DNA from: Candidatus Gastranaerophilales bacterium
GTDB lineage: Bacteria > Cyanobacteriota > Vampirovibrionia > Gastranaerophilales > Gastranaerophilaceae
Length of the DNA stretch: 47,118 bases
Assembly: GCA_947589425.1 (NCBI GenBank)
Contig: CANQAV010000003.1
Span: forward strand, 102,186-149,303
Direction: 5' to 3'
Shown: positions 1-47,118 of the stretch, one piece after another
Layout: every line of letters starts with the position of its first letter
Position numbering within the stretch: the stretch's first letter is position 1
Notes under the pieces: generated by a model
What the model was told of the DNA's origin: nothing
Database searches by the model: none
Seen by the model: the letters and a program-made list of their open reading frames with translations, nothing else
Translations under genes and position numbers: made by a program

Positions 1-479
1 TTGAAAAACCCTTGAGTTTCCAAATTCAAAAGAGCAAATCTGATGGTATTTTGCGAAATTTGAGTAATATCTGCCAATTCTTTAATGTTTGGTATTTGAG
101 AATTCAGTTTAATTCCTTTTTCAAGGATTATTTTTTTAATTTTACATTCGGTTAAAGTACCTTTATAAAGGTCATCTTTTTCATTCAGTTCTTTTGAATA
201 AAAATCGGCGATTGATGTGCCTATGGACTGTTTTGAAATTAAATAGCCAAGGTTTTTAACATATCTTATTGAATTTTGCACCGTAGCCGGAGAAACATTT
301 AAAAACAGGGATAAATCCTCTTTTGAAGGTATTAAATCTCCAATGTCGGCAATTCCGTATTCAAGAGAATATTTTATCCACTCAATAAGCCATTTTGAAA
401 CAACTTCGCCCTTCGGTGTTTTAGATGAATCAAAATCTGGTTTTGGAATTTTTATATCATCAAGAGTTAAATGTTTCAT
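1..479 (-). CDS. Tandem winged-helix (GntR-like) transcriptional regulator, 3' end cut by window edge
   Basis: The reading frame is open from an ATG at 479 through the left edge, so the C-terminus is missing. About 159 residues are visible. They hold two GntR-like winged-helix units. The first (about residues 40-85) has the 'IPSKEDLSLFLNVSPATV' pattern of a GntR recognition helix and ends in 'GYLISKQSIGTS', like the family's wing. The second (about 115-159) has 'NIKELADITQISQNTIRFAL'. A DNA-binding role is well supported. The ligand and target are unknown, and the missing part could hold an effector domain. It is divergent from the gene at 590, with about 110 bp between them. Confidence 0.8.
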   Translation of the reverse strand, partial: MKHLTLDDIKIPKPDFDSSKTPKGEVVSKWLIEWIKYSLEYGIADIGDLIPSKEDLSLFLNVSPATVQNSIRYVKNLGYLISKQSIGTSIADFYSKELNEKDDLYKGTLTECKIKKIILEKGIKLNSQIPNIKELADITQISQNTIRFALLNLETQGFF

Positions 480-589
480 ATTTTTTATTTAATCACAAAT
501 TTACTTATTGTGTGCTATATTTTATTTTATCCCTTTACATTTTTTAAAACGCAAAAAAAATTTTTTTTATGTTTTCAACATGAGGTACT

Positions 590-2014
590 ATGCGGATAAA
601 TCATAACAACACACAGCCGAATTTTAAATCTTTAAGCGCAATTAGCGCTCCTTTGAGCTTGTTTTATAATCCGAACAGCACAATTCCCACTGCTTTGATT
701 GAAACGGGAGTTACTTCGGGAAGAACATTTGAAGCCTTTAAAAGAGGAGGAAAAATTGAAGGAACGGAACGACTTATAGAACAGGGTGTTTCGGCGGTCG
801 TCTGGTTGTGGGGCGTTCAAACACTTAAAAAATGCGGAGATTTTATCGGGAAAAATATTTTTCACCTGAATTTAAATTTTGATATAGGTAAAGACATTCT
901 GAGAGACCCTGTTAAAAATAATGCAATTAAAAAATCTGCGGTTGGCTATAAAGCGGTTAATATGATAGCATCAACAATATTATCAACTCTTTTCATAGGT
1001 TTTTTACTGCCAAAAATAACAAGATATTTAACGGGTTTGATAAACAAAGATGAAATTAAACAAAAAAACAAAAAACCTTCTTTAATTAAAACACCTTCCC
1101 TTGAAGAATATAAAAATTCAAATAAGAAAAAAGATATTCATTTTACATCTCTTGTTGATAATGTTGCAAAATTAGCTTATGTTCTTGAAAATAATGCTCC
1201 TGCCCGCCTTGTTGCAACAGACGGCGGTGTTATTTCGGGAAGATGCATAAATGCAAAAAATAAATATAAAAAGCTTGAATGCTTATTCAGAGATACGGCT
1301 TCAATCTATTTCTATCTTCTTTTTATGCCCCATCTTGTAAAAATGTTTAACAAGTTATCAAAAAATACGGATATTAACCCTGATGCTCTTATTCCTTCGG
1401 TTGAAATGCTCAAGAGCAAAATAGGAGAAAATGCGTTATCTGCTGATGAATTTTCAAAACTTGCTTTATCAAATACAAATGATACCCAAATATCCGCTTT
1501 AAAAAATTTGTTTAAAGATAAAGAAGTTATAGATGTTAATGAATTTATCAAAGTTTTTCCTTCGCATAAAGATAAGGCTCTTCAAATGGCGCAGCTCCAG
1601 CCGATTTTTAAAGGAGAGGGTGTTTTAACATATAAAGAAGCTCAGGATGTGTTAAATGATGCATTTATTTCCGACCCTAAATTTTTGAAAAAAATGTTTA
1701 ATAAAGCAACAAAAGGCTTATCTGATGATAAAATGCGCTTTGTTTCAAAGAAAAAGCTTGAAAAAATAAGAACTGTTTTAGATGACTTTTTAAATAAAAT
1801 GATAGAGTCGGCAAAGAAAAATAATCAAAAAATAGATAAAAATTTTGTTGAAAAATATGCAAATAAAACAATGGGTAAAAATCTTGCATTTTATGGCATA
1901 GGGGTTGTTGCAAGCGGATTTATTCTTGGAATTTTGATACCTAAAGTTCAATATTTAATCACTAAAAAATTGACAAAGAAGAATGAATTTCCGGGGATGG
2001 ATGAATATAAATAA
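590..2014 (+). CDS. Hypothetical multi-pass membrane protein
   Basis: A 474-residue protein I do not recognise. The N-terminus is polar and Asn-rich, with no signal peptide. Hydrophobic stretches lie at about residues 65-80, 118-145, 237-255 and 434-456. The second and fourth share a 'GF(L)LGxLxPK' style exit (IGFLLPKITRYL and GILIPKVQYLI), so the protein may contain two related membrane halves. The loop at about 265-420 is charged and helical. The ATG at 590 is preceded by GAGG at 582-585 (4-nt spacer). No enzyme motif is visible. Divergent from the regulator at the left edge. Confidence 0.75.
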   Translation: MRINHNNTQPNFKSLSAISAPLSLFYNPNSTIPTALIETGVTSGRTFEAFKRGGKIEGTERLIEQGVSAVVWLWGVQTLKKCGDFIGKNIFHLNLNFDIGKDILRDPVKNNAIKKSAVGYKAVNMIASTILSTLFIGFLLPKITRYLTGLINKDEIKQKNKKPSLIKTPSLEEYKNSNKKKDIHFTSLVDNVAKLAYVLENNAPARLVATDGGVISGRCINAKNKYKKLECLFRDTASIYFYLLFMPHLVKMFNKLSKNTDINPDALIPSVEMLKSKIGENALSADEFSKLALSNTNDTQISALKNLFKDKEVIDVNEFIKVFPSHKDKALQMAQLQPIFKGEGVLTYKEAQDVLNDAFISDPKFLKKMFNKATKGLSDDKMRFVSKKKLEKIRTVLDDFLNKMIESAKKNNQKIDKNFVEKYANKTMGKNLAFYGIGVVASGFILGILIPKVQYLITKKLTKKNEFPGMDEYK

Positions 2015-2048
2015 TTTTTCAGTAAGTGCATGTGAAAGAGGTTACTCT

Positions 2049-2095
2049 ACCCTGTCACCCTGAATTTTACAAAGCGAACAGGCGAGGTACGAGTC
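2049..2095 (-). repeat. Dispersed 47-bp repeat, inverted copy of 9858-9904
   Basis: On the minus strand this segment matches 9858-9904 at all but a few positions. Shared words include CTCGTACCTCGCCTGTTCGC and CAGGGTGACAGGGT. It lies in the roughly 330-bp gap after the membrane-protein gene and is GC-richer than its surroundings. I see no gene in the rest of that gap (2015-2345). Confidence 0.85.
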
Positions 2096-2345
2096 TTGGT
2101 AAGATGCTTAAGTATATGTGGAAAGCAACTTCTTTTACGTGCACTTAACAAAATTAAACTTTTATTCTTTTTTAATTCTTCATTTTTCTTTCTTTGTCAT
2201 CCATGCACCGTGATGCAAACGAAGATAAATGAAGAAATAAAAAAATAAAATTCAAAATGTTAACTTATGTAACAATATTATATACTTTTGAAATACTTGT
2301 TCAATATTTTACTTTATATAAGTGTAAAACAAAAAGGCGGTAACA

Positions 2346-2765
2346 ATGTCAGTAGCATTCGGACAATTAGCATCAAACAGCAGTATAGAAAAAATAAGCG
2401 AACTTGAACTTCAAATCTTGACAAACTCATTAGAATTAAGAGAATGTCAAAAATATACTTCAAATGAAATTTCTGAAATAAATTTCAAATTTGATAATGA
2501 AAAAGATATGGTCAGAAATGATCTTAAAGACGCTGATAAAAATTCTTCGGAATACACTGATCTTTTAAGAGAACTTGAAGAGCTGTCAGATGAACAAGAC
2601 AGAACTGTTGCTCCTAAAGAAGCGGAAATTTCTGATAAAGAAAAAGATGTTGACGAAAAAAATGCAGCTCTTCAGGCACAACTTGAAGCAGAAAAAGCAA
2701 ACAAAGAACAAATAGATAAAATGAAAGAAGATAGCACCGAAAGTTTCAATGTTTTCGGTAACTAA
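2346..2765 (+). CDS. Small coiled-coil protein, possible secreted structural protein
   Basis: A 139-residue, strongly charged protein, almost entirely helical and heptad-like from about residue 15 to 130. It has no signal peptide, membrane segment or cysteine cluster apart from one Cys. The N-terminus (MSVAFGQLASNSS) is small and polar. The end, 'STESFNVFGN', resembles the end of the 27955 protein ('DSSFKTFS'): both finish a coiled coil with an acidic-Ser-Phe-x-x-Phe motif. A GGCGG sequence lies 6 nt before the ATG. It is monocistronic and is followed by a hairpin terminator at 2881. The function is unknown. Being a secreted partner of the FliI-type ATPase at 29.7 kb is only an inference. Confidence 0.75.
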   Translation: MSVAFGQLASNSSIEKISELELQILTNSLELRECQKYTSNEISEINFKFDNEKDMVRNDLKDADKNSSEYTDLLRELEELSDEQDRTVAPKEAEISDKEKDVDEKNAALQAQLEAEKANKEQIDKMKEDSTESFNVFGN

Positions 2766-2880
2766 TTAAATAAAATGCACACAATACTTTTTTAATTCTT
2801 TTCAAATGAAAAAGCATCAAGTGTTGTACGCATTAAAAAAATATAAACCGAATACCAACCATTTTGTTTTACATATATTC

Positions 2881-2916
2881 ACCCTTCAGCCTGTGCCGAA
2901 GGGTTTTTATTTTTTA
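2881..2916 (+). terminator. Intrinsic terminator after the coiled-coil gene
   Basis: A 7-bp stem ACCCTTC/GAAGGGT with a 10-nt loop, followed by a T-rich run. It lies about 115 bp after the stop at 2765 and just before the convergent end of the histidine kinase. Confidence 0.75.
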
Positions 2917-3662
2917 ATAACAAAACCGAATGTAGAGGAATTATCTTTTGAACAACGGGCAATAATATCCCAATTATGGGCATTTATCAACTTTTTAGCT
3001 ATATTTAAATTCAAACTCATTCCAAGCTGATTAAAGTCGCAAAGATTTTTCTTATCCTCAAAAAGACTTTTAATCTTTTCTTTTGTCATATATATTGATT
3101 TATTTTTTGCATAAAAAGAGATGCTTTTCTTGTCTTCTTTAACATTAATTTCAATATTGCTGTTCTCAAAACCAAACGAAACCGAACTTGATAAAATATT
3201 AAAAATTATTTTTTGTATAAGCCTTTTATCACACGGAATTTCAATTTTGTTTTTCGGATTTGATTTAAAAATAATATTTTGAGATTTATCAAGAGCAAAA
3301 TTTTTAACAAGGCTGCAGCAATCCTGAATTTGTTCAACTATATCAATATTTTCAATTTTCAAAGGCGGTTTTTCGTTTTCAAAATTATTCAAAAAAATCG
3401 TGTTTGAAACAACATCAAGCAAAAAATTGTTTGAATTTAAAATTTCATTAAGCATTTTCTTCTGTTCATTATTTAATTCGCCCAGTTTATTTCCGCTCAA
3501 CAGCTTTAAACCTTGAGATTGAGCCAAAAGCGGAGTTTTTATGTCATGGTTTAAAATGCAGATTATTTTATTTTTTTCATCTGCCAGTTTTTTTTGATAT
3601 TTGAGATTAATTTTTTTTAATTTTTCTCTGTATTTTTTTCTTAAACTTCTCTTGAAAAACAT
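2907..3662 (-). CDS. Cytosolic histidine kinase with degenerate ATPase domain
   Basis: 251 residues with no membrane or sensor domain. A basic helical lead (1-30) is followed by a HisKA segment with H-box 'CILNHDIKTPL', where H39 is the likely phospho-acceptor. The HATPase region is recognisable by order but eroded. The N-box reads 'IIFNILSSSVSFG', with N155 kept and the second Asn replaced by Ser. The DxGxG box is absent (the equivalent stretch is 'FYAKNKSI'). The last box is 'QLGMSLNLNIAKKL'. It may therefore act as a phosphotransfer or phosphatase partner rather than an autokinase. It starts 8 nt after the response regulator gene and is surely co-transcribed with it. Confidence 0.8.
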   Translation of the reverse strand: MFFKRSLRKKYREKLKKINLKYQKKLADEKNKIICILNHDIKTPLLAQSQGLKLLSGNKLGELNNEQKKMLNEILNSNNFLLDVVSNTIFLNNFENEKPPLKIENIDIVEQIQDCCSLVKNFALDKSQNIIFKSNPKNKIEIPCDKRLIQKIIFNILSSSVSFGFENSNIEINVKEDKKSISFYAKNKSIYMTKEKIKSLFEDKKNLCDFNQLGMSLNLNIAKKLINAHNWDIIARCSKDNSSTFGFVIKK

Positions 3663-3670
3663 TTTATTCC

Positions 3671-4351
3671 TTAAAATAATTTAGCTCTCACGGCTTTAAC
3701 CGCAGCCTGAACTCTGTCCGTAACCGCTAATTTTGCGAAAATACTTCCCACATGTGCTTTTGCGGTATTTGTTGAAACAATTATCTCGCTTGCAATTTGA
3801 GAATTTGTTTTGCCGTCAATAAGCAGCTTCAAAACCTCTAATTCTCTTTTTGTGAGCATATTCTTCAATTTTTTGTTTTCATATAAATTCTCCAAATCTT
3901 TTATATTTGGGGTGGGAATTGTTGAAAATGCAAGATGTGCAACCTCTAAATCCATCCAAAATTCTCCATGCATAACCATTTTTATTATTTTTTTTAAATC
4001 CGCACTTCTGTCATTTTTTAATACGTAACCGCTTGCACCCACAGCCAAAGAAGCCAAAATCCTCTGTTCGTTTCTGTGAGAAGTATTAATTATCACTTTT
4101 GTTTTGGGAAATTTTTCTTTTATTAGTTTTGTTGCTTCTATTCCGTTCATCTCCGGAAGTTCTATATCCGTAATCACTATATCCGAAGGTCTTTTTTCCA
4201 TGTTTATCAAGCATTCTTCGGCAGTTGAAAAATCCCCTAAAAGTTCAAATTCGCTGTCATTTGAAAAATATTTTTTATGCGCAATTCGAGTCAACAAATA
4301 TTCATCAATCACATACAAAGATATTAAATTCATACCTGAATTTCCGCTCAT
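3671..4351 (-). CDS. NarL/LuxR-family response regulator
   Basis: 226 residues. Receiver domain at about 8-125, with acidic pair D16/E17, phospho-acceptor D62 in 'VITDIELPEMNG', a Thr/Ser switch at 90-91 and K112. The C-terminal LuxR-type helix-turn-helix at about 160-222 is classic ('LTKRELEVLKLLIDGKTNSQI', 'VSTNTAKAHV'). It is upstream of the degenerate kinase in the same operon. The ATG at 4351 has no Shine-Dalgarno; a TATGAT box lies 6 nt upstream, so the message could be leaderless. An in-frame ATG at 4333 (residue 7) is an alternative start. Target genes are unknown. Confidence 0.9.
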   Translation of the reverse strand: MSGNSGMNLISLYVIDEYLLTRIAHKKYFSNDSEFELLGDFSTAEECLINMEKRPSDIVITDIELPEMNGIEATKLIKEKFPKTKVIINTSHRNEQRILASLAVGASGYVLKNDRSADLKKIIKMVMHGEFWMDLEVAHLAFSTIPTPNIKDLENLYENKKLKNMLTKRELEVLKLLIDGKTNSQIASEIIVSTNTAKAHVGSIFAKLAVTDRVQAAVKAVRAKLF

Positions 4352-4404
4352 TCTAAAATCATATTAATAAAGAGCGAAAGCTTTGTATATTACCCGTGTG
4401 GGTA

Positions 4405-6042
4405 CTATTGTTCAGCAATGTAGTGCAATTTTATTTTTTGCAATTTTATGGAATAGTCATTAGGAAATTTTTTAATTGCTTCATCTAAAATCTTATCCGA
4501 AACTTCTAATCCCTTTTGCTCATATAAAATTTCAGACATATCAACATAGTCTTGGGCTGTTTGCAATTTTATTTTTTTAATCTTTTTCCATAATTCGGAT
4601 GCTTGCTCTTTATTACCTTCCAATTTATATATTATATATAAATTATATTTATATATTAATCTGTTTTTGTCAAGCATATTTTGTTTATTCAGAATAGATT
4701 TTGCATTTTCAAACTTTGACATTTTTATATAATTTTTTAATTTATAAAGTTCAAGTTCATCTTCATCAATTGGAGAAAAAGGCATTTTTTCCGCTTCTTC
4801 AATGTTGGCAAGCGAATTTTCATAGCTTTTTAGGGTATAAAGAGTTCTTGCAAGCGCCATATTATAGTTTGGGTTTTCTTCCTTATCGGATGCCCGGTTA
4901 TAGTAATCAAACGCTTCTTTATAACTTCCCGTGTATTCACATATTTTTCCCAAAAGATACAATATTTCACTTGAATTTGAATTAAAAGAATTTGCTTTCC
5001 TGATTAAATCTTGCGCTTCATCAAGCTGCCCCAGTTCAATTAAAGAATATATAAGCCCGAAATACCCTTCATAAAATTCATCATCAACACTTGTCAGCAT
5101 CTCAAAATATTTCTTTGATTTTTGATAATCTCTTTTTTTCAGATAAAAATTCCCTAAAGCAAGAAGGGTTTGCTCTTTGTTCGGGTTAATTTCAAAAGCT
5201 TTATTTAAAATTTCTTCTTCATCATTTTTATTAATTTTTGCTTTATATAAAAGAGCCTCTATATTGTTTTCATTTTGTTTAAGCGCAATATCAATTGTTT
5301 TTTTGGCATTTTCAATATCGTTATTTTTTATATATGCATCAATCAGCATATTTTGCATTCGCTGGTTATTGGTATCAGCTTCAAGGTATTTTTTGGCATT
5401 TTTAATCACGCTTGAAATATCACCTAAAAAATAAGCTTCAAGAGCAAAAGTGGAATACATTTCTTTGGATGTTTGAGGAATTTGAGAAATATCAAGATTT
5501 TTCGCAAGATTTGTATTTAATATTTCGCTATTAAACAACACCGCTTTATTTAAATATTCCTTTGCTTTTTTATTATCCCCTTTGGTGTATGCGAGTTTTG
5601 ATTTTAAAAAATAAGCGGAAGGCGATTTTGGACTTATTTTTAACATTAAATCCGAATATATTTCGGCATTCTTGTAATCTCCGGCTTCAAAATACATCAC
5701 CGCCATATCAAAATAATCTTCCAGAGCCGAGATATCTATTTCATCAAAAGTTATTTTTTCCATTGGTTTTTCTTTTGAAGTTAATTCATAAGATTTTTTA
5801 AAAATCTCTTTTGATTTTTTGTCCTTTAATTTTTGATATGTTTTTGCAAGCCACCAGTAACCGTCTTTGTCGTTCGGATTAGCGCCGAGATAACTTTCGA
5901 AATAATCTTTTGCAAAAACATAATTACCTTTATAAAATTCATCAATTCCGACATTAATATCCCAAAACAAACTTGCGTATGAAAAATTTGTTAATAAATA
6001 AAAAAATATTAAACATCCGAAAAGTTTACCGATATTTTTCAT
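4405..6042 (-). CDS. Exported TPR-repeat protein
   Basis: 545 residues. The N-terminus is a typical signal peptide (about 1-23, hydrophobic core 'LFGCLIFFYLLTNFSYA'), so the protein is probably periplasmic or surface-facing. The rest is a chain of tetratricopeptide repeats, for example 'AYFLKSKLAYTKGDNKKAKEYL', 'GNFYLKKRDYQKSKKYFEML' and 'LLGKICEYTGSYKEAFDYY', suggesting a protein-binding scaffold. The start overlaps the tmk stop by 4 nt (ATGA), which indicates translational coupling. The response regulator follows after about 53 nt. The binding partner is not evident. Confidence 0.85.
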   Translation of the reverse strand: MKNIGKLFGCLIFFYLLTNFSYASLFWDINVGIDEFYKGNYVFAKDYFESYLGANPNDKDGYWWLAKTYQKLKDKKSKEIFKKSYELTSKEKPMEKITFDEIDISALEDYFDMAVMYFEAGDYKNAEIYSDLMLKISPKSPSAYFLKSKLAYTKGDNKKAKEYLNKAVLFNSEILNTNLAKNLDISQIPQTSKEMYSTFALEAYFLGDISSVIKNAKKYLEADTNNQRMQNMLIDAYIKNNDIENAKKTIDIALKQNENNIEALLYKAKINKNDEEEILNKAFEINPNKEQTLLALGNFYLKKRDYQKSKKYFEMLTSVDDEFYEGYFGLIYSLIELGQLDEAQDLIRKANSFNSNSSEILYLLGKICEYTGSYKEAFDYYNRASDKEENPNYNMALARTLYTLKSYENSLANIEEAEKMPFSPIDEDELELYKLKNYIKMSKFENAKSILNKQNMLDKNRLIYKYNLYIIYKLEGNKEQASELWKKIKKIKLQTAQDYVDMSEILYEQKGLEVSDKILDEAIKKFPNDYSIKLQKIKLHYIAEQ

Positions 6043-6659
6043 AAAATTCTATCCAGTTCTTTTTTTACCTGTTCAAAAACATCTGATATGGGTTGGTTTG
6101 CATCAATCACTTTTATTCTTTGGGGATATTTTTTCGCCAGTTCCAAATATCCTAATCTTATTTTTTTATGAAACTCAAGCCCTTCGTTTTCAAGCCTGTC
6201 TTTTTGTTCTCCAAGCCTTTTTTGAGCTGTAAGCGAATCAACATCAAATAAAAACGTAATATCGGGCACAATGCCGTTTGTTGCAATTTTATTTAAATAT
6301 TCAATTTGTTCAACATCTCCCCCTCTTGCATAACCTTGATATGCAATTGTTGAATCGGCATATCTGTCGCAAAGAACGATTTTCCCTTCGTCAACATTTT
6401 TTTTAATTACGCAATCGGTATGCTGGGCTCTGTCGGCTAAATATAAATAAAGTTCGCAAGTATTATTTATATAGCCTTCATGGTGCAGAAGTATCTGCCT
6501 TAAGCTTTTACCAATGTCACTTCCGCCGGGCTCTAATGTTAAGAAAGTTTCATATTTTTTTTCTTCCAAATATTTTTTACAAAGATTAATCTGGGTTGTT
6601 TTTCCGCATCCGTCTGCGCCTTCAAACGTAATAAAAAAGCCTTTTTTATCTTTTATCAT
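6039..6659 (-). CDS. tmk: Thymidylate (dTMP) kinase
   Basis: Phosphorylates dTMP to dTDP for DNA synthesis. All family landmarks are present near the N-terminus (numbered from the TTG two codons upstream): P-loop GADGCGKTT (16-24), EPGG (45-48), DRYADS (100-105), and a LID-like segment 'RLGEQKDRLE'. About 206 residues is the usual length. I choose the ATG at 6659 because AGGA sits 7 nt before it; the TTG at 6665 is possible. Its stop overlaps the TPR gene start by 4 nt, making it the first gene of the tmk-TPR-regulator-kinase run. Confidence 0.95.
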   Translation of the reverse strand: MIKDKKGFFITFEGADGCGKTTQINLCKKYLEEKKYETFLTLEPGGSDIGKSLRQILLHHEGYINNTCELYLYLADRAQHTDCVIKKNVDEGKIVLCDRYADSTIAYQGYARGGDVEQIEYLNKIATNGIVPDITFLFDVDSLTAQKRLGEQKDRLENEGLEFHKKIRLGYLELAKKYPQRIKVIDANQPISDVFEQVKKELDRIL

Positions 6660-6791
6660 CCTCAAGTCCTATATGTTATATTAAAAATTATATTACATTT
6701 TATAAAAATTTTGAAATAAATTTTACCTTTTTAAATTTATATTTTATAATACATGTTATATATTTGTGATTTTCTATGTGAGGAGAGATTC

Positions 6792-7439
6792 GTGCAGGAA
6801 TCGTTATTTCAGACAGTACAAAAACTGCAAAGCGAAAAAAAGATAAATGTTGAAGAACTGGAAACCCTATTAAACAGCGACATTGAAGAAGTTGTAACTT
6901 TGTGCAAAAAAGCATGCCTAAAACCAAAAACAGATTCAATGGGTAACGCATATTTTACAAAAACAGATGTTGACACCCTCAAGAAAATCAAAGAATTGTA
7001 TTCCCAATCTCAACAAATCCGCCAATCTCATCAACAAGAAGAAAATTCACAAAAAATACAAAAACAACAAGAGCCGGAACAAAATGAAGATTTGTCAGAT
7101 ACAGCCAAAAAAATAAATTTTCTGACAAAAGCAAAAAACAGGATGAAACCTGAAACGCTGTATCCTTCTTATAATCCTCATCCAACCTTGGCGCTTCAGA
7201 GCAAAATTGATGCTTTGGAAAATAATTTAATCAAAAAAATGAGCGAAATTTTAAGCGAAAAAATGGACGGATTTGACGAAATCATCGTTGAATTAATTCG
7301 CTCAAAAACAGAAAACGAAAATTTAAGACAGCAGGTAAACAGCCTTAACAAACAGGTATTTATCCTTAAAAACGAACTTGCAACATATACCCCTTTGCCA
7401 TTAGGGTTATATATTAAAAAAGATAATAACGATATGTAA
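6792..7439 (+). CDS. Predicted DNA-binding protein with C-terminal coiled coil
   Basis: About 215 residues. I place the start at GTG 6792 because AGGAGAG at 6781-6787 sits directly upstream; the longer frame from ATG 6753 lacks a ribosome site. Residues about 1-65 resemble a short helix-turn-helix of MerR type ('INVEELETLLNSDIEEVV', 'NAYFTKTDVDTLKKI'). The middle is a Gln/Glu-rich linker. From about 130 on there is a coiled coil ('SKTENENLRQQVNSLNKQV'). It is followed after 8 nt by a PAS-GAF kinase, so the pair may form one signalling unit. The MerR-like call is tentative. Confidence 0.7.
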   Translation: MQESLFQTVQKLQSEKKINVEELETLLNSDIEEVVTLCKKACLKPKTDSMGNAYFTKTDVDTLKKIKELYSQSQQIRQSHQQEENSQKIQKQQEPEQNEDLSDTAKKINFLTKAKNRMKPETLYPSYNPHPTLALQSKIDALENNLIKKMSEILSEKMDGFDEIIVELIRSKTENENLRQQVNSLNKQVFILKNELATYTPLPLGLYIKKDNNDM

Positions 7440-7447
7440 ATTTTATT

Positions 7448-9154
7448 ATGAGCAATGCTTTAATAAGTTTTTATCATAATTTAGAAGAGCCTATTATTAT
7501 TTACGATAAAAAATTTGATATTTTATATCATAATTTATCGTTTCAAAAGATGTTTGCCGATTTTAACGGGACAAAAGGGACTGATTGTCTTAAAAAATTA
7601 AGCTATAAATTTTCGTATCAGATGTGCTTTTTAAAAACCGATGATGTTAAAACATATAACCCGATTATAAGCGCAATCGAAAAAGAGGTTAATTTTACTA
7701 CATATACAGCCTATCAAAAAGAAGAAGATAAGTTTTATCATTTTATGATAAAAGCTTTCAGCGTTAAAAAACGATACAGAATTGTATATTTTTATGATAT
7801 TACAAACGAGCTTCAAACCGAAAAATTAAAAGAAGAAAATGAAAGATTAAGAATTCAAAACATTGAATTTGCTTCCACAAATTCAAAAGCTCAAAATCAA
7901 GCGGTTAAGATGGCTCTTTTGAACAGAATTTCCATCAGCATTAAAAATGAGCTTGATATCAAAACTCTTATTGAAAAATCGCTTAAGGAGCTTAGCATTG
8001 TTTTTGGAGCAAGCAAAAGTTATTTTGCGCAATATGAAAAAAATAATTTTACGATTAAATACACCTATCCCGAAGTTTATGCTCCTCAAATCGGCGAAAA
8101 ATTAATTTATTCCAAAAATCTTTTGGATATGCTTCATAACGGAGAAAATTCAATTCAGCCCTGCGTTAAAGAACACGAGGGGGCTTCAATTCCGCTTTTA
8201 AATTCAACAACGAGAATTATAATGCCGATTTTAAAAAATTCCCAGCTTTATGGAATTGCCGTTATTTTTACCCCGAAAAAAGAAATAACCGCACTTGAAA
8301 AAGAGCTTCTTGTCGGAATTTCAATGGTTGTGACGTCATCTTTGGTACAGGCAAGCTTGTTTCATCAAATTTCACAAAAAAAAGAAGAACTTGAAACAGC
8401 AATTAAAGAGCTTAAAGAAACACAGCTTCAATTAATTAATTCGGAAAAAATGGCATCTTTGGGTCAGTTAATTGCATCTGTTGCACATGAAATAAATACT
8501 CCCTTAGGAGCAATCAATGCGAATAATGAGATGATGGAAAAAGTTTTTTCAAATTATGACCCGAAAAATATTGAGATATTGAAGGAAATAAATTCCGTTG
8601 ATAAAGAAGCAATCAAAAGAATAACAAATATTGTTCAATCTTTGAAAAGGTTTGTGCGCCTTGATGAAGCAACTCAACAGGAAGCAAACATCAACGAAGA
8701 ATTAAATTTAACGCTGGAGCTGATTAAACACAGGGTTAAAAGAGGGTTTGAGATAACTAAAGAATATGGCTCAATCCCGTTTGTCAGCTGTTATCCGAAT
8801 ATGTTAAATCAGGTATTTTTAAACATTTTGATGAATTCAATCCATGCCATTGAAGAAATCAGAAACAAAAATGACGGTTATTTAGGTAAAATCAAGCTTA
8901 AAACAGAGCTTGAAGGGGATTATTTAAAAATCAGCATTTTTGATAACGGAATGGGAATTAAAGAAGAAGAAAAGAAAAAAATTTTTCAAACAGGTTTTAC
9001 AACAAAAAAAAGAGGGCAGGGAACAGGTGTCGGGCTTGCCATAAGTAAAAAAATTATTGAGAAACATAAAGGGAAGATATATTTTAAAAGCAGCGATTTA
9101 AAAGATAAGGAAGGATATAAAACGGTTTTTATTGTTGAAATCCCAATGTTTTAA
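7448..9154 (+). CDS. PAS-GAF sensor histidine kinase (cytosolic)
   Basis: 568 residues with no membrane segment. Order: a PAS-like domain (about 5-120), a short coiled coil, a GAF-like domain (about 150-305), a linker helix, then HisKA with 'SVAHEINTPLGAI' (phospho-acceptor H347) and an intact HATPase domain: N-box 'NQVFLNILMNSIHA' (N459, N463), G1 'DNGMGI' (499-504) and G2 'GQGTGVGL' (523-530). All catalytic motifs are intact, unlike the kinase at 2907. It probably senses an internal ligand. It is co-transcribed with the coiled-coil regulator upstream. No receiver gene is adjacent, so the cognate regulator is elsewhere. Confidence 0.92.
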   Translation: MSNALISFYHNLEEPIIIYDKKFDILYHNLSFQKMFADFNGTKGTDCLKKLSYKFSYQMCFLKTDDVKTYNPIISAIEKEVNFTTYTAYQKEEDKFYHFMIKAFSVKKRYRIVYFYDITNELQTEKLKEENERLRIQNIEFASTNSKAQNQAVKMALLNRISISIKNELDIKTLIEKSLKELSIVFGASKSYFAQYEKNNFTIKYTYPEVYAPQIGEKLIYSKNLLDMLHNGENSIQPCVKEHEGASIPLLNSTTRIIMPILKNSQLYGIAVIFTPKKEITALEKELLVGISMVVTSSLVQASLFHQISQKKEELETAIKELKETQLQLINSEKMASLGQLIASVAHEINTPLGAINANNEMMEKVFSNYDPKNIEILKEINSVDKEAIKRITNIVQSLKRFVRLDEATQQEANINEELNLTLELIKHRVKRGFEITKEYGSIPFVSCYPNMLNQVFLNILMNSIHAIEEIRNKNDGYLGKIKLKTELEGDYLKISIFDNGMGIKEEEKKKIFQTGFTTKKRGQGTGVGLAISKKIIEKHKGKIYFKSSDLKDKEGYKTVFIVEIPMF

Positions 9155-9197
9155 AAAATACTTGCATAGATTGTTTTATTTGATATTATACAGGTAT

Positions 9198-9271
9198 GCG
9201 TCCGTAGCTCAGCTGGATAGAGCATCTGCCTTCTAAGCAGAGGGTCGCGCGTTCGAATCGCGCCGGGCGTA
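9198..9271 (+). tRNA. tRNA-Arg (anticodon TCT)
   Basis: A full cloverleaf is visible. The acceptor is 9198-9204 with 9264-9270 (two wobble pairs), the D-arm is GCTC/GAGC, the anticodon stem is TCTGC/GCAGA with loop CTTCTAA and anticodon at 9232-9234, and the T-arm is GCGCG/CGCGC with loop TTCGAAT. The discriminator is A and CCA is not encoded. It reads AGA codons. The hairpin-rich repeat block starts within about 15 nt of its 3' end. Confidence 0.96.
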
Positions 9272-9336
9272 TATTTTTATGCGTAAGCCGATGCGATAAT
9301 CGGCAAGCGGTCAGCTTGACGATTAAGCATAACGAC

Positions 9337-9532
9337 GGCGACGTTTCAAATTCCTGCCCGAAGGGCGAATTTGCCAGGAGCAAAATGCGCGAGCCGAGGT
9401 GGAGCCGTAAAGAAAATGGCAATGCGTTGAGCATTGACATTTTTAGGCGTAACCGTACGATTGCGACGTAGGATGTTGAGCGTTTGAGCAAGAGCGAAGC
9501 CTTGCGAAATTTAGCGAAACACCCACAGGAGC
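9337..9532 (+). repeat. 196-bp direct repeat, copy 1
   Basis: Identical, as far as I can read, to 10023-10218 (offset 686 bp). It contains the hairpins at 9348 and 9413. Exact identity over 196 bp implies a recent duplication or gene conversion. Confidence 0.93.
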
Positions 9533-9857
9533 AAACCCGAGCAGAGTGAGTCCTAGTTCGCAGGGCGAACTTGACGAACGACGGCGAGGGCAAAAGAGTG
9601 CGAAGCCCGTGACGGCAGACTGTTGAAGTCTGGCGGACAGGGCGCAGACATTTCTATGGCGACGTGGAAATCTTTGATTTCCTCAGGAGCCATGCGTAAG
9701 CCGAGATTCCTACATTTGTGTATACTGTCATGCTGAATTTATTTCAGCATCTTACTAAGCCTCGGAATATTTAATAATGTTGCAAACCATGTTCCTTTCA
9801 TTCTCTACCCCTAAGACCCTGAACACCTCGGCTTCGCCTACGGATACAGGCTCACAA

Positions 9858-9904
9858 GGCTCGTACCTCGCCTGTTCGCTTTGTAGAGTTCAGGGTGACA
9901 GGGT
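9858..9904 (+). repeat. Dispersed 47-bp repeat, matches 2049-2095 inverted
   Basis: Nearly the reverse complement of 2049-2095. It follows a TGTCATGCTGAA-type palindrome at 9726-9750, whose first half recurs at 9943-9958. Confidence 0.85.
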
Positions 9905-10022
9905 TAAGTTATATGTGTAAATTCCCACACTTCACTACCCCATGTCATGCTGAACTTGAAAGCGTAAGCCGAGGTGAAGTAAACGGCTTGCGTTGAGCAA
10001 GACGATTACGAAACCGTACGAT

Positions 10023-10218
10023 GGCGACGTTTCAAATTCCTGCCCGAAGGGCGAATTTGCCAGGAGCAAAATGCGCGAGCCGAGGTGGAGCCGTAAAGAA
10101 AATGGCAATGCGTTGAGCATTGACATTTTTAGGCGTAACCGTACGATTGCGACGTAGGATGTTGAGCGTTTGAGCAAGAGCGAAGCCTTGCGAAATTTAG
10201 CGAAACACCCACAGGAGC
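10023..10218 (+). repeat. 196-bp direct repeat, copy 2
   Basis: Second copy of 9337-9532 in the same orientation. The flanks differ: this copy is followed by the CATGCGTAAGCCGA phrase also found after 9683. Confidence 0.93.
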
Positions 10219-10419
10219 CATGCGTAAGCCGATTACAAAACCATACGATAACCTCGGCTTGATTTTGCATTAGTCACTAATGGCGCACTATAATAAGTTC
10301 TGATATATCCGTCAAGATTTACTTCTATCAAAAATAAACAAGGTGCACAAACTATTCATTACGACATAAAATAAAATTATAAAAGCAATTTGTAATAAAT
10401 TACAAAGGAACAAATTTTT

Positions 10420-10644
10420 ATGTGCGAAAATAACGAAATAAAACGGCTCAAAAATAATATCATAAATGCAAGAATGGTTTTATACGACCTGCAAGTGTTC
10501 TTGAAGTACGGCGCCCTCGCAAGTGATTCCAATGTTATTGATGAAGATTTGCAGTTAAACAAAAGCAATGACGATTATTACATATATTTTAAAACATTAT
10601 ACAAAAAACTGAATAACGCAATTAAAGTTCTTCAAACAGATTAG
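10420..10644 (+). CDS. Small hypothetical protein
   Basis: 74 residues, helical, with no signal peptide or membrane segment. I do not recognise it. AAAGGA lies about 12 nt before the ATG, so the ribosome site is weak or distant. Its last 23 bp overlap the end of the convergent XRE gene. The leader (10280-10419) is AT-rich and holds no other gene. It could be an accessory gene carried with the XRE regulator. Confidence 0.55.
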   Translation: MCENNEIKRLKNNIINARMVLYDLQVFLKYGALASDSNVIDEDLQLNKSNDDYYIYFKTLYKKLNNAIKVLQTD

Positions 10645-10837
10645 AAGGTTTTATGTTAAGCGCACGTGCAATTTTAAACACATTTTCTACGGTTGTATTT
10701 CTCTCTCCACGCTCAATCATACCGATAAAATTAGGCGACATATCAAGAATTTCGGCAAGTTCAAGTTGTGTCAGATTATGCTCCAACCTTAAAGCCTTCA
10801 AGCGTTTGCCAAATTTTTGCAAATCCTTTTTACTCAT
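10622..10837 (-). CDS. Small XRE-family helix-turn-helix regulator
   Basis: 71 residues, almost entirely one Cro/C1-type helix-turn-helix: 'FGKRLKALRLEHNLTQLELAE', 'LDMSPNFIGMIERGERN', 'NVFKIARALNIKPSNLFEEL'. This size is typical of stand-alone repressors or antitoxin-like regulators. Its promoter region and first codons (10812-10927) are duplicated in inverted orientation at 15605-15719 next to the Fic gene, where the ATG has become ACG. The gene therefore seems to have been copied or moved. No toxin is adjacent to the intact copy. Confidence 0.9.
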   Translation of the reverse strand: MSKKDLQKFGKRLKALRLEHNLTQLELAEILDMSPNFIGMIERGERNTTVENVFKIARALNIKPSNLFEEL

Positions 10838-10927
10838 TTCTATATTTTCGTGTTAATATACAAATATATGAACAAACTGACCGTGCATTTTATTCTCAGA
10901 ATGATTAGTATGTAAGGGCAATAAAAC
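10812..10927 (-). repeat. 116-bp inverted repeat, left arm (XRE promoter and 5' end)
   Basis: Its reverse complement matches 15605-15719 with only scattered differences over about 115 bp. It covers the first 26 bp of the XRE gene and its whole upstream region. The two arms bracket the PDZ, secreted, TPR and transferase genes. Confidence 0.88.
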
Positions 10928-10949
10928 TAAAACTAAGCGAGGTTTAATG

Positions 10950-11621
10950 ATGAAAAAGATTTTAATTAGTTTAATAATAGTTGGCATGATTAGTACAGGG
11001 CTTGCATTTGCAGATATAAAATATTGCGGAATTGGTGTAAGACTTGTCAAAGACCCATATAACAAAAAGGTATTCGTTAAAGTTGTATTTCCTAATTCTA
11101 TGGCTGAAAAAACCGGTTTGCCGGAAGGGGCTGAAATAATTTCTATAAACGACCAAAAAGTAAAGAAATTAAATATAGACCAAGTTGCAAATTTAGTGCG
11201 TGGGGAAGAAGGTACAAAGGTTAAACTTCAAATCAAGTATTATAAAAAGGAAAGCATTATTGAAATACCAAGAGCTCAGTATACATTTGTAGAGCCGGAG
11301 TATGACAGATTTGAAGCTCATTGGCGTCAGGTTGCTCCGCCAAATGCAAAAATTGAGCCAATACCTGAAAATATGATAAATAATATGAGTAATAAATGGT
11401 TTAATGAAACTGTGCCCATTATAAATTATTGGATTGCACGTAAAGAAAAATTTAAAATCGGGTATGATGCTTGCATGACATATCCTGCAAGCGAACAAAA
11501 TGCTTGTTTGATGAATCTTACAAACAGAGAAATAAATAAAACTGCACAAGATAGACAAATTGAGTTGCAGGAAAATATAAATACTAACCTAAAAAATATA
11601 AACAATAAATTGACGTATTAA
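10950..11621 (+). CDS. Secreted PDZ-domain protein without protease domain
   Basis: About 223 residues. A signal peptide (about 1-21, 'ILISLIIVGMISTGLAFA') is followed by a PDZ domain at about 25-105, with 'YCGIGVRLV', 'VFPNSMAEKTGLPEGAEIISI' and 'VRGEEGTKVKLQI'. No Ser-protease or other catalytic domain is present. The C-terminal half is helical with two Cys ('YDACMTYPASEQNACLM') that could form a disulphide. GAGG at 10939-10942 fits the ATG at 10950 (7-nt spacer) better than the in-frame ATG at 10947. It is likely co-transcribed with the secreted protein 13 nt downstream, perhaps as a periplasmic binding or scaffold protein. Confidence 0.85.
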   Translation: MKKILISLIIVGMISTGLAFADIKYCGIGVRLVKDPYNKKVFVKVVFPNSMAEKTGLPEGAEIISINDQKVKKLNIDQVANLVRGEEGTKVKLQIKYYKKESIIEIPRAQYTFVEPEYDRFEAHWRQVAPPNAKIEPIPENMINNMSNKWFNETVPIINYWIARKEKFKIGYDACMTYPASEQNACLMNLTNREINKTAQDRQIELQENINTNLKNINNKLTY

Positions 11622-11634
11622 TAAGAGGTTAAAT

Positions 11635-12099
11635 ATGAAAAAACTTTTATTTTTAATAATGTTTTTTATAACGATACCAATGGTCAATGCGGAAAAATTA
11701 ACCTTAAACGAAGCAATACAATTTGTATCCGACCTTGATAAAGCACTAAACTATCCGGAAGGAAAAAATATAAATATAAAATACGCAAAAACACCAAATG
11801 AATTATCGGAAGGCATTGCATCAAATTTATATCGGTTTGAAAGCAATAATGAAGGCAAAGAAGTCGGAAGTGCAATGTGTATTGTGCATGTTTTAGATAA
11901 CGGAAATTTTGCTTTAACATTTTTTAGTGATGAAGAATTACAAAAATTTCATGAAGAAACGGATTTTGTTCTTGATAAATATTATGGCGGTTATGATTCA
12001 ACCGCATTTCAACATCCTTCAAAAGATACTCAAACGCACGTAACAACTATGATATTAAAAAGAATTGAAAAGAAAAAAAAGTTTAGATTTATAAAGTAA
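11635..12099 (+). CDS. Secreted hypothetical protein
   Basis: 154 residues. It has a clear signal peptide ('LLFLIMFFITIPMVNA') and a mature domain of about 135 residues with a mixed alpha/beta look and a very basic tail ('RIEKKKKFRFIK'). No motif is recognisable. It sits 13 nt after the PDZ gene and 56 nt before a TPR gene, all on the plus strand, so the three probably form an envelope-protein operon. Confidence 0.75.
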   Translation: MKKLLFLIMFFITIPMVNAEKLTLNEAIQFVSDLDKALNYPEGKNINIKYAKTPNELSEGIASNLYRFESNNEGKEVGSAMCIVHVLDNGNFALTFFSDEELQKFHEETDFVLDKYYGGYDSTAFQHPSKDTQTHVTTMILKRIEKKKKFRFIK

Positions 12100-12155
12100 G
12101 GTGATATAAAAATCGGGAAATATTCCGTAAAATTTAAACATGAGGTATTTAGATA

Positions 12156-12968
12156 ATGATGTGTGCTGTAAATAAAAATTTTTTAATTTTGGTATTATTA
12201 GTTTTTTTCATGTCAAATGTTTCGTTTGGCGCACAAAATTTTGATAATGAACATAAGAAAACCGCCAAAGAAATACAAAATTATTTAAAGCATAGAAAGG
12301 ATTTCAGCCAAATTTCAACGCAGGATAATTTTGTCGATTTACTTACAAAAGCTCAAATTGCAGAACAAAACGGAGATTATTACGGTGCAATAAATTATTA
12401 CGACAAAATGATAGAACTTGACCCTAAAAATTCAGCCATATATAGCTTAAGGGGAATGATACATCAAAAACTTAATTTAGTTGAGCTTGCAATAGAAGAT
12501 TACACAAATGCCATTAAACTAAATCCCAATGATTCAAATAATTATACAATGCGCGGAATTGCAAGAATGCGTTTAGGCGATAAAGACGGAGCATATACGG
12601 ATTTAACAAAAGCAATTGATATAAACAAACAAAAAGGCACACCCCAAGCGTTGCCTTATTGTGTCAGAGGGCTTATTAATTTATTGAAAAAAAATGATAA
12701 AGCGGCTATTGAAGATACAACACAATCAATAAAATTGCAGCCTAAAAATCCTCAGGCTTTTCATTATCGGGGGCTTTCAAAGATGTCATTAGCCGTTAAA
12801 CAATTATCAATGCAAACAATGGATTCAAGTATTCAAGACCTGAATTATGCAAAAGAACAAAGTTTGCAAGAAGGCGATATGGCAGAATATCAAAACGTGC
12901 TGAAAAGCTATAAAAGAGCGTTGGCAGTAAAACAAGTATTACAAAGGGAACTCAACAAGAAAAAATAA
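12156..12968 (+). CDS. Exported TPR protein
   Basis: 270 residues. A signal peptide (about 1-25, ending 'VSFGA') is followed by four or so TPR units: 'GDYYGAINYYDKMIELDPKN', 'YSLRGMIHQKLNLVELAIEDY', 'YTMRGIARMRLGDKDGAYTDL' and 'FHYRGLSKMSLAVKQ'. GAGG lies 10 nt before the ATG. It is probably a periplasmic scaffold, perhaps partnering the PDZ protein upstream. The repeat style resembles the 17122 protein, so the two may be paralogues. Confidence 0.85.
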   Translation: MMCAVNKNFLILVLLVFFMSNVSFGAQNFDNEHKKTAKEIQNYLKHRKDFSQISTQDNFVDLLTKAQIAEQNGDYYGAINYYDKMIELDPKNSAIYSLRGMIHQKLNLVELAIEDYTNAIKLNPNDSNNYTMRGIARMRLGDKDGAYTDLTKAIDINKQKGTPQALPYCVRGLINLLKKNDKAAIEDTTQSIKLQPKNPQAFHYRGLSKMSLAVKQLSMQTMDSSIQDLNYAKEQSLQEGDMAEYQNVLKSYKRALAVKQVLQRELNKKK

Positions 12969-13096
12969 AGAATAATTTTTAATTTGCACTCTGTTTTTGA
13001 ATTAGTAATGATAAATAAAATGGTTTCGACAATCGTTAAAGATTGTTAATATGCGGTTTTTATCCTTTTTGCGCTCAGACACCTCAATCAAAAAAT

Positions 13097-13990
13097 TTAC
13101 AATTTAAATTTATTCGACTTAAGATTATTTAAAAATTTCTTTATCGGTCCTTTTGTCCATCTTTTCCTGCACTTAGCATATCTTTGTTTAATTAAATTAA
13201 AATAATAAGCCTTTTCATAATCAGGCATATCCACAACACACTTAAGAGCTTCGCAGGCATTTTGCTCCCAGCTGTATGATTTATTTATTCTGTCTTCATA
13301 AGACACCAATCTTGAATCGGAATTAGTTCTTGCAATGCATTTATATAAAATTTTCTCTACATAACCCACTTTTGAATTATATATAAAGGGAAGCGTCATC
13401 TGATCATTTTGACCGCTAAGCCCCGGAAATATTCGACGATTTTTATAAACTTTTAAAAATTCTTTCGAGCGGAGCATATAAGTCGGAAAAAATATTGCAT
13501 TTTCGCCTTTTTTCTGTCCCGTAATGATTTCATCAAAAAGCAAATCAACCGTATGGGGCGGAATGTGTCTTTTAAAATATTTTAAATGCTTTCCGCTGTT
13601 CTCTTCAACAACTTCCGTCCACGGATAACATATTTTACATTCTTTATGCTCATTTAAAAATGCGCTCATCAACTCGAGATATTCCGGAAGCAAAACATCA
13701 TCCGAATCCGGACAACATAAATATTCGCCCGTAAATATTTCAAGCCCCCTGTTAATAGCAGCTGCCTGTCCTTGTCTTGTTTGCTGGACAAGATAAATAA
13801 ACTTCCAGCCCTTGTCCAAAAACTTTTGTTTATAGGACAATATAACTTCTTCGGTTTTATCATCGGAAGCATCATTTACAAAAATATATTCAACGTTTGT
13901 ATAAGTTTGGCTCAAAAGCCCTTCTATATATGGTTTTAAATAGTTTTCGCCGTTATAACAAGGGCTTATAACAGATATTTTTTCTTTCAT
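13097..13990 (-). CDS. Family 2 glycosyltransferase
   Basis: 297 residues. A GT-A fold glycosyltransferase: 'ISVISPCYNGENYLKPYIEGLL' at the start, 'FVNDASDDKTEEVI' for nucleotide binding and 'GEYLCCPDSDDVLLPEYL' with the metal-binding DxD. The C-terminal third is basic, with no membrane helix. Donor and acceptor sugars cannot be read from sequence. Its ATG overlaps the preceding gene's stop by 4 nt, so the two are translationally coupled. Likely role: surface polysaccharide or wall-glycopolymer assembly. Confidence 0.9.
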   Translation of the reverse strand: MKEKISVISPCYNGENYLKPYIEGLLSQTYTNVEYIFVNDASDDKTEEVILSYKQKFLDKGWKFIYLVQQTRQGQAAAINRGLEIFTGEYLCCPDSDDVLLPEYLELMSAFLNEHKECKICYPWTEVVEENSGKHLKYFKRHIPPHTVDLLFDEIITGQKKGENAIFFPTYMLRSKEFLKVYKNRRIFPGLSGQNDQMTLPFIYNSKVGYVEKILYKCIARTNSDSRLVSYEDRINKSYSWEQNACEALKCVVDMPDYEKAYYFNLIKQRYAKCRKRWTKGPIKKFLNNLKSNKFKL

Positions 13991-15498
13991 AAAGTTTCCT
14001 CGTTCTCCATTTTTTCTTTTATATATCCGACAATTTTTTCGGAACTTTTTTTATCAAAATCTATAACATATTTAACCGCTTCTTTTCTTTCTTCAAATTT
14101 TGTATCTTTATTTGATAAAATATCGGTAAATGTTTTATAAAATTCATCATTATTTTTTGTCTTAAAACAACATTTTGAAATTAATTTTCCAAAAATATTC
14201 ATTTGCGAAGCATTTGGATTAATAAGGTTAATAATCGGTTTTAAAGTAGGTAAATATTCTCCGAGAAAAGAACAGCAATCGGTAATTAAAAAATCGGAAG
14301 TCTTAAAAATATCAAAATAAGCACCTTTTGTATATACCCTTCCTACGGTATTCCAGTCGTTATAATACTGTTCGATTTCTTCTTGCGTCATTATTTTATT
14401 TTTAAATAAAGCACATTTAAATCTCGGGTGGGGCTTAAATATCCAAGTTGTTTCGGGATGCTCTTTTGCCAAATTTAAAATATATTTTCCGTTTTCCCTG
14501 AATGTCGCCAAACGAAGCCCGTCATCTTCAAAAGAATGGTGCGGAGCGTATATTATTTTTATTTTTTCAGGATTTTTCCAATATTTATTTAAATCAATTT
14601 TTTCTTCATCAAAATATACGTCCATTTTCGGATAACCGAAACTTATGCAATTTTCTTTTGCATATTTATCATAGGAGCTATATCTTTCAATGTTAAATTC
14701 CGAATCCGAAAAATATCTCCATAAATATTTATGGAACTTTTCTTTATATTCTTCAGGATTATCAAAAAGCATCAAACCGTAACAGCAATAACAGGTTAGG
14801 GCAAACTTTGAAACATAATCCGGATGATAAATCTTTGGAAGTCCCCACGGTTGTTCATAAAAAACAATATCCGGCTTAAATTTCTTGAAATTGATATACT
14901 TTCGATTTTGATATGCATATTCAACATTCATGTTTTGAGATTTGAAAAAATTGTAATTTTCTTCCAAATTATTTCTGAATTTATCTTTGCCTTTATGAAC
15001 ATCTTTTAAAATCCCGACCAATACCAAAGGATTGAAATGTTCATCTTTTTCAAATTCTTCATACAAAGATTGATAACACCATTTTGAATTTTCGCTTACA
15101 TAAAAAATGACATTCAATTTTCGATTTAAATATTCTTTATTTAATTGTTTAAGCTTGGCTTTGTAATTTGCTTTCACTCTTATAAAACAAAAATTATTTA
15201 TTAATGAGCTTAAAGCCTTAAAAATATTTTTAGACTTCATTCCTATATTTCTTTTATGCTTAGAATTATCCGTTGCCGCATTTAAAGCAAAAGCAATATC
15301 ACAGCCATTTTCTTTAACGGCATTATAAAATTTTTCAAAAGAGTCAAAATCAATCCTGTCATTTTGATTTACAAAGCGGATATATTCTCCTTGCGCCATT
15401 TCAATACCTTTAAAAGTTTGATTTAATAATGAATTAAGACACTCATCAAGATGTGTTTGAATATTATACACGGGTACAGTGACACTTACTTTTTCCAT
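13987..15498 (-). CDS. Chimera: truncated family 2 glycosyltransferase plus CDP-glycerol glycerophosphotransferase-like domain
   Basis: About 503 residues from the ATG at 15498, which has GAGAGAA just upstream; an extension to TTG 15525 is unsupported. Residues 1-80 look like a GT2 N-terminus ('VSVTVPVYNIQTHLDECL'). The text then jumps from 'NQTFKGIE' to 'MAQGEYIRFVNQNDRI', skipping the roughly 45 residues that normally carry the nucleotide-binding DGSTD and the start of the core, so this domain is probably inactive. From about 120 on it resembles the glycerol/ribitol phosphotransferase fold: 'KIIYAPHHSFEDDG', 'TWIFKPHPRFK' and 'DFLITDCCSFLGEYL' (compare KPHP and DYSS motifs). It may add polyol-phosphate to a surface glycan. 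Confidence 0.8.
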   Translation of the reverse strand: MEKVSVTVPVYNIQTHLDECLNSLLNQTFKGIEMAQGEYIRFVNQNDRIDFDSFEKFYNAVKENGCDIAFALNAATDNSKHKRNIGMKSKNIFKALSSLINNFCFIRVKANYKAKLKQLNKEYLNRKLNVIFYVSENSKWCYQSLYEEFEKDEHFNPLVLVGILKDVHKGKDKFRNNLEENYNFFKSQNMNVEYAYQNRKYINFKKFKPDIVFYEQPWGLPKIYHPDYVSKFALTCYCCYGLMLFDNPEEYKEKFHKYLWRYFSDSEFNIERYSSYDKYAKENCISFGYPKMDVYFDEEKIDLNKYWKNPEKIKIIYAPHHSFEDDGLRLATFRENGKYILNLAKEHPETTWIFKPHPRFKCALFKNKIMTQEEIEQYYNDWNTVGRVYTKGAYFDIFKTSDFLITDCCSFLGEYLPTLKPIINLINPNASQMNIFGKLISKCCFKTKNNDEFYKTFTDILSNKDTKFEERKEAVKYVIDFDKKSSEKIVGYIKEKMENEETL

Positions 15499-15578
15499 TA
15501 AATTCTCTCTTTCGTGTCCGTTCAATGTATAGGGTTTTTAATTATGATATCATAAAAATTATCCCGTGATTAAATATT

Positions 15579-15609
15579 ATTATTTCTTTTTTGCCGGAGT
15601 TTTGGTTTT
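15579..15609 (+). repeat. 31-bp copy of the 3' end of the TPR gene at 17122
   Basis: Identical to 17121-17151, which encodes the last residues and stop of the exported TPR protein. Here it is a fragment abutting the right arm of the 116-bp inverted repeat, so it marks a recombination junction. Confidence 0.85.
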
Positions 15610-15719
15610 ATTGCCCTTACATACTAACCATTTCGAGAATAAAATGCACGGTCAGTTTGTTCATATATTTGTATATTAACACGAAAATATAAAACGAATA
15701 AAAAGGATTTGCAAAAATT
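15605..15719 (+). repeat. 116-bp inverted repeat, right arm, with XRE gene remnant
   Basis: Inverted copy of 10812-10927. The remnant of the XRE coding start is at about 15694-15719: codons 3-8 (KKDLQK) are preserved, but the ATG is now ACG and the frame diverges after 15719, so it is a dead fragment. It runs into the 3' end of the Fic gene. Confidence 0.88.
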
Positions 15720-15726
15720 AGCAGGA

Positions 15727-16851
15727 TTACCTAAATATTTTGATATAATCTTCAAAAACATAGAAACGATTTCTGTTGAAACCTGTTTTTTCTTGCAAAA
15801 TTCCAACTTCAACAAATGCTTTTAGGACACCGTTAGCAGTAGCCGGTGTTATCATAAGTTCCCCGCTTACAAGTTTTGAATTAACTTTTGGCTTAGAATA
15901 CAGTAATTCTAATAATTTTTTACCATTTGCAGCTTTTTTACCAATCTTGGTTAATTTATTTTCAACATCTTTTTTGAGTTTGATTATTTCATCAAAAGTC
16001 TTAATGCTATTTTTAGATGTCTCAATTACCCCATTCAAGAAGAATTTAAGCCATTGAGTCATATTATTAGATTGCTTAACCATTGATAAAGAATCATAAT
16101 ACGACATTCTGTTTCTTTCAAAAAAATCAGAAATATATAAAACAGGCTTATTTAATAATCCCGTACTAATCAAATAGAGAATTATTAATAAACGCCCCGT
16201 CCTGCCGTTGCCGTCTAAAAACGGATGAATTGTTTCAAATTGGTAGTGCACAATCCCTGCCCTTATTAGTTCAGGCACTTGCAAATATTCATTATGTAAA
16301 AACTTTTCAATATCAGATAAAAGTTCAGGTAAAAGATTTGGCTCAGGCGGGATAAAAAATGCGTCTTTTAAAGATGAACCGCCAATCCAATTCTGAGTCT
16401 TTCGGATTTCACCGGGTGTTTTATGTTCTCCTCTTACACCTTGCAATAATATTTTATGAACTTCTTTTAAAAGCCTCATTGAAATTGGCATCTCTTGCAA
16501 TCTATCAATGGAATAATTTATAGCTTGAATGTAGTTTTGAACTTCGTGCCAATCATCACGCAATTCTGGTTTGATTTGTTCAATCGGTGTAATTGCGTCT
16601 TCAAAAGTTGTTCTGGTACCTTCAATACGATTAGAATTTGCAGCTTCTTTAGTTGCATACATCTTAATAAAAAATTCAATATCAGGAATTAAATCTGCAT
16701 AAGAATTTAATTTACCAAGCCAAAGACTTGCATCTTGCAATAACGGGGCCAGTTCTTCAAGTTTCCAATCAATGTCATCATTGATAAATGACGGATTAAA
16801 CGGCTTATAGCCTTTATGTAAAATATATGTTCCTGCTTTAAATTCCTTCAT
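15727..16851 (-). CDS. Fic-family AMP-transferase with N-terminal inhibitory motif and winged helix
   Basis: 374 residues. Fic core motif HPFLDGNGRTGR at 209-220 is complete, with catalytic H209 and phosphate-binding Asn/Arg residues. An N-terminal inhibitory helix motif S-x-x-x-E-G is present at 73-78 ('SNRIEG'), as in self-inhibited Fic proteins where the Glu blocks ATP. The C-terminus (about 305-365) is a winged helix ('SKLVSGELMITPATANGVLKA'). The family usually transfers AMP from ATP to hydroxyl side chains of target proteins; the target here is unknown. AAGGA lies 9 nt before the ATG. The scar of an XRE gene borders its 3' end. Confidence 0.93.
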   Translation of the reverse strand: MKEFKAGTYILHKGYKPFNPSFINDDIDWKLEELAPLLQDASLWLGKLNSYADLIPDIEFFIKMYATKEAANSNRIEGTRTTFEDAITPIEQIKPELRDDWHEVQNYIQAINYSIDRLQEMPISMRLLKEVHKILLQGVRGEHKTPGEIRKTQNWIGGSSLKDAFFIPPEPNLLPELLSDIEKFLHNEYLQVPELIRAGIVHYQFETIHPFLDGNGRTGRLLIILYLISTGLLNKPVLYISDFFERNRMSYYDSLSMVKQSNNMTQWLKFFLNGVIETSKNSIKTFDEIIKLKKDVENKLTKIGKKAANGKKLLELLYSKPKVNSKLVSGELMITPATANGVLKAFVEVGILQEKTGFNRNRFYVFEDYIKIFR

Positions 16852-17121
16852 TATAAATTATCCTTATTTTAGTTTAATTGCTTTTCTTAAATTATAACAT
16901 ATTTTTATTATAGTTTGGATAATTTATAGATAATTGTTACACACAATATAGGCAAAATTTACGGAATTTTTCTGTGTCTCAGAATAAAAATGGCTGTTTG
17001 GTCCCCCGCCCGCACCGCTTTAAAGGAGCGTTAAGGGAACATATTTTAAGAAAGAAAGCTCAAATGGGCTGTAAATTTTCTCAAAAAGGCTGAGCAACAG
17101 TGATAAACAATAACATTTTAA

Positions 17122-17685
17122 TTATTTCTTTTTTGCCGGAGTTTTGGTTTTTGCTTCCTGCATTAATTCATCAATTATTTTATTATTTTCATCATATCTT
17201 TCTTTGCTGAGTCCCAGCTTAAGCGCCTTTGAATTATCCGCTTTTGCACCCGTAAAATCTTTATTCAGAGCTTTTGTTAAACTGCGTGCCGCATATAGGG
17301 GATAAAAATCGGGTTTTAAATTAATTGCTTTTGTATAGTCATTAATTGCTTCTTTATATTTTAAGTTTTCAAGATATAAATTGCCTCGATTTGAATAAAC
17401 GGATGAATTTTTAGGGTCAAGTTCAAGCGCTTTTGTATAATCTTTAAGAGCCAAATCAAAATTTTTCAAATTTTTATAAGCAGTCCCTCTGTTGTTATAT
17501 AAATTTGCATAATCAGGATATTGTTCTATACATACGTTTGTTTCTTTTATAAACTGCTCAAGCTTATTTTGTTTAATATATTTTTGTCCTTTTGCCTGAT
17601 ATTTCTCTAAATCACATTTTTGAGCCATTGCAGAGTTAAATAATAAAAATGAAGTAAACAAAGCACATAATAAAATCTTTTTCAC
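17122..17685 (-). CDS. Exported small TPR protein
   Basis: 187 residues. A signal peptide (about 1-21, 'LLCALFTSFLLFNSAMA') precedes about four TPR units: 'NLYNNRGTAYKNLKNFDLAL', 'VYSNRGNLYLENLKYKEAI' and so on. The tail is basic ('KTKTPAKKK'). It is probably a periplasmic protein-protein interaction module. Its last 31 bp recur at 15579. The 270-bp gap to the Fic gene (16852-17121) contains a GC-rich patch near 17000 that I cannot assign. Confidence 0.85.
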   Translation of the reverse strand: MKKILLCALFTSFLLFNSAMAQKCDLEKYQAKGQKYIKQNKLEQFIKETNVCIEQYPDYANLYNNRGTAYKNLKNFDLALKDYTKALELDPKNSSVYSNRGNLYLENLKYKEAINDYTKAINLKPDFYPLYAARSLTKALNKDFTGAKADNSKALKLGLSKERYDENNKIIDELMQEAKTKTPAKKK

Positions 17686-17768
17686 GATATCGCCCCCTAA
17701 AATTTATAATGAAATCATATCAGATTTTTATTGCGAATAAAAGTCCTTAAATAAAATATTTATTATGT

Positions 17769-17780
17769 TATATTAATTAA
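17769..17780 (+). promoter_or_regulatory. -10 box for leaderless tcdA message
   Basis: TATATT at 17769-17774 is followed by only 6 nt before the ATG at 17781, and no Shine-Dalgarno exists. Transcription would start at or beside the ATG. The -35 is weak. Confidence 0.5.
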
Positions 17781-18482
17781 ATGGAAAATCAATTTTCAAG
17801 AACTGAAATGTTAATCGGTAAATGTGCGCTTGAAAAACTTTTTAAAAGCCATATTGCCGTTTTTGGTCTTGGCGGAGTAGGCTCATACTGCACGGAAGCG
17901 CTTATCAGATGCGGAATAGGAAAAATTGATTTAATTGATAACGATAAAATAAACGAAACAAACCTGAACAGACAGCTTTTTGCACTTCACAGCACAATAG
18001 GCGAATTTAAGGTTGACGCTGCAAAAAAAAGGCTGTTCGATATAAATCCCGATATTCAAATTAATACGATAAATAAATTTTTTTCAAAAGAAAATTCATC
18101 CGAATTTGATTTCAAAAAATATGATTATATTATTGATGCGATTGACACGGTATCATCTAAAATTGAGCTTATTGTGAAAGCAAAAGAAAATAATGTTAAA
18201 ATAATATCTTCCATGGGTACGGGAAACAAATTAAATCCCGAAATGTTTGAAATAAATGACATAAATAAAACATCATACTGCCCGCTTGCAAGAGTTATAA
18301 GATATGAATTAAAGAAAAGAAATATAAAAGATTTAAAAGTTGTTTATTCAAAAGAAATCCCCAAAAAATCCAATTTAAAAGAAGGAAAAAAGCAAATTCC
18401 CGCAAGCATCTCCTTTACACCGCCCTCAGCAGGGCTTTTAATTGCTTCATACGTTATAAAAGATTTAATTCAAATAATTTAG
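17781..18482 (+). CDS. tcdA: tRNA threonylcarbamoyladenosine dehydratase
   Basis: 233 residues of the ThiF/MoeB/E1-like superfamily. Nucleotide site 'GLGGVGS' (29-35), the signature 'DNDKINETNLNRQ' (53-65) and 'YIIDAIDTVSSK' are all present. There are no zinc-binding CxxC pairs, which separates it from MoeB/ThiF and fits TcdA (CsdL), the enzyme that dehydrates t6A37 in tRNA to its cyclic form. The length fits this subfamily. It precedes the recombinase by about 40 bp on the same strand, probably by chance of location rather than function. Confidence 0.88.
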   Translation: MENQFSRTEMLIGKCALEKLFKSHIAVFGLGGVGSYCTEALIRCGIGKIDLIDNDKINETNLNRQLFALHSTIGEFKVDAAKKRLFDINPDIQINTINKFFSKENSSEFDFKKYDYIIDAIDTVSSKIELIVKAKENNVKIISSMGTGNKLNPEMFEINDINKTSYCPLARVIRYELKKRNIKDLKVVYSKEIPKKSNLKEGKKQIPASISFTPPSAGLLIASYVIKDLIQII

Positions 18483-18524
18483 GCTTATATTCTTTTTGCA
18501 AACAAAAGCGGAAAGGATATTTTT

Positions 18525-19088
18525 ATGAAAAAAACGGTTGAGCCAATCAGAAACAAAAAGGATATTTCGGCGCTTGAAAACTATTTTAAAAAAAACAGCA
18601 AAAGAAATCTTCTGATTTTTACTTTCGGTTTAAATACGGGGCTTCGGGTTTCGGATATTTTAAATTTGAATATTGAAAATGTAAAAACTAAAAATTATGT
18701 TGAAATAAGAGAGAAAAAAACAAAAAAATATAAAAAATTCCCCCTGAACTCAAAATTAAAAATTTTAATTAAAGATTACTTAAAAGAAAGAGAAAAAACA
18801 TATTCCCTAACAAATGACGAGCCTTTATTTATAGGCAAAAAAAGAAAAAGACTAAATCGGTCGCAGGTATATCGCTTTTTAAATTCTGCCTGCAAAAAGC
18901 TTAAAATCAATGTACATATAGGCACTCATACAATGAGAAAATCTTTCGGATATCACTTTTATAAGCAATATAAGGATGTTGCACTTTTGCAGAAAATATT
19001 TAACCACTCCTCGGCTGATATTACATTAAGATACATAGGGATTGATCAGGACGAAATAGATTTTTCATATTTAAATTTTGAACTTTAG
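18525..19088 (+). CDS. Short tyrosine recombinase (catalytic domain only)
   Basis: 187 residues, lacking the usual N-terminal arm- and core-binding domain. The catalytic set is complete: R41 ('TGLRVSD'), a basic beta-hairpin with K64/K65, H135 and R138 ('HTMRKSF'), H161 ('NHSSAD') and nucleophile Y170 ('LRYIGI'). AAAGGATA lies about 10 nt before the ATG. Only 14 bp after its stop begins the first of two perfect 21-bp inverted repeats flanking a 106-bp promoter-bearing segment. The simplest reading is a dedicated invertase for that switch. No phage genes are nearby. Confidence 0.93.
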   Translation: MKKTVEPIRNKKDISALENYFKKNSKRNLLIFTFGLNTGLRVSDILNLNIENVKTKNYVEIREKKTKKYKKFPLNSKLKILIKDYLKEREKTYSLTNDEPLFIGKKRKRLNRSQVYRFLNSACKKLKINVHIGTHTMRKSFGYHFYKQYKDVALLQKIFNHSSADITLRYIGIDQDEIDFSYLNFEL

Positions 19089-19102
19089 ATTTGCACCAAA
19101 AT

Positions 19103-19250
19103 ATCTAAAATGATGCAAAAGTCCTCTTTCGCTATAATATCATAAAAAAATTTGTCGAAAAGATAAAATTTCGACTTTGGTAAAAAGGAAATTGCGTTAT
19201 GAAAAATTAGCTTTTATAAGATTTTTAAAACTTTTGCATCATTTTAGATA
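19103..19250. repeat. Putative invertible segment: 21-bp perfect inverted repeats around 106 bp
   Basis: The arm at 19103-19123 (TATCTAAAATGATGC...) is the exact reverse complement of 19230-19250, and pairing stops sharply at both ends. The 106 bp between is too long for a normal hairpin loop. It holds a 7-bp palindrome (GTCGAAA/TTTCGAC) and a promoter-like pair pointing right. It lies between a tyrosine recombinase gene and the start of the AlgJ/AlgI-like operon, the layout of known phase-variable promoters. Confidence 0.82.
19192..19220 (+). promoter_or_regulatory. Promoter inside the invertible segment, facing the acylation operon
   Basis: TTGCGT at 19192-19197 and TATAAG at 19215-19220 are separated by 17 bp. 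Transcription would start near 19227, cross the right inverted repeat and reach the ATG at 19266. In the orientation given the operon would be ON; flipping would turn the promoter toward the recombinase gene. A TATAAT at 19134-19139 also lies inside but has no good -35. Confidence 0.6.
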
Positions 19251-19265
19251 AAGAAAATCTTAAAA

Positions 19266-20921
19266 ATGAATTTTAAAATCAAAAAAAGAGTAATTCTTGC
19301 AATAATTTTTACCGTTGTCACAATTATTGCAGCAAATAAATTCTGGTATTCGCACCTGCCTTTGCCTTTAAGCATGGATATTAAAGGGAAAAATACCTGT
19401 ACAATTGAAATTCAAATAAATCTTAAAGACTCAAATGATATAATGGCAAGAAAAATAAGGCGGGATAAAAAAACGCTGAATTTAAACGAAAATTTTAAAG
19501 CCGATTTTTTAATTAAAAATGTAAGACATCCGAAAAGACTAAAAATAGTAATATACGGACTTGAAAAAAACGTACCTTTAAAAATAAGCAAAATTGTATT
19601 TAACAACAAAGACGAATTAAACGACTTGGAAAATTTTTCGGCGGAAGAGGCTGAAATTACGGTTAAAAATAATGAACTTATAATAATTCCTCTCTCGGGG
19701 ACAATATATTTAACTTATGAAAAAACTCTAAAAACAAAAGAGCCGATTAAATTTGATTTTTGCGTTTTTATTATAATTCTTGTTTTATCTTATTTAATTT
19801 TTTATAAATTATCAAACTATAGTGCAAGCTTTAAAGACATAAACAAAAAATCACGAATTGAAATTATATTTTTAACAATATTTTTTATTTTTCTTTTTGT
19901 TCCAATGTCCCGTATCAATCAAGATGAAATATCAAAACAGGAAAACAGAACTCTTGCAAAATTAAAACCTCTTATATATAAAAACTGTATTATTAATTTC
20001 CGCTTCACAAAAGATTTTGACGACTGGTTTTGCGACAGATTTAATTTAAGAGAATTTTTCATCTCAGTATATGATACCAGATGGCTTCTTGCAAAAAACT
20101 GGAAAACAAATTCCGTACTTAAAGGGAAAGACAACTGGCTTTTTTCTAACAGCATTGAAAGCACAAACAGCTATACAAACGAAAATCCGTTTACGGAAAA
20201 TGACCTTAAAATTATCACCTCATATCTTGAAGAAGTGAATGATTACTGTAATAAACACAACAAAAAATTTTATTTTTTAATAGCACCCGATAAATCAAAA
20301 ATATACGGCGAATATTATCCGGATGAAATCAAAGCTCCAAAAACCCAATCAAGAGCGGAACAACTAACCGAATATTTAAGAAAAAATTCAAAAATAAATG
20401 TAATATACCCTAAAAGCGCTTTAATCAAAAACAAAGGAAAAGATTTGCTCTATTGGAAACAAGATACCCACTGGAACAATCTCGGGGGATATATCGGATA
20501 TTGCGAACTTATGAAAGAAATTAATAAAGATTATAAAGATATAGCTGTTTTTAAACCCAAAAGCTACACAAAAGAAACCCATATTGGCGATTTAAATAAA
20601 ACTCTTCCCAAAATCCTTCAAAAAGAAGATAAAACCCTCTATAAAACACCTTCTCAAGAAAACAAAGATATATGCGTCTTTCCCGAGTATGATAAAGGAA
20701 TAGTTAATTGTTTTAATAAAAACGAAAAAATTAACCTGATAATGTATCGGGACTCTTTTTCAAGGGCATTAATCCCCTATCTTTCATACTCGTTTAAAAA
20801 TTCAAAATTTATATGGCGCTATGATATTTCAAAAACGGTAATTGATGAAGGAGATGTTATCGTTCTTCAAGTAGTGGAGAGATTTTTGCATGAATTAAAG
20901 GAGAAAAAACTGCAGATGTAA
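19266..20921 (+). CDS. AlgJ/AlgX-like SGNH-type O-acyltransfer protein, copy 1
   Basis: 551 residues. A signal-anchor at about 8-24 is followed by an extracytoplasmic beta-rich part (about 35-160), two further membrane segments (165-182, 200-214) and a C-terminal AlgJ/AlgX-like domain (about 220-550). Catalytic-type motifs: 'KQDTHWNNLGGYIGY' with D400/H402, and a Ser in 'MYRDSFSRALIPY' (S497/S499). Such proteins pass acetyl groups delivered by an AlgI-type membrane acyltransferase onto exported polysaccharides. It is the first gene after the invertible segment. The 98 bp from 19868 match copy 2 almost exactly, hinting at gene conversion. The precise acceptor glycan is unknown. Confidence 0.85.
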   Translation: MNFKIKKRVILAIIFTVVTIIAANKFWYSHLPLPLSMDIKGKNTCTIEIQINLKDSNDIMARKIRRDKKTLNLNENFKADFLIKNVRHPKRLKIVIYGLEKNVPLKISKIVFNNKDELNDLENFSAEEAEITVKNNELIIIPLSGTIYLTYEKTLKTKEPIKFDFCVFIIILVLSYLIFYKLSNYSASFKDINKKSRIEIIFLTIFFIFLFVPMSRINQDEISKQENRTLAKLKPLIYKNCIINFRFTKDFDDWFCDRFNLREFFISVYDTRWLLAKNWKTNSVLKGKDNWLFSNSIESTNSYTNENPFTENDLKIITSYLEEVNDYCNKHNKKFYFLIAPDKSKIYGEYYPDEIKAPKTQSRAEQLTEYLRKNSKINVIYPKSALIKNKGKDLLYWKQDTHWNNLGGYIGYCELMKEINKDYKDIAVFKPKSYTKETHIGDLNKTLPKILQKEDKTLYKTPSQENKDICVFPEYDKGIVNCFNKNEKINLIMYRDSFSRALIPYLSYSFKNSKFIWRYDISKTVIDEGDVIVLQVVERFLHELKEKKLQM

Positions 20922-20992
20922 TATGAATTTTAATAACCAAAACAAAAAGTTTATGGTATATTAACTTAAGAAAATCAAAGGAATTAATTAAA

Positions 20993-22742
20993 TTGGAAGC
21001 TGAAAAAACCAAACATTTTCTTAAAAAAAGAACAATTTTTGCAATTTTATTAACAATTTTGACTGTAATTTTAACCAATAATTATTGGTTTATTTTTAAA
21101 CCCATGCCCGTAGGTTTTGATATCTCTTCTGTTAGAGGGGGGGGGTTTAGATGTTGAAATACAGCTCAACAAAAAAGATAACAATGAATTTAGAAAAATA
21201 AAAAAAGATACAAAAACCATAGTTTTAAAAGAAAATTCAACAGTTAATTTAAATATCAGACGCTCTCGCTTTCCAAAAAGAATTAAAATTATTTTATCCG
21301 ATGTTAAAAACGGCGATATTTTAAAAATCAGCAACATAAATTTAAAAAACAAAAAGTGGAATATAAAAGACTATAGCAAATTCAAAGTTGAAGGTGCGGA
21401 AATTTTAAGCACAAATTCAAATTCCATAAACCTAAAAGCAAACTGTGAACAAATTTCCCTTGAATACCCCGAAACAATAAACATAAGCGCATCAATCAAA
21501 TTTGATATAAAAGCATTAATCATTATTTTAATTCTTACTTATTTAATATCATATAAGCTTTCAAGCTATGTAGCAGACTTTAATACCATAAAAGGAAAAC
21601 CCAAAACAGAAGTAGCATTTTTAACAATATTTTTTATTTTTCTTTTTGTTCCAATGTCCCGTATAAATCAAGATGAAATATCAATAAAAGAAAACAGAAC
21701 TCTTGCAAAATTAAGCCCTTTGATAAATGAATACAAGGAAATTAACTATCAATTCACAAAAGATTTTGACAACTGGTTTTGCGACAGATTTAATTTAAGA
21801 AATTGTTTTATCGGGTTATATTACACTATTAAAATTACACTGAATGAAAAAAACGAAAACGGTTTATATGATAAAACAACAGGCTTTATGTACGGGACGG
21901 GCGAGCTTAAGGAAATAAAACCGCAAGACATAAAAGAAAACCTTGAAGCACTTAAGAAACTGGAAGAATTTTCAAAAAGAAATAATATTAAGCTCTACGT
22001 TCTAATAGTCCCTCAAAAAACAGTAATATATAAAACCGATAAAACAGACAGAATAAGTAATTTTTCTCAAAAAGATTTCCTTCAATATCTTGATGAATTT
22101 AAGTCAAAATCTCATATCAAAATTATTTATCCTTATGAAGCTTTGCTTAAAGGAAGCAAAAACAATCTTGTATTTTTTAAAACAGAACACCACTGGAGCG
22201 ATGACGGGGCTTATATCGGATATCTTGAATTAATGAAAGAAATCTCAAAAGATTTTAAGGATGTAAAAACTCTTAAGGAAAATGATTTTAATTTTAGTTA
22301 TGATAACCTCATAAGAGGAGATTTTGAAAGGAAATATGCCTTTGGGACAACGGCAGAGTACCTTGGCGTACTTAATTTAAAAAAATATCATAAAGATAAA
22401 TACAGATATTTTACTCATAAAGACTTTGAAAATTTAAAAACCGTTAAAAAAACCAAAAAATTTCAAAGAAACAAATTCTTCTCTTATCCGAAAGGCGCAA
22501 ACCACAGGGTAATTATGCTCGGAACATCACAAAATGAAAATTTGTCTGAATTTATTCCTTTTACCTTCAAAAACGTTAAAAGAATAAGGACTAACAATGT
22601 AGAAGGAATTACCCGGGAAGAAGATGCAAAAATAATGAAATACTACAAAAATGAAATTCTGGACTATCATCCCGACATCATGATATTCTGTATCACATAC
22701 GGCAATATCGAAAACCTTAATCAATTATTCAATATGGAGTAA
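20993..22742 (+). pseudogene. AlgJ/AlgX-like protein, copy 2, frameshifted (phase OFF) at a poly-G tract
   Basis: The gene begins at TTG 20993 with AAAGGA 10 nt upstream: signal anchor 'TIFAILLTILTVILTNNYW', then 'PVGFDISSVRGGG'. A run of nine G at 21137-21145 throws it out of frame and it stops at 21157 after 54 residues. With eight G the frame continues 'GGGLDVEIQLNKKD' to 22742, giving 582 residues that align along their length with copy 1. Motifs 'KTEHHWSDDGAYIGY' and 'IMLGTSQNENLSEF' replace D-T-H-W and R-D-S-F-S, so active-site details differ. A homopolymer G run in such AT-rich DNA suggests slipped-strand phase variation; a sequencing error is the main alternative. Confidence 0.85.
21137..21145 (+). 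repeat. Poly-G tract (nine G) inside copy-2 coding sequence
   Basis: A mononucleotide run near codon 49, within 'VRGGG'. Eight or eleven G would give the full-length protein; nine gives truncation. Confidence 0.95.
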
Positions 22743-22744
22743 AT

Positions 22745-24154
22745 ATGCTTTTTAGTTCAATGACATTTATATTTGTATTTTTACCTATTGTACTTTTATT
22801 GTATTTAATTACAAAAAAAGAACTTCATAACCCAATACTTTTGGGGGCAAGCATAATTTTTTATGCCTGGGGAGAGCCGAGATATCTTGCCATAATGCTC
22901 TTAACCATAGTTATAAACTACTTCGGGGCAATTTTAATTGAAAATAAACCTGAAATTAAAAAGCTCACTCTTTTTATAAGCGTTTTGCTTAATCTTTCTT
23001 TCCTTGTTTATTTTAAATATTTCAATTTTATTTTAGATAATTTAGGCAATATTTTTCATCATGATTTCAACATGATAAATATTATTATGCCGATTGGTAT
23101 ATCTTTTTATACTTTTCAGGCGCTCTCTTATATTTTTGATGTATACAGAAAAGAAGTTAAAGCCCAAAAGGACATTTATAAACTTGCACTCTACATTTGT
23201 TTATTCCCCCAATTGGTTGCGGGTCCTATTGTAAAATATCACGATATTGAAGAACAGATAACTTCAAGGGAAGTAAATTTCAATAAAGTAAACCTCGGTG
23301 TTAAAAGGTTTATTTCGGGGCTTTCAAAAAAAGTGCTTATCGCAAACACCATGGGGCTTATTGCGGACAAAATATTTTCCCAAAATCCTGACTGTTTTTC
23401 CCATTTAATCTCGTGGATAGGCTCAATTGCCTATAGTTTTCAAATTTATTTTGATTTTTGCGGATATTCCGATATGGCGATTGGTTTAGGGTTAATTTTC
23501 GGCTTTAAATTTATGGAAAACTTTAATTATCCCTACATTTCAAAATCTATCACCGAATTTTGGAGAAGATGGCACATATCGCTGTCAAGCTGGTTTAAAC
23601 AATATGTCTATATTTCCTTGGGCGGAAACAGGGAAGGAAAATTAAAAACAATAAGAAATTTAGCAATTGTATTTTTACTCACGGGTATATGGCACGGGGC
23701 AAATTGGACTTTTGTAATATGGGGAATTTGGCATGGGACTTTTATCATAATTGAAAAAATATTGAATATTAAAGAATTTGAAAAAAGAAAACATCCTTTT
23801 TATGTTGATTTTTTAAGGCACATATACTGTATTTTAATTTTTATTACCGGCTGGGTAATCTTTAGAGCGGATAATATTCATTATGCAAAAGATTATCTTT
23901 TAAATATGCTTGGAATTTTAGATTTAAACAAAGAAAATTTCATCTATACCTTCTCATATTATGTTGACGTATATGAAATTATAATCTTTATCGCTGCGAT
24001 ATTATGCTCCATACCGCTATTTAAAAATATGATTTATCTGAAAAATAAATTTGCAAGGATAACAGTTAATTTATGGCTTTTAGCGTTAATGTTTTTATCA
24101 ACCTGTGCAATTGCTTCAGGCACATATAACCCTTTTATATATTTTCGGTTTTAA
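22745..24154 (+). CDS. AlgI-like MBOAT O-acyltransferase
   Basis: 469 residues with about ten membrane segments. MBOAT hallmarks: 'GISFYTFQALSYIFDVYR' (118-135), 'FPQLVAGPI' (154-162), 'DFCGYSDMAIGLG' (237-249), 'FWRRWHISLSSW' (272-283) and the catalytic-His stretch 'LTGIWHGANWTF' (H317), with H330 following. The family carries acyl groups, usually acetyl, across the inner membrane for polysaccharide O-acylation. It starts 2 nt after copy 2's stop, so it is co-transcribed and its translation may depend on ribosomes arriving from copy 2; the copy-2 frameshift could therefore lower AlgI too. Its 3' end overlaps the convergent gene by 20 bp. Confidence 0.93.
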   Translation: MLFSSMTFIFVFLPIVLLLYLITKKELHNPILLGASIIFYAWGEPRYLAIMLLTIVINYFGAILIENKPEIKKLTLFISVLLNLSFLVYFKYFNFILDNLGNIFHHDFNMINIIMPIGISFYTFQALSYIFDVYRKEVKAQKDIYKLALYICLFPQLVAGPIVKYHDIEEQITSREVNFNKVNLGVKRFISGLSKKVLIANTMGLIADKIFSQNPDCFSHLISWIGSIAYSFQIYFDFCGYSDMAIGLGLIFGFKFMENFNYPYISKSITEFWRRWHISLSSWFKQYVYISLGGNREGKLKTIRNLAIVFLLTGIWHGANWTFVIWGIWHGTFIIIEKILNIKEFEKRKHPFYVDFLRHIYCILIFITGWVIFRADNIHYAKDYLLNMLGILDLNKENFIYTFSYYVDVYEIIIFIAAILCSIPLFKNMIYLKNKFARITVNLWLLALMFLSTCAIASGTYNPFIYFRF

Positions 24155-24767
24155 CTTCATCTTTAATATATCTTATTCTAAATTTGTCTGATTTAGGAAA
24201 TATTCCCGCATAGCCTAAAAACAAAGATAAAATTATTGCTATCCAAAATCCGAAAACAAGAACAACTTCACTTTTAAAAGCAAGTCCGAGGTAAATCGCC
24301 AAAGCGCAGGTTAATACTGCAAATAAAATTGAAATCCCCGTTTTAATAAAGAAATTTTTCCAATTAATTGAATATTTTTTTAATCTGAAAAGACATATTG
24401 TTGCTAAGAGTGCTCTAAAAGCAAAAAACACAAGCAGCGAGGTTATAACTACATTGCTTATACCGCCAAATGTTTTAATTGCTCCGCTTGCTATTTTCAT
24501 CATAACGGTAGAATAGCAGACAAGAAGAGAATATAAAAGAATTATAAAAGACATTGTTCTTGATTTATATTTCAATAAAACAAATGCCATAAAAATCATC
24601 AGGCAAACATCAAAGATATAATTTAGAAACTGTTTTGATACAATGCTCACAACAAGCATAATGACAGATGATAATATTAAAAACCAAAACGCATCCCATA
24701 TTATTGTTTCACATCCCGAAATTTCGCTTAATTGCCTTTTGGGCTCGGGAAAATTGGTTTCGTTCAT
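24135..24767 (-). CDS. Hypothetical multi-pass membrane protein
   Basis: 210 residues. A short cytoplasmic head is followed by about six hydrophobic segments (around 24-45, 50-66, 72-90, 103-126, 140-165, 168-190) and a charged tail ('KSDKFRIRYIKDEVKTENI'). No transporter signature is recognised. It is convergent with the AlgI-like gene and overlaps its last 20 bp; opposing transcription could affect both. The upstream gap 24768-24950 holds nothing obvious. Confidence 0.75.
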   Translation of the reverse strand: MNETNFPEPKRQLSEISGCETIIWDAFWFLILSSVIMLVVSIVSKQFLNYIFDVCLMIFMAFVLLKYKSRTMSFIILLYSLLVCYSTVMMKIASGAIKTFGGISNVVITSLLVFFAFRALLATICLFRLKKYSINWKNFFIKTGISILFAVLTCALAIYLGLAFKSEVVLVFGFWIAIILSLFLGYAGIFPKSDKFRIRYIKDEVKTENI

Positions 24768-24950
24768 AAATACCCCTCTTATATTGACAAAAATATTTTA
24801 CAGAAAAATCTTATCATAATAAAATATACGGCGCAATTTTAATAATCCCGTAAACATTTAATAACGATTAAGGAAAGTAAATTTTCGGCTAAATATCGGT
24901 TTGACTTTTACTGTTTTATCACTTAAACTTGAGTAGGAAAAGAAGGCGGT

Positions 24951-25454
24951 ATGAAAAAAATATTATCGGGATTTTTTTGTTTACTATTTTTTATGTTATC
25001 AACCTGCTTAAGTGCAAATGCGGTTGTTGTTCCTGCTAATACCAGTATATTCATTACTCCCGACGAAAAAGTAACTTCAAAAGATAAAAATATCGAAAAA
25101 ATTAATGCTTCCATTACAAATGATGTGGTTGTTGACGGGGTGTTAGTGTTCAAAGCCGGAGATAAGGCAACTTTGACCGTTGATGAAGTGGAAAAAGCCC
25201 GTTGCTGGGGAAAAGGAGGTCAATTAACCATTATTAACGGATACGCTTTTGATGCCAAAGGACATAAACAAAAAATTTTATTATCAAAAAAATATTACGG
25301 CAAAGACAGAGAATGGACAAAGGTTTGCGGGGTGGTAAGCCTGTTCTTTTTATGGCCTTTAGCTTTGGTAGGCTTTGTGCATGGCGCTCAGGCAGTTGTA
25401 TCAAACACCGGCGAAATTGAAACAAACTTAGCTTCCCAATACAATTTTGAATAA
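24951..25454 (+). CDS. Secreted or envelope protein, beta-rich
   Basis: 167 residues. Signal peptide about 1-24 ('FFCLLFFMLSTCLSANA'). The mature part begins 'VVVPANTSIFITPDEKVTS' and contains 'NDVVVDGVLVFKAGDKATLTV', then a hydrophobic segment at about 126-148 ('VVSLFFLWPLALVGFVHGA'). The pattern 'tolerated limit, then a stored default value' (VxVPxxTxI ... VVxxGxxVFKxGD) resembles the 31153 protein and may be a shared envelope domain. The function is unknown. AAGGCGG precedes the ATG. Confidence 0.75.
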   Translation: MKKILSGFFCLLFFMLSTCLSANAVVVPANTSIFITPDEKVTSKDKNIEKINASITNDVVVDGVLVFKAGDKATLTVDEVEKARCWGKGGQLTIINGYAFDAKGHKQKILLSKKYYGKDREWTKVCGVVSLFFLWPLALVGFVHGAQAVVSNTGEIETNLASQYNFE

Positions 25455-25540
25455 TTCGCAAAGAGCTTTAAATCAAAGCTTAAGTATGGCAGGTTAATTG
25501 TAGCTTTAGTCTTATTTTGATTTAAACAAAAATGGAAAAA

Positions 25541-25616
25541 TGTCGTAGGCGGGAACTTTACAAACCCGAAAGAGGTTTGTAAACGCCGCTTGACGGCATA
25601 ATCGTTCAAGTCCCGC
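25541..25616. repeat. tRNA-Leu 3'-end copy with a three-stem foldable element
   Basis: The stretch 25535-25554 repeats 20 bp that end inside the tRNA-Leu gene (25644-25663). It is followed by a perfect 10-bp hairpin (25557-25583), a GCCG/CGGC hairpin with CTTGA loop (25585-25597), and TTCAAGTCCCGC, which matches the tRNA T-arm in the opposite orientation and pairs back with GCGGG(A)ACTT at 25549. It is non-coding; reading frames over it are chance. The rest of 25455-26056 holds tRNA-Leu and otherwise nothing I can identify. Confidence 0.75.
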
Positions 25617-25649
25617 GTGAACAGTTTACTGAAAATTGACAATGAAAAA

Positions 25650-25731
25650 TGTCGTAGGCGGGACTTGAACCCGCACGGATTTCTCCACACGCCCCTCAAA
25701 CGTGCGCGTATACCGATTCCGCCACTACGAC
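25650..25731 (-). tRNA. tRNA-Leu (anticodon GAG)
   Basis: Class II tRNA with a long variable arm. The acceptor stem GTCGTAG/CTACGAC is perfect. The anticodon stem CACGT/GCGTG closes loop TTGAGGG, giving anticodon GAG. The T-arm is GCGGG-TTCAAGT-CCCGC. The discriminator is A and CCA is not encoded. Part of its 3' end is duplicated about 109 bp downstream of the gene. Confidence 0.96.
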
Positions 25732-26056
25732 AAATTCTGTTTAATTTTCAATTTTTTCCGTGTTAGCGGCGCAGAAATCGTTTCGCTTTTTCCCTCTTGC
25801 AAAAGATATTTAATCTTTTTACTCGGCAGAGTGCCGCTAAAATCTCGACTTACAAATTATATCCCAACCATAAAAATATTACCAGCATAAATTTACAAAA
25901 TAAAAAATTCTGTTTTTTATATAATTCCAATGTGTTATATTAACTTTAGTAAATTTATCCCAATGTACTAATTCTAAATGATTATTTTTTATTATAATTT
26001 GTGATATAAATATAAGTGTAATCAAATGCAAAAATAGAAATATCGGAGGCAATACA

Positions 26057-27790
26057 ATGGCAAAAACAATCGGACAATTTGTCTTTATGCTCCACTCACA
26101 CCTTCCCTTTTACAGAATGGCGGGGATGTGGCCTTTTGGAGAAGAATGTTTATATGAATGTATGGAAGAAACTTATGTTCCTTTGTTAAACATGATATCA
26201 GAATTATACGATGAAGGTATTAAAGCAAAATTGACCATCGGCATTACTCCGATATTAGCAGAACAATTAAACGATGAACATTTAAAACAAGGCTTTATCA
26301 ACTACCTTGATGCAAGAATTAAAGCAGTTTCCGAGGATTTGGAAAGATATCCGGACCCTGAAGTAGCACATTCTCAGCATCTAAAATATCTTGCAAAATA
26401 TTATTATGACTGGTTTAACAGAATTAAAGACTTATTTATAAACAAATTCAATAAAGATTTAATTGCAGGCTTTAAAAAATATCAGGATTTAGGCTGTATT
26501 GAAATAACGACTTCCGGCGCAACACACGGTTTTTCACCGCTTTTGGCAACGGATACAAGCTTAAATGCACAATTCAAAGTAGGCTCCGATACAACAAAAA
26601 GATTATTCGGAAAAAAAGCAAAAGGATGCTGGCTTCCCGAATGTGCATACAGACAAGGATATGAATACACAGGTCGTGACGGTAAGAAAAAATGGCGTCC
26701 GGCTATTGAAGTAACGCTTCAAAATAATGATATTGAATACTTTTTCACCGAATCCCACGTAATTGAAGGTGGAAACTCTATCGGAAACCGCAGAAGCATA
26801 GGAGTTTACGGAAATATCGAATACATACCATTACCAAAAAGAGAAGCAACAGGATATGACACATATAGTGCATATTGGTTGCCTGATGCACAAGTTGCCG
26901 TGATGGGTAGAAACGATAGAGCAGGTTTCCAAGTATGGTCAGCAGCGGACGGATATCCGGGAGACGGCTGCTACAGAGAATTTCACAGAAAAGATTGCAA
27001 CTCCGGAATGCACTATTGGAGAATAACTTCCCCAAAAACAGATCTTGGCGACAAAATGTTATATGACCCGGTACTTGCAATGAATCAGGTAAATTCAAAT
27101 TCTGACCATTATACAAACCTTATTTACCACTTGTTAAACGATTACAAAAATTCTCACAACGGCAAAGAAGGTCTTTGCATGGTATCTTTCGATACGGAAT
27201 TATACGGACACTGGTGGTTTGAAGGTATTGAATTTATTAAACAGGTAATCACAAAACTCAACAAATATGTTCCCGAAGTTCAAATGATGACGGCAGGCGA
27301 ATATTTAACCGCACACCCTCCGACAGAAGCTATTCAAATACCTGAATCAAGCTGGGGACAAGGCGGACACTTCTGGGTATGGCAAAACCATTTAACGGAA
27401 TGGATGTGGCCTATTATCCACGCATGCGAAAAAAGAATTATAGACATTGTTTCAAAATATGAAACAATTCCTCAGGATAAATTGCTTCACAGAGCACTTA
27501 ACCAATTGGCAAGAGAAGAACTTCTTCTGCAAAGTTCTGATTGGCCTTTCCTGATTACAACATGGCAGGCTAAAGACTATGCAACGGACAGGTTTAGAGA
27601 ACATGTTGCAAGGTTTGAAAAAATTGCCGATATGATTGAAAATAACGCAATTGATGATAATGAACTAAAACATATAGAATCAGTTGATAACTGCTTCAGT
27701 GAAATTGATTACAGAGTTTATCTTCCTATTGAAGAAGGGGTTATCCCTCAACAGGAAAAGAAACTTGCTCCTTTATATCAAAACCGCTAA
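26057..27790 (+). CDS. GH57 1,4-alpha-glucan branching enzyme
   Basis: 577 residues. Glycoside hydrolase family 57: 'MLHSHLPF' near the N-terminus (11-18), nucleophile E195 in 'GCWLPECAYR' and acid/base D379 in 'SFDTELYGHWWFEG', followed by the C-terminal helical region with 'WGQGGHFWVWQNHLTEWMW'. These motif contexts match the branching-enzyme subgroup known from cyanobacteria and thermophiles, which makes alpha-1,6 branches in glycogen. 4-alpha-glucanotransferase or amylopullulanase are less likely given the length. A GGAGG precedes the ATG and a terminator follows. Implies glycogen storage. Confidence 0.93.
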   Translation: MAKTIGQFVFMLHSHLPFYRMAGMWPFGEECLYECMEETYVPLLNMISELYDEGIKAKLTIGITPILAEQLNDEHLKQGFINYLDARIKAVSEDLERYPDPEVAHSQHLKYLAKYYYDWFNRIKDLFINKFNKDLIAGFKKYQDLGCIEITTSGATHGFSPLLATDTSLNAQFKVGSDTTKRLFGKKAKGCWLPECAYRQGYEYTGRDGKKKWRPAIEVTLQNNDIEYFFTESHVIEGGNSIGNRRSIGVYGNIEYIPLPKREATGYDTYSAYWLPDAQVAVMGRNDRAGFQVWSAADGYPGDGCYREFHRKDCNSGMHYWRITSPKTDLGDKMLYDPVLAMNQVNSNSDHYTNLIYHLLNDYKNSHNGKEGLCMVSFDTELYGHWWFEGIEFIKQVITKLNKYVPEVQMMTAGEYLTAHPPTEAIQIPESSWGQGGHFWVWQNHLTEWMWPIIHACEKRIIDIVSKYETIPQDKLLHRALNQLAREELLLQSSDWPFLITTWQAKDYATDRFREHVARFEKIADMIENNAIDDNELKHIESVDNCFSEIDYRVYLPIEEGVIPQQEKKLAPLYQNR

Positions 27791-27804
27791 TATCAAAAAA
27801 TATA

Positions 27805-27839
27805 AAAAAGACCGAGCACTAAGCACTCGGTCTTTTTTT
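27805..27839 (+). terminator. Intrinsic terminator after the branching enzyme
   Basis: Stem AGACCGAG/CTCGGTCT followed by a run of T, 15 bp after the stop. Confidence 0.92.
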
Positions 27840-27954
27840 GAATAAAATATTAATTTTTGTTACAAAAGCAGAAAAAATAACCCGAATTACTAAAGATTAA
27901 CTTGAATTAAGCCGATATATCCATTGTTAGACAATAAAGCTAAGGAGAATAGCA

Positions 27955-28836
27955 ATGGGGCTTTCAGCCAGCCAATCAAGATTTCTGCAATTAACGGCAA
28001 GGAAAAGCAATGTTGAATATCAAGCTCAGCAGATTAATTTTCAGCGCCTTCAATGGGCTGACAGATTAACTCAAGCATCATCGCAATATCAGGAAAAAAC
28101 GTCTAACCAAAAACTTGTATTTAACTACAACAACGGAACGGGTCAGGAAAAAATCGACTTAACTTACACAAATTATAAAAATTATTTAAACCAACAATTA
28201 GAAGGAATTACGACCAACCAAAACAAATATTATCTTGTTTCTTCATCGGGAAATAAAATTGTTGTTTCAAGCGCTCAAGAACGTGACCAAATGATTGAGG
28301 CTCACAAAATAGTAAATAAAAGCATAACAAAAAGCGATATAACAAATGAAGAAGCTTCCTCAGATGCCGACTCATCTGACGGAGTTATCAATCTTGATTC
28401 TGATAATACTGTTCAAAATGAAACCGCTGCCGTTCAAGAAGCGGAAGAAAATGTTATATATCCTCTGAAACCAAGCGATTTTATTATAGCGGAAGATTTA
28501 GAAGATGTTGACAATTTTCAAGAAGCCATTAAATCAGGAGTATATTACTTTGCAACAAGAGAAAAAAATTCCGAAACCGGAGAAATGGTTTTCAAAACCC
28601 AATCTTGGGATGTTTTGGGCAACGGCGCAATAAGGGAAGAATACGATAAAGCGGATGATGCTCAAGCGGAAGCCGAATTTAAAACATATCAGTCAAAAGT
28701 TCAAACAATTGATAAAAAACTTGAACTTGAATTAAATAAACTTGAATCAGAACGTGATGCAATTCAAACCGAAATTGACAGCATCACAAAAGTGATAGAT
28801 GACAATATAGATTCTTCTTTTAAAACATTTAGCTAA
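27955..28836 (+). CDS. Coiled-coil protein with MGLSASQ N-terminus, possible export substrate
   Basis: 293 residues without a classical signal peptide or membrane segment. The N-terminal 'MGLSASQSRFLQLTARKSNVE' followed by a Gln-rich helix is distinctive; I believe such starts recur in this bacterial group, but this is memory, not a search. The middle (about 120-165) is acidic and low-complexity. The C-terminal 60 residues are a coiled coil ('LELELNKLESERDAIQTEI') ending 'DSSFKTFS'. AAGGAG precedes the ATG. It lies about 0.9 kb from an orphan FliI-type ATPase, so secretion by that system is a hypothesis. Confidence 0.8.
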   Translation: MGLSASQSRFLQLTARKSNVEYQAQQINFQRLQWADRLTQASSQYQEKTSNQKLVFNYNNGTGQEKIDLTYTNYKNYLNQQLEGITTNQNKYYLVSSSGNKIVVSSAQERDQMIEAHKIVNKSITKSDITNEEASSDADSSDGVINLDSDNTVQNETAAVQEAEENVIYPLKPSDFIIAEDLEDVDNFQEAIKSGVYYFATREKNSETGEMVFKTQSWDVLGNGAIREEYDKADDAQAEAEFKTYQSKVQTIDKKLELELNKLESERDAIQTEIDSITKVIDDNIDSSFKTFS

Positions 28837-28880
28837 CTCTTTTCTCTCTCTTATAAACTTATAGTTACATTTATAAACAC

Positions 28881-28913
28881 GAAAATGAGCCTTCATAAGA
28901 GGCTCATCTTTTT
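28881..28913. terminator. Bidirectional terminator between convergent genes
   Basis: Stem ATGAGCC/GGCTCAT with a 9-nt loop, T-run on the plus side and A-rich on the other. Confidence 0.88.
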
Positions 28914-28928
28914 ATAAATTTTTATTGA

Positions 28929-29309
28929 TTATGCGTAATATGCCTTCCAAGGGCAATCTTCAATCGAATCATATCTTTCGGATACATCCGGTGAAAGTTC
29001 TCCCGTTCCGTTATTTTGAGGGATATTAAAACCTTCTCCCCATAATGCTCCTTTTTCTGTTGAATTTACCGATTGTACAGGTGCGGAAGTATATGAATAA
29101 GGATTAACCGCACCGACATTATAATTGCCTTCGGCTATTTTAAGTGCGGTTTCATAATCTTGTGCACTATATCCGCCATAATATCCTTGAGAAGAACCTG
29201 CCCTTTCTTTTGGAGTATATTGGCTTTCAACTCTCCTGTTTGAAGCCCCTATCCCTTGATAGCTTTGGGGAATTGTCGCTTGTAAAAATGGTAATCTTTC
29301 AATACTCAT
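28929..29309 (-). CDS. Small Tyr/Gly/Ser-rich hypothetical protein
   Basis: 126 residues, low in charge clusters, rich in Tyr, Gly, Ser and Asn ('SSQGYYGGYSAQDYETAL', 'NPYSYTSAPVQSV'). It has no signal peptide or membrane segment and is probably largely disordered. The single Cys is near the C-terminus ('IEDCPWKAYYA'). It is convergent with the MGLSASQ gene. Its composition would suit a secreted or surface structural protein, but nothing proves it. Confidence 0.65.
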   Translation of the reverse strand: MSIERLPFLQATIPQSYQGIGASNRRVESQYTPKERAGSSQGYYGGYSAQDYETALKIAEGNYNVGAVNPYSYTSAPVQSVNSTEKGALWGEGFNIPQNNGTGELSPDVSERYDSIEDCPWKAYYA

Positions 29310-29397
29310 AAATTAAACTATACCCTTTTGTGTTTCCATATATTTTAAAAGTATTTTTTTATTAAAAAATTGCTCTTTTTTTACAAATATTTACAAA

Positions 29398-29447
29398 TTG
29401 ATAAATATAAAACAAATCAGGCGGGATAGCACTTATCCTGCCTGATT
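29398..29447 (-). terminator. Strong 14-bp hairpin, minus-strand terminator of a possible small RNA
   Basis: AATCAGGCGGGATA pairs with TATCCTGCCTGATT (one wobble) around a GCACT loop. On the minus strand it is followed by a T-rich tail. No gene ends here, so it may terminate an unrecognised transcript from 29.46-29.70 kb. The remaining part of 29310-29725 has several short self-complementary stretches and no reading frame I trust. Confidence 0.6.
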
Positions 29448-29688
29448 GATAGCTGTTTGTTCTCCTAAACTATTGTTTATAGCCTATACTCACCTTGCAA
29501 ATTTTTGTGAAAACAACCTTTTCCTATAGCATTGAATTCCTTCGCATGATGCATTTATTTACAGATGACGTTATCCTATAAATAAATGGTGTACCTACAT
29601 TTATATAAAGTATTTCCGCAGCCAAAAATTCATAAATTGTTTTCACTATCTTAATATTTTGTTACATTTATGGCTCAAACCCCGCTTA

Positions 29689-29718
29689 TTACACAAAAAT
29701 TATTATAAATGATATAAT
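29689..29718 (+). promoter_or_regulatory. Promoter of the FliI-type ATPase gene, leaderless arrangement
   Basis: TATAAT at 29713-29718 ends 7 nt before the ATG at 29726; a weak -35 (TTACAC) lies 18 bp upstream. No Shine-Dalgarno precedes the ATG. Confidence 0.5.
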
Positions 29719-29725
29719 CTAATTT

Positions 29726-31072
29726 ATGAATGAAGAAATGGAATATAAAATTCATAACTTAAAGCAAAAAGCATTTTCAACAATTGAAAATGCATCTTTA
29801 TATAAATATAAAGGGGTTGTTTCAAAACTTCTGGGTTTGACGGTTGAAGTTAAGCTTCCGGGGCTTAAAATCGGAGATTTGTGTTATATTCAAACCTACA
29901 CGGGTGAAAGAAAAGCTGCCGAAGTTCAAGCATTTAAAGGAGATGTTGCACAGCTTCTTCTTTTATATGACGGCGAAGGAATAGGACAAGGCTCTTTGGT
30001 TGAAACTACGGGAGGCCCGATTTTGTTTCCCGTTGGAGATTTTCTGTTGGGAAGGCTTGTAAACCCCTTGGGAGAGCCTATGGACTCCCGTCCGATGGAT
30101 ATATCAAATGCAAAATATATGAATATTAACGGAACTATCCCTGATGCCTTTCACAGACCCATTATAACCGAGCAGATGTCAACGGGAGTAAGGGTAATTG
30201 ACGGACTTTTAACCATGGGCACGGGACAGCGTATGGGGCTTTTTGCAGGCTCGGGTGTAGGAAAATCAACTCTTTTGGGTATGATTGCAAGAAACTCTGA
30301 TGCTGATGTTAACGTTGTTGCGCTTATCGGTGAACGCGGCAGAGAAGTTAAAGAATTTATTGTTGATGCCCTTAAAGAAGAAGGTATGAAAAGGTCTGTA
30401 ATTGTTTGCGCAACAGGCGACCAGCCTCCTTTAATCAGGATGAAATGCCTTCTTGCGGCAACGACAGTTTGTGAATATTTCAGAGATCAAGGTAAAAAAG
30501 TATTTTTAATGACCGACACAATCACCCGTTGCGCAATGGCAGGGCGTGAAGTAGGTCTGTCATTAGGCGAGCCTCCTACAATGAAAGGATATCCGCCGAG
30601 CATTTTCTCATGGCTTCAAAGAGCGCTTGAGCGCACGGGAAATTCTGAAAAAGGCTCAATTACGGCACTTTATACCGTTCTTATGGAAGGGGATGATATC
30701 ACGGACCCCATAGTCGATATTGTAAGAGGTATTGTAGACGGACACATCTTCCTTTCAAGAAAAGTGGCAGAGCAAAACCACTATCCCGCAATCGATTCAC
30801 TGGGCTCAATTTCAAGATTATTCAGCGCAATCTGCGACGACGAACATAAAAAAGCGGCAGGTAAAATGAGAGCTTTACTTGCCTTATACAGAGAAAATAA
30901 AGACCTTATTGATGTCGGAATGTATCAGGCGGGCTCAAACCCCAAACTTGATATTGCAATTGAACTGATGCCTCAAATTAATGCATTTTTACAGCAGAGA
31001 ACAACCGATATTGTTTCAATGGATACAACCATAAAAGCCCTTAAAGATATGATGCGGGATGTCGAAATATAA
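29726..31072 (+). CDS. fliI: FliI/YscN-type export ATPase
   Basis: 448 residues, full length for the family. Beta-barrel N-domain (about 25-95), P-loop 'AGSGVGKS' (174-181), 'ALIGERGREVKEF' (199-211), 'TGDQPPLIRMK' (230-240), Walker B-like 'VFLMTDTITRCAMAGREVGL' and 'GEPPTMKGYPPSIFSWL'. It energises protein export through a flagellar or type III secretion gate. No other flagellar gene lies in this window, so the rest of the apparatus is elsewhere. FliI versus a non-flagellar homologue cannot be settled from sequence; the 'DQPP' spelling sits between the two groups. Confidence 0.88.
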   Translation: MNEEMEYKIHNLKQKAFSTIENASLYKYKGVVSKLLGLTVEVKLPGLKIGDLCYIQTYTGERKAAEVQAFKGDVAQLLLLYDGEGIGQGSLVETTGGPILFPVGDFLLGRLVNPLGEPMDSRPMDISNAKYMNINGTIPDAFHRPIITEQMSTGVRVIDGLLTMGTGQRMGLFAGSGVGKSTLLGMIARNSDADVNVVALIGERGREVKEFIVDALKEEGMKRSVIVCATGDQPPLIRMKCLLAATTVCEYFRDQGKKVFLMTDTITRCAMAGREVGLSLGEPPTMKGYPPSIFSWLQRALERTGNSEKGSITALYTVLMEGDDITDPIVDIVRGIVDGHIFLSRKVAEQNHYPAIDSLGSISRLFSAICDDEHKKAAGKMRALLALYRENKDLIDVGMYQAGSNPKLDIAIELMPQINAFLQQRTTDIVSMDTTIKALKDMMRDVEI

Positions 31073-31152
31073 TTCATCTATAACAAATTATGTATTAAAA
31101 AATATTAAAAAATGATATATAATAAAAAAGTTAAAAGAAGATTAGAGGCGAT

Positions 31153-31860
31153 ATGTTTAAAAAGGTTTTTTGTTTTGGTTTGTTAACGGCAATGTTCAAC
31201 GGTTTTGTATTTTCAAGCGCATTAGCATTTGAAGACTATAATATTGAACATTTAAACACTGATGTCGAAAATACAAAAGTTGATTTGGTAAAAATTACAA
31301 CGGGCGGAAATGTAATTCAAAAAGAAAACGTTTTTGTAGTTAATTTTGCTCAGAATTTTAACTCAAAATACTATAATGTAGGAGATTTTGTTCAATTCAA
31401 TTTTGATTGCGACCTTAAGACAAAAGAAGGAACTATAGTTATTCCCTGCAACTCAACTCTTATTGCAAGAGTTGCCTGCATTGAAAATCCGAAATGGTTT
31501 TCAAGGAACGCTAAAGTATATTTAGAATTTACCCACATCCTTCTTCCCGACGGAACAAATATCCCTGTTGCCCTTCAATTGGCAGATAAAAAATATTTAA
31601 AAGAAGGTGCTAAAGAAACAGCCGGAAAAATTGCGGCATATACTCTATCAATCGGGGGTGTAGGCTCGGGTTTAGGTGCTGCAATCGGTGTTGCTGCGGG
31701 TAATACAATCACGGGGCTCATCATAGGAGGCTCTATCGGCGGCGGAGTCGGTCTTGTATCGGGTATTGTTTCTCCGGGGCTTCATTATAAAGCAAAAAAA
31801 GGTGAAAAAATAATATTAAAAGTGGAAGATAATCTTACAATTCCAAACTCCCAAAACTAA
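31153..31860 (+). CDS. Envelope protein with glycine-zipper segment
   Basis: 235 residues. Signal peptide about 1-26 ('FGLLTAMFNGFVFSSALAF'). A beta-rich domain follows ('GTIVIPCNSTLIARVACIENP', 'LEFTHILLPDGTNIPV'), then a glycine-zipper-like hydrophobic region at about 165-210 ('IGGVGSGLGAAIGVAAGN', 'GGSIGGGVGLVSGIVSPG') and a basic tail. Such glycine zippers often mediate membrane or outer-membrane association. It shares the 'storage-value' style with the 24951 protein. Its end meets a bidirectional terminator shared with HU. The function is unknown. Confidence 0.75.
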   Translation: MFKKVFCFGLLTAMFNGFVFSSALAFEDYNIEHLNTDVENTKVDLVKITTGGNVIQKENVFVVNFAQNFNSKYYNVGDFVQFNFDCDLKTKEGTIVIPCNSTLIARVACIENPKWFSRNAKVYLEFTHILLPDGTNIPVALQLADKKYLKEGAKETAGKIAAYTLSIGGVGSGLGAAIGVAAGNTITGLIIGGSIGGGVGLVSGIVSPGLHYKAKKGEKIILKVEDNLTIPNSQN

Positions 31861-31879
31861 AATTCATAAATTGATACAA

Positions 31880-31919
31880 TTTAAAACGGGATATACTTAA
31901 TCGCATATCCCGTTTTAAA
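31880..31919. terminator. Bidirectional terminator between the envelope gene and HU
   Basis: 15-bp perfect stem (TTTAAAACGGGATAT and its complement) with a 10-nt loop; A/T tracts on both sides allow use from either strand. Confidence 0.93.
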
Positions 31920-31936
31920 TTTATCTATCCAGAGAA

Positions 31937-32215
31937 CTATTTTTTGTTTACTAATTCTTTGAATTTTTTACCTGCTGAAAATGCGGGTACTGTTTTAGCA
32001 GCGATTTTAATTTCTTTACCTGTTTGAGGGTTTCTGCCTGTTCTTGCAGCTCTTTTTCTTGCTTCAAAAGTACCAAAGCCAACTAAAGTAACTTTTTCGC
32101 CTTTAGCAACTGTTTTTTGAACAGTTTCAACTAAGCTGCCTAATACTTCAGCTGCTTCTTTTTGAGTAACTTTAGCTTTTTTTGAAATTTCTTGTACTAA
32201 TTCTTCTTTGTTCAT
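31937..32215 (-). CDS. hup: HU-family DNA-binding protein
   Basis: 92 residues, the standard HU length. 'MNKEELVQEISKKAKVTQKEA', 'VTLVGFGTFEARKRAARTGRN' and 'GKEIKIAAKTVPAFSAGKKF' are the conserved dimer core and the DNA-binding beta-arm with its RNPxTG turn. It is a nucleoid-associated protein that bends DNA. It has its own promoter at 32249-32277 and a GGGG Shine-Dalgarno. HU often assists site-specific inversions, which is relevant to the switch at 19.1 kb, though that link is inference. Confidence 0.97.
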   Translation of the reverse strand: MNKEELVQEISKKAKVTQKEAAEVLGSLVETVQKTVAKGEKVTLVGFGTFEARKRAARTGRNPQTGKEIKIAAKTVPAFSAGKKFKELVNKK

Positions 32216-32248
32216 TTAGAACCCCTTTCTGTATATCTCTCGCCCCTT

Positions 32249-32277
32249 ATTATAGTAATAATCGGCGCATGTTGCAA
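32249..32277 (-). promoter_or_regulatory. HU promoter
   Basis: On the minus strand TTGCAA (32277-32272) and TATAAT (32254-32249) are separated by 17 bp, about 30 bp before the HU ATG. Confidence 0.75.
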
Positions 32278-32515
32278 GCATTTTTTAAAAAAAACATAAA
32301 TTTGACCAATTTTTTTAAAATATACTAATAGAAAAACCCAAAAAATTATGATTACAGGTATAATTATAACCATAATTTACGCTTTTGGGGTTATTGGCAC
32401 AAACTTAGATTTGTTGCGTAAGTTAACATATATTTTTTTATGCCGATAATTTTTTGTTTATATTGTTTTGCAATTGAAAAAACAATACCTTATAAACCGA
32501 TATCAAAACAAAGCG

Positions 32516-32545
32516 TTGATATATAATTTCTCTTTTTGTTATAAT
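32516..32545 (+). promoter_or_regulatory. Promoter for 32552 gene, leaderless
   Basis: TTGATA at 32516-32521, 18-bp spacer, TATAAT at 32540-32545, then 6 nt to the ATG. The start site would coincide with the ATG, so the reading frame extending further upstream is not used. Confidence 0.7.
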
Positions 32546-32551
32546 TTTTAC

Positions 32552-32887
32552 ATGGCAAAGCATTCTCAAAGATGGTACGAAAAAGAAGAAAGCCTGAGCG
32601 CTTTTATTGATTTGATGAAAGATTTATCCTCAGAAGAACAATGCGAAATTGCCATTGATATGATACTTAAAATATCAGAAGTAATTGAGAGAGATTATTC
32701 AAAAATAATTGAAGATGTTGCGAATTTCGACCCGAAAAATTATAAAAGATGGTATGACAAAAATCCGAATATTCATCTCGCAATTGAAGCTTTAAGAGAC
32801 TTGGACGAAAATCAAAGAATAGGTATTATAAACCAATTTTCAAATAAAATTATAGATTTATACAAAATTAAAGGTATTGAAATATGA
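32552..32887 (+). CDS. Small helical hypothetical protein
   Basis: 111 residues from the ATG at 32552, chosen because the promoter's -10 box lies 6 nt upstream. All-helical, acidic, with two 'RWYxK' words ('SQRWYEKEESLSAFIDLMKD' and 'YKRWYDKNPNIHLAIEAL') that look like an internal repeat of about 60 residues. The function is unknown. Its stop overlaps the SDR gene's ATG by 4 nt, so the two are translationally coupled and may act together. Confidence 0.75.
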   Translation: MAKHSQRWYEKEESLSAFIDLMKDLSSEEQCEIAIDMILKISEVIERDYSKIIEDVANFDPKNYKRWYDKNPNIHLAIEALRDLDENQRIGIINQFSNKIIDLYKIKGIEI

Positions 32888-33579
32888 AAAATATCCTGAT
32901 AACAGGGGCTTCTTCGGGAATTGGGGAAAGTATTTCCAATTTGCTTTCTAAAGAGAATGACGTTTTTTTAACGGGAAGAAGAAAGAAAGCTGAAATAAAT
33001 TACTATTCATGCGATTTAATTGACGGCTTTGCTATTGAAGAACTCGTTAAAAAAGCAAAAGAATATTTTAATTCGGATATAGATGTCCTGATAAATTGTG
33101 CGGGGCAATATATTTATAAGCCCGTTGAGAAAATGACTATTGATGAAGTAAGTTATCTTACAGACCTTAATTTTAAGGCACCATACATTTTATCTTCTTA
33201 TTTAATACCTTCAATGAAAAAGAAAAAGTGGGGCAGAATAATAAATATCGGCTCGATTTCGGGAGTAGTGGGAGAAGCTAATGCATCCTTATATTCCGGC
33301 TTAAAAGCGGGCTTAGGCGGCTTTACAAAGGCACTTGCTCTGGAGTGCGCTCAATATAACATAACCGTTAATCAAATTAACCCGGGCTGGGTTAAAACCC
33401 CGTTAACGGATGTATTAAGCGAGGAAGAAAAACGGGAAATAATTGATGTTACCCCTCAAAAAAGGTTTGTTGAGCCGATTGAAGTGGCAAAACTTTGCGA
33501 ATACCTTATAACGGATGATGCTAAAAGCATAACCGGACAAAATATAAATATTTGTGCGGGCTTATCAATTGGGTGTTAA
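32884..33579 (+). CDS. Short-chain dehydrogenase/reductase
   Basis: 231 residues. Classical SDR: cofactor motif TGASSGIG (7-14), NCAG (71-74), catalytic S124, Y137 and K141 ('YSGLKAGLGG'), and 'NQINPGWVKTPLTD' after the active site. R32/R33 following beta-2 favour NADPH. FabG-like in size and C-terminus ('SITGQNINICAGLSI'), but the substrate cannot be assigned; its pairing with the 111-residue gene rather than a fatty-acid operon argues against FabG itself. Confidence 0.88.
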   Translation: MKNILITGASSGIGESISNLLSKENDVFLTGRRKKAEINYYSCDLIDGFAIEELVKKAKEYFNSDIDVLINCAGQYIYKPVEKMTIDEVSYLTDLNFKAPYILSSYLIPSMKKKKWGRIINIGSISGVVGEANASLYSGLKAGLGGFTKALALECAQYNITVNQINPGWVKTPLTDVLSEEEKREIIDVTPQKRFVEPIEVAKLCEYLITDDAKSITGQNINICAGLSIGC

Positions 33580-33687
33580 ATATAAAAAAATAATTTAATA
33601 ATCTATTGAAAATTAATGTTAAAGGGATACAATTTTTTAGTTAATAATTCGCACTAAACAGCTGAACAGTTAATTAAAGGAGTATAT

Positions 33688-34557
33688 ATGTCAAATCAAG
33701 TAATTGACAACAAAGATTGTCTTGCACCTAACGAAGTTGCAAAAGGTTTTAGCGAAAAAGTAATGCCTCAAAAAGCGGGATACAGAAAATCCAAAATGTT
33801 CGTTCTTGCAATTGCGGCAGGGGCATTCATTGCATACGGAGCTCAAGTAAGTTTAACCGTCATGACGGGAACAGCGGAAAATTTAAGCTGGGGCATGGCA
33901 AAGTTAATAGGCGCCATGGTATTTGCAACGGGACTTATGATGGTTGTATTAACGGGAGCCGAACTTTTCACCGGAAATGTAATGATGATGTTTTCCGTAA
34001 TAGAAAAGAAAATTTCTCTGTTAAAACTTTTAAGAAGCTGGAGCGTTGTTTATATCGGAAACTTTGTCGGCTCAATTCTGCTTGCTTTTCTTGTATATTG
34101 GGCAGGCTGTGCGCACAATTGCAATGATTCTTTAGGAGCATTGGCAATTAATACGGCTTATTCAAAAGTAAACTTAGGATTTTTTGAAGCATTCACAAGA
34201 GGTATTTTATGCAACTGGCTTGTTTGTCTTGCCGTTTGGATGGCAACAAGCTCAAGAAGGGTTATAGGCAAAATTTTTGCAATATTCTTCCCGATTATGA
34301 CTTTCGTTGCATCAGGCTATGAACACAGCGTTGCAAACATGTTCTTTATTCCAAACGGAATTTTAACAAAATCAATTCCTTCAATTGCTGCGGCTTCAAA
34401 TCTTACAACAGCCCAGCTTGCAGCACTTAACTGGAAAACATTTATTGTTCACAACCTGATTCCCGTAACTTTAGGAAATATAATAGGGGCTCTTGTTTTT
34501 GTAGTATTATTATTCTGGATGGCTTATCTTAAAGACGAAAAAAATATTGAACAATAG
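33688..34557 (+). CDS. focA: Formate/nitrite transporter (FNT family)
   Basis: 289 residues, six membrane segments. FNT signatures: 'TGAELFTGNVMMMF' (89-102, the omega-loop type motif), 'RGILCNWLVCLAVWMA' (171-186) and 'VASGYEHSVANMFF' with the pore histidine H213. It passes formate or related small anions across the inner membrane, which fits mixed-acid fermentation. AAAGGAG sits 7 nt before the ATG. FocA versus NirC cannot be settled without comparison; no pfl or nir gene adjoins. Confidence 0.9.
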   Translation: MSNQVIDNKDCLAPNEVAKGFSEKVMPQKAGYRKSKMFVLAIAAGAFIAYGAQVSLTVMTGTAENLSWGMAKLIGAMVFATGLMMVVLTGAELFTGNVMMMFSVIEKKISLLKLLRSWSVVYIGNFVGSILLAFLVYWAGCAHNCNDSLGALAINTAYSKVNLGFFEAFTRGILCNWLVCLAVWMATSSRRVIGKIFAIFFPIMTFVASGYEHSVANMFFIPNGILTKSIPSIAAASNLTTAQLAALNWKTFIVHNLIPVTLGNIIGALVFVVLLFWMAYLKDEKNIEQ

Positions 34558-34573
34558 CCTTAAACACCGGAAA

Positions 34574-35737
34574 ATGAAAAAGATTATACAGATATTTTTG
34601 GTTTTTATTCTTCTATCGCAAATTTCTTTTGCGATAGAAGATAATTTTGATGAAATTAAAAATGAAGAAACTCTGGAACAGCCGATAATACTTGAGCCCG
34701 AAGAAAGATATCAAGAAGAAATAAGTCCGTATTCAAAAGATGCTCTGAAAGGAATTATTGAAAAAGATTATGATATTAATTCTCCCGAAGGGATGTTTAA
34801 AGAACAGCTGAAATTAAACATCAAAAAAGGGATAATAAAAGATGCGAACGCTCAAATCAACATTCAAAACAATATCTCTCACGATTGGCTTGAAGAAGAA
34901 ACAAAATATAACATGCAGTTAATAAATATCGGCTTAAAAGGCAAATTCAGAAGCGAAAAAGAAGGCTATAATTTCCTTTTTGATGCAACACCGATGCATG
35001 ACAACTTTTGGCACAGGTTTGTACTTGATGCATGGGTTGAAACAAACAGAATTCCTCATCATACTCTGATGTTTGGAACATCCCGCCCCATGGTGGGCTT
35101 CGAAGGGGGACAAAGCCCCTATACCCTTCCTTTCATATCCCGTTCCCAAACAGCAAGAAATTTCGGCAACATAAGAAAAACAGGGGTAAGATTAAAAGGG
35201 AATTACAAATATGTTGATTATGATATAGGCGGATATAGCTCAGACACCTGGTACAGCGAGTTTTTCCCGGGGGTTGAAAGTGATATATGGGTTAATTTTA
35301 AGCCTTTAGCAAATACAAAAGGAAAATACGGCAATTTAAATCTTGCGGGGGGTATTGCTCTCGGTGCAAGAAATGCACAGGATTTTACCGTTACAACCGC
35401 TGCTTTAAGTTATGATTACAAGAAATTTTGGATGAGAGCGGAATTTGCCAATGCAGACGGCTCAAACGGAGCTTCGGGAATTACCGAAAAACAAAGGTGG
35501 GGCTATAACTTAACTCTGGCATATAGAATTACAAAAAAACTTGAAGCTCTTTTAAGGTTTGATGATTTTGACAACGACAAAAACATTTCAAACAATAACA
35601 CAAAAGAATATACGGCAGGCATTAACTACTATGTTTTAGGGCAATGCGCAAGAATTATAGTTAACTATGTGTTCTGTCAAAATGATGCAAAAAAAGATTC
35701 CCACAAACTTATTGTGGGAACCCAATTTTTACTTTAA
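34574..35737 (+). CDS. Outer-membrane porin of the phosphate-selective (OprO/P) type
   Basis: 387 residues from the ATG at 34574, which starts a signal peptide ('IIQIFLVFILLSQISFA'); the longer frame from 34547 starts at ATT and is not credible. The mature protein alternates beta strands ('YNFLFDATPMHDNFWHRFV', 'VDYDIGGYSSDTWYSEF', 'FWMRAEFANADGS', 'YNLTLAYRITKKLEALLRF') and ends 'GTQFLL', a typical barrel end. 'SRPMVGFEGGQSP' resembles OprO/P porins. It implies a Gram-negative-type outer membrane. Its start is 16 nt after focA. The final codons carry a TTCCCACAA/TTGTGGGAA hairpin. Confidence 0.82.
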   Translation: MKKIIQIFLVFILLSQISFAIEDNFDEIKNEETLEQPIILEPEERYQEEISPYSKDALKGIIEKDYDINSPEGMFKEQLKLNIKKGIIKDANAQINIQNNISHDWLEEETKYNMQLINIGLKGKFRSEKEGYNFLFDATPMHDNFWHRFVLDAWVETNRIPHHTLMFGTSRPMVGFEGGQSPYTLPFISRSQTARNFGNIRKTGVRLKGNYKYVDYDIGGYSSDTWYSEFFPGVESDIWVNFKPLANTKGKYGNLNLAGGIALGARNAQDFTVTTAALSYDYKKFWMRAEFANADGSNGASGITEKQRWGYNLTLAYRITKKLEALLRFDDFDNDKNISNNNTKEYTAGINYYVLGQCARIIVNYVFCQNDAKKDSHKLIVGTQFLL

Positions 35738-35741
35738 ATTT

Positions 35742-36104
35742 TTATTTCAAAGCTTCTTTTTGTTTTGTATAGAAGTTAATTTGTCTTTGAATTGCGTTTG
35801 TTTTAATAGTGCGTTCGGTTTCAGTGATATTTTTGTCTGCTTTAACCGAGTCTAATTCTTTGTTTAATTTAGTTAATTTAGCATCAATTTGTTTGATTTT
35901 TTCTGCTTTTTTAGCAGCAGATGCCGCAGTTTGCGCTTCTGTTTTTGCTTTAACCGAATTATCCACATCTTTTTTAACTGATTCTTTTATGGTTTGAACA
36001 TCTTGTTTAAAAGAATTTTTAATTGCTTTTCCGTATTTATTGGCTGCCATTGTAACGGATGTTGATAAAGCAAAGATTACCGCTAAAGTTAATATTTTTT
36101 TCAT
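35742..36104 (-). CDS. Small secreted helical protein
   Basis: 120 residues from the ATG at 36104, which has a perfect AAAGGAGG 5 nt upstream; the longer frame to 36164 is not used. Signal peptide 'ILTLAVIFALSTSVTMAA' (about 3-20). The mature part is Lys/Ala/Glu-rich and forms a long amphipathic coiled coil ('KTEAQTAASAAKKAEKIKQ', 'LTKLNKELDSVKADKN'). It is probably a periplasmic or surface-exposed structural or chaperone-like protein. It is convergent with the porin, 4 bp apart. The strong ribosome site suggests high expression. Confidence 0.8.
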   Translation of the reverse strand: MKKILTLAVIFALSTSVTMAANKYGKAIKNSFKQDVQTIKESVKKDVDNSVKAKTEAQTAASAAKKAEKIKQIDAKLTKLNKELDSVKADKNITETERTIKTNAIQRQINFYTKQKEALK

Positions 36105-36169
36105 ATATCCTCCTTTTTTTAAAGATAGTGTATATATTTTATAATTATTTTTAAAGTTTTTCAAGAGTA

Positions 36170-36200
36170 AAAAATGATGCCCTTAAAGAGCATCATTTTT
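36170..36200 (-). terminator. Terminator of the pth/birA/oad operon
   Basis: Stem AAAAATGATGC/GCATCATTTTT with a 9-nt loop, directly after the oadB stop on the minus strand and followed by T. Confidence 0.9.
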
Positions 36201-36205
36201 ATATT

Positions 36206-37393
36206 CTACATTGTGCAAACGCAAAGTAATACCCCGGCAGCAACCGCAGAGCCGATTACGCCCGCAACATTAGGTCCCATGGCATGCATCAGAAGGTAAT
36301 TATTGGGGTTGTATTCCAATCCCACTTTATTTGAAACCCTTGCTGCCATAGGTACGGCTGAAACACCTGCCGAGCCAATCAAAGGATTGATTTTTTCCTT
36401 CAGGAATAAGTTCATTATCTTTGCCATAATAACACCGGCAGCCGTTGCAAGAGCAAATGCAGTGATACCGAGAATTAATATTTTTAAAGTTTCAATCGTT
36501 AAAAAGTGGTCTGCTTGAAGTTTTGAGCCGACCGTCAAACCTAAAAATATCGTAACAATGTTAATCAAAGCATTTTGCATTGTGTCTGATAATCTGTCAA
36601 CAACACCGCATTCCTTACATAAGTTGCCGAATGTTAAAGCTCCTACAAGAGGACAAGCCGAGGGCAAAAATATTAAACAAAGCAAAAGAACAACAATAGG
36701 GAAGGCTATTTTTTCACGTTTTGAAACTTCTCTCAACTGTGTCATTTGAATTTTGCGTTCTTCTTTGGTTGTTAATAATTTCATTATAGGCGGCTGTATA
36801 ACAGGAACAAGAGCCATATATGAATAAGCTGCAACTGCGATTGAGCCTAAAAGCTCTTGTTTTAATTTAGATGTAACATAAATTGAAGTAGGGCCGTCCG
36901 CTCCGCCTATGATACCTATTGAGCCTGCTGCCTGTAAGTCGAAACCTAAAGCAAGAGCAAGAAGCAAAGCGCCGAATATACCGAATTGCGCTGCACCGCC
37001 TAAAAGAAGCATTTTAGGATTTGCAATCAAAGGACCGAAATCGGTCATAGCGCCGACGCCCATGAAAATTATAAGAGGGAATAATCCCTTATCAATACCG
37101 AATGAAAATATTATGCCCAAAAATCCGTGTTCGCCTGCGATTTCTTCCCCTAAAGGCATCGGAATATTAGACAACAAACCGCCAAAGGCTATCGGAACAA
37201 GCAAAAGAGGCTCATATTGCTTTTTAATACCAAGCCACATAAGGAAACAGCATATTAAAATCATAATCGGCTGTCCGAAGTGGGTCAGGAATTGTTCAAC
37301 ACAAGTACCGTCTATATTTGCCTGTGCGGTTGTTATAAAGTTATATATGCCGGTTGTGTGCCACAATTGCTGGAAAATTTCACCTATATTCAT
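36206..37393 (-). CDS. oadB: Oxaloacetate decarboxylase beta subunit (Na+ pump)
   Basis: 395 residues, about nine to eleven membrane segments. The family's sodium-binding signatures are clear: '[16 protein letters not shown]' (112-127) and '[12 protein letters not shown]' (160-171, with D166), plus '[13 protein letters not shown]' near the end. It decarboxylates carboxybiotin and exports Na+, coupling oxaloacetate breakdown to ion-motive force. Last gene of the birA-oadG-oadA-oadB run, 16 bp after oadA. Methylmalonyl-CoA or glutaconyl-CoA decarboxylase beta subunits are homologous alternatives, but the oadA partner decides for oxaloacetate. Confidence 0.94.
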
Positions 37394-37409
37394 TTTCTCT
37401 CCTCCGACC

Positions 37410-39194
37410 TTAACCTAATACAACCAATGTTTGACCGTTTTTAACGGTATCGCCTTGATTTACTTCAACCGATAAAACTTTTCCCGAAGAAGGAGATTTA
37501 ATTTCCGTTTCCATTTTCATTGCTTCAACAACGAGCAAAACATCTCCTTCGGAAACCATATCGCCTTGTGATACTTCAATTCTTAAGATGTTACCGGGAA
37601 GCTGAGCTTTAACTTCGGTGCCTTGTGCATTTGATGAAGAAGGTTTTTCTTCAATACCGCTTTTTACTTCAACATCATAAGTTTTGCCGTTAACACTTGC
37701 TTTAGCTCCGTCTAATTTAACGGAATATGATTTACCGTTAAGTTTAACCGTATATTCTCCGTTTGAATTTTTGGAAGTTTCTTCTTTCGCTGCATTTTTT
37801 CTTACACCGATTGTACCGCGTCCTTGTAAGAACATAATACCTTTTTCTTTGCAAGCGCCTGCTATAAAGATATTTTCATCGGTTACTTCCAAATTAGCAT
37901 CTTTAAGCATTTTTTCAGCTGCTTTAATTCCTTTTGTTTCATCTTTATCATTAAGGTCAACCACTTTTTCTTCCGTCGGTTGAAGTCCTAATTGTTCTTC
38001 CGCAATTTTAATAATTTCAGCATCAGCAGGACAGGGAGTCTTGCCAAAGTATCCCAAAACCATTTTTCCGTAGTCTTTGGCAATTTCTTTCCAAGGGCCT
38101 TTCATTACATTATTATATGCCTGTTGGAAATAGAATTGAGAAGCGGGAGTAACGCTTGTTGCAAAACCGCCCTTTTCTACCACTTCTTTCATGGCAGCAA
38201 CTACTTCGGGGAACCTGTCCATTGTTCCGTTATCTCTCATCATTTGAGTATTAGCTGTTAAAGCACCGCCCGGAAGCGCAGATTGAATAATCATAGGATT
38301 AACCGCAAGAGCTTCGGGAGGCAGGAAGTAATCTTTCATACATTCTTTAAAGATTTCTTCCGTTTCTAATATCTTTTCAATATCAATACCGAGGTCGTAT
38401 TCCGTTCCTTTCAGAGCATGCCACATAGAAACAATATCAGGCTGGGCAGTTCCGCCTGAAACAGGTTTCATGGAAAGGTCAATACCGTCAGCACCGCCGT
38501 CAAGAGCAGCAAGATATGCGGCTAAACCTGTTCCTACGGTTTCATGGGAATGGAAGCGGATATGAGCTTCTGAGCCTAAAATTTCACGTGTTCTTTTAAC
38601 CGTTTCATAGACTTTTCTTGGAGCACTTGTACCTGATGCATCTTTAAAAGCTAAGGAAGTGAAGGGAATACCCGCATCAAGAATGGAACGAAGCACTCTT
38701 TCATAAAAAGCGACGTCATGAGCACCGCTGCAGCCTAAAGGTAATTCCATCATTGTAATTGTAACTTCATGGTTTAAACCGTTATCTACAATACATTGAC
38801 CCGAATATATTAAATTATTAACGTCATTTAAAGCATCAAAGTTTCTAACCGTAGTTATACCGTGCTTTTTAAACATTTTGGCGTGTAAATTAATCATATC
38901 TCTCGGCTGAGATTCAAGTCCTACAATATTAACACCTCTTGATAACGATTGAAGGTTAATATCAGGGCCTACTGTAGCTCTGATTTTATCCATTGTTTCA
39001 AATGCATTTTCTCCGCAGTAGAAAATAGGAGATTGGAAACGTGCTCCGCCCGCTACTTCAAAGTGTTTAATACCTGCTTCAACCGCAGAAGCCAGAGCGG
39101 GTAAAAAATCATCTACGAATACTCTTGCTCCGTAAACCGATTGAAAGCCGTCACGAAATGACGTATCCATTACTTTAATTTGTTTCTTTGCCAT
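37410..39194 (-). CDS. oadA: Oxaloacetate decarboxylase alpha subunit with biotin carrier domain
   Basis: 594 residues. An N-terminal carboxyltransferase TIM barrel ('[10 protein letters not shown]' at 10-19 with the metal/substrate residues, '[20 protein letters not shown]', '[20 protein letters not shown]') is followed by a PYC/OadA-type domain (about 300-460), a linker and the C-terminal biotinyl domain, with biotin-accepting K560 in 'EAMKMETEI'. It transfers CO2 from oxaloacetate to biotin. The region around 435-470 ('[17 protein letters not shown]') is a conserved association segment. It lies directly between oadG and oadB. Confidence 0.95.
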
Positions 39195-39227
39195 TTTATT
39201 TTTCCTCTGTTATGTGTTACTTCTTTT

Positions 39228-39461
39228 TTAATTTTTTGCAAACGCAGCGGCAATTGCCAGCGCAATTTCGGAATCGTCCGATGATTTTGCTTTGATTTTC
39301 TTAGTTTCCTCGTTTTGCACGGGACAAACCTTGTTAAGCCATTTAACAACGCTTGATACCAGCATTGTTGCAAAAACCAAAATTACAAGGAACGAAAACA
39401 CGACGCCCATTCCAACGAGCATTATTGTTAATCCCTGCATAAGTATTTCAGAATTTAACAT
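39228..39461 (-). CDS. oadG: Oxaloacetate decarboxylase gamma subunit
   Basis: 77 residues. One membrane segment near the N-terminus ('LTIMLVGMGVVFSFLVILVFA') and a soluble tail ending 'EIALAIAAAFAKN', as in OadG, which holds the alpha and beta subunits together. Its start overlaps the birA stop by 7 bp and oadA follows after about 33 bp. A frame in the same stretch on the minus strand (to 39373) is an artefact. Confidence 0.9.
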   Translation of the reverse strand: MLNSEILMQGLTIMLVGMGVVFSFLVILVFATMLVSSVVKWLNKVCPVQNEETKKIKAKSSDDSEIALAIAAAFAKN

Positions 39462-40021
39462 ACAAATTCTCCTTTTATTCCGTTAATTAAAAAATCATTA
39501 TATCCTTTTTCAAAATTGTCTAAAAATAAATTTAAAAATTCATTTTTATCAACTTTTTTGTTGTTTTCCAAATATATTGAAGTTGCGGGTATATCAATAT
39601 TTTTAACTTCATCTTCATCAAGATTTAAATTAATTCCGCACCCCATAATGACCCCTTTTAAATTAGAGCCTAAAAATTCGGACTCCGCCAGAAAACCTGC
39701 TATTTTTTTGCCGTTTATTAAAATGTCGTTGGGGTATTTGAATTTTGGTTTGAGTCCGTATTGTTCAAGTGTTTCTTTGGCTATAAGCGCCGTATATCTT
39801 GTTAATTCGTTTAAATGTTCAAGGTTATCGGGTTTTAGGATTATTGAAATATATATATTTCCGCCGTTTTTATCGGACGAATACCAAACACGCCGAAACT
39901 GACCGTGCCCTGCGGTTTGAAGGTGTGTTGAAATAATATCAAAGTTGTTTAATTCCTCGAGATGCTCATGAGCATATACATTCGTTGAATGAAGCTCATT
40001 AAAACCTATAATCCTATGCAT
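39455..40021 (-). CDS. birA: Biotin-protein ligase (short form)
   Basis: 188 residues, lacking both an N-terminal DNA-binding domain and the usual C-terminal SH3-like domain. Catalytic-core motifs are present but reworded: 'QTAGHGQFRRVW' (canonical TAGRGRxGRxW; here His and Gln replace two Arg/Gly positions), 'KYPNDILINGKKIAGFLAE' (95-113) and 'GVIMGCGINLN'. It attaches biotin to lysine in carrier domains. Being coupled to oadG and oadA, its likely target is K560 of OadA. No autoregulation by biotin is expected without the DNA-binding domain. Confidence 0.87.
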   Translation of the reverse strand: MHRIIGFNELHSTNVYAHEHLEELNNFDIISTHLQTAGHGQFRRVWYSSDKNGGNIYISIILKPDNLEHLNELTRYTALIAKETLEQYGLKPKFKYPNDILINGKKIAGFLAESEFLGSNLKGVIMGCGINLNLDEDEVKNIDIPATSIYLENNKKVDKNEFLNLFLDNFEKGYNDFLINGIKGEFVC

Positions 40022-40062
40022 AGTATAATGATATCAAAAACAAAAAATAGAAACAAACAAAA

Positions 40063-40617
40063 CTAAATCATTTTTCTGTTAAATCTGTTCTGGGCAGTTT
40101 CAATTCCCTCTTTAAGCCAGCAGTCGGTCAAATCGAGTGCATATTTACCTAATTTCCTTATGTTTTCAAGTTCTTCTTTTGTAAAATTACCCAGTACAAA
40201 ATTATTTATTTCCCACCCTTTAGGTACAGGACCAACTCCCACTTTTAATCTGTCGAAAACATCCGTTCCGAGGCGTTCGATAATAGATTTTATACCGTTA
40301 TGACCTCCGAACGAGCCGTTTTTCTTAAGCCTGAATGTACCGAACTCAATAGTTGCATCATCATAAATTACAAGAATATCTTTATTTGTTAATTTATAAA
40401 AATTCATCATTTCAATAACGGCATTCCCCGAAAGATTCATATATGTCTTTGGAAGCAGATATAATAAATCGCCTGATTTGGCAAAAAATGAGTTGAATTT
40501 TTCCCCGAGAACAATTTTTCTTTCCCTCATTATCTCATCCATAATTAAAAAGCCGGTATTATGGCGGGTTGTGGCATATTTTACTTCAGGATTTCCAAGT
40601 CCGATTAGTGCTTTCAT
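40063..40617 (-). CDS. pth: Peptidyl-tRNA hydrolase
   Basis: 184 residues, usual length. Conserved residues are in place: N9 ('LGNP'), catalytic H19 ('TTRHNTG'), 'PKTYMNLSG' with N61, 'YDDATIEFG' (D86/D87) and N107 ('GGHNGIKS'). It releases tRNA from peptidyl-tRNA. First recognisable gene of the minus-strand run, 41 bp before birA. The normal DD-L-D-L-P motif is reworded to DDATIEFG. Confidence 0.95.
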   Translation of the reverse strand: MKALIGLGNPEVKYATTRHNTGFLIMDEIMRERKIVLGEKFNSFFAKSGDLLYLLPKTYMNLSGNAVIEMMNFYKLTNKDILVIYDDATIEFGTFRLKKNGSFGGHNGIKSIIERLGTDVFDRLKVGVGPVPKGWEINNFVLGNFTKEELENIRKLGKYALDLTDCWLKEGIETAQNRFNRKMI

Positions 40618-40741
40618 ATTACTTTCTTTTTTTAATAATTATTTGAATTAAACAAGGTTATTTATCTTTATCGGTAATTTAAAATTAAATAAAAAAGGTT
40701 ATTTGTAAGATAGCATACAAGACGGAGTAAAATCAACATAG

Positions 40742-41305
40742 ATGAAAAATAATAATACACAAAAAGCAAGTTCAAAAATTGTAAGCGATTTTTTAAAGAA
40801 AAATAACCTTCATAAAAAAGAATTTGCACAGATGATTGGGGTTACATTATCTTACGTTTATAATTTAATTGATGAGAACATTCCTTTTTCAACACGCTCA
40901 ATCACCCTTGAAAGAATTGCAACCGTGATGGATATTAATCCCGAAGATTTTATTGAATATCAAATACCGCAGGATGTTGAAACATACAGCGAAAACCTTA
41001 TTATGCTAAAAGATTTAATTAAACACAATAATCTTACGACACTTGATTTTCTTAAAATGTTTGAGCGCAAAAAAAGGCTTGAACTTGTGGATATTTTAAG
41101 AGGAGCAAAACCCATTCAAATTGATTTTTCCGAATTAAAAAAGATTGCCGGTGCTCTTAATATGACAAACGAAGAATTATTTTCTCTTTGGAAATCAAGA
41201 ATGATGGAATATCTTGAAGAAGGGGGATTTAACCCCGAAAAGAATAAAGAGCTTTTAAAAGCAATGTTTGACTGTGCACATGATAAAGCAGTTTCGGAAA
41301 CTTAA
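40742..41305 (+). CDS. XRE-family regulator with a second helical domain
   Basis: 187 residues. Helix-turn-helix at about 12-70 ('FLKKNNLHKKEFAQMIGVTL', 'LERIATVMDINPEDFIE'). A second, similar unit may lie at about 88-150 ('KDLIKHNNLTTLDFLKMFE', 'LKKIAGALNMTNEELFSLW'), suggesting tandem XRE-like folds. No effector domain is seen. A GGAG lies 13 nt before the ATG and a TAAAAT box 8 nt before it. It precedes a LysM membrane protein, which it might control. Confidence 0.85.
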   Translation: MKNNNTQKASSKIVSDFLKKNNLHKKEFAQMIGVTLSYVYNLIDENIPFSTRSITLERIATVMDINPEDFIEYQIPQDVETYSENLIMLKDLIKHNNLTTLDFLKMFERKKRLELVDILRGAKPIQIDFSELKKIAGALNMTNEELFSLWKSRMMEYLEEGGFNPEKNKELLKAMFDCAHDKAVSET

Positions 41306-41389
41306 CAAAACTTTACACAAATATATGAAGTATTGACTTTAACTTTGCATCTTTATAACATGGGCATAGGACTATTATAAAGGTGTATT

Positions 41390-41962
41390 ATGAAAGGTTC
41401 AACTTTGCACAGGTCAGGCTTAACACGTGAAAGAATGGGTGTATTAGCAAGCATTTCACAAAATTCTGACAAAAAACAAAACACTAAAGGACAATTAAAC
41501 CAGTATTACAGAGCCGCAAAATCTCAAGAATTGGATTTATTATGGGGTAATGTTCAAAAAAGTGTACAAAAAGTACACAATGCCACAAAAGGAACTGTTC
41601 AAAAATCTCCTGCGGCATATTTTGTTATCGGTTTTGTAGCGGGCGTTATTTTTATGAGCTTGATAACATTTATTGTTTCAATTTCATCAATGACCCCTAA
41701 AATTCCTGTTGAAGAAACCAAAGCATCTGCAAATGTTGCAATAATAGGAGAAGATGCTTCAAAAGCTCCAAGTACTCCCGGTGTAAGCGAAGAAAAATAT
41801 ATAATCAAAAAAGGCGATACCTTAAACGGAATTGCATATCGTTTTTACGGCAAATATGATGAAGCTAAAATTTTAGAAATCCAAAGGATTAATAATATTT
41901 CTAATCCTGCGGCTATTAGAATTGGTCAGGAATTAACAATTCCCGTTTCTCAGGACAGATAA
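41390..41962 (+). CDS. Single-pass membrane protein with LysM domain
   Basis: 190 residues. A cytoplasmic N-terminus of about 75 basic residues, one membrane helix (76-99, 'YFVIGFVAGVIFMSLITFIV'), an Ala/Pro linker and a C-terminal LysM domain (136-186, 'YIIKKGDTLNGIAYRFYGKYD', 'NNISNPAAIRIGQELTIP') that should bind peptidoglycan in the periplasm. The N-terminal part has no known domain. It may link a cytoplasmic factor to the wall. Ends near a terminator. Confidence 0.88.
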   Translation: MKGSTLHRSGLTRERMGVLASISQNSDKKQNTKGQLNQYYRAAKSQELDLLWGNVQKSVQKVHNATKGTVQKSPAAYFVIGFVAGVIFMSLITFIVSISSMTPKIPVEETKASANVAIIGEDASKAPSTPGVSEEKYIIKKGDTLNGIAYRFYGKYDEAKILEIQRINNISNPAAIRIGQELTIPVSQDR

Positions 41963-41998
41963 ATAAAATAAATAATAAAAAAATAATAAAAAAATAAT

Positions 41999-42031
41999 AA
42001 AAGATTGGGCAAGCAACCCAATCTTTTATTA
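41999..42031 (+). terminator. Terminator after the LysM gene
   Basis: 11-bp stem AAAAGATTGGG/CCCAATCTTTT with a 7-nt loop and a T-rich tail. Confidence 0.9.
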
Positions 42032-42114
42032 TACTTTTTTCTTATTTGATAATATAAAATTTATTATTGTTTATAATCTATAAATCGTTTAAAACCTTTA
42101 AAAAGAGGTTAAAA

Positions 42115-42918
42115 ATGAAAAAAATATTTTTATTACTTGCGATTTATATGATTTTTTCTTACAATCAAGGGTTTGCGGGAGTAATTTCAGGAAAAGTTCA
42201 TCACGACGAATTGAACAATAAAAATACAATTGTGGACAGCAAAACGCAAAAAGCCCTGTCGAATGCAAAAATCACCATTCCCGAGCTTAACTATACAACG
42301 TTTTCGGATAAAGACGGAACTTTCAGGCTTAATGCCGATGTAAGCGATAAAACCGTCCTTTTTGTAGAAAAAGAAGGATATAAAGTATTTTCTCTTACGA
42401 TAGATAATTCGGTTTTAAAAAGCCCTCTAAAATTAGGAATTGAACAGACAAATCCTTTTGATATGCAAATTACGGAAGGTATAATTCATCTGGGAGATAA
42501 TTTATTTTCCGATAATTCCGCAAACAGCACTGATTTTAGGCTCAGCGCAAAAGGTCATTACTTATCTCAAAAATTCAAACGTCCGCAGGGCTCTGATAAA
42601 CACAATGTTGTTGTAAACATAGGAACAATTATCGGTCTTGATACAAAAGATGCGAAAGAAAGAGGGCAAAATCAAATTGCAAAAGTATATTCTTCCCCTG
42701 CCGAAGTTTTTGTTAACGGTCATAAAATAGGAAAATTGACCCTCAATGGGGATAATCAGGAAATTTTAATTCCAAACAGCATTTTGAAAGAAAACAACGA
42801 ACTTATTATCTCAACCGGAAGAAACCTCTTTCAAACGGAATATATAGATTATGACGATATTGAACTTGCAAATGTCCGAATAGAAGTAAAAGAAAAACAA
42901 TATTACGCTCGACATTAA
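42115..42918 (+). CDS. Secreted protein with a carboxypeptidase-regulatory-like domain
   Basis: 267 residues from the ATG at 42115 (AGAGG 6 nt upstream, start of a signal peptide 'FLLLAIYMIFSYNQGFAG'). Residues about 35-95 look like a carboxypeptidase-regulatory/CNA-B type beta domain ('ALSNAKITIPELNYTTFSDKD', 'VEKEGYKVFSLTI'). The remainder is beta-rich with 'AEVFVNGHKIGKLTLNGDNQE'. Probably an envelope protein. No enzyme motif. Confidence 0.75.
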   Translation: MKKIFLLLAIYMIFSYNQGFAGVISGKVHHDELNNKNTIVDSKTQKALSNAKITIPELNYTTFSDKDGTFRLNADVSDKTVLFVEKEGYKVFSLTIDNSVLKSPLKLGIEQTNPFDMQITEGIIHLGDNLFSDNSANSTDFRLSAKGHYLSQKFKRPQGSDKHNVVVNIGTIIGLDTKDAKERGQNQIAKVYSSPAEVFVNGHKIGKLTLNGDNQEILIPNSILKENNELIISTGRNLFQTEYIDYDDIELANVRIEVKEKQYYARH

Positions 42919-42937
42919 AGCCCTCTGATAGTATAAT
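42909..42937 (+). promoter_or_regulatory. Promoter of hisC-HAD, leaderless
   Basis: TCGACA at 42909-42914 and TATAAT at 42932-42937 are separated by 17 bp. The ATG is at 42944, 6 nt later, with no Shine-Dalgarno. Confidence 0.7.
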
Positions 42938-42943
42938 CTGTAT

Positions 42944-44707
42944 ATGATTAAACCGAAAAAAACGCTTTGTGATATCACCCCTTACAAAACAGATAAACTA
43001 AGAAAAAGCTGGAGATTAAAACTTGACTCCAACGAAAACATTTACGGATGTTCAAATGCGGTTATAAACACCCTGAAGAACATACGTCAGGAAGATATTT
43101 CGCTCTACCCCTGCTATGGCGAGCTTATATCAAAACTTGCAAGCGTATATGATATTAATGAAGAAAACATTCTTTTAACAAACGGGTGCGACGAAGCGCT
43201 TAATATAATTATTAATACATATATTGAAGAAAATGACGGGTTTTTATCTTATACCCCTTCTTTTTCCATGCCGGTTTTATACGCAAAAATAGCGGGGGCG
43301 GAAATTTCTTTAATTGAATATGATGAAAAATTTGTTTTTGATATTGAAAAAGTAAGAAAAAATATCAAAAATTCGACAAAAATTGTCTATATTGCATCTC
43401 CAAATAACCCGACGGGCGAAACAGTAAGCAGCGGAACAATAAAAAATCTTGCAAAAGAATTTAAGGATGTATTATTTTTAATTGATGCCACTTATATTAA
43501 TTTTGCAAAAAACATAGCTTTTGAAGACTATGCGGATTTAACAAAAGAATATGACAACATAGCCGTTATAAAATCTTTTTCAAAAGACTTCGCACTGGCG
43601 GGGCTAAGGCTCGGATTTATCGTAAGCAATAAAATAAACATTGAAAATTTAAAGAAAATTTCATCACCTTATAATGTAAATGCCGTAGCGCTTAATTGCG
43701 CAATGAGGGTTTTATCTGACGATAAAGAATTTGAACGGATTAAAACATTAAATGAACAGGCAAGGGACGAACTTTTTTCAGTCCTTCAATCTCACGGCTT
43801 TAAGCCTTATAAAAGCGAAGGAAACTTTATACTTTGCGATTTTTTGGATTATTGCGATTTTTATTACGAAAAATTAAAGAAAAACGGCGTTATTGTAAGG
43901 AATTTTTCTAAAAATTCACCTGTGGCGACCTGCCTTAGAATAACGGTGCCTAAACTGAGCGGAATTAAATATATTTCTTCGCTTCTTGATAAAAAAGATA
44001 TGCTGATTTTTGATATAGACGGCGTTATTTTTGATGTCAGAGAGTCATATTTCAGCGCAATTAAGGAAACATACAAATATTTCAGCAAAAAAGATATAAC
44101 GGACGAAGAAATCAACAAAGTTAAATCCATGGGCAATATGAATTGTGATTGGGATGCAACAAAATATTTGCTTGAAACAAACGGATTTGAAGTTGATATT
44201 GATGATATTATTGATGTTTTTCAAAATCTTTTTTACAATCCCGAAATTAAGAAAGATAATTACTTAATTGATAAAGAAAAACTGTTGATTTCAAAAGAAA
44301 CTTTTGAAGAATTGTCATCAAGATATGATTTGGTTATTTTTTCTGGAAGATATAAATATGAAGCATTATACTCCCTTGAAAAGTTTGGAATTGATAAATA
44401 TTTTTATTATTTTCAAACAAGCGACGGACTTGCGAAAGAACTTACAAAACCAAACCCATGGGGAGTTTTGGAAATTTTAAAACATTGTCCTCATTTAACA
44501 ATTAAATATTTCGGGGACAGCGTTGATGATATCATTGCCGGTAACGGCGCAAAAGTTGATACAATCGGAGTTTTAAGCCCCGGATGCGATTATAATGTCA
44601 TGACAAATAATTTTAAACATCTCGGTGCAAAATATATGATTGAAGATATTAAAAACATAAAAAATTTTTTAGGAGAAATTGAAAAAGATTATGCAGAGAG
44701 TTTGTGA
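42944..44707 (+). CDS. hisC: Fusion: histidinol-phosphate aminotransferase (HisC-like) + HAD phosphatase
   Basis: 587 residues. Residues 1-345 are a PLP aminotransferase of the HisC type: 'ASPNNPTG' (151-158), 'DATYINFA' (181-188), PLP Lys K214 in 'SFSKDFALAGLRLGF', and R332 for substrate. Residues about 352-585 are a HAD subfamily-I phosphatase: 'FDIDGVIFD' (356-364), 'VIFSGR', 'KPNPWGV' and 'FGDSVDDIIAGNG'. The phosphatase could remove the phosphate from histidinol phosphate, the next step after transamination, though this is inference. hisB overlaps its end. The fusion condenses several histidine steps into one gene pair. Confidence 0.88.
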   Translation: MIKPKKTLCDITPYKTDKLRKSWRLKLDSNENIYGCSNAVINTLKNIRQEDISLYPCYGELISKLASVYDINEENILLTNGCDEALNIIINTYIEENDGFLSYTPSFSMPVLYAKIAGAEISLIEYDEKFVFDIEKVRKNIKNSTKIVYIASPNNPTGETVSSGTIKNLAKEFKDVLFLIDATYINFAKNIAFEDYADLTKEYDNIAVIKSFSKDFALAGLRLGFIVSNKINIENLKKISSPYNVNAVALNCAMRVLSDDKEFERIKTLNEQARDELFSVLQSHGFKPYKSEGNFILCDFLDYCDFYYEKLKKNGVIVRNFSKNSPVATCLRITVPKLSGIKYISSLLDKKDMLIFDIDGVIFDVRESYFSAIKETYKYFSKKDITDEEINKVKSMGNMNCDWDATKYLLETNGFEVDIDDIIDVFQNLFYNPEIKKDNYLIDKEKLLISKETFEELSSRYDLVIFSGRYKYEALYSLEKFGIDKYFYYFQTSDGLAKELTKPNPWGVLEILKHCPHLTIKYFGDSVDDIIAGNGAKVDTIGVLSPGCDYNVMTNNFKHLGAKYMIEDIKNIKNFLGEIEKDYAESL

Positions 44708-45269
44708 AAAAACAAGGACAACAAAAGAAACGGATATCACTCTTAAAATTAATTTAGACGGAAGCGGTCAATATAAAATTAATACTCCGTCAAATTTTTT
44801 CAATCACATGCTTGAGCAATTAAGCGCCCACAGCGGAATTGATATTGAACTTGATGCGAAAAGTCTTGACAGCAATCATCATCATTTAATTGAAGACTGC
44901 GCAATTGTATTGGGCAGTGCAATTAATGAAGCTCTGGGGCAAAAACAGGGAATTAAAAGATATTCAAGCATAATTTTACCTATGGATGAAGCGCTAATTC
45001 TTTGTGCTTTGGATATTTCTCAAAGACCCTTTTTTAATCTTGATATGAACATTAAAGAAGAAAAAACCGAAGACTTTGAAACAGTATTATTACACCACTT
45101 TTTTAACAGTCTTTCTTATAATGCAGGGCTTTGCCTTCATATAAAAATGCTTGAAGGATATGATTGCCACCATATCATTGAAGCTTCTTTTAAGGCATTT
45201 GCAAAATGTTTAAAAGAGGCTATTGTCGTATCGGGTGATAAAATTCCTTCAACAAAGGGTATATTATAA
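44691..45269 (+). CDS. hisB: Imidazoleglycerol-phosphate dehydratase
   Basis: 192 residues from the ATG at 44691, matching the usual family start ('MQRVCEKTRTTKETDITL'); a TTG at 44679 just after AGGAG is a possible alternative. Metal-binding histidine motifs are complete: 'FFNHMLEQLSAHSGID', 'NHHHLIEDCAIVLG', 'LDISQRPFF', 'HHFFNSLSYNAG' and 'CHHIIEASFKAFA'. It dehydrates imidazole glycerol phosphate, two steps before histidinol phosphate. It overlaps hisC by 17 bp. No other his gene is in the window. Confidence 0.94.
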   Translation: MQRVCEKTRTTKETDITLKINLDGSGQYKINTPSNFFNHMLEQLSAHSGIDIELDAKSLDSNHHHLIEDCAIVLGSAINEALGQKQGIKRYSSIILPMDEALILCALDISQRPFFNLDMNIKEEKTEDFETVLLHHFFNSLSYNAGLCLHIKMLEGYDCHHIIEASFKAFAKCLKEAIVVSGDKIPSTKGIL

Positions 45270-45287
45270 AAACATAAGGAGAGTTTT

Positions 45288-45587
45288 ATGAGCCAAGAAG
45301 AAGAAAAAACCGAAATTAAAAAAGACTGTTTATGTCAAAATAAAGAATTCAGAAGTTTTTTGACAATTGCCTTAGGTACTTTTGCAGGTGTTTATTGCGC
45401 ACTTTGTTTATTTGTTGCAATGCACAGGCCCCCTATGATGATGCCTCAATGCCCTTGTCAATTTATGCATCATCACGGATACTTCCACAATATGATGCCA
45501 AAACACTTTAATCATCCGGACTTTGAAAAAGCATTTAAAAAAGATTTGCACGAAGATTTTGATGACAAAGAAAACAGACACGACTAA
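45288..45587 (+). CDS. Small His/Met/Cys-rich membrane protein
   Basis: 99 residues. A polar head with 'CLCQ' precedes one membrane helix (about 23-46, 'FLTIALGTFAGVYCALCLFV'). Beyond it is a dense metal-binding-like segment with Met, His and Cys ('MHRPPMMMPQCPCQFMHHHG', 'FHNMMPKHFNHP') and an acidic tail. Side chains of this type suit Cu or Ni binding. A GGAG precedes the ATG. It follows hisB by 18 bp, so it may be co-transcribed. The function is unknown. Confidence 0.75.
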   Translation: MSQEEEKTEIKKDCLCQNKEFRSFLTIALGTFAGVYCALCLFVAMHRPPMMMPQCPCQFMHHHGYFHNMMPKHFNHPDFEKAFKKDLHEDFDDKENRHD

Positions 45588-45612
45588 AACCTGCATAAAT
45601 GCAGGTTTTTTA
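45586..45612. terminator. Bidirectional terminator between convergent genes
   Basis: Stem AAAACCTGCA/TGCAGGTTTT with a short loop, T-run on the plus side, overlapping the AAA gene's stop. Confidence 0.88.
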
Positions 45613-46803
45613 GCCAAGTAATGCTTTTGTTAAACCATCAAGTTCGCCATCTTTTAAATTAAATTCTTCTTTTTTGTTTGCTATTGCCTGAAGAAATTCC
45701 TTGAAGCCGACTTTTGAAGCATCATCTTTTATTAAACTTGCCGCATCATCATATAAAGCGTTAAGTGTTCTGAAAGAAGTTTTTCGTTTTTTGTCCGATA
45801 AAAATTTACACAGAATATCAAGTTTTTCGCTGTCTGATTTTAATTCATCACCGACAAGCGGACAATTTTTATAGTGGTTAATCATTTCTTTTTTGATTTG
45901 TTCTTTTTTTGGCAGACCGACATATATTTTTTGGTTAAACCTGTCAAGCATCGGTTTATCAAGCCTTTTACCCTCAAGAGTGATTGCACGTTCGGGATTT
46001 ATTTCAAGATTTGTAGCACCGATTGTGATAATGTTGTCGTGTTTTCCGAGTTTATCCGTAAAACATTTTTTAAATTCGTTTAATACATTGTTGCTGTATT
46101 TTGCATTTGAGCCGTTATCAACCATCATCACCGAATCTATTTCATCTATAAAGACAAAGATTTTTTGAGCGGGGTTTTCGCTTGCGCTGCGGCAGATTTC
46201 ATCTACTGCGGCATTAATATTTTTTTCCGATTCCCCTACAAATTTGGATTCAAGGCTTGTAACGTCTAAAACCGCAAATTTAGCGTTTTCAAACATGTTT
46301 GCAAGAGCTTTTGCGAAGGTTGTTTTGCCCGTTCCCGCAGGTCCGTATATAAGCATTGAAGAAATCGGCTTTCCGCCTCTTTGAGCTACGGCTTCGGGAT
46401 GTAAAATATTTTGTTTTATTTTTTCGGTTATTTCAACCAATTCATCCGGCAAAGATAAATCGCTCATCTTGCGGGATTGAGAAATATCATCCCAGACACC
46501 TTCGGCTATTTCTCTTACTTCGGGGGTAAGACCGTTTTTCATTTTAAATAATCTGTATGCATCTGCGATTTTGCCGAGTATAAAGCTTGCACAGCCTATA
46601 ATTAAAACTGTTTTTAAAAACGAGAAAAGAATTTGCTTTGCATTATTTGAAGTTCTTCTTGAAGAAGGAGCGTATGTATCTTGTGTTTTTACAGCAGGGG
46701 TATTTGGCAGAGAAGGAGTGTTTGCAGGAGGCTTTATATTGGCGTTTTGCGCCAAAAAATCGTTCAAACTTATGGTATTTTGAGAAGTAACACTATTAAC
46801 CAT
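45610..46803 (-). CDS. Membrane-anchored AAA ATPase
   Basis: 397 residues. A Ser/Thr/Pro-rich N-terminal tail (1-55) is followed by one membrane helix (about 57-78, 'ILFSFLKTVLIIGCASFILG') and a single AAA domain: Walker A 'GPAGTGKTT' (154-162), an aromatic pore loop 'KFVGES' (187-192), Walker B 'FVFIDEID' (216-223), sensor 1 'TIGATN' and 'MLDRFNQKIYVG' with the arginine finger. It resembles FtsH/katanin-type ATPases but has no zinc-protease domain, so it likely remodels or extracts proteins. Partners are not visible. Confidence 0.9.
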   Translation of the reverse strand: MVNSVTSQNTISLNDFLAQNANIKPPANTPSLPNTPAVKTQDTYAPSSRRTSNNAKQILFSFLKTVLIIGCASFILGKIADAYRLFKMKNGLTPEVREIAEGVWDDISQSRKMSDLSLPDELVEITEKIKQNILHPEAVAQRGGKPISSMLIYGPAGTGKTTFAKALANMFENAKFAVLDVTSLESKFVGESEKNINAAVDEICRSASENPAQKIFVFIDEIDSVMMVDNGSNAKYSNNVLNEFKKCFTDKLGKHDNIITIGATNLEINPERAITLEGKRLDKPMLDRFNQKIYVGLPKKEQIKKEMINHYKNCPLVGDELKSDSEKLDILCKFLSDKKRKTSFRTLNALYDDAASLIKDDASKVGFKEFLQAIANKKEEFNLKDGELDGLTKALLG

Positions 46804-46937
46804 TAATCACCTTCATTTGTAATTTTATAAAACAAATGAAGATAAATTATTGCTTGAAATTTTACAATGTTTGTATAAAAATTATCTTATGGCTGAAACA
46901 GCTCTTTTAGAGGACAGTTTGAAGGTTGATTTTATAT

Positions 46938-47118
46938 AACTGAGCCATGAGAATTGAAAATTGAATAGAATAAAATATGGCTGGGTAGCTCACTGAGCGA
47001 CGAAGTTGCGATTTATATAACTGAGAGCGAACGCTCGAGACAACTGAGCCATGAGAATTGAAAATTGAATAGAATAAAATATGGCTGGGTAGCTCACTGA
47101 GCGACGAAGTTGCGATTT
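46938..47118 (+). repeat. Tandem repeat, 77-bp identical units at 104-bp period, running off the window
   Basis: 46938-47014 and 47042-47118 are identical. Between them is a 27-bp spacer with a palindromic AGCGAACGCT. Each unit contains GCTC-ACT-GAGC and other short inverted repeats. It is non-coding and begins after the AAA gene's upstream region. Nothing else is seen in 46804-46937. Confidence 0.93.

Follow-up and report, generated by a model that had tools for sequence, protein, structure and literature searches.

Can a perfect inverted repeat that lies just beyond a small tyrosine recombinase gene mark a promoter that turns over, and which genes would such a promoter serve? The question is raised by a locus in a 47,118-bp stretch of DNA (the window; G000:C3:102186-149303; GC content, 33%) from a 1.87-Mb genome, whose best relatives in a contig search were Candidatus Gastranaerophilales MAGs. 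Gastranaerophilales, the lineage to which the organism most likely belongs, are gut relatives of cyanobacteria. A first-pass annotation had proposed that an invertible element resides here next to its own tyrosine recombinase, and this proposal is strongly supported by inverted spacers, constant spacing, and sister genomes with opposite orientations. We thus regard it as very likely that the element is a phase-variation switch beside its recombinase. The features are collected in Table 1.

Table 1. Features of the switch locus and of the second switch (window positions unless a contig or locus is named)
Feature	Position	Strand	Remarks
Small tyrosine recombinase, probable invertase	18525-19088	+	187 aa, catalytic domain only
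Left 30-bp recombination site	19090-19119	+	Top-scoring 12-6-12 site; outer arm 19090-19101, spacer TATCTA 19102-19107, inner arm 19108-19119
Left perfect 21-bp repeat	19102-19122	+	Spacer, inner arm, and 3 bp
Invertible DNA between the two spacers	19108-19244		Crossover in the spacer seen in L187 versus L188
Probable promoter -10, extended, pointing left	19134-19142	-	TGATATTAT; score 7.0, 1.96 per kb
Hairpin followed by T run, terminator-like	19154-19175	-	
Rightward promoter of the first-pass annotation	19192-19220	+	TTGCGT-17-TATAAG; weak
Right perfect 21-bp repeat	19230-19250	-	
Right 30-bp recombination site	19233-19262	-	Second-best 12-6-12 site; inner arm 19233-19244, spacer TAGATA 19245-19250, degenerate outer arm 19251-19262
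AlgX-like SGNH acyltransferase, gene 1 of the presumed target operon	19266-20921	+	Pfam ALGX 4e-17
Second AlgX/DHHW-like SGNH protein	21117-22742	+	Pfam ALGX 2.8e-13, DHHW 2.4e-9
MBOAT O-acyltransferase, DltB-like	22745-24154	+	Pfam MBOAT 2.9e-34; TIGR04091 8.5e-46, below its cutoff
Second switch, same site type	L005 4531-4705 = G000:C17:8530-8704		

A small recombinase and its candidate sites

The recombinase ORF ends 13 bp 5' of the first 21-bp repeat. Its product matches the Pfam family Phage_integrase (PF00589; 1.3e-29) with 103.6 bits, compared to a gathering score of 27.1, and R41, K65/K68/K70, H135, R138, H161, and Y170 were invariant across 20 homologues, which bears out the complete R-K-H-R-H-Y set noted earlier. 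The AlphaFold model (pLDDT 91) has a catalytic-domain fold that best matches XerA (5hxy; Z 19.0, rmsd 4.3, 181 aligned), with XerH (Z 17.6) and Cre (Z 16.9) as further matches; judging from this model, the protein is a catalytic domain devoid of the usual N-terminal arm-binding domain. It scored far below the NCBIfam equivalog cutoffs for XerC, XerD, and XerA (91 versus 220, 82 versus 330, and 82 versus 335 bits) and below those of FimB/FimE type (PRK09870 and PRK09871; 46 versus 221 and 47 versus 222 bits). Recombinases with TGCACC sites all fell together with that of the window in a supported clade of 12 (96/89). Small recombinases of a similar kind were also seen on phages of streptococci and on plasmids of Gram-positive bacteria; among the matches listed, nearly all had less than 50% identity. 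The 187-aa protein is most likely the enzyme that would catalyze inversion.

The 21-bp repeats are the longest inverted pair in the window (all pairs within 1.5 kb compared), and in 30 third-order Markov shuffles of the window the longest inverted repeat reached at most 18 bp. The perfect repeats reported in the first-pass annotation are therefore real and exceed those of shuffled sequence; their coordinates were off by one, and 107 bp separate them instead of 106. Comparison with relatives led us to redefine each end of the switch as a 30-bp site composed of a 12-bp arm, a 6-bp spacer, and a 12-bp arm. We scanned 450 bp 3' of the recombinase for the 12-bp arm TATGCACCAAAA followed by 6 bp and the reverse arm. 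The spacer of the right site proved to be the exact reverse complement of that of the left site, 143 bp away, so that the window locus carries inverted recombination sites with an identical spacer, as an inverton does. Viral contigs scanned for the window repeat gave no match, and when segments were folded as RNA, that of the window showed no clear excess (z -1.4).

Site pairs and inversion in related genomes

Absence of repeats next to recombinase orthologues had been named as an observation that would speak against a switch. Scanning by the arm motif alone the 31 close orthologues of the order Gastranaerophilales with enough flank, we found two sites with exactly reverse-complementary spacers 3' of the recombinase in 26, and no recognizable pair in the other 5. 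The two sites were 143 to 146 bp apart in all 26 loci, the intervening DNA differed, and the pair consisted of the two best-scoring sites in 20 of the 31. Spacer sequence varied by locus, with five different spacer pairs among the 26. A first comparison of eight loci had given the same picture: all had reverse-complementary spacers at 143 to 146 bp, ranking as the top two sites in seven loci and as first and third in one. The chance of a random six-base match, calculated from base composition, is near 5e-4, and in a ten-locus permutation test all spacers matched in 2 of 100,000 permutations. Several orthologue loci are near-copies, leaving 21 distinct segments. In the family as a whole, perfect repeats of at least 19 bp followed 12 of 83 recombinases, compared to 0 of 966 control windows.

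The comparison of related genomes for a flipped segment, which the first-pass annotation had called for, yielded a direct trace of inversion, as judged by alignment of two sister genomes (G215 and G254; loci L214 and L215, or L187 and L188 with shorter flanks). L214 and L215 are collinear, with 94% identity, across the 3.5 kb that precede the switch and the 1.3 kb that follow it, and the 176-bp switch itself (L214 3839-4014 and L215 3953-4128) is 98.3% identical on the opposite strand. Between L187 and L188, identities rose from 123/203 as drawn to 173/176 once the stretch bounded by the outer arms, and nothing else, was inverted. The outer arms had not moved and the inner arms were swapped, which is what a crossover in the 6-bp spacer predicts. 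A TTGACA-17-TACTAT promoter points at a methyltransferase-like (restriction) gene in one sister and at the recombinase in the other. L026 and L150, which have a downstream gene in common (74% identical), are an independent case: the L026 segment has to be inverted before it resembles its relatives. Both pairs are species-level genomes and thus show that the family inverts, not how often or when. The window locus is known in one orientation, from one assembly; in the family, both orientations are seen, between sister species. Site architecture, matching of spacers, opposite orientations in sister species, and a second locus (see below) can all be read from the sequences, and flipping in the window strain is probable.

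Several further observations were made at these loci. On the promoter strand, a half-site, TATGCACC, abuts the -35 at +92/93 in 14 of the 21 distinct segments (carriers include L187, L188, L191, L197, L027, L028, and L151) and is missing in the window copy; it may let the recombinase repress the promoter. In 18 of 34 orthologues, L150 and L027 among them, a GCACC-N14-20-GGTGCA dyad lies about 45 bp 5' of the recombinase gene, where it overlaps the ribosome-binding region; it is missing in the window and possibly serves autoregulation of the recombinase. In L135, L137, and L041, the recombinase gene is enclosed by a 26- to 28-bp inverted repeat, and the whole gene may flip. L112 and L160 have a different small recombinase gene on either side of the switch, and the second of the two may be the switched gene. 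Gastranaerophilales-like recombinase loci were also present on contigs labelled Muribaculaceae or Fusobacterium (L027, JAMPCZ010000025; L032, JAMPIJ010000007), probably as a result of mis-binning.

Probable target operon and orientation of the window copy

The earlier assignment of a surface-glycan acylation operon as the target agrees with the Pfam matches of its three genes, and the operon recurs with recombinase and switch in another genus (L213). There, it is preceded by a TATCTA switch and by a recombinase of 71% identity, and its MBOAT protein and one AlgX-like protein are 66% and 39% identical to those of the window. Eight AlgX-like loci of congeners had neither recombinase nor repeats upstream, indicating that such an operon does not require the switch. 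In the wider family, switches precede glycosyltransferases, a sugar transferase, secreted proteins, a second recombinase, and methyltransferase-like and helicase-like defense genes. A 210-aa ORF without Pfam match (24135-24767) is convergent with the MBOAT gene of the window and overlaps its end by 20 bp.

We propose that the 187-aa recombinase would bind the two inverted 30-bp sites, cut in their common 6-bp spacer (TATCTA/TAGATA), and flip the DNA between them, a switch of ~144 bp whose predicted promoter is placed about 21 bp in from one of its ends. Facing one way, this promoter would drive the glycan-acylation operon (two AlgX-like genes and MBOAT) and presumably alter the surface; facing the other way, it would point at the recombinase and the operon would be left without a good promoter.

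Which of these states was assembled? The first-pass annotation had described a good promoter that points at the operon. Its -35 and -10 match 3/6 and 5/6 of the consensus, respectively, and its score of 4.8 (sigma-70 model) is reached about 11.4 times per kb of strand in the window, i.e., at chance level, so it is not good evidence for a promoter. The leftward TGATATTAT scores higher and sits at the promoter position of the family. Indeed, relatives have consensus promoters at the same position of the segment; counted from the upstream site, their -10 falls at +121 to +125, on one strand. With nearly all relatives that have a left-pointing promoter, the window segment gave its better alignment as drawn; with each of the five that have a right-pointing one, it did so after inversion. 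Altogether, 24 of 25 segment alignments agreed on leftward and one was a tie, the relatives being not mutually independent. With a position-specific matrix aligned on the left site, the segment scored -14.5 as drawn and -9.6 inverted, neither above shuffles. Because the family promoter position and 24 of the 25 alignments point left, we think it likely that the assembled state is OFF for the operon. The claim that the promoter now faces the operon is thus probably incorrect, since the relatives with which the segment aligns have theirs directed at the recombinase.

The assembled state could also be ON, with a rightward promoter, or unequal promoters could act both ways and set high and low rather than on and off. 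We consider this rather unlikely in view of the chance-level rightward score and the alignments, but it draws on two features of the segment. In the window, each strand has a promoter-like site where the family promoter sits (+123 and +125). The hairpin, one of two sites resembling terminators in a scan of 500 bp (0.1 expected), precedes the rightward -10 by 50 bp, an arrangement shared with relatives. The hairpin fits a rightward promoter better and weakens the OFF reading to the strength given above.

The switch might also be a decayed one, derived from an active inverton and locked by loss of the right outer arm. This arm, AAGAAAATCTTA, is degenerate and matches the arm consensus poorly, and the window copy could therefore recombine poorly; in C. 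difficile 630, a repeat shorter by one base goes with an apparently locked flagellar switch (PMC5386303). However, the spacer and inner arms of the window are still perfect over 21 bp, and arms are also poor in L152 and L188, yet the L188 type has inverted. A locked switch is hence improbable, and a switch that still flips is the reading we retain.

The nearest folds, XerA and XerH, and homologues on phages and plasmids would also fit attachment sites of a small mobile element, or a dif-like site for chromosome resolution. This is very improbable, as inverse pairs ~144 bp apart recur next to surface or restriction genes across many genomes, one such pair has inverted in place, and no element is bounded by the sites. 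Least credible is a regulator-binding or RNA hairpin feature without recombination: perfect dyads can be operators or hairpins, but here spacers match without arm matching, a recombinase adjoins, and the exact inversion between L187 and L188 contradicts it for the family.

A second switch and relation to known systems

The 28-mer core of the left site has one further copy in the genome (C17:8532-8559); its inverted partner lies at a distance of 145 bp, and the spacer pair is the same, TAGATA/TATCTA. One neighbor of this switch encodes a secreted repeat protein of 911 aa and the other a Cache-GGDEF-EAL protein; the predicted TTGACA-18-TAAAAT promoter of the switch points at the former. By eye, the 911-aa protein has a signal peptide and an autotransporter-like C terminus; the latter had no Pfam match, so "autotransporter" denotes resemblance only. 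As the remaining tyrosine recombinases of the genome are only 26 to 32% identical to the switch recombinase, the simplest reading is that one enzyme probably serves both surface loci in trans and would also flip the switch beside the secreted repeat protein. Allowing up to 3 mismatches, we found the site pattern in only 2 of 58 genomes, that of the window and G034 (0 for the reversed control), and both also have a close recombinase. In G034 as well, the site belongs to an inverted pair (L184 1501-1692, G034:C2:120772; TGTTTA/TAAACA, 162 bp apart), a second and distant one, which precedes a gene with a glycan-biosynthesis look.

The window switch is a known kind of system. For Gastranaerophilales or Melainabacteria, the literature searched, which covers few subscription papers, yielded no description of phase variation or of promoters that invert, in line with what the first-pass annotation had stated. 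Mpi of Bacteroides fragilis is a serine recombinase. It controls at least 13 switches, as quoted in PMC5386303, and in the Mpi/Tsr invertons, by such quoted accounts, a single enzyme flips many surface-polysaccharide promoters, as proposed here for two loci; site and phylum differ from those of the window switch.

By analogy, the closest working models are RecV of C. difficile (PMC5386303) and ipuS/UpaE of E. coli (PMC6083910). RecV is one tyrosine recombinase that acts in trans on several short invertible segments (the Cdi4 and cwpV switches), as would be the case here, and its flagellar switch (Cdi4) is 154 bp long with 21-bp imperfect repeats (PMC5386303). RecV sites lack a recognizable common core, whereas all sites described here share arms and length. 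In fimS, hyxS, and ipuS (FimB/FimE/IpuA type), as proposed here, a small tyrosine recombinase inverts a promoter and surface proteins are controlled; their repeats are short (7 to 16 bp), their recombinases are common to several switches, and ipuS, a 260-bp element, controls the autotransporter UpaE (PMC6083910). The window recombinase would work like these E. coli-type invertases, although it scores far below their NCBIfam cutoffs. PhaseFinder-type gut invertons, too, are promoters that invert in the vicinity of surface genes, and a tyrosine recombinase often adjoins them (PMC11892184). Unlike in those, the exact repeat in many relatives here is mainly the 6-bp spacer, and repeat-based finders would tend to miss the family.

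More tentatively, we suggest a Gastranaerophilales-wide module, possible though less likely than the readings we favor, in which the small recombinase would be both invertase and repressor of a fixed-length cassette of 143 to 146 bp, binding the half-site TATGCACC and the dyad of its own gene.

Surface variation in Gastranaerophilales seems to be undescribed in the literature searched, and the orientation of the switch, readable directly from existing metagenomes, offers a testable handle on it. Matched spacers and constant length provide a search rule for invertons with repeats too short for current finders. One recombinase family links surface glycans, secreted proteins, and restriction genes and, if our reading is true, in the window genome one enzyme would couple glycan acylation to a secreted surface protein.
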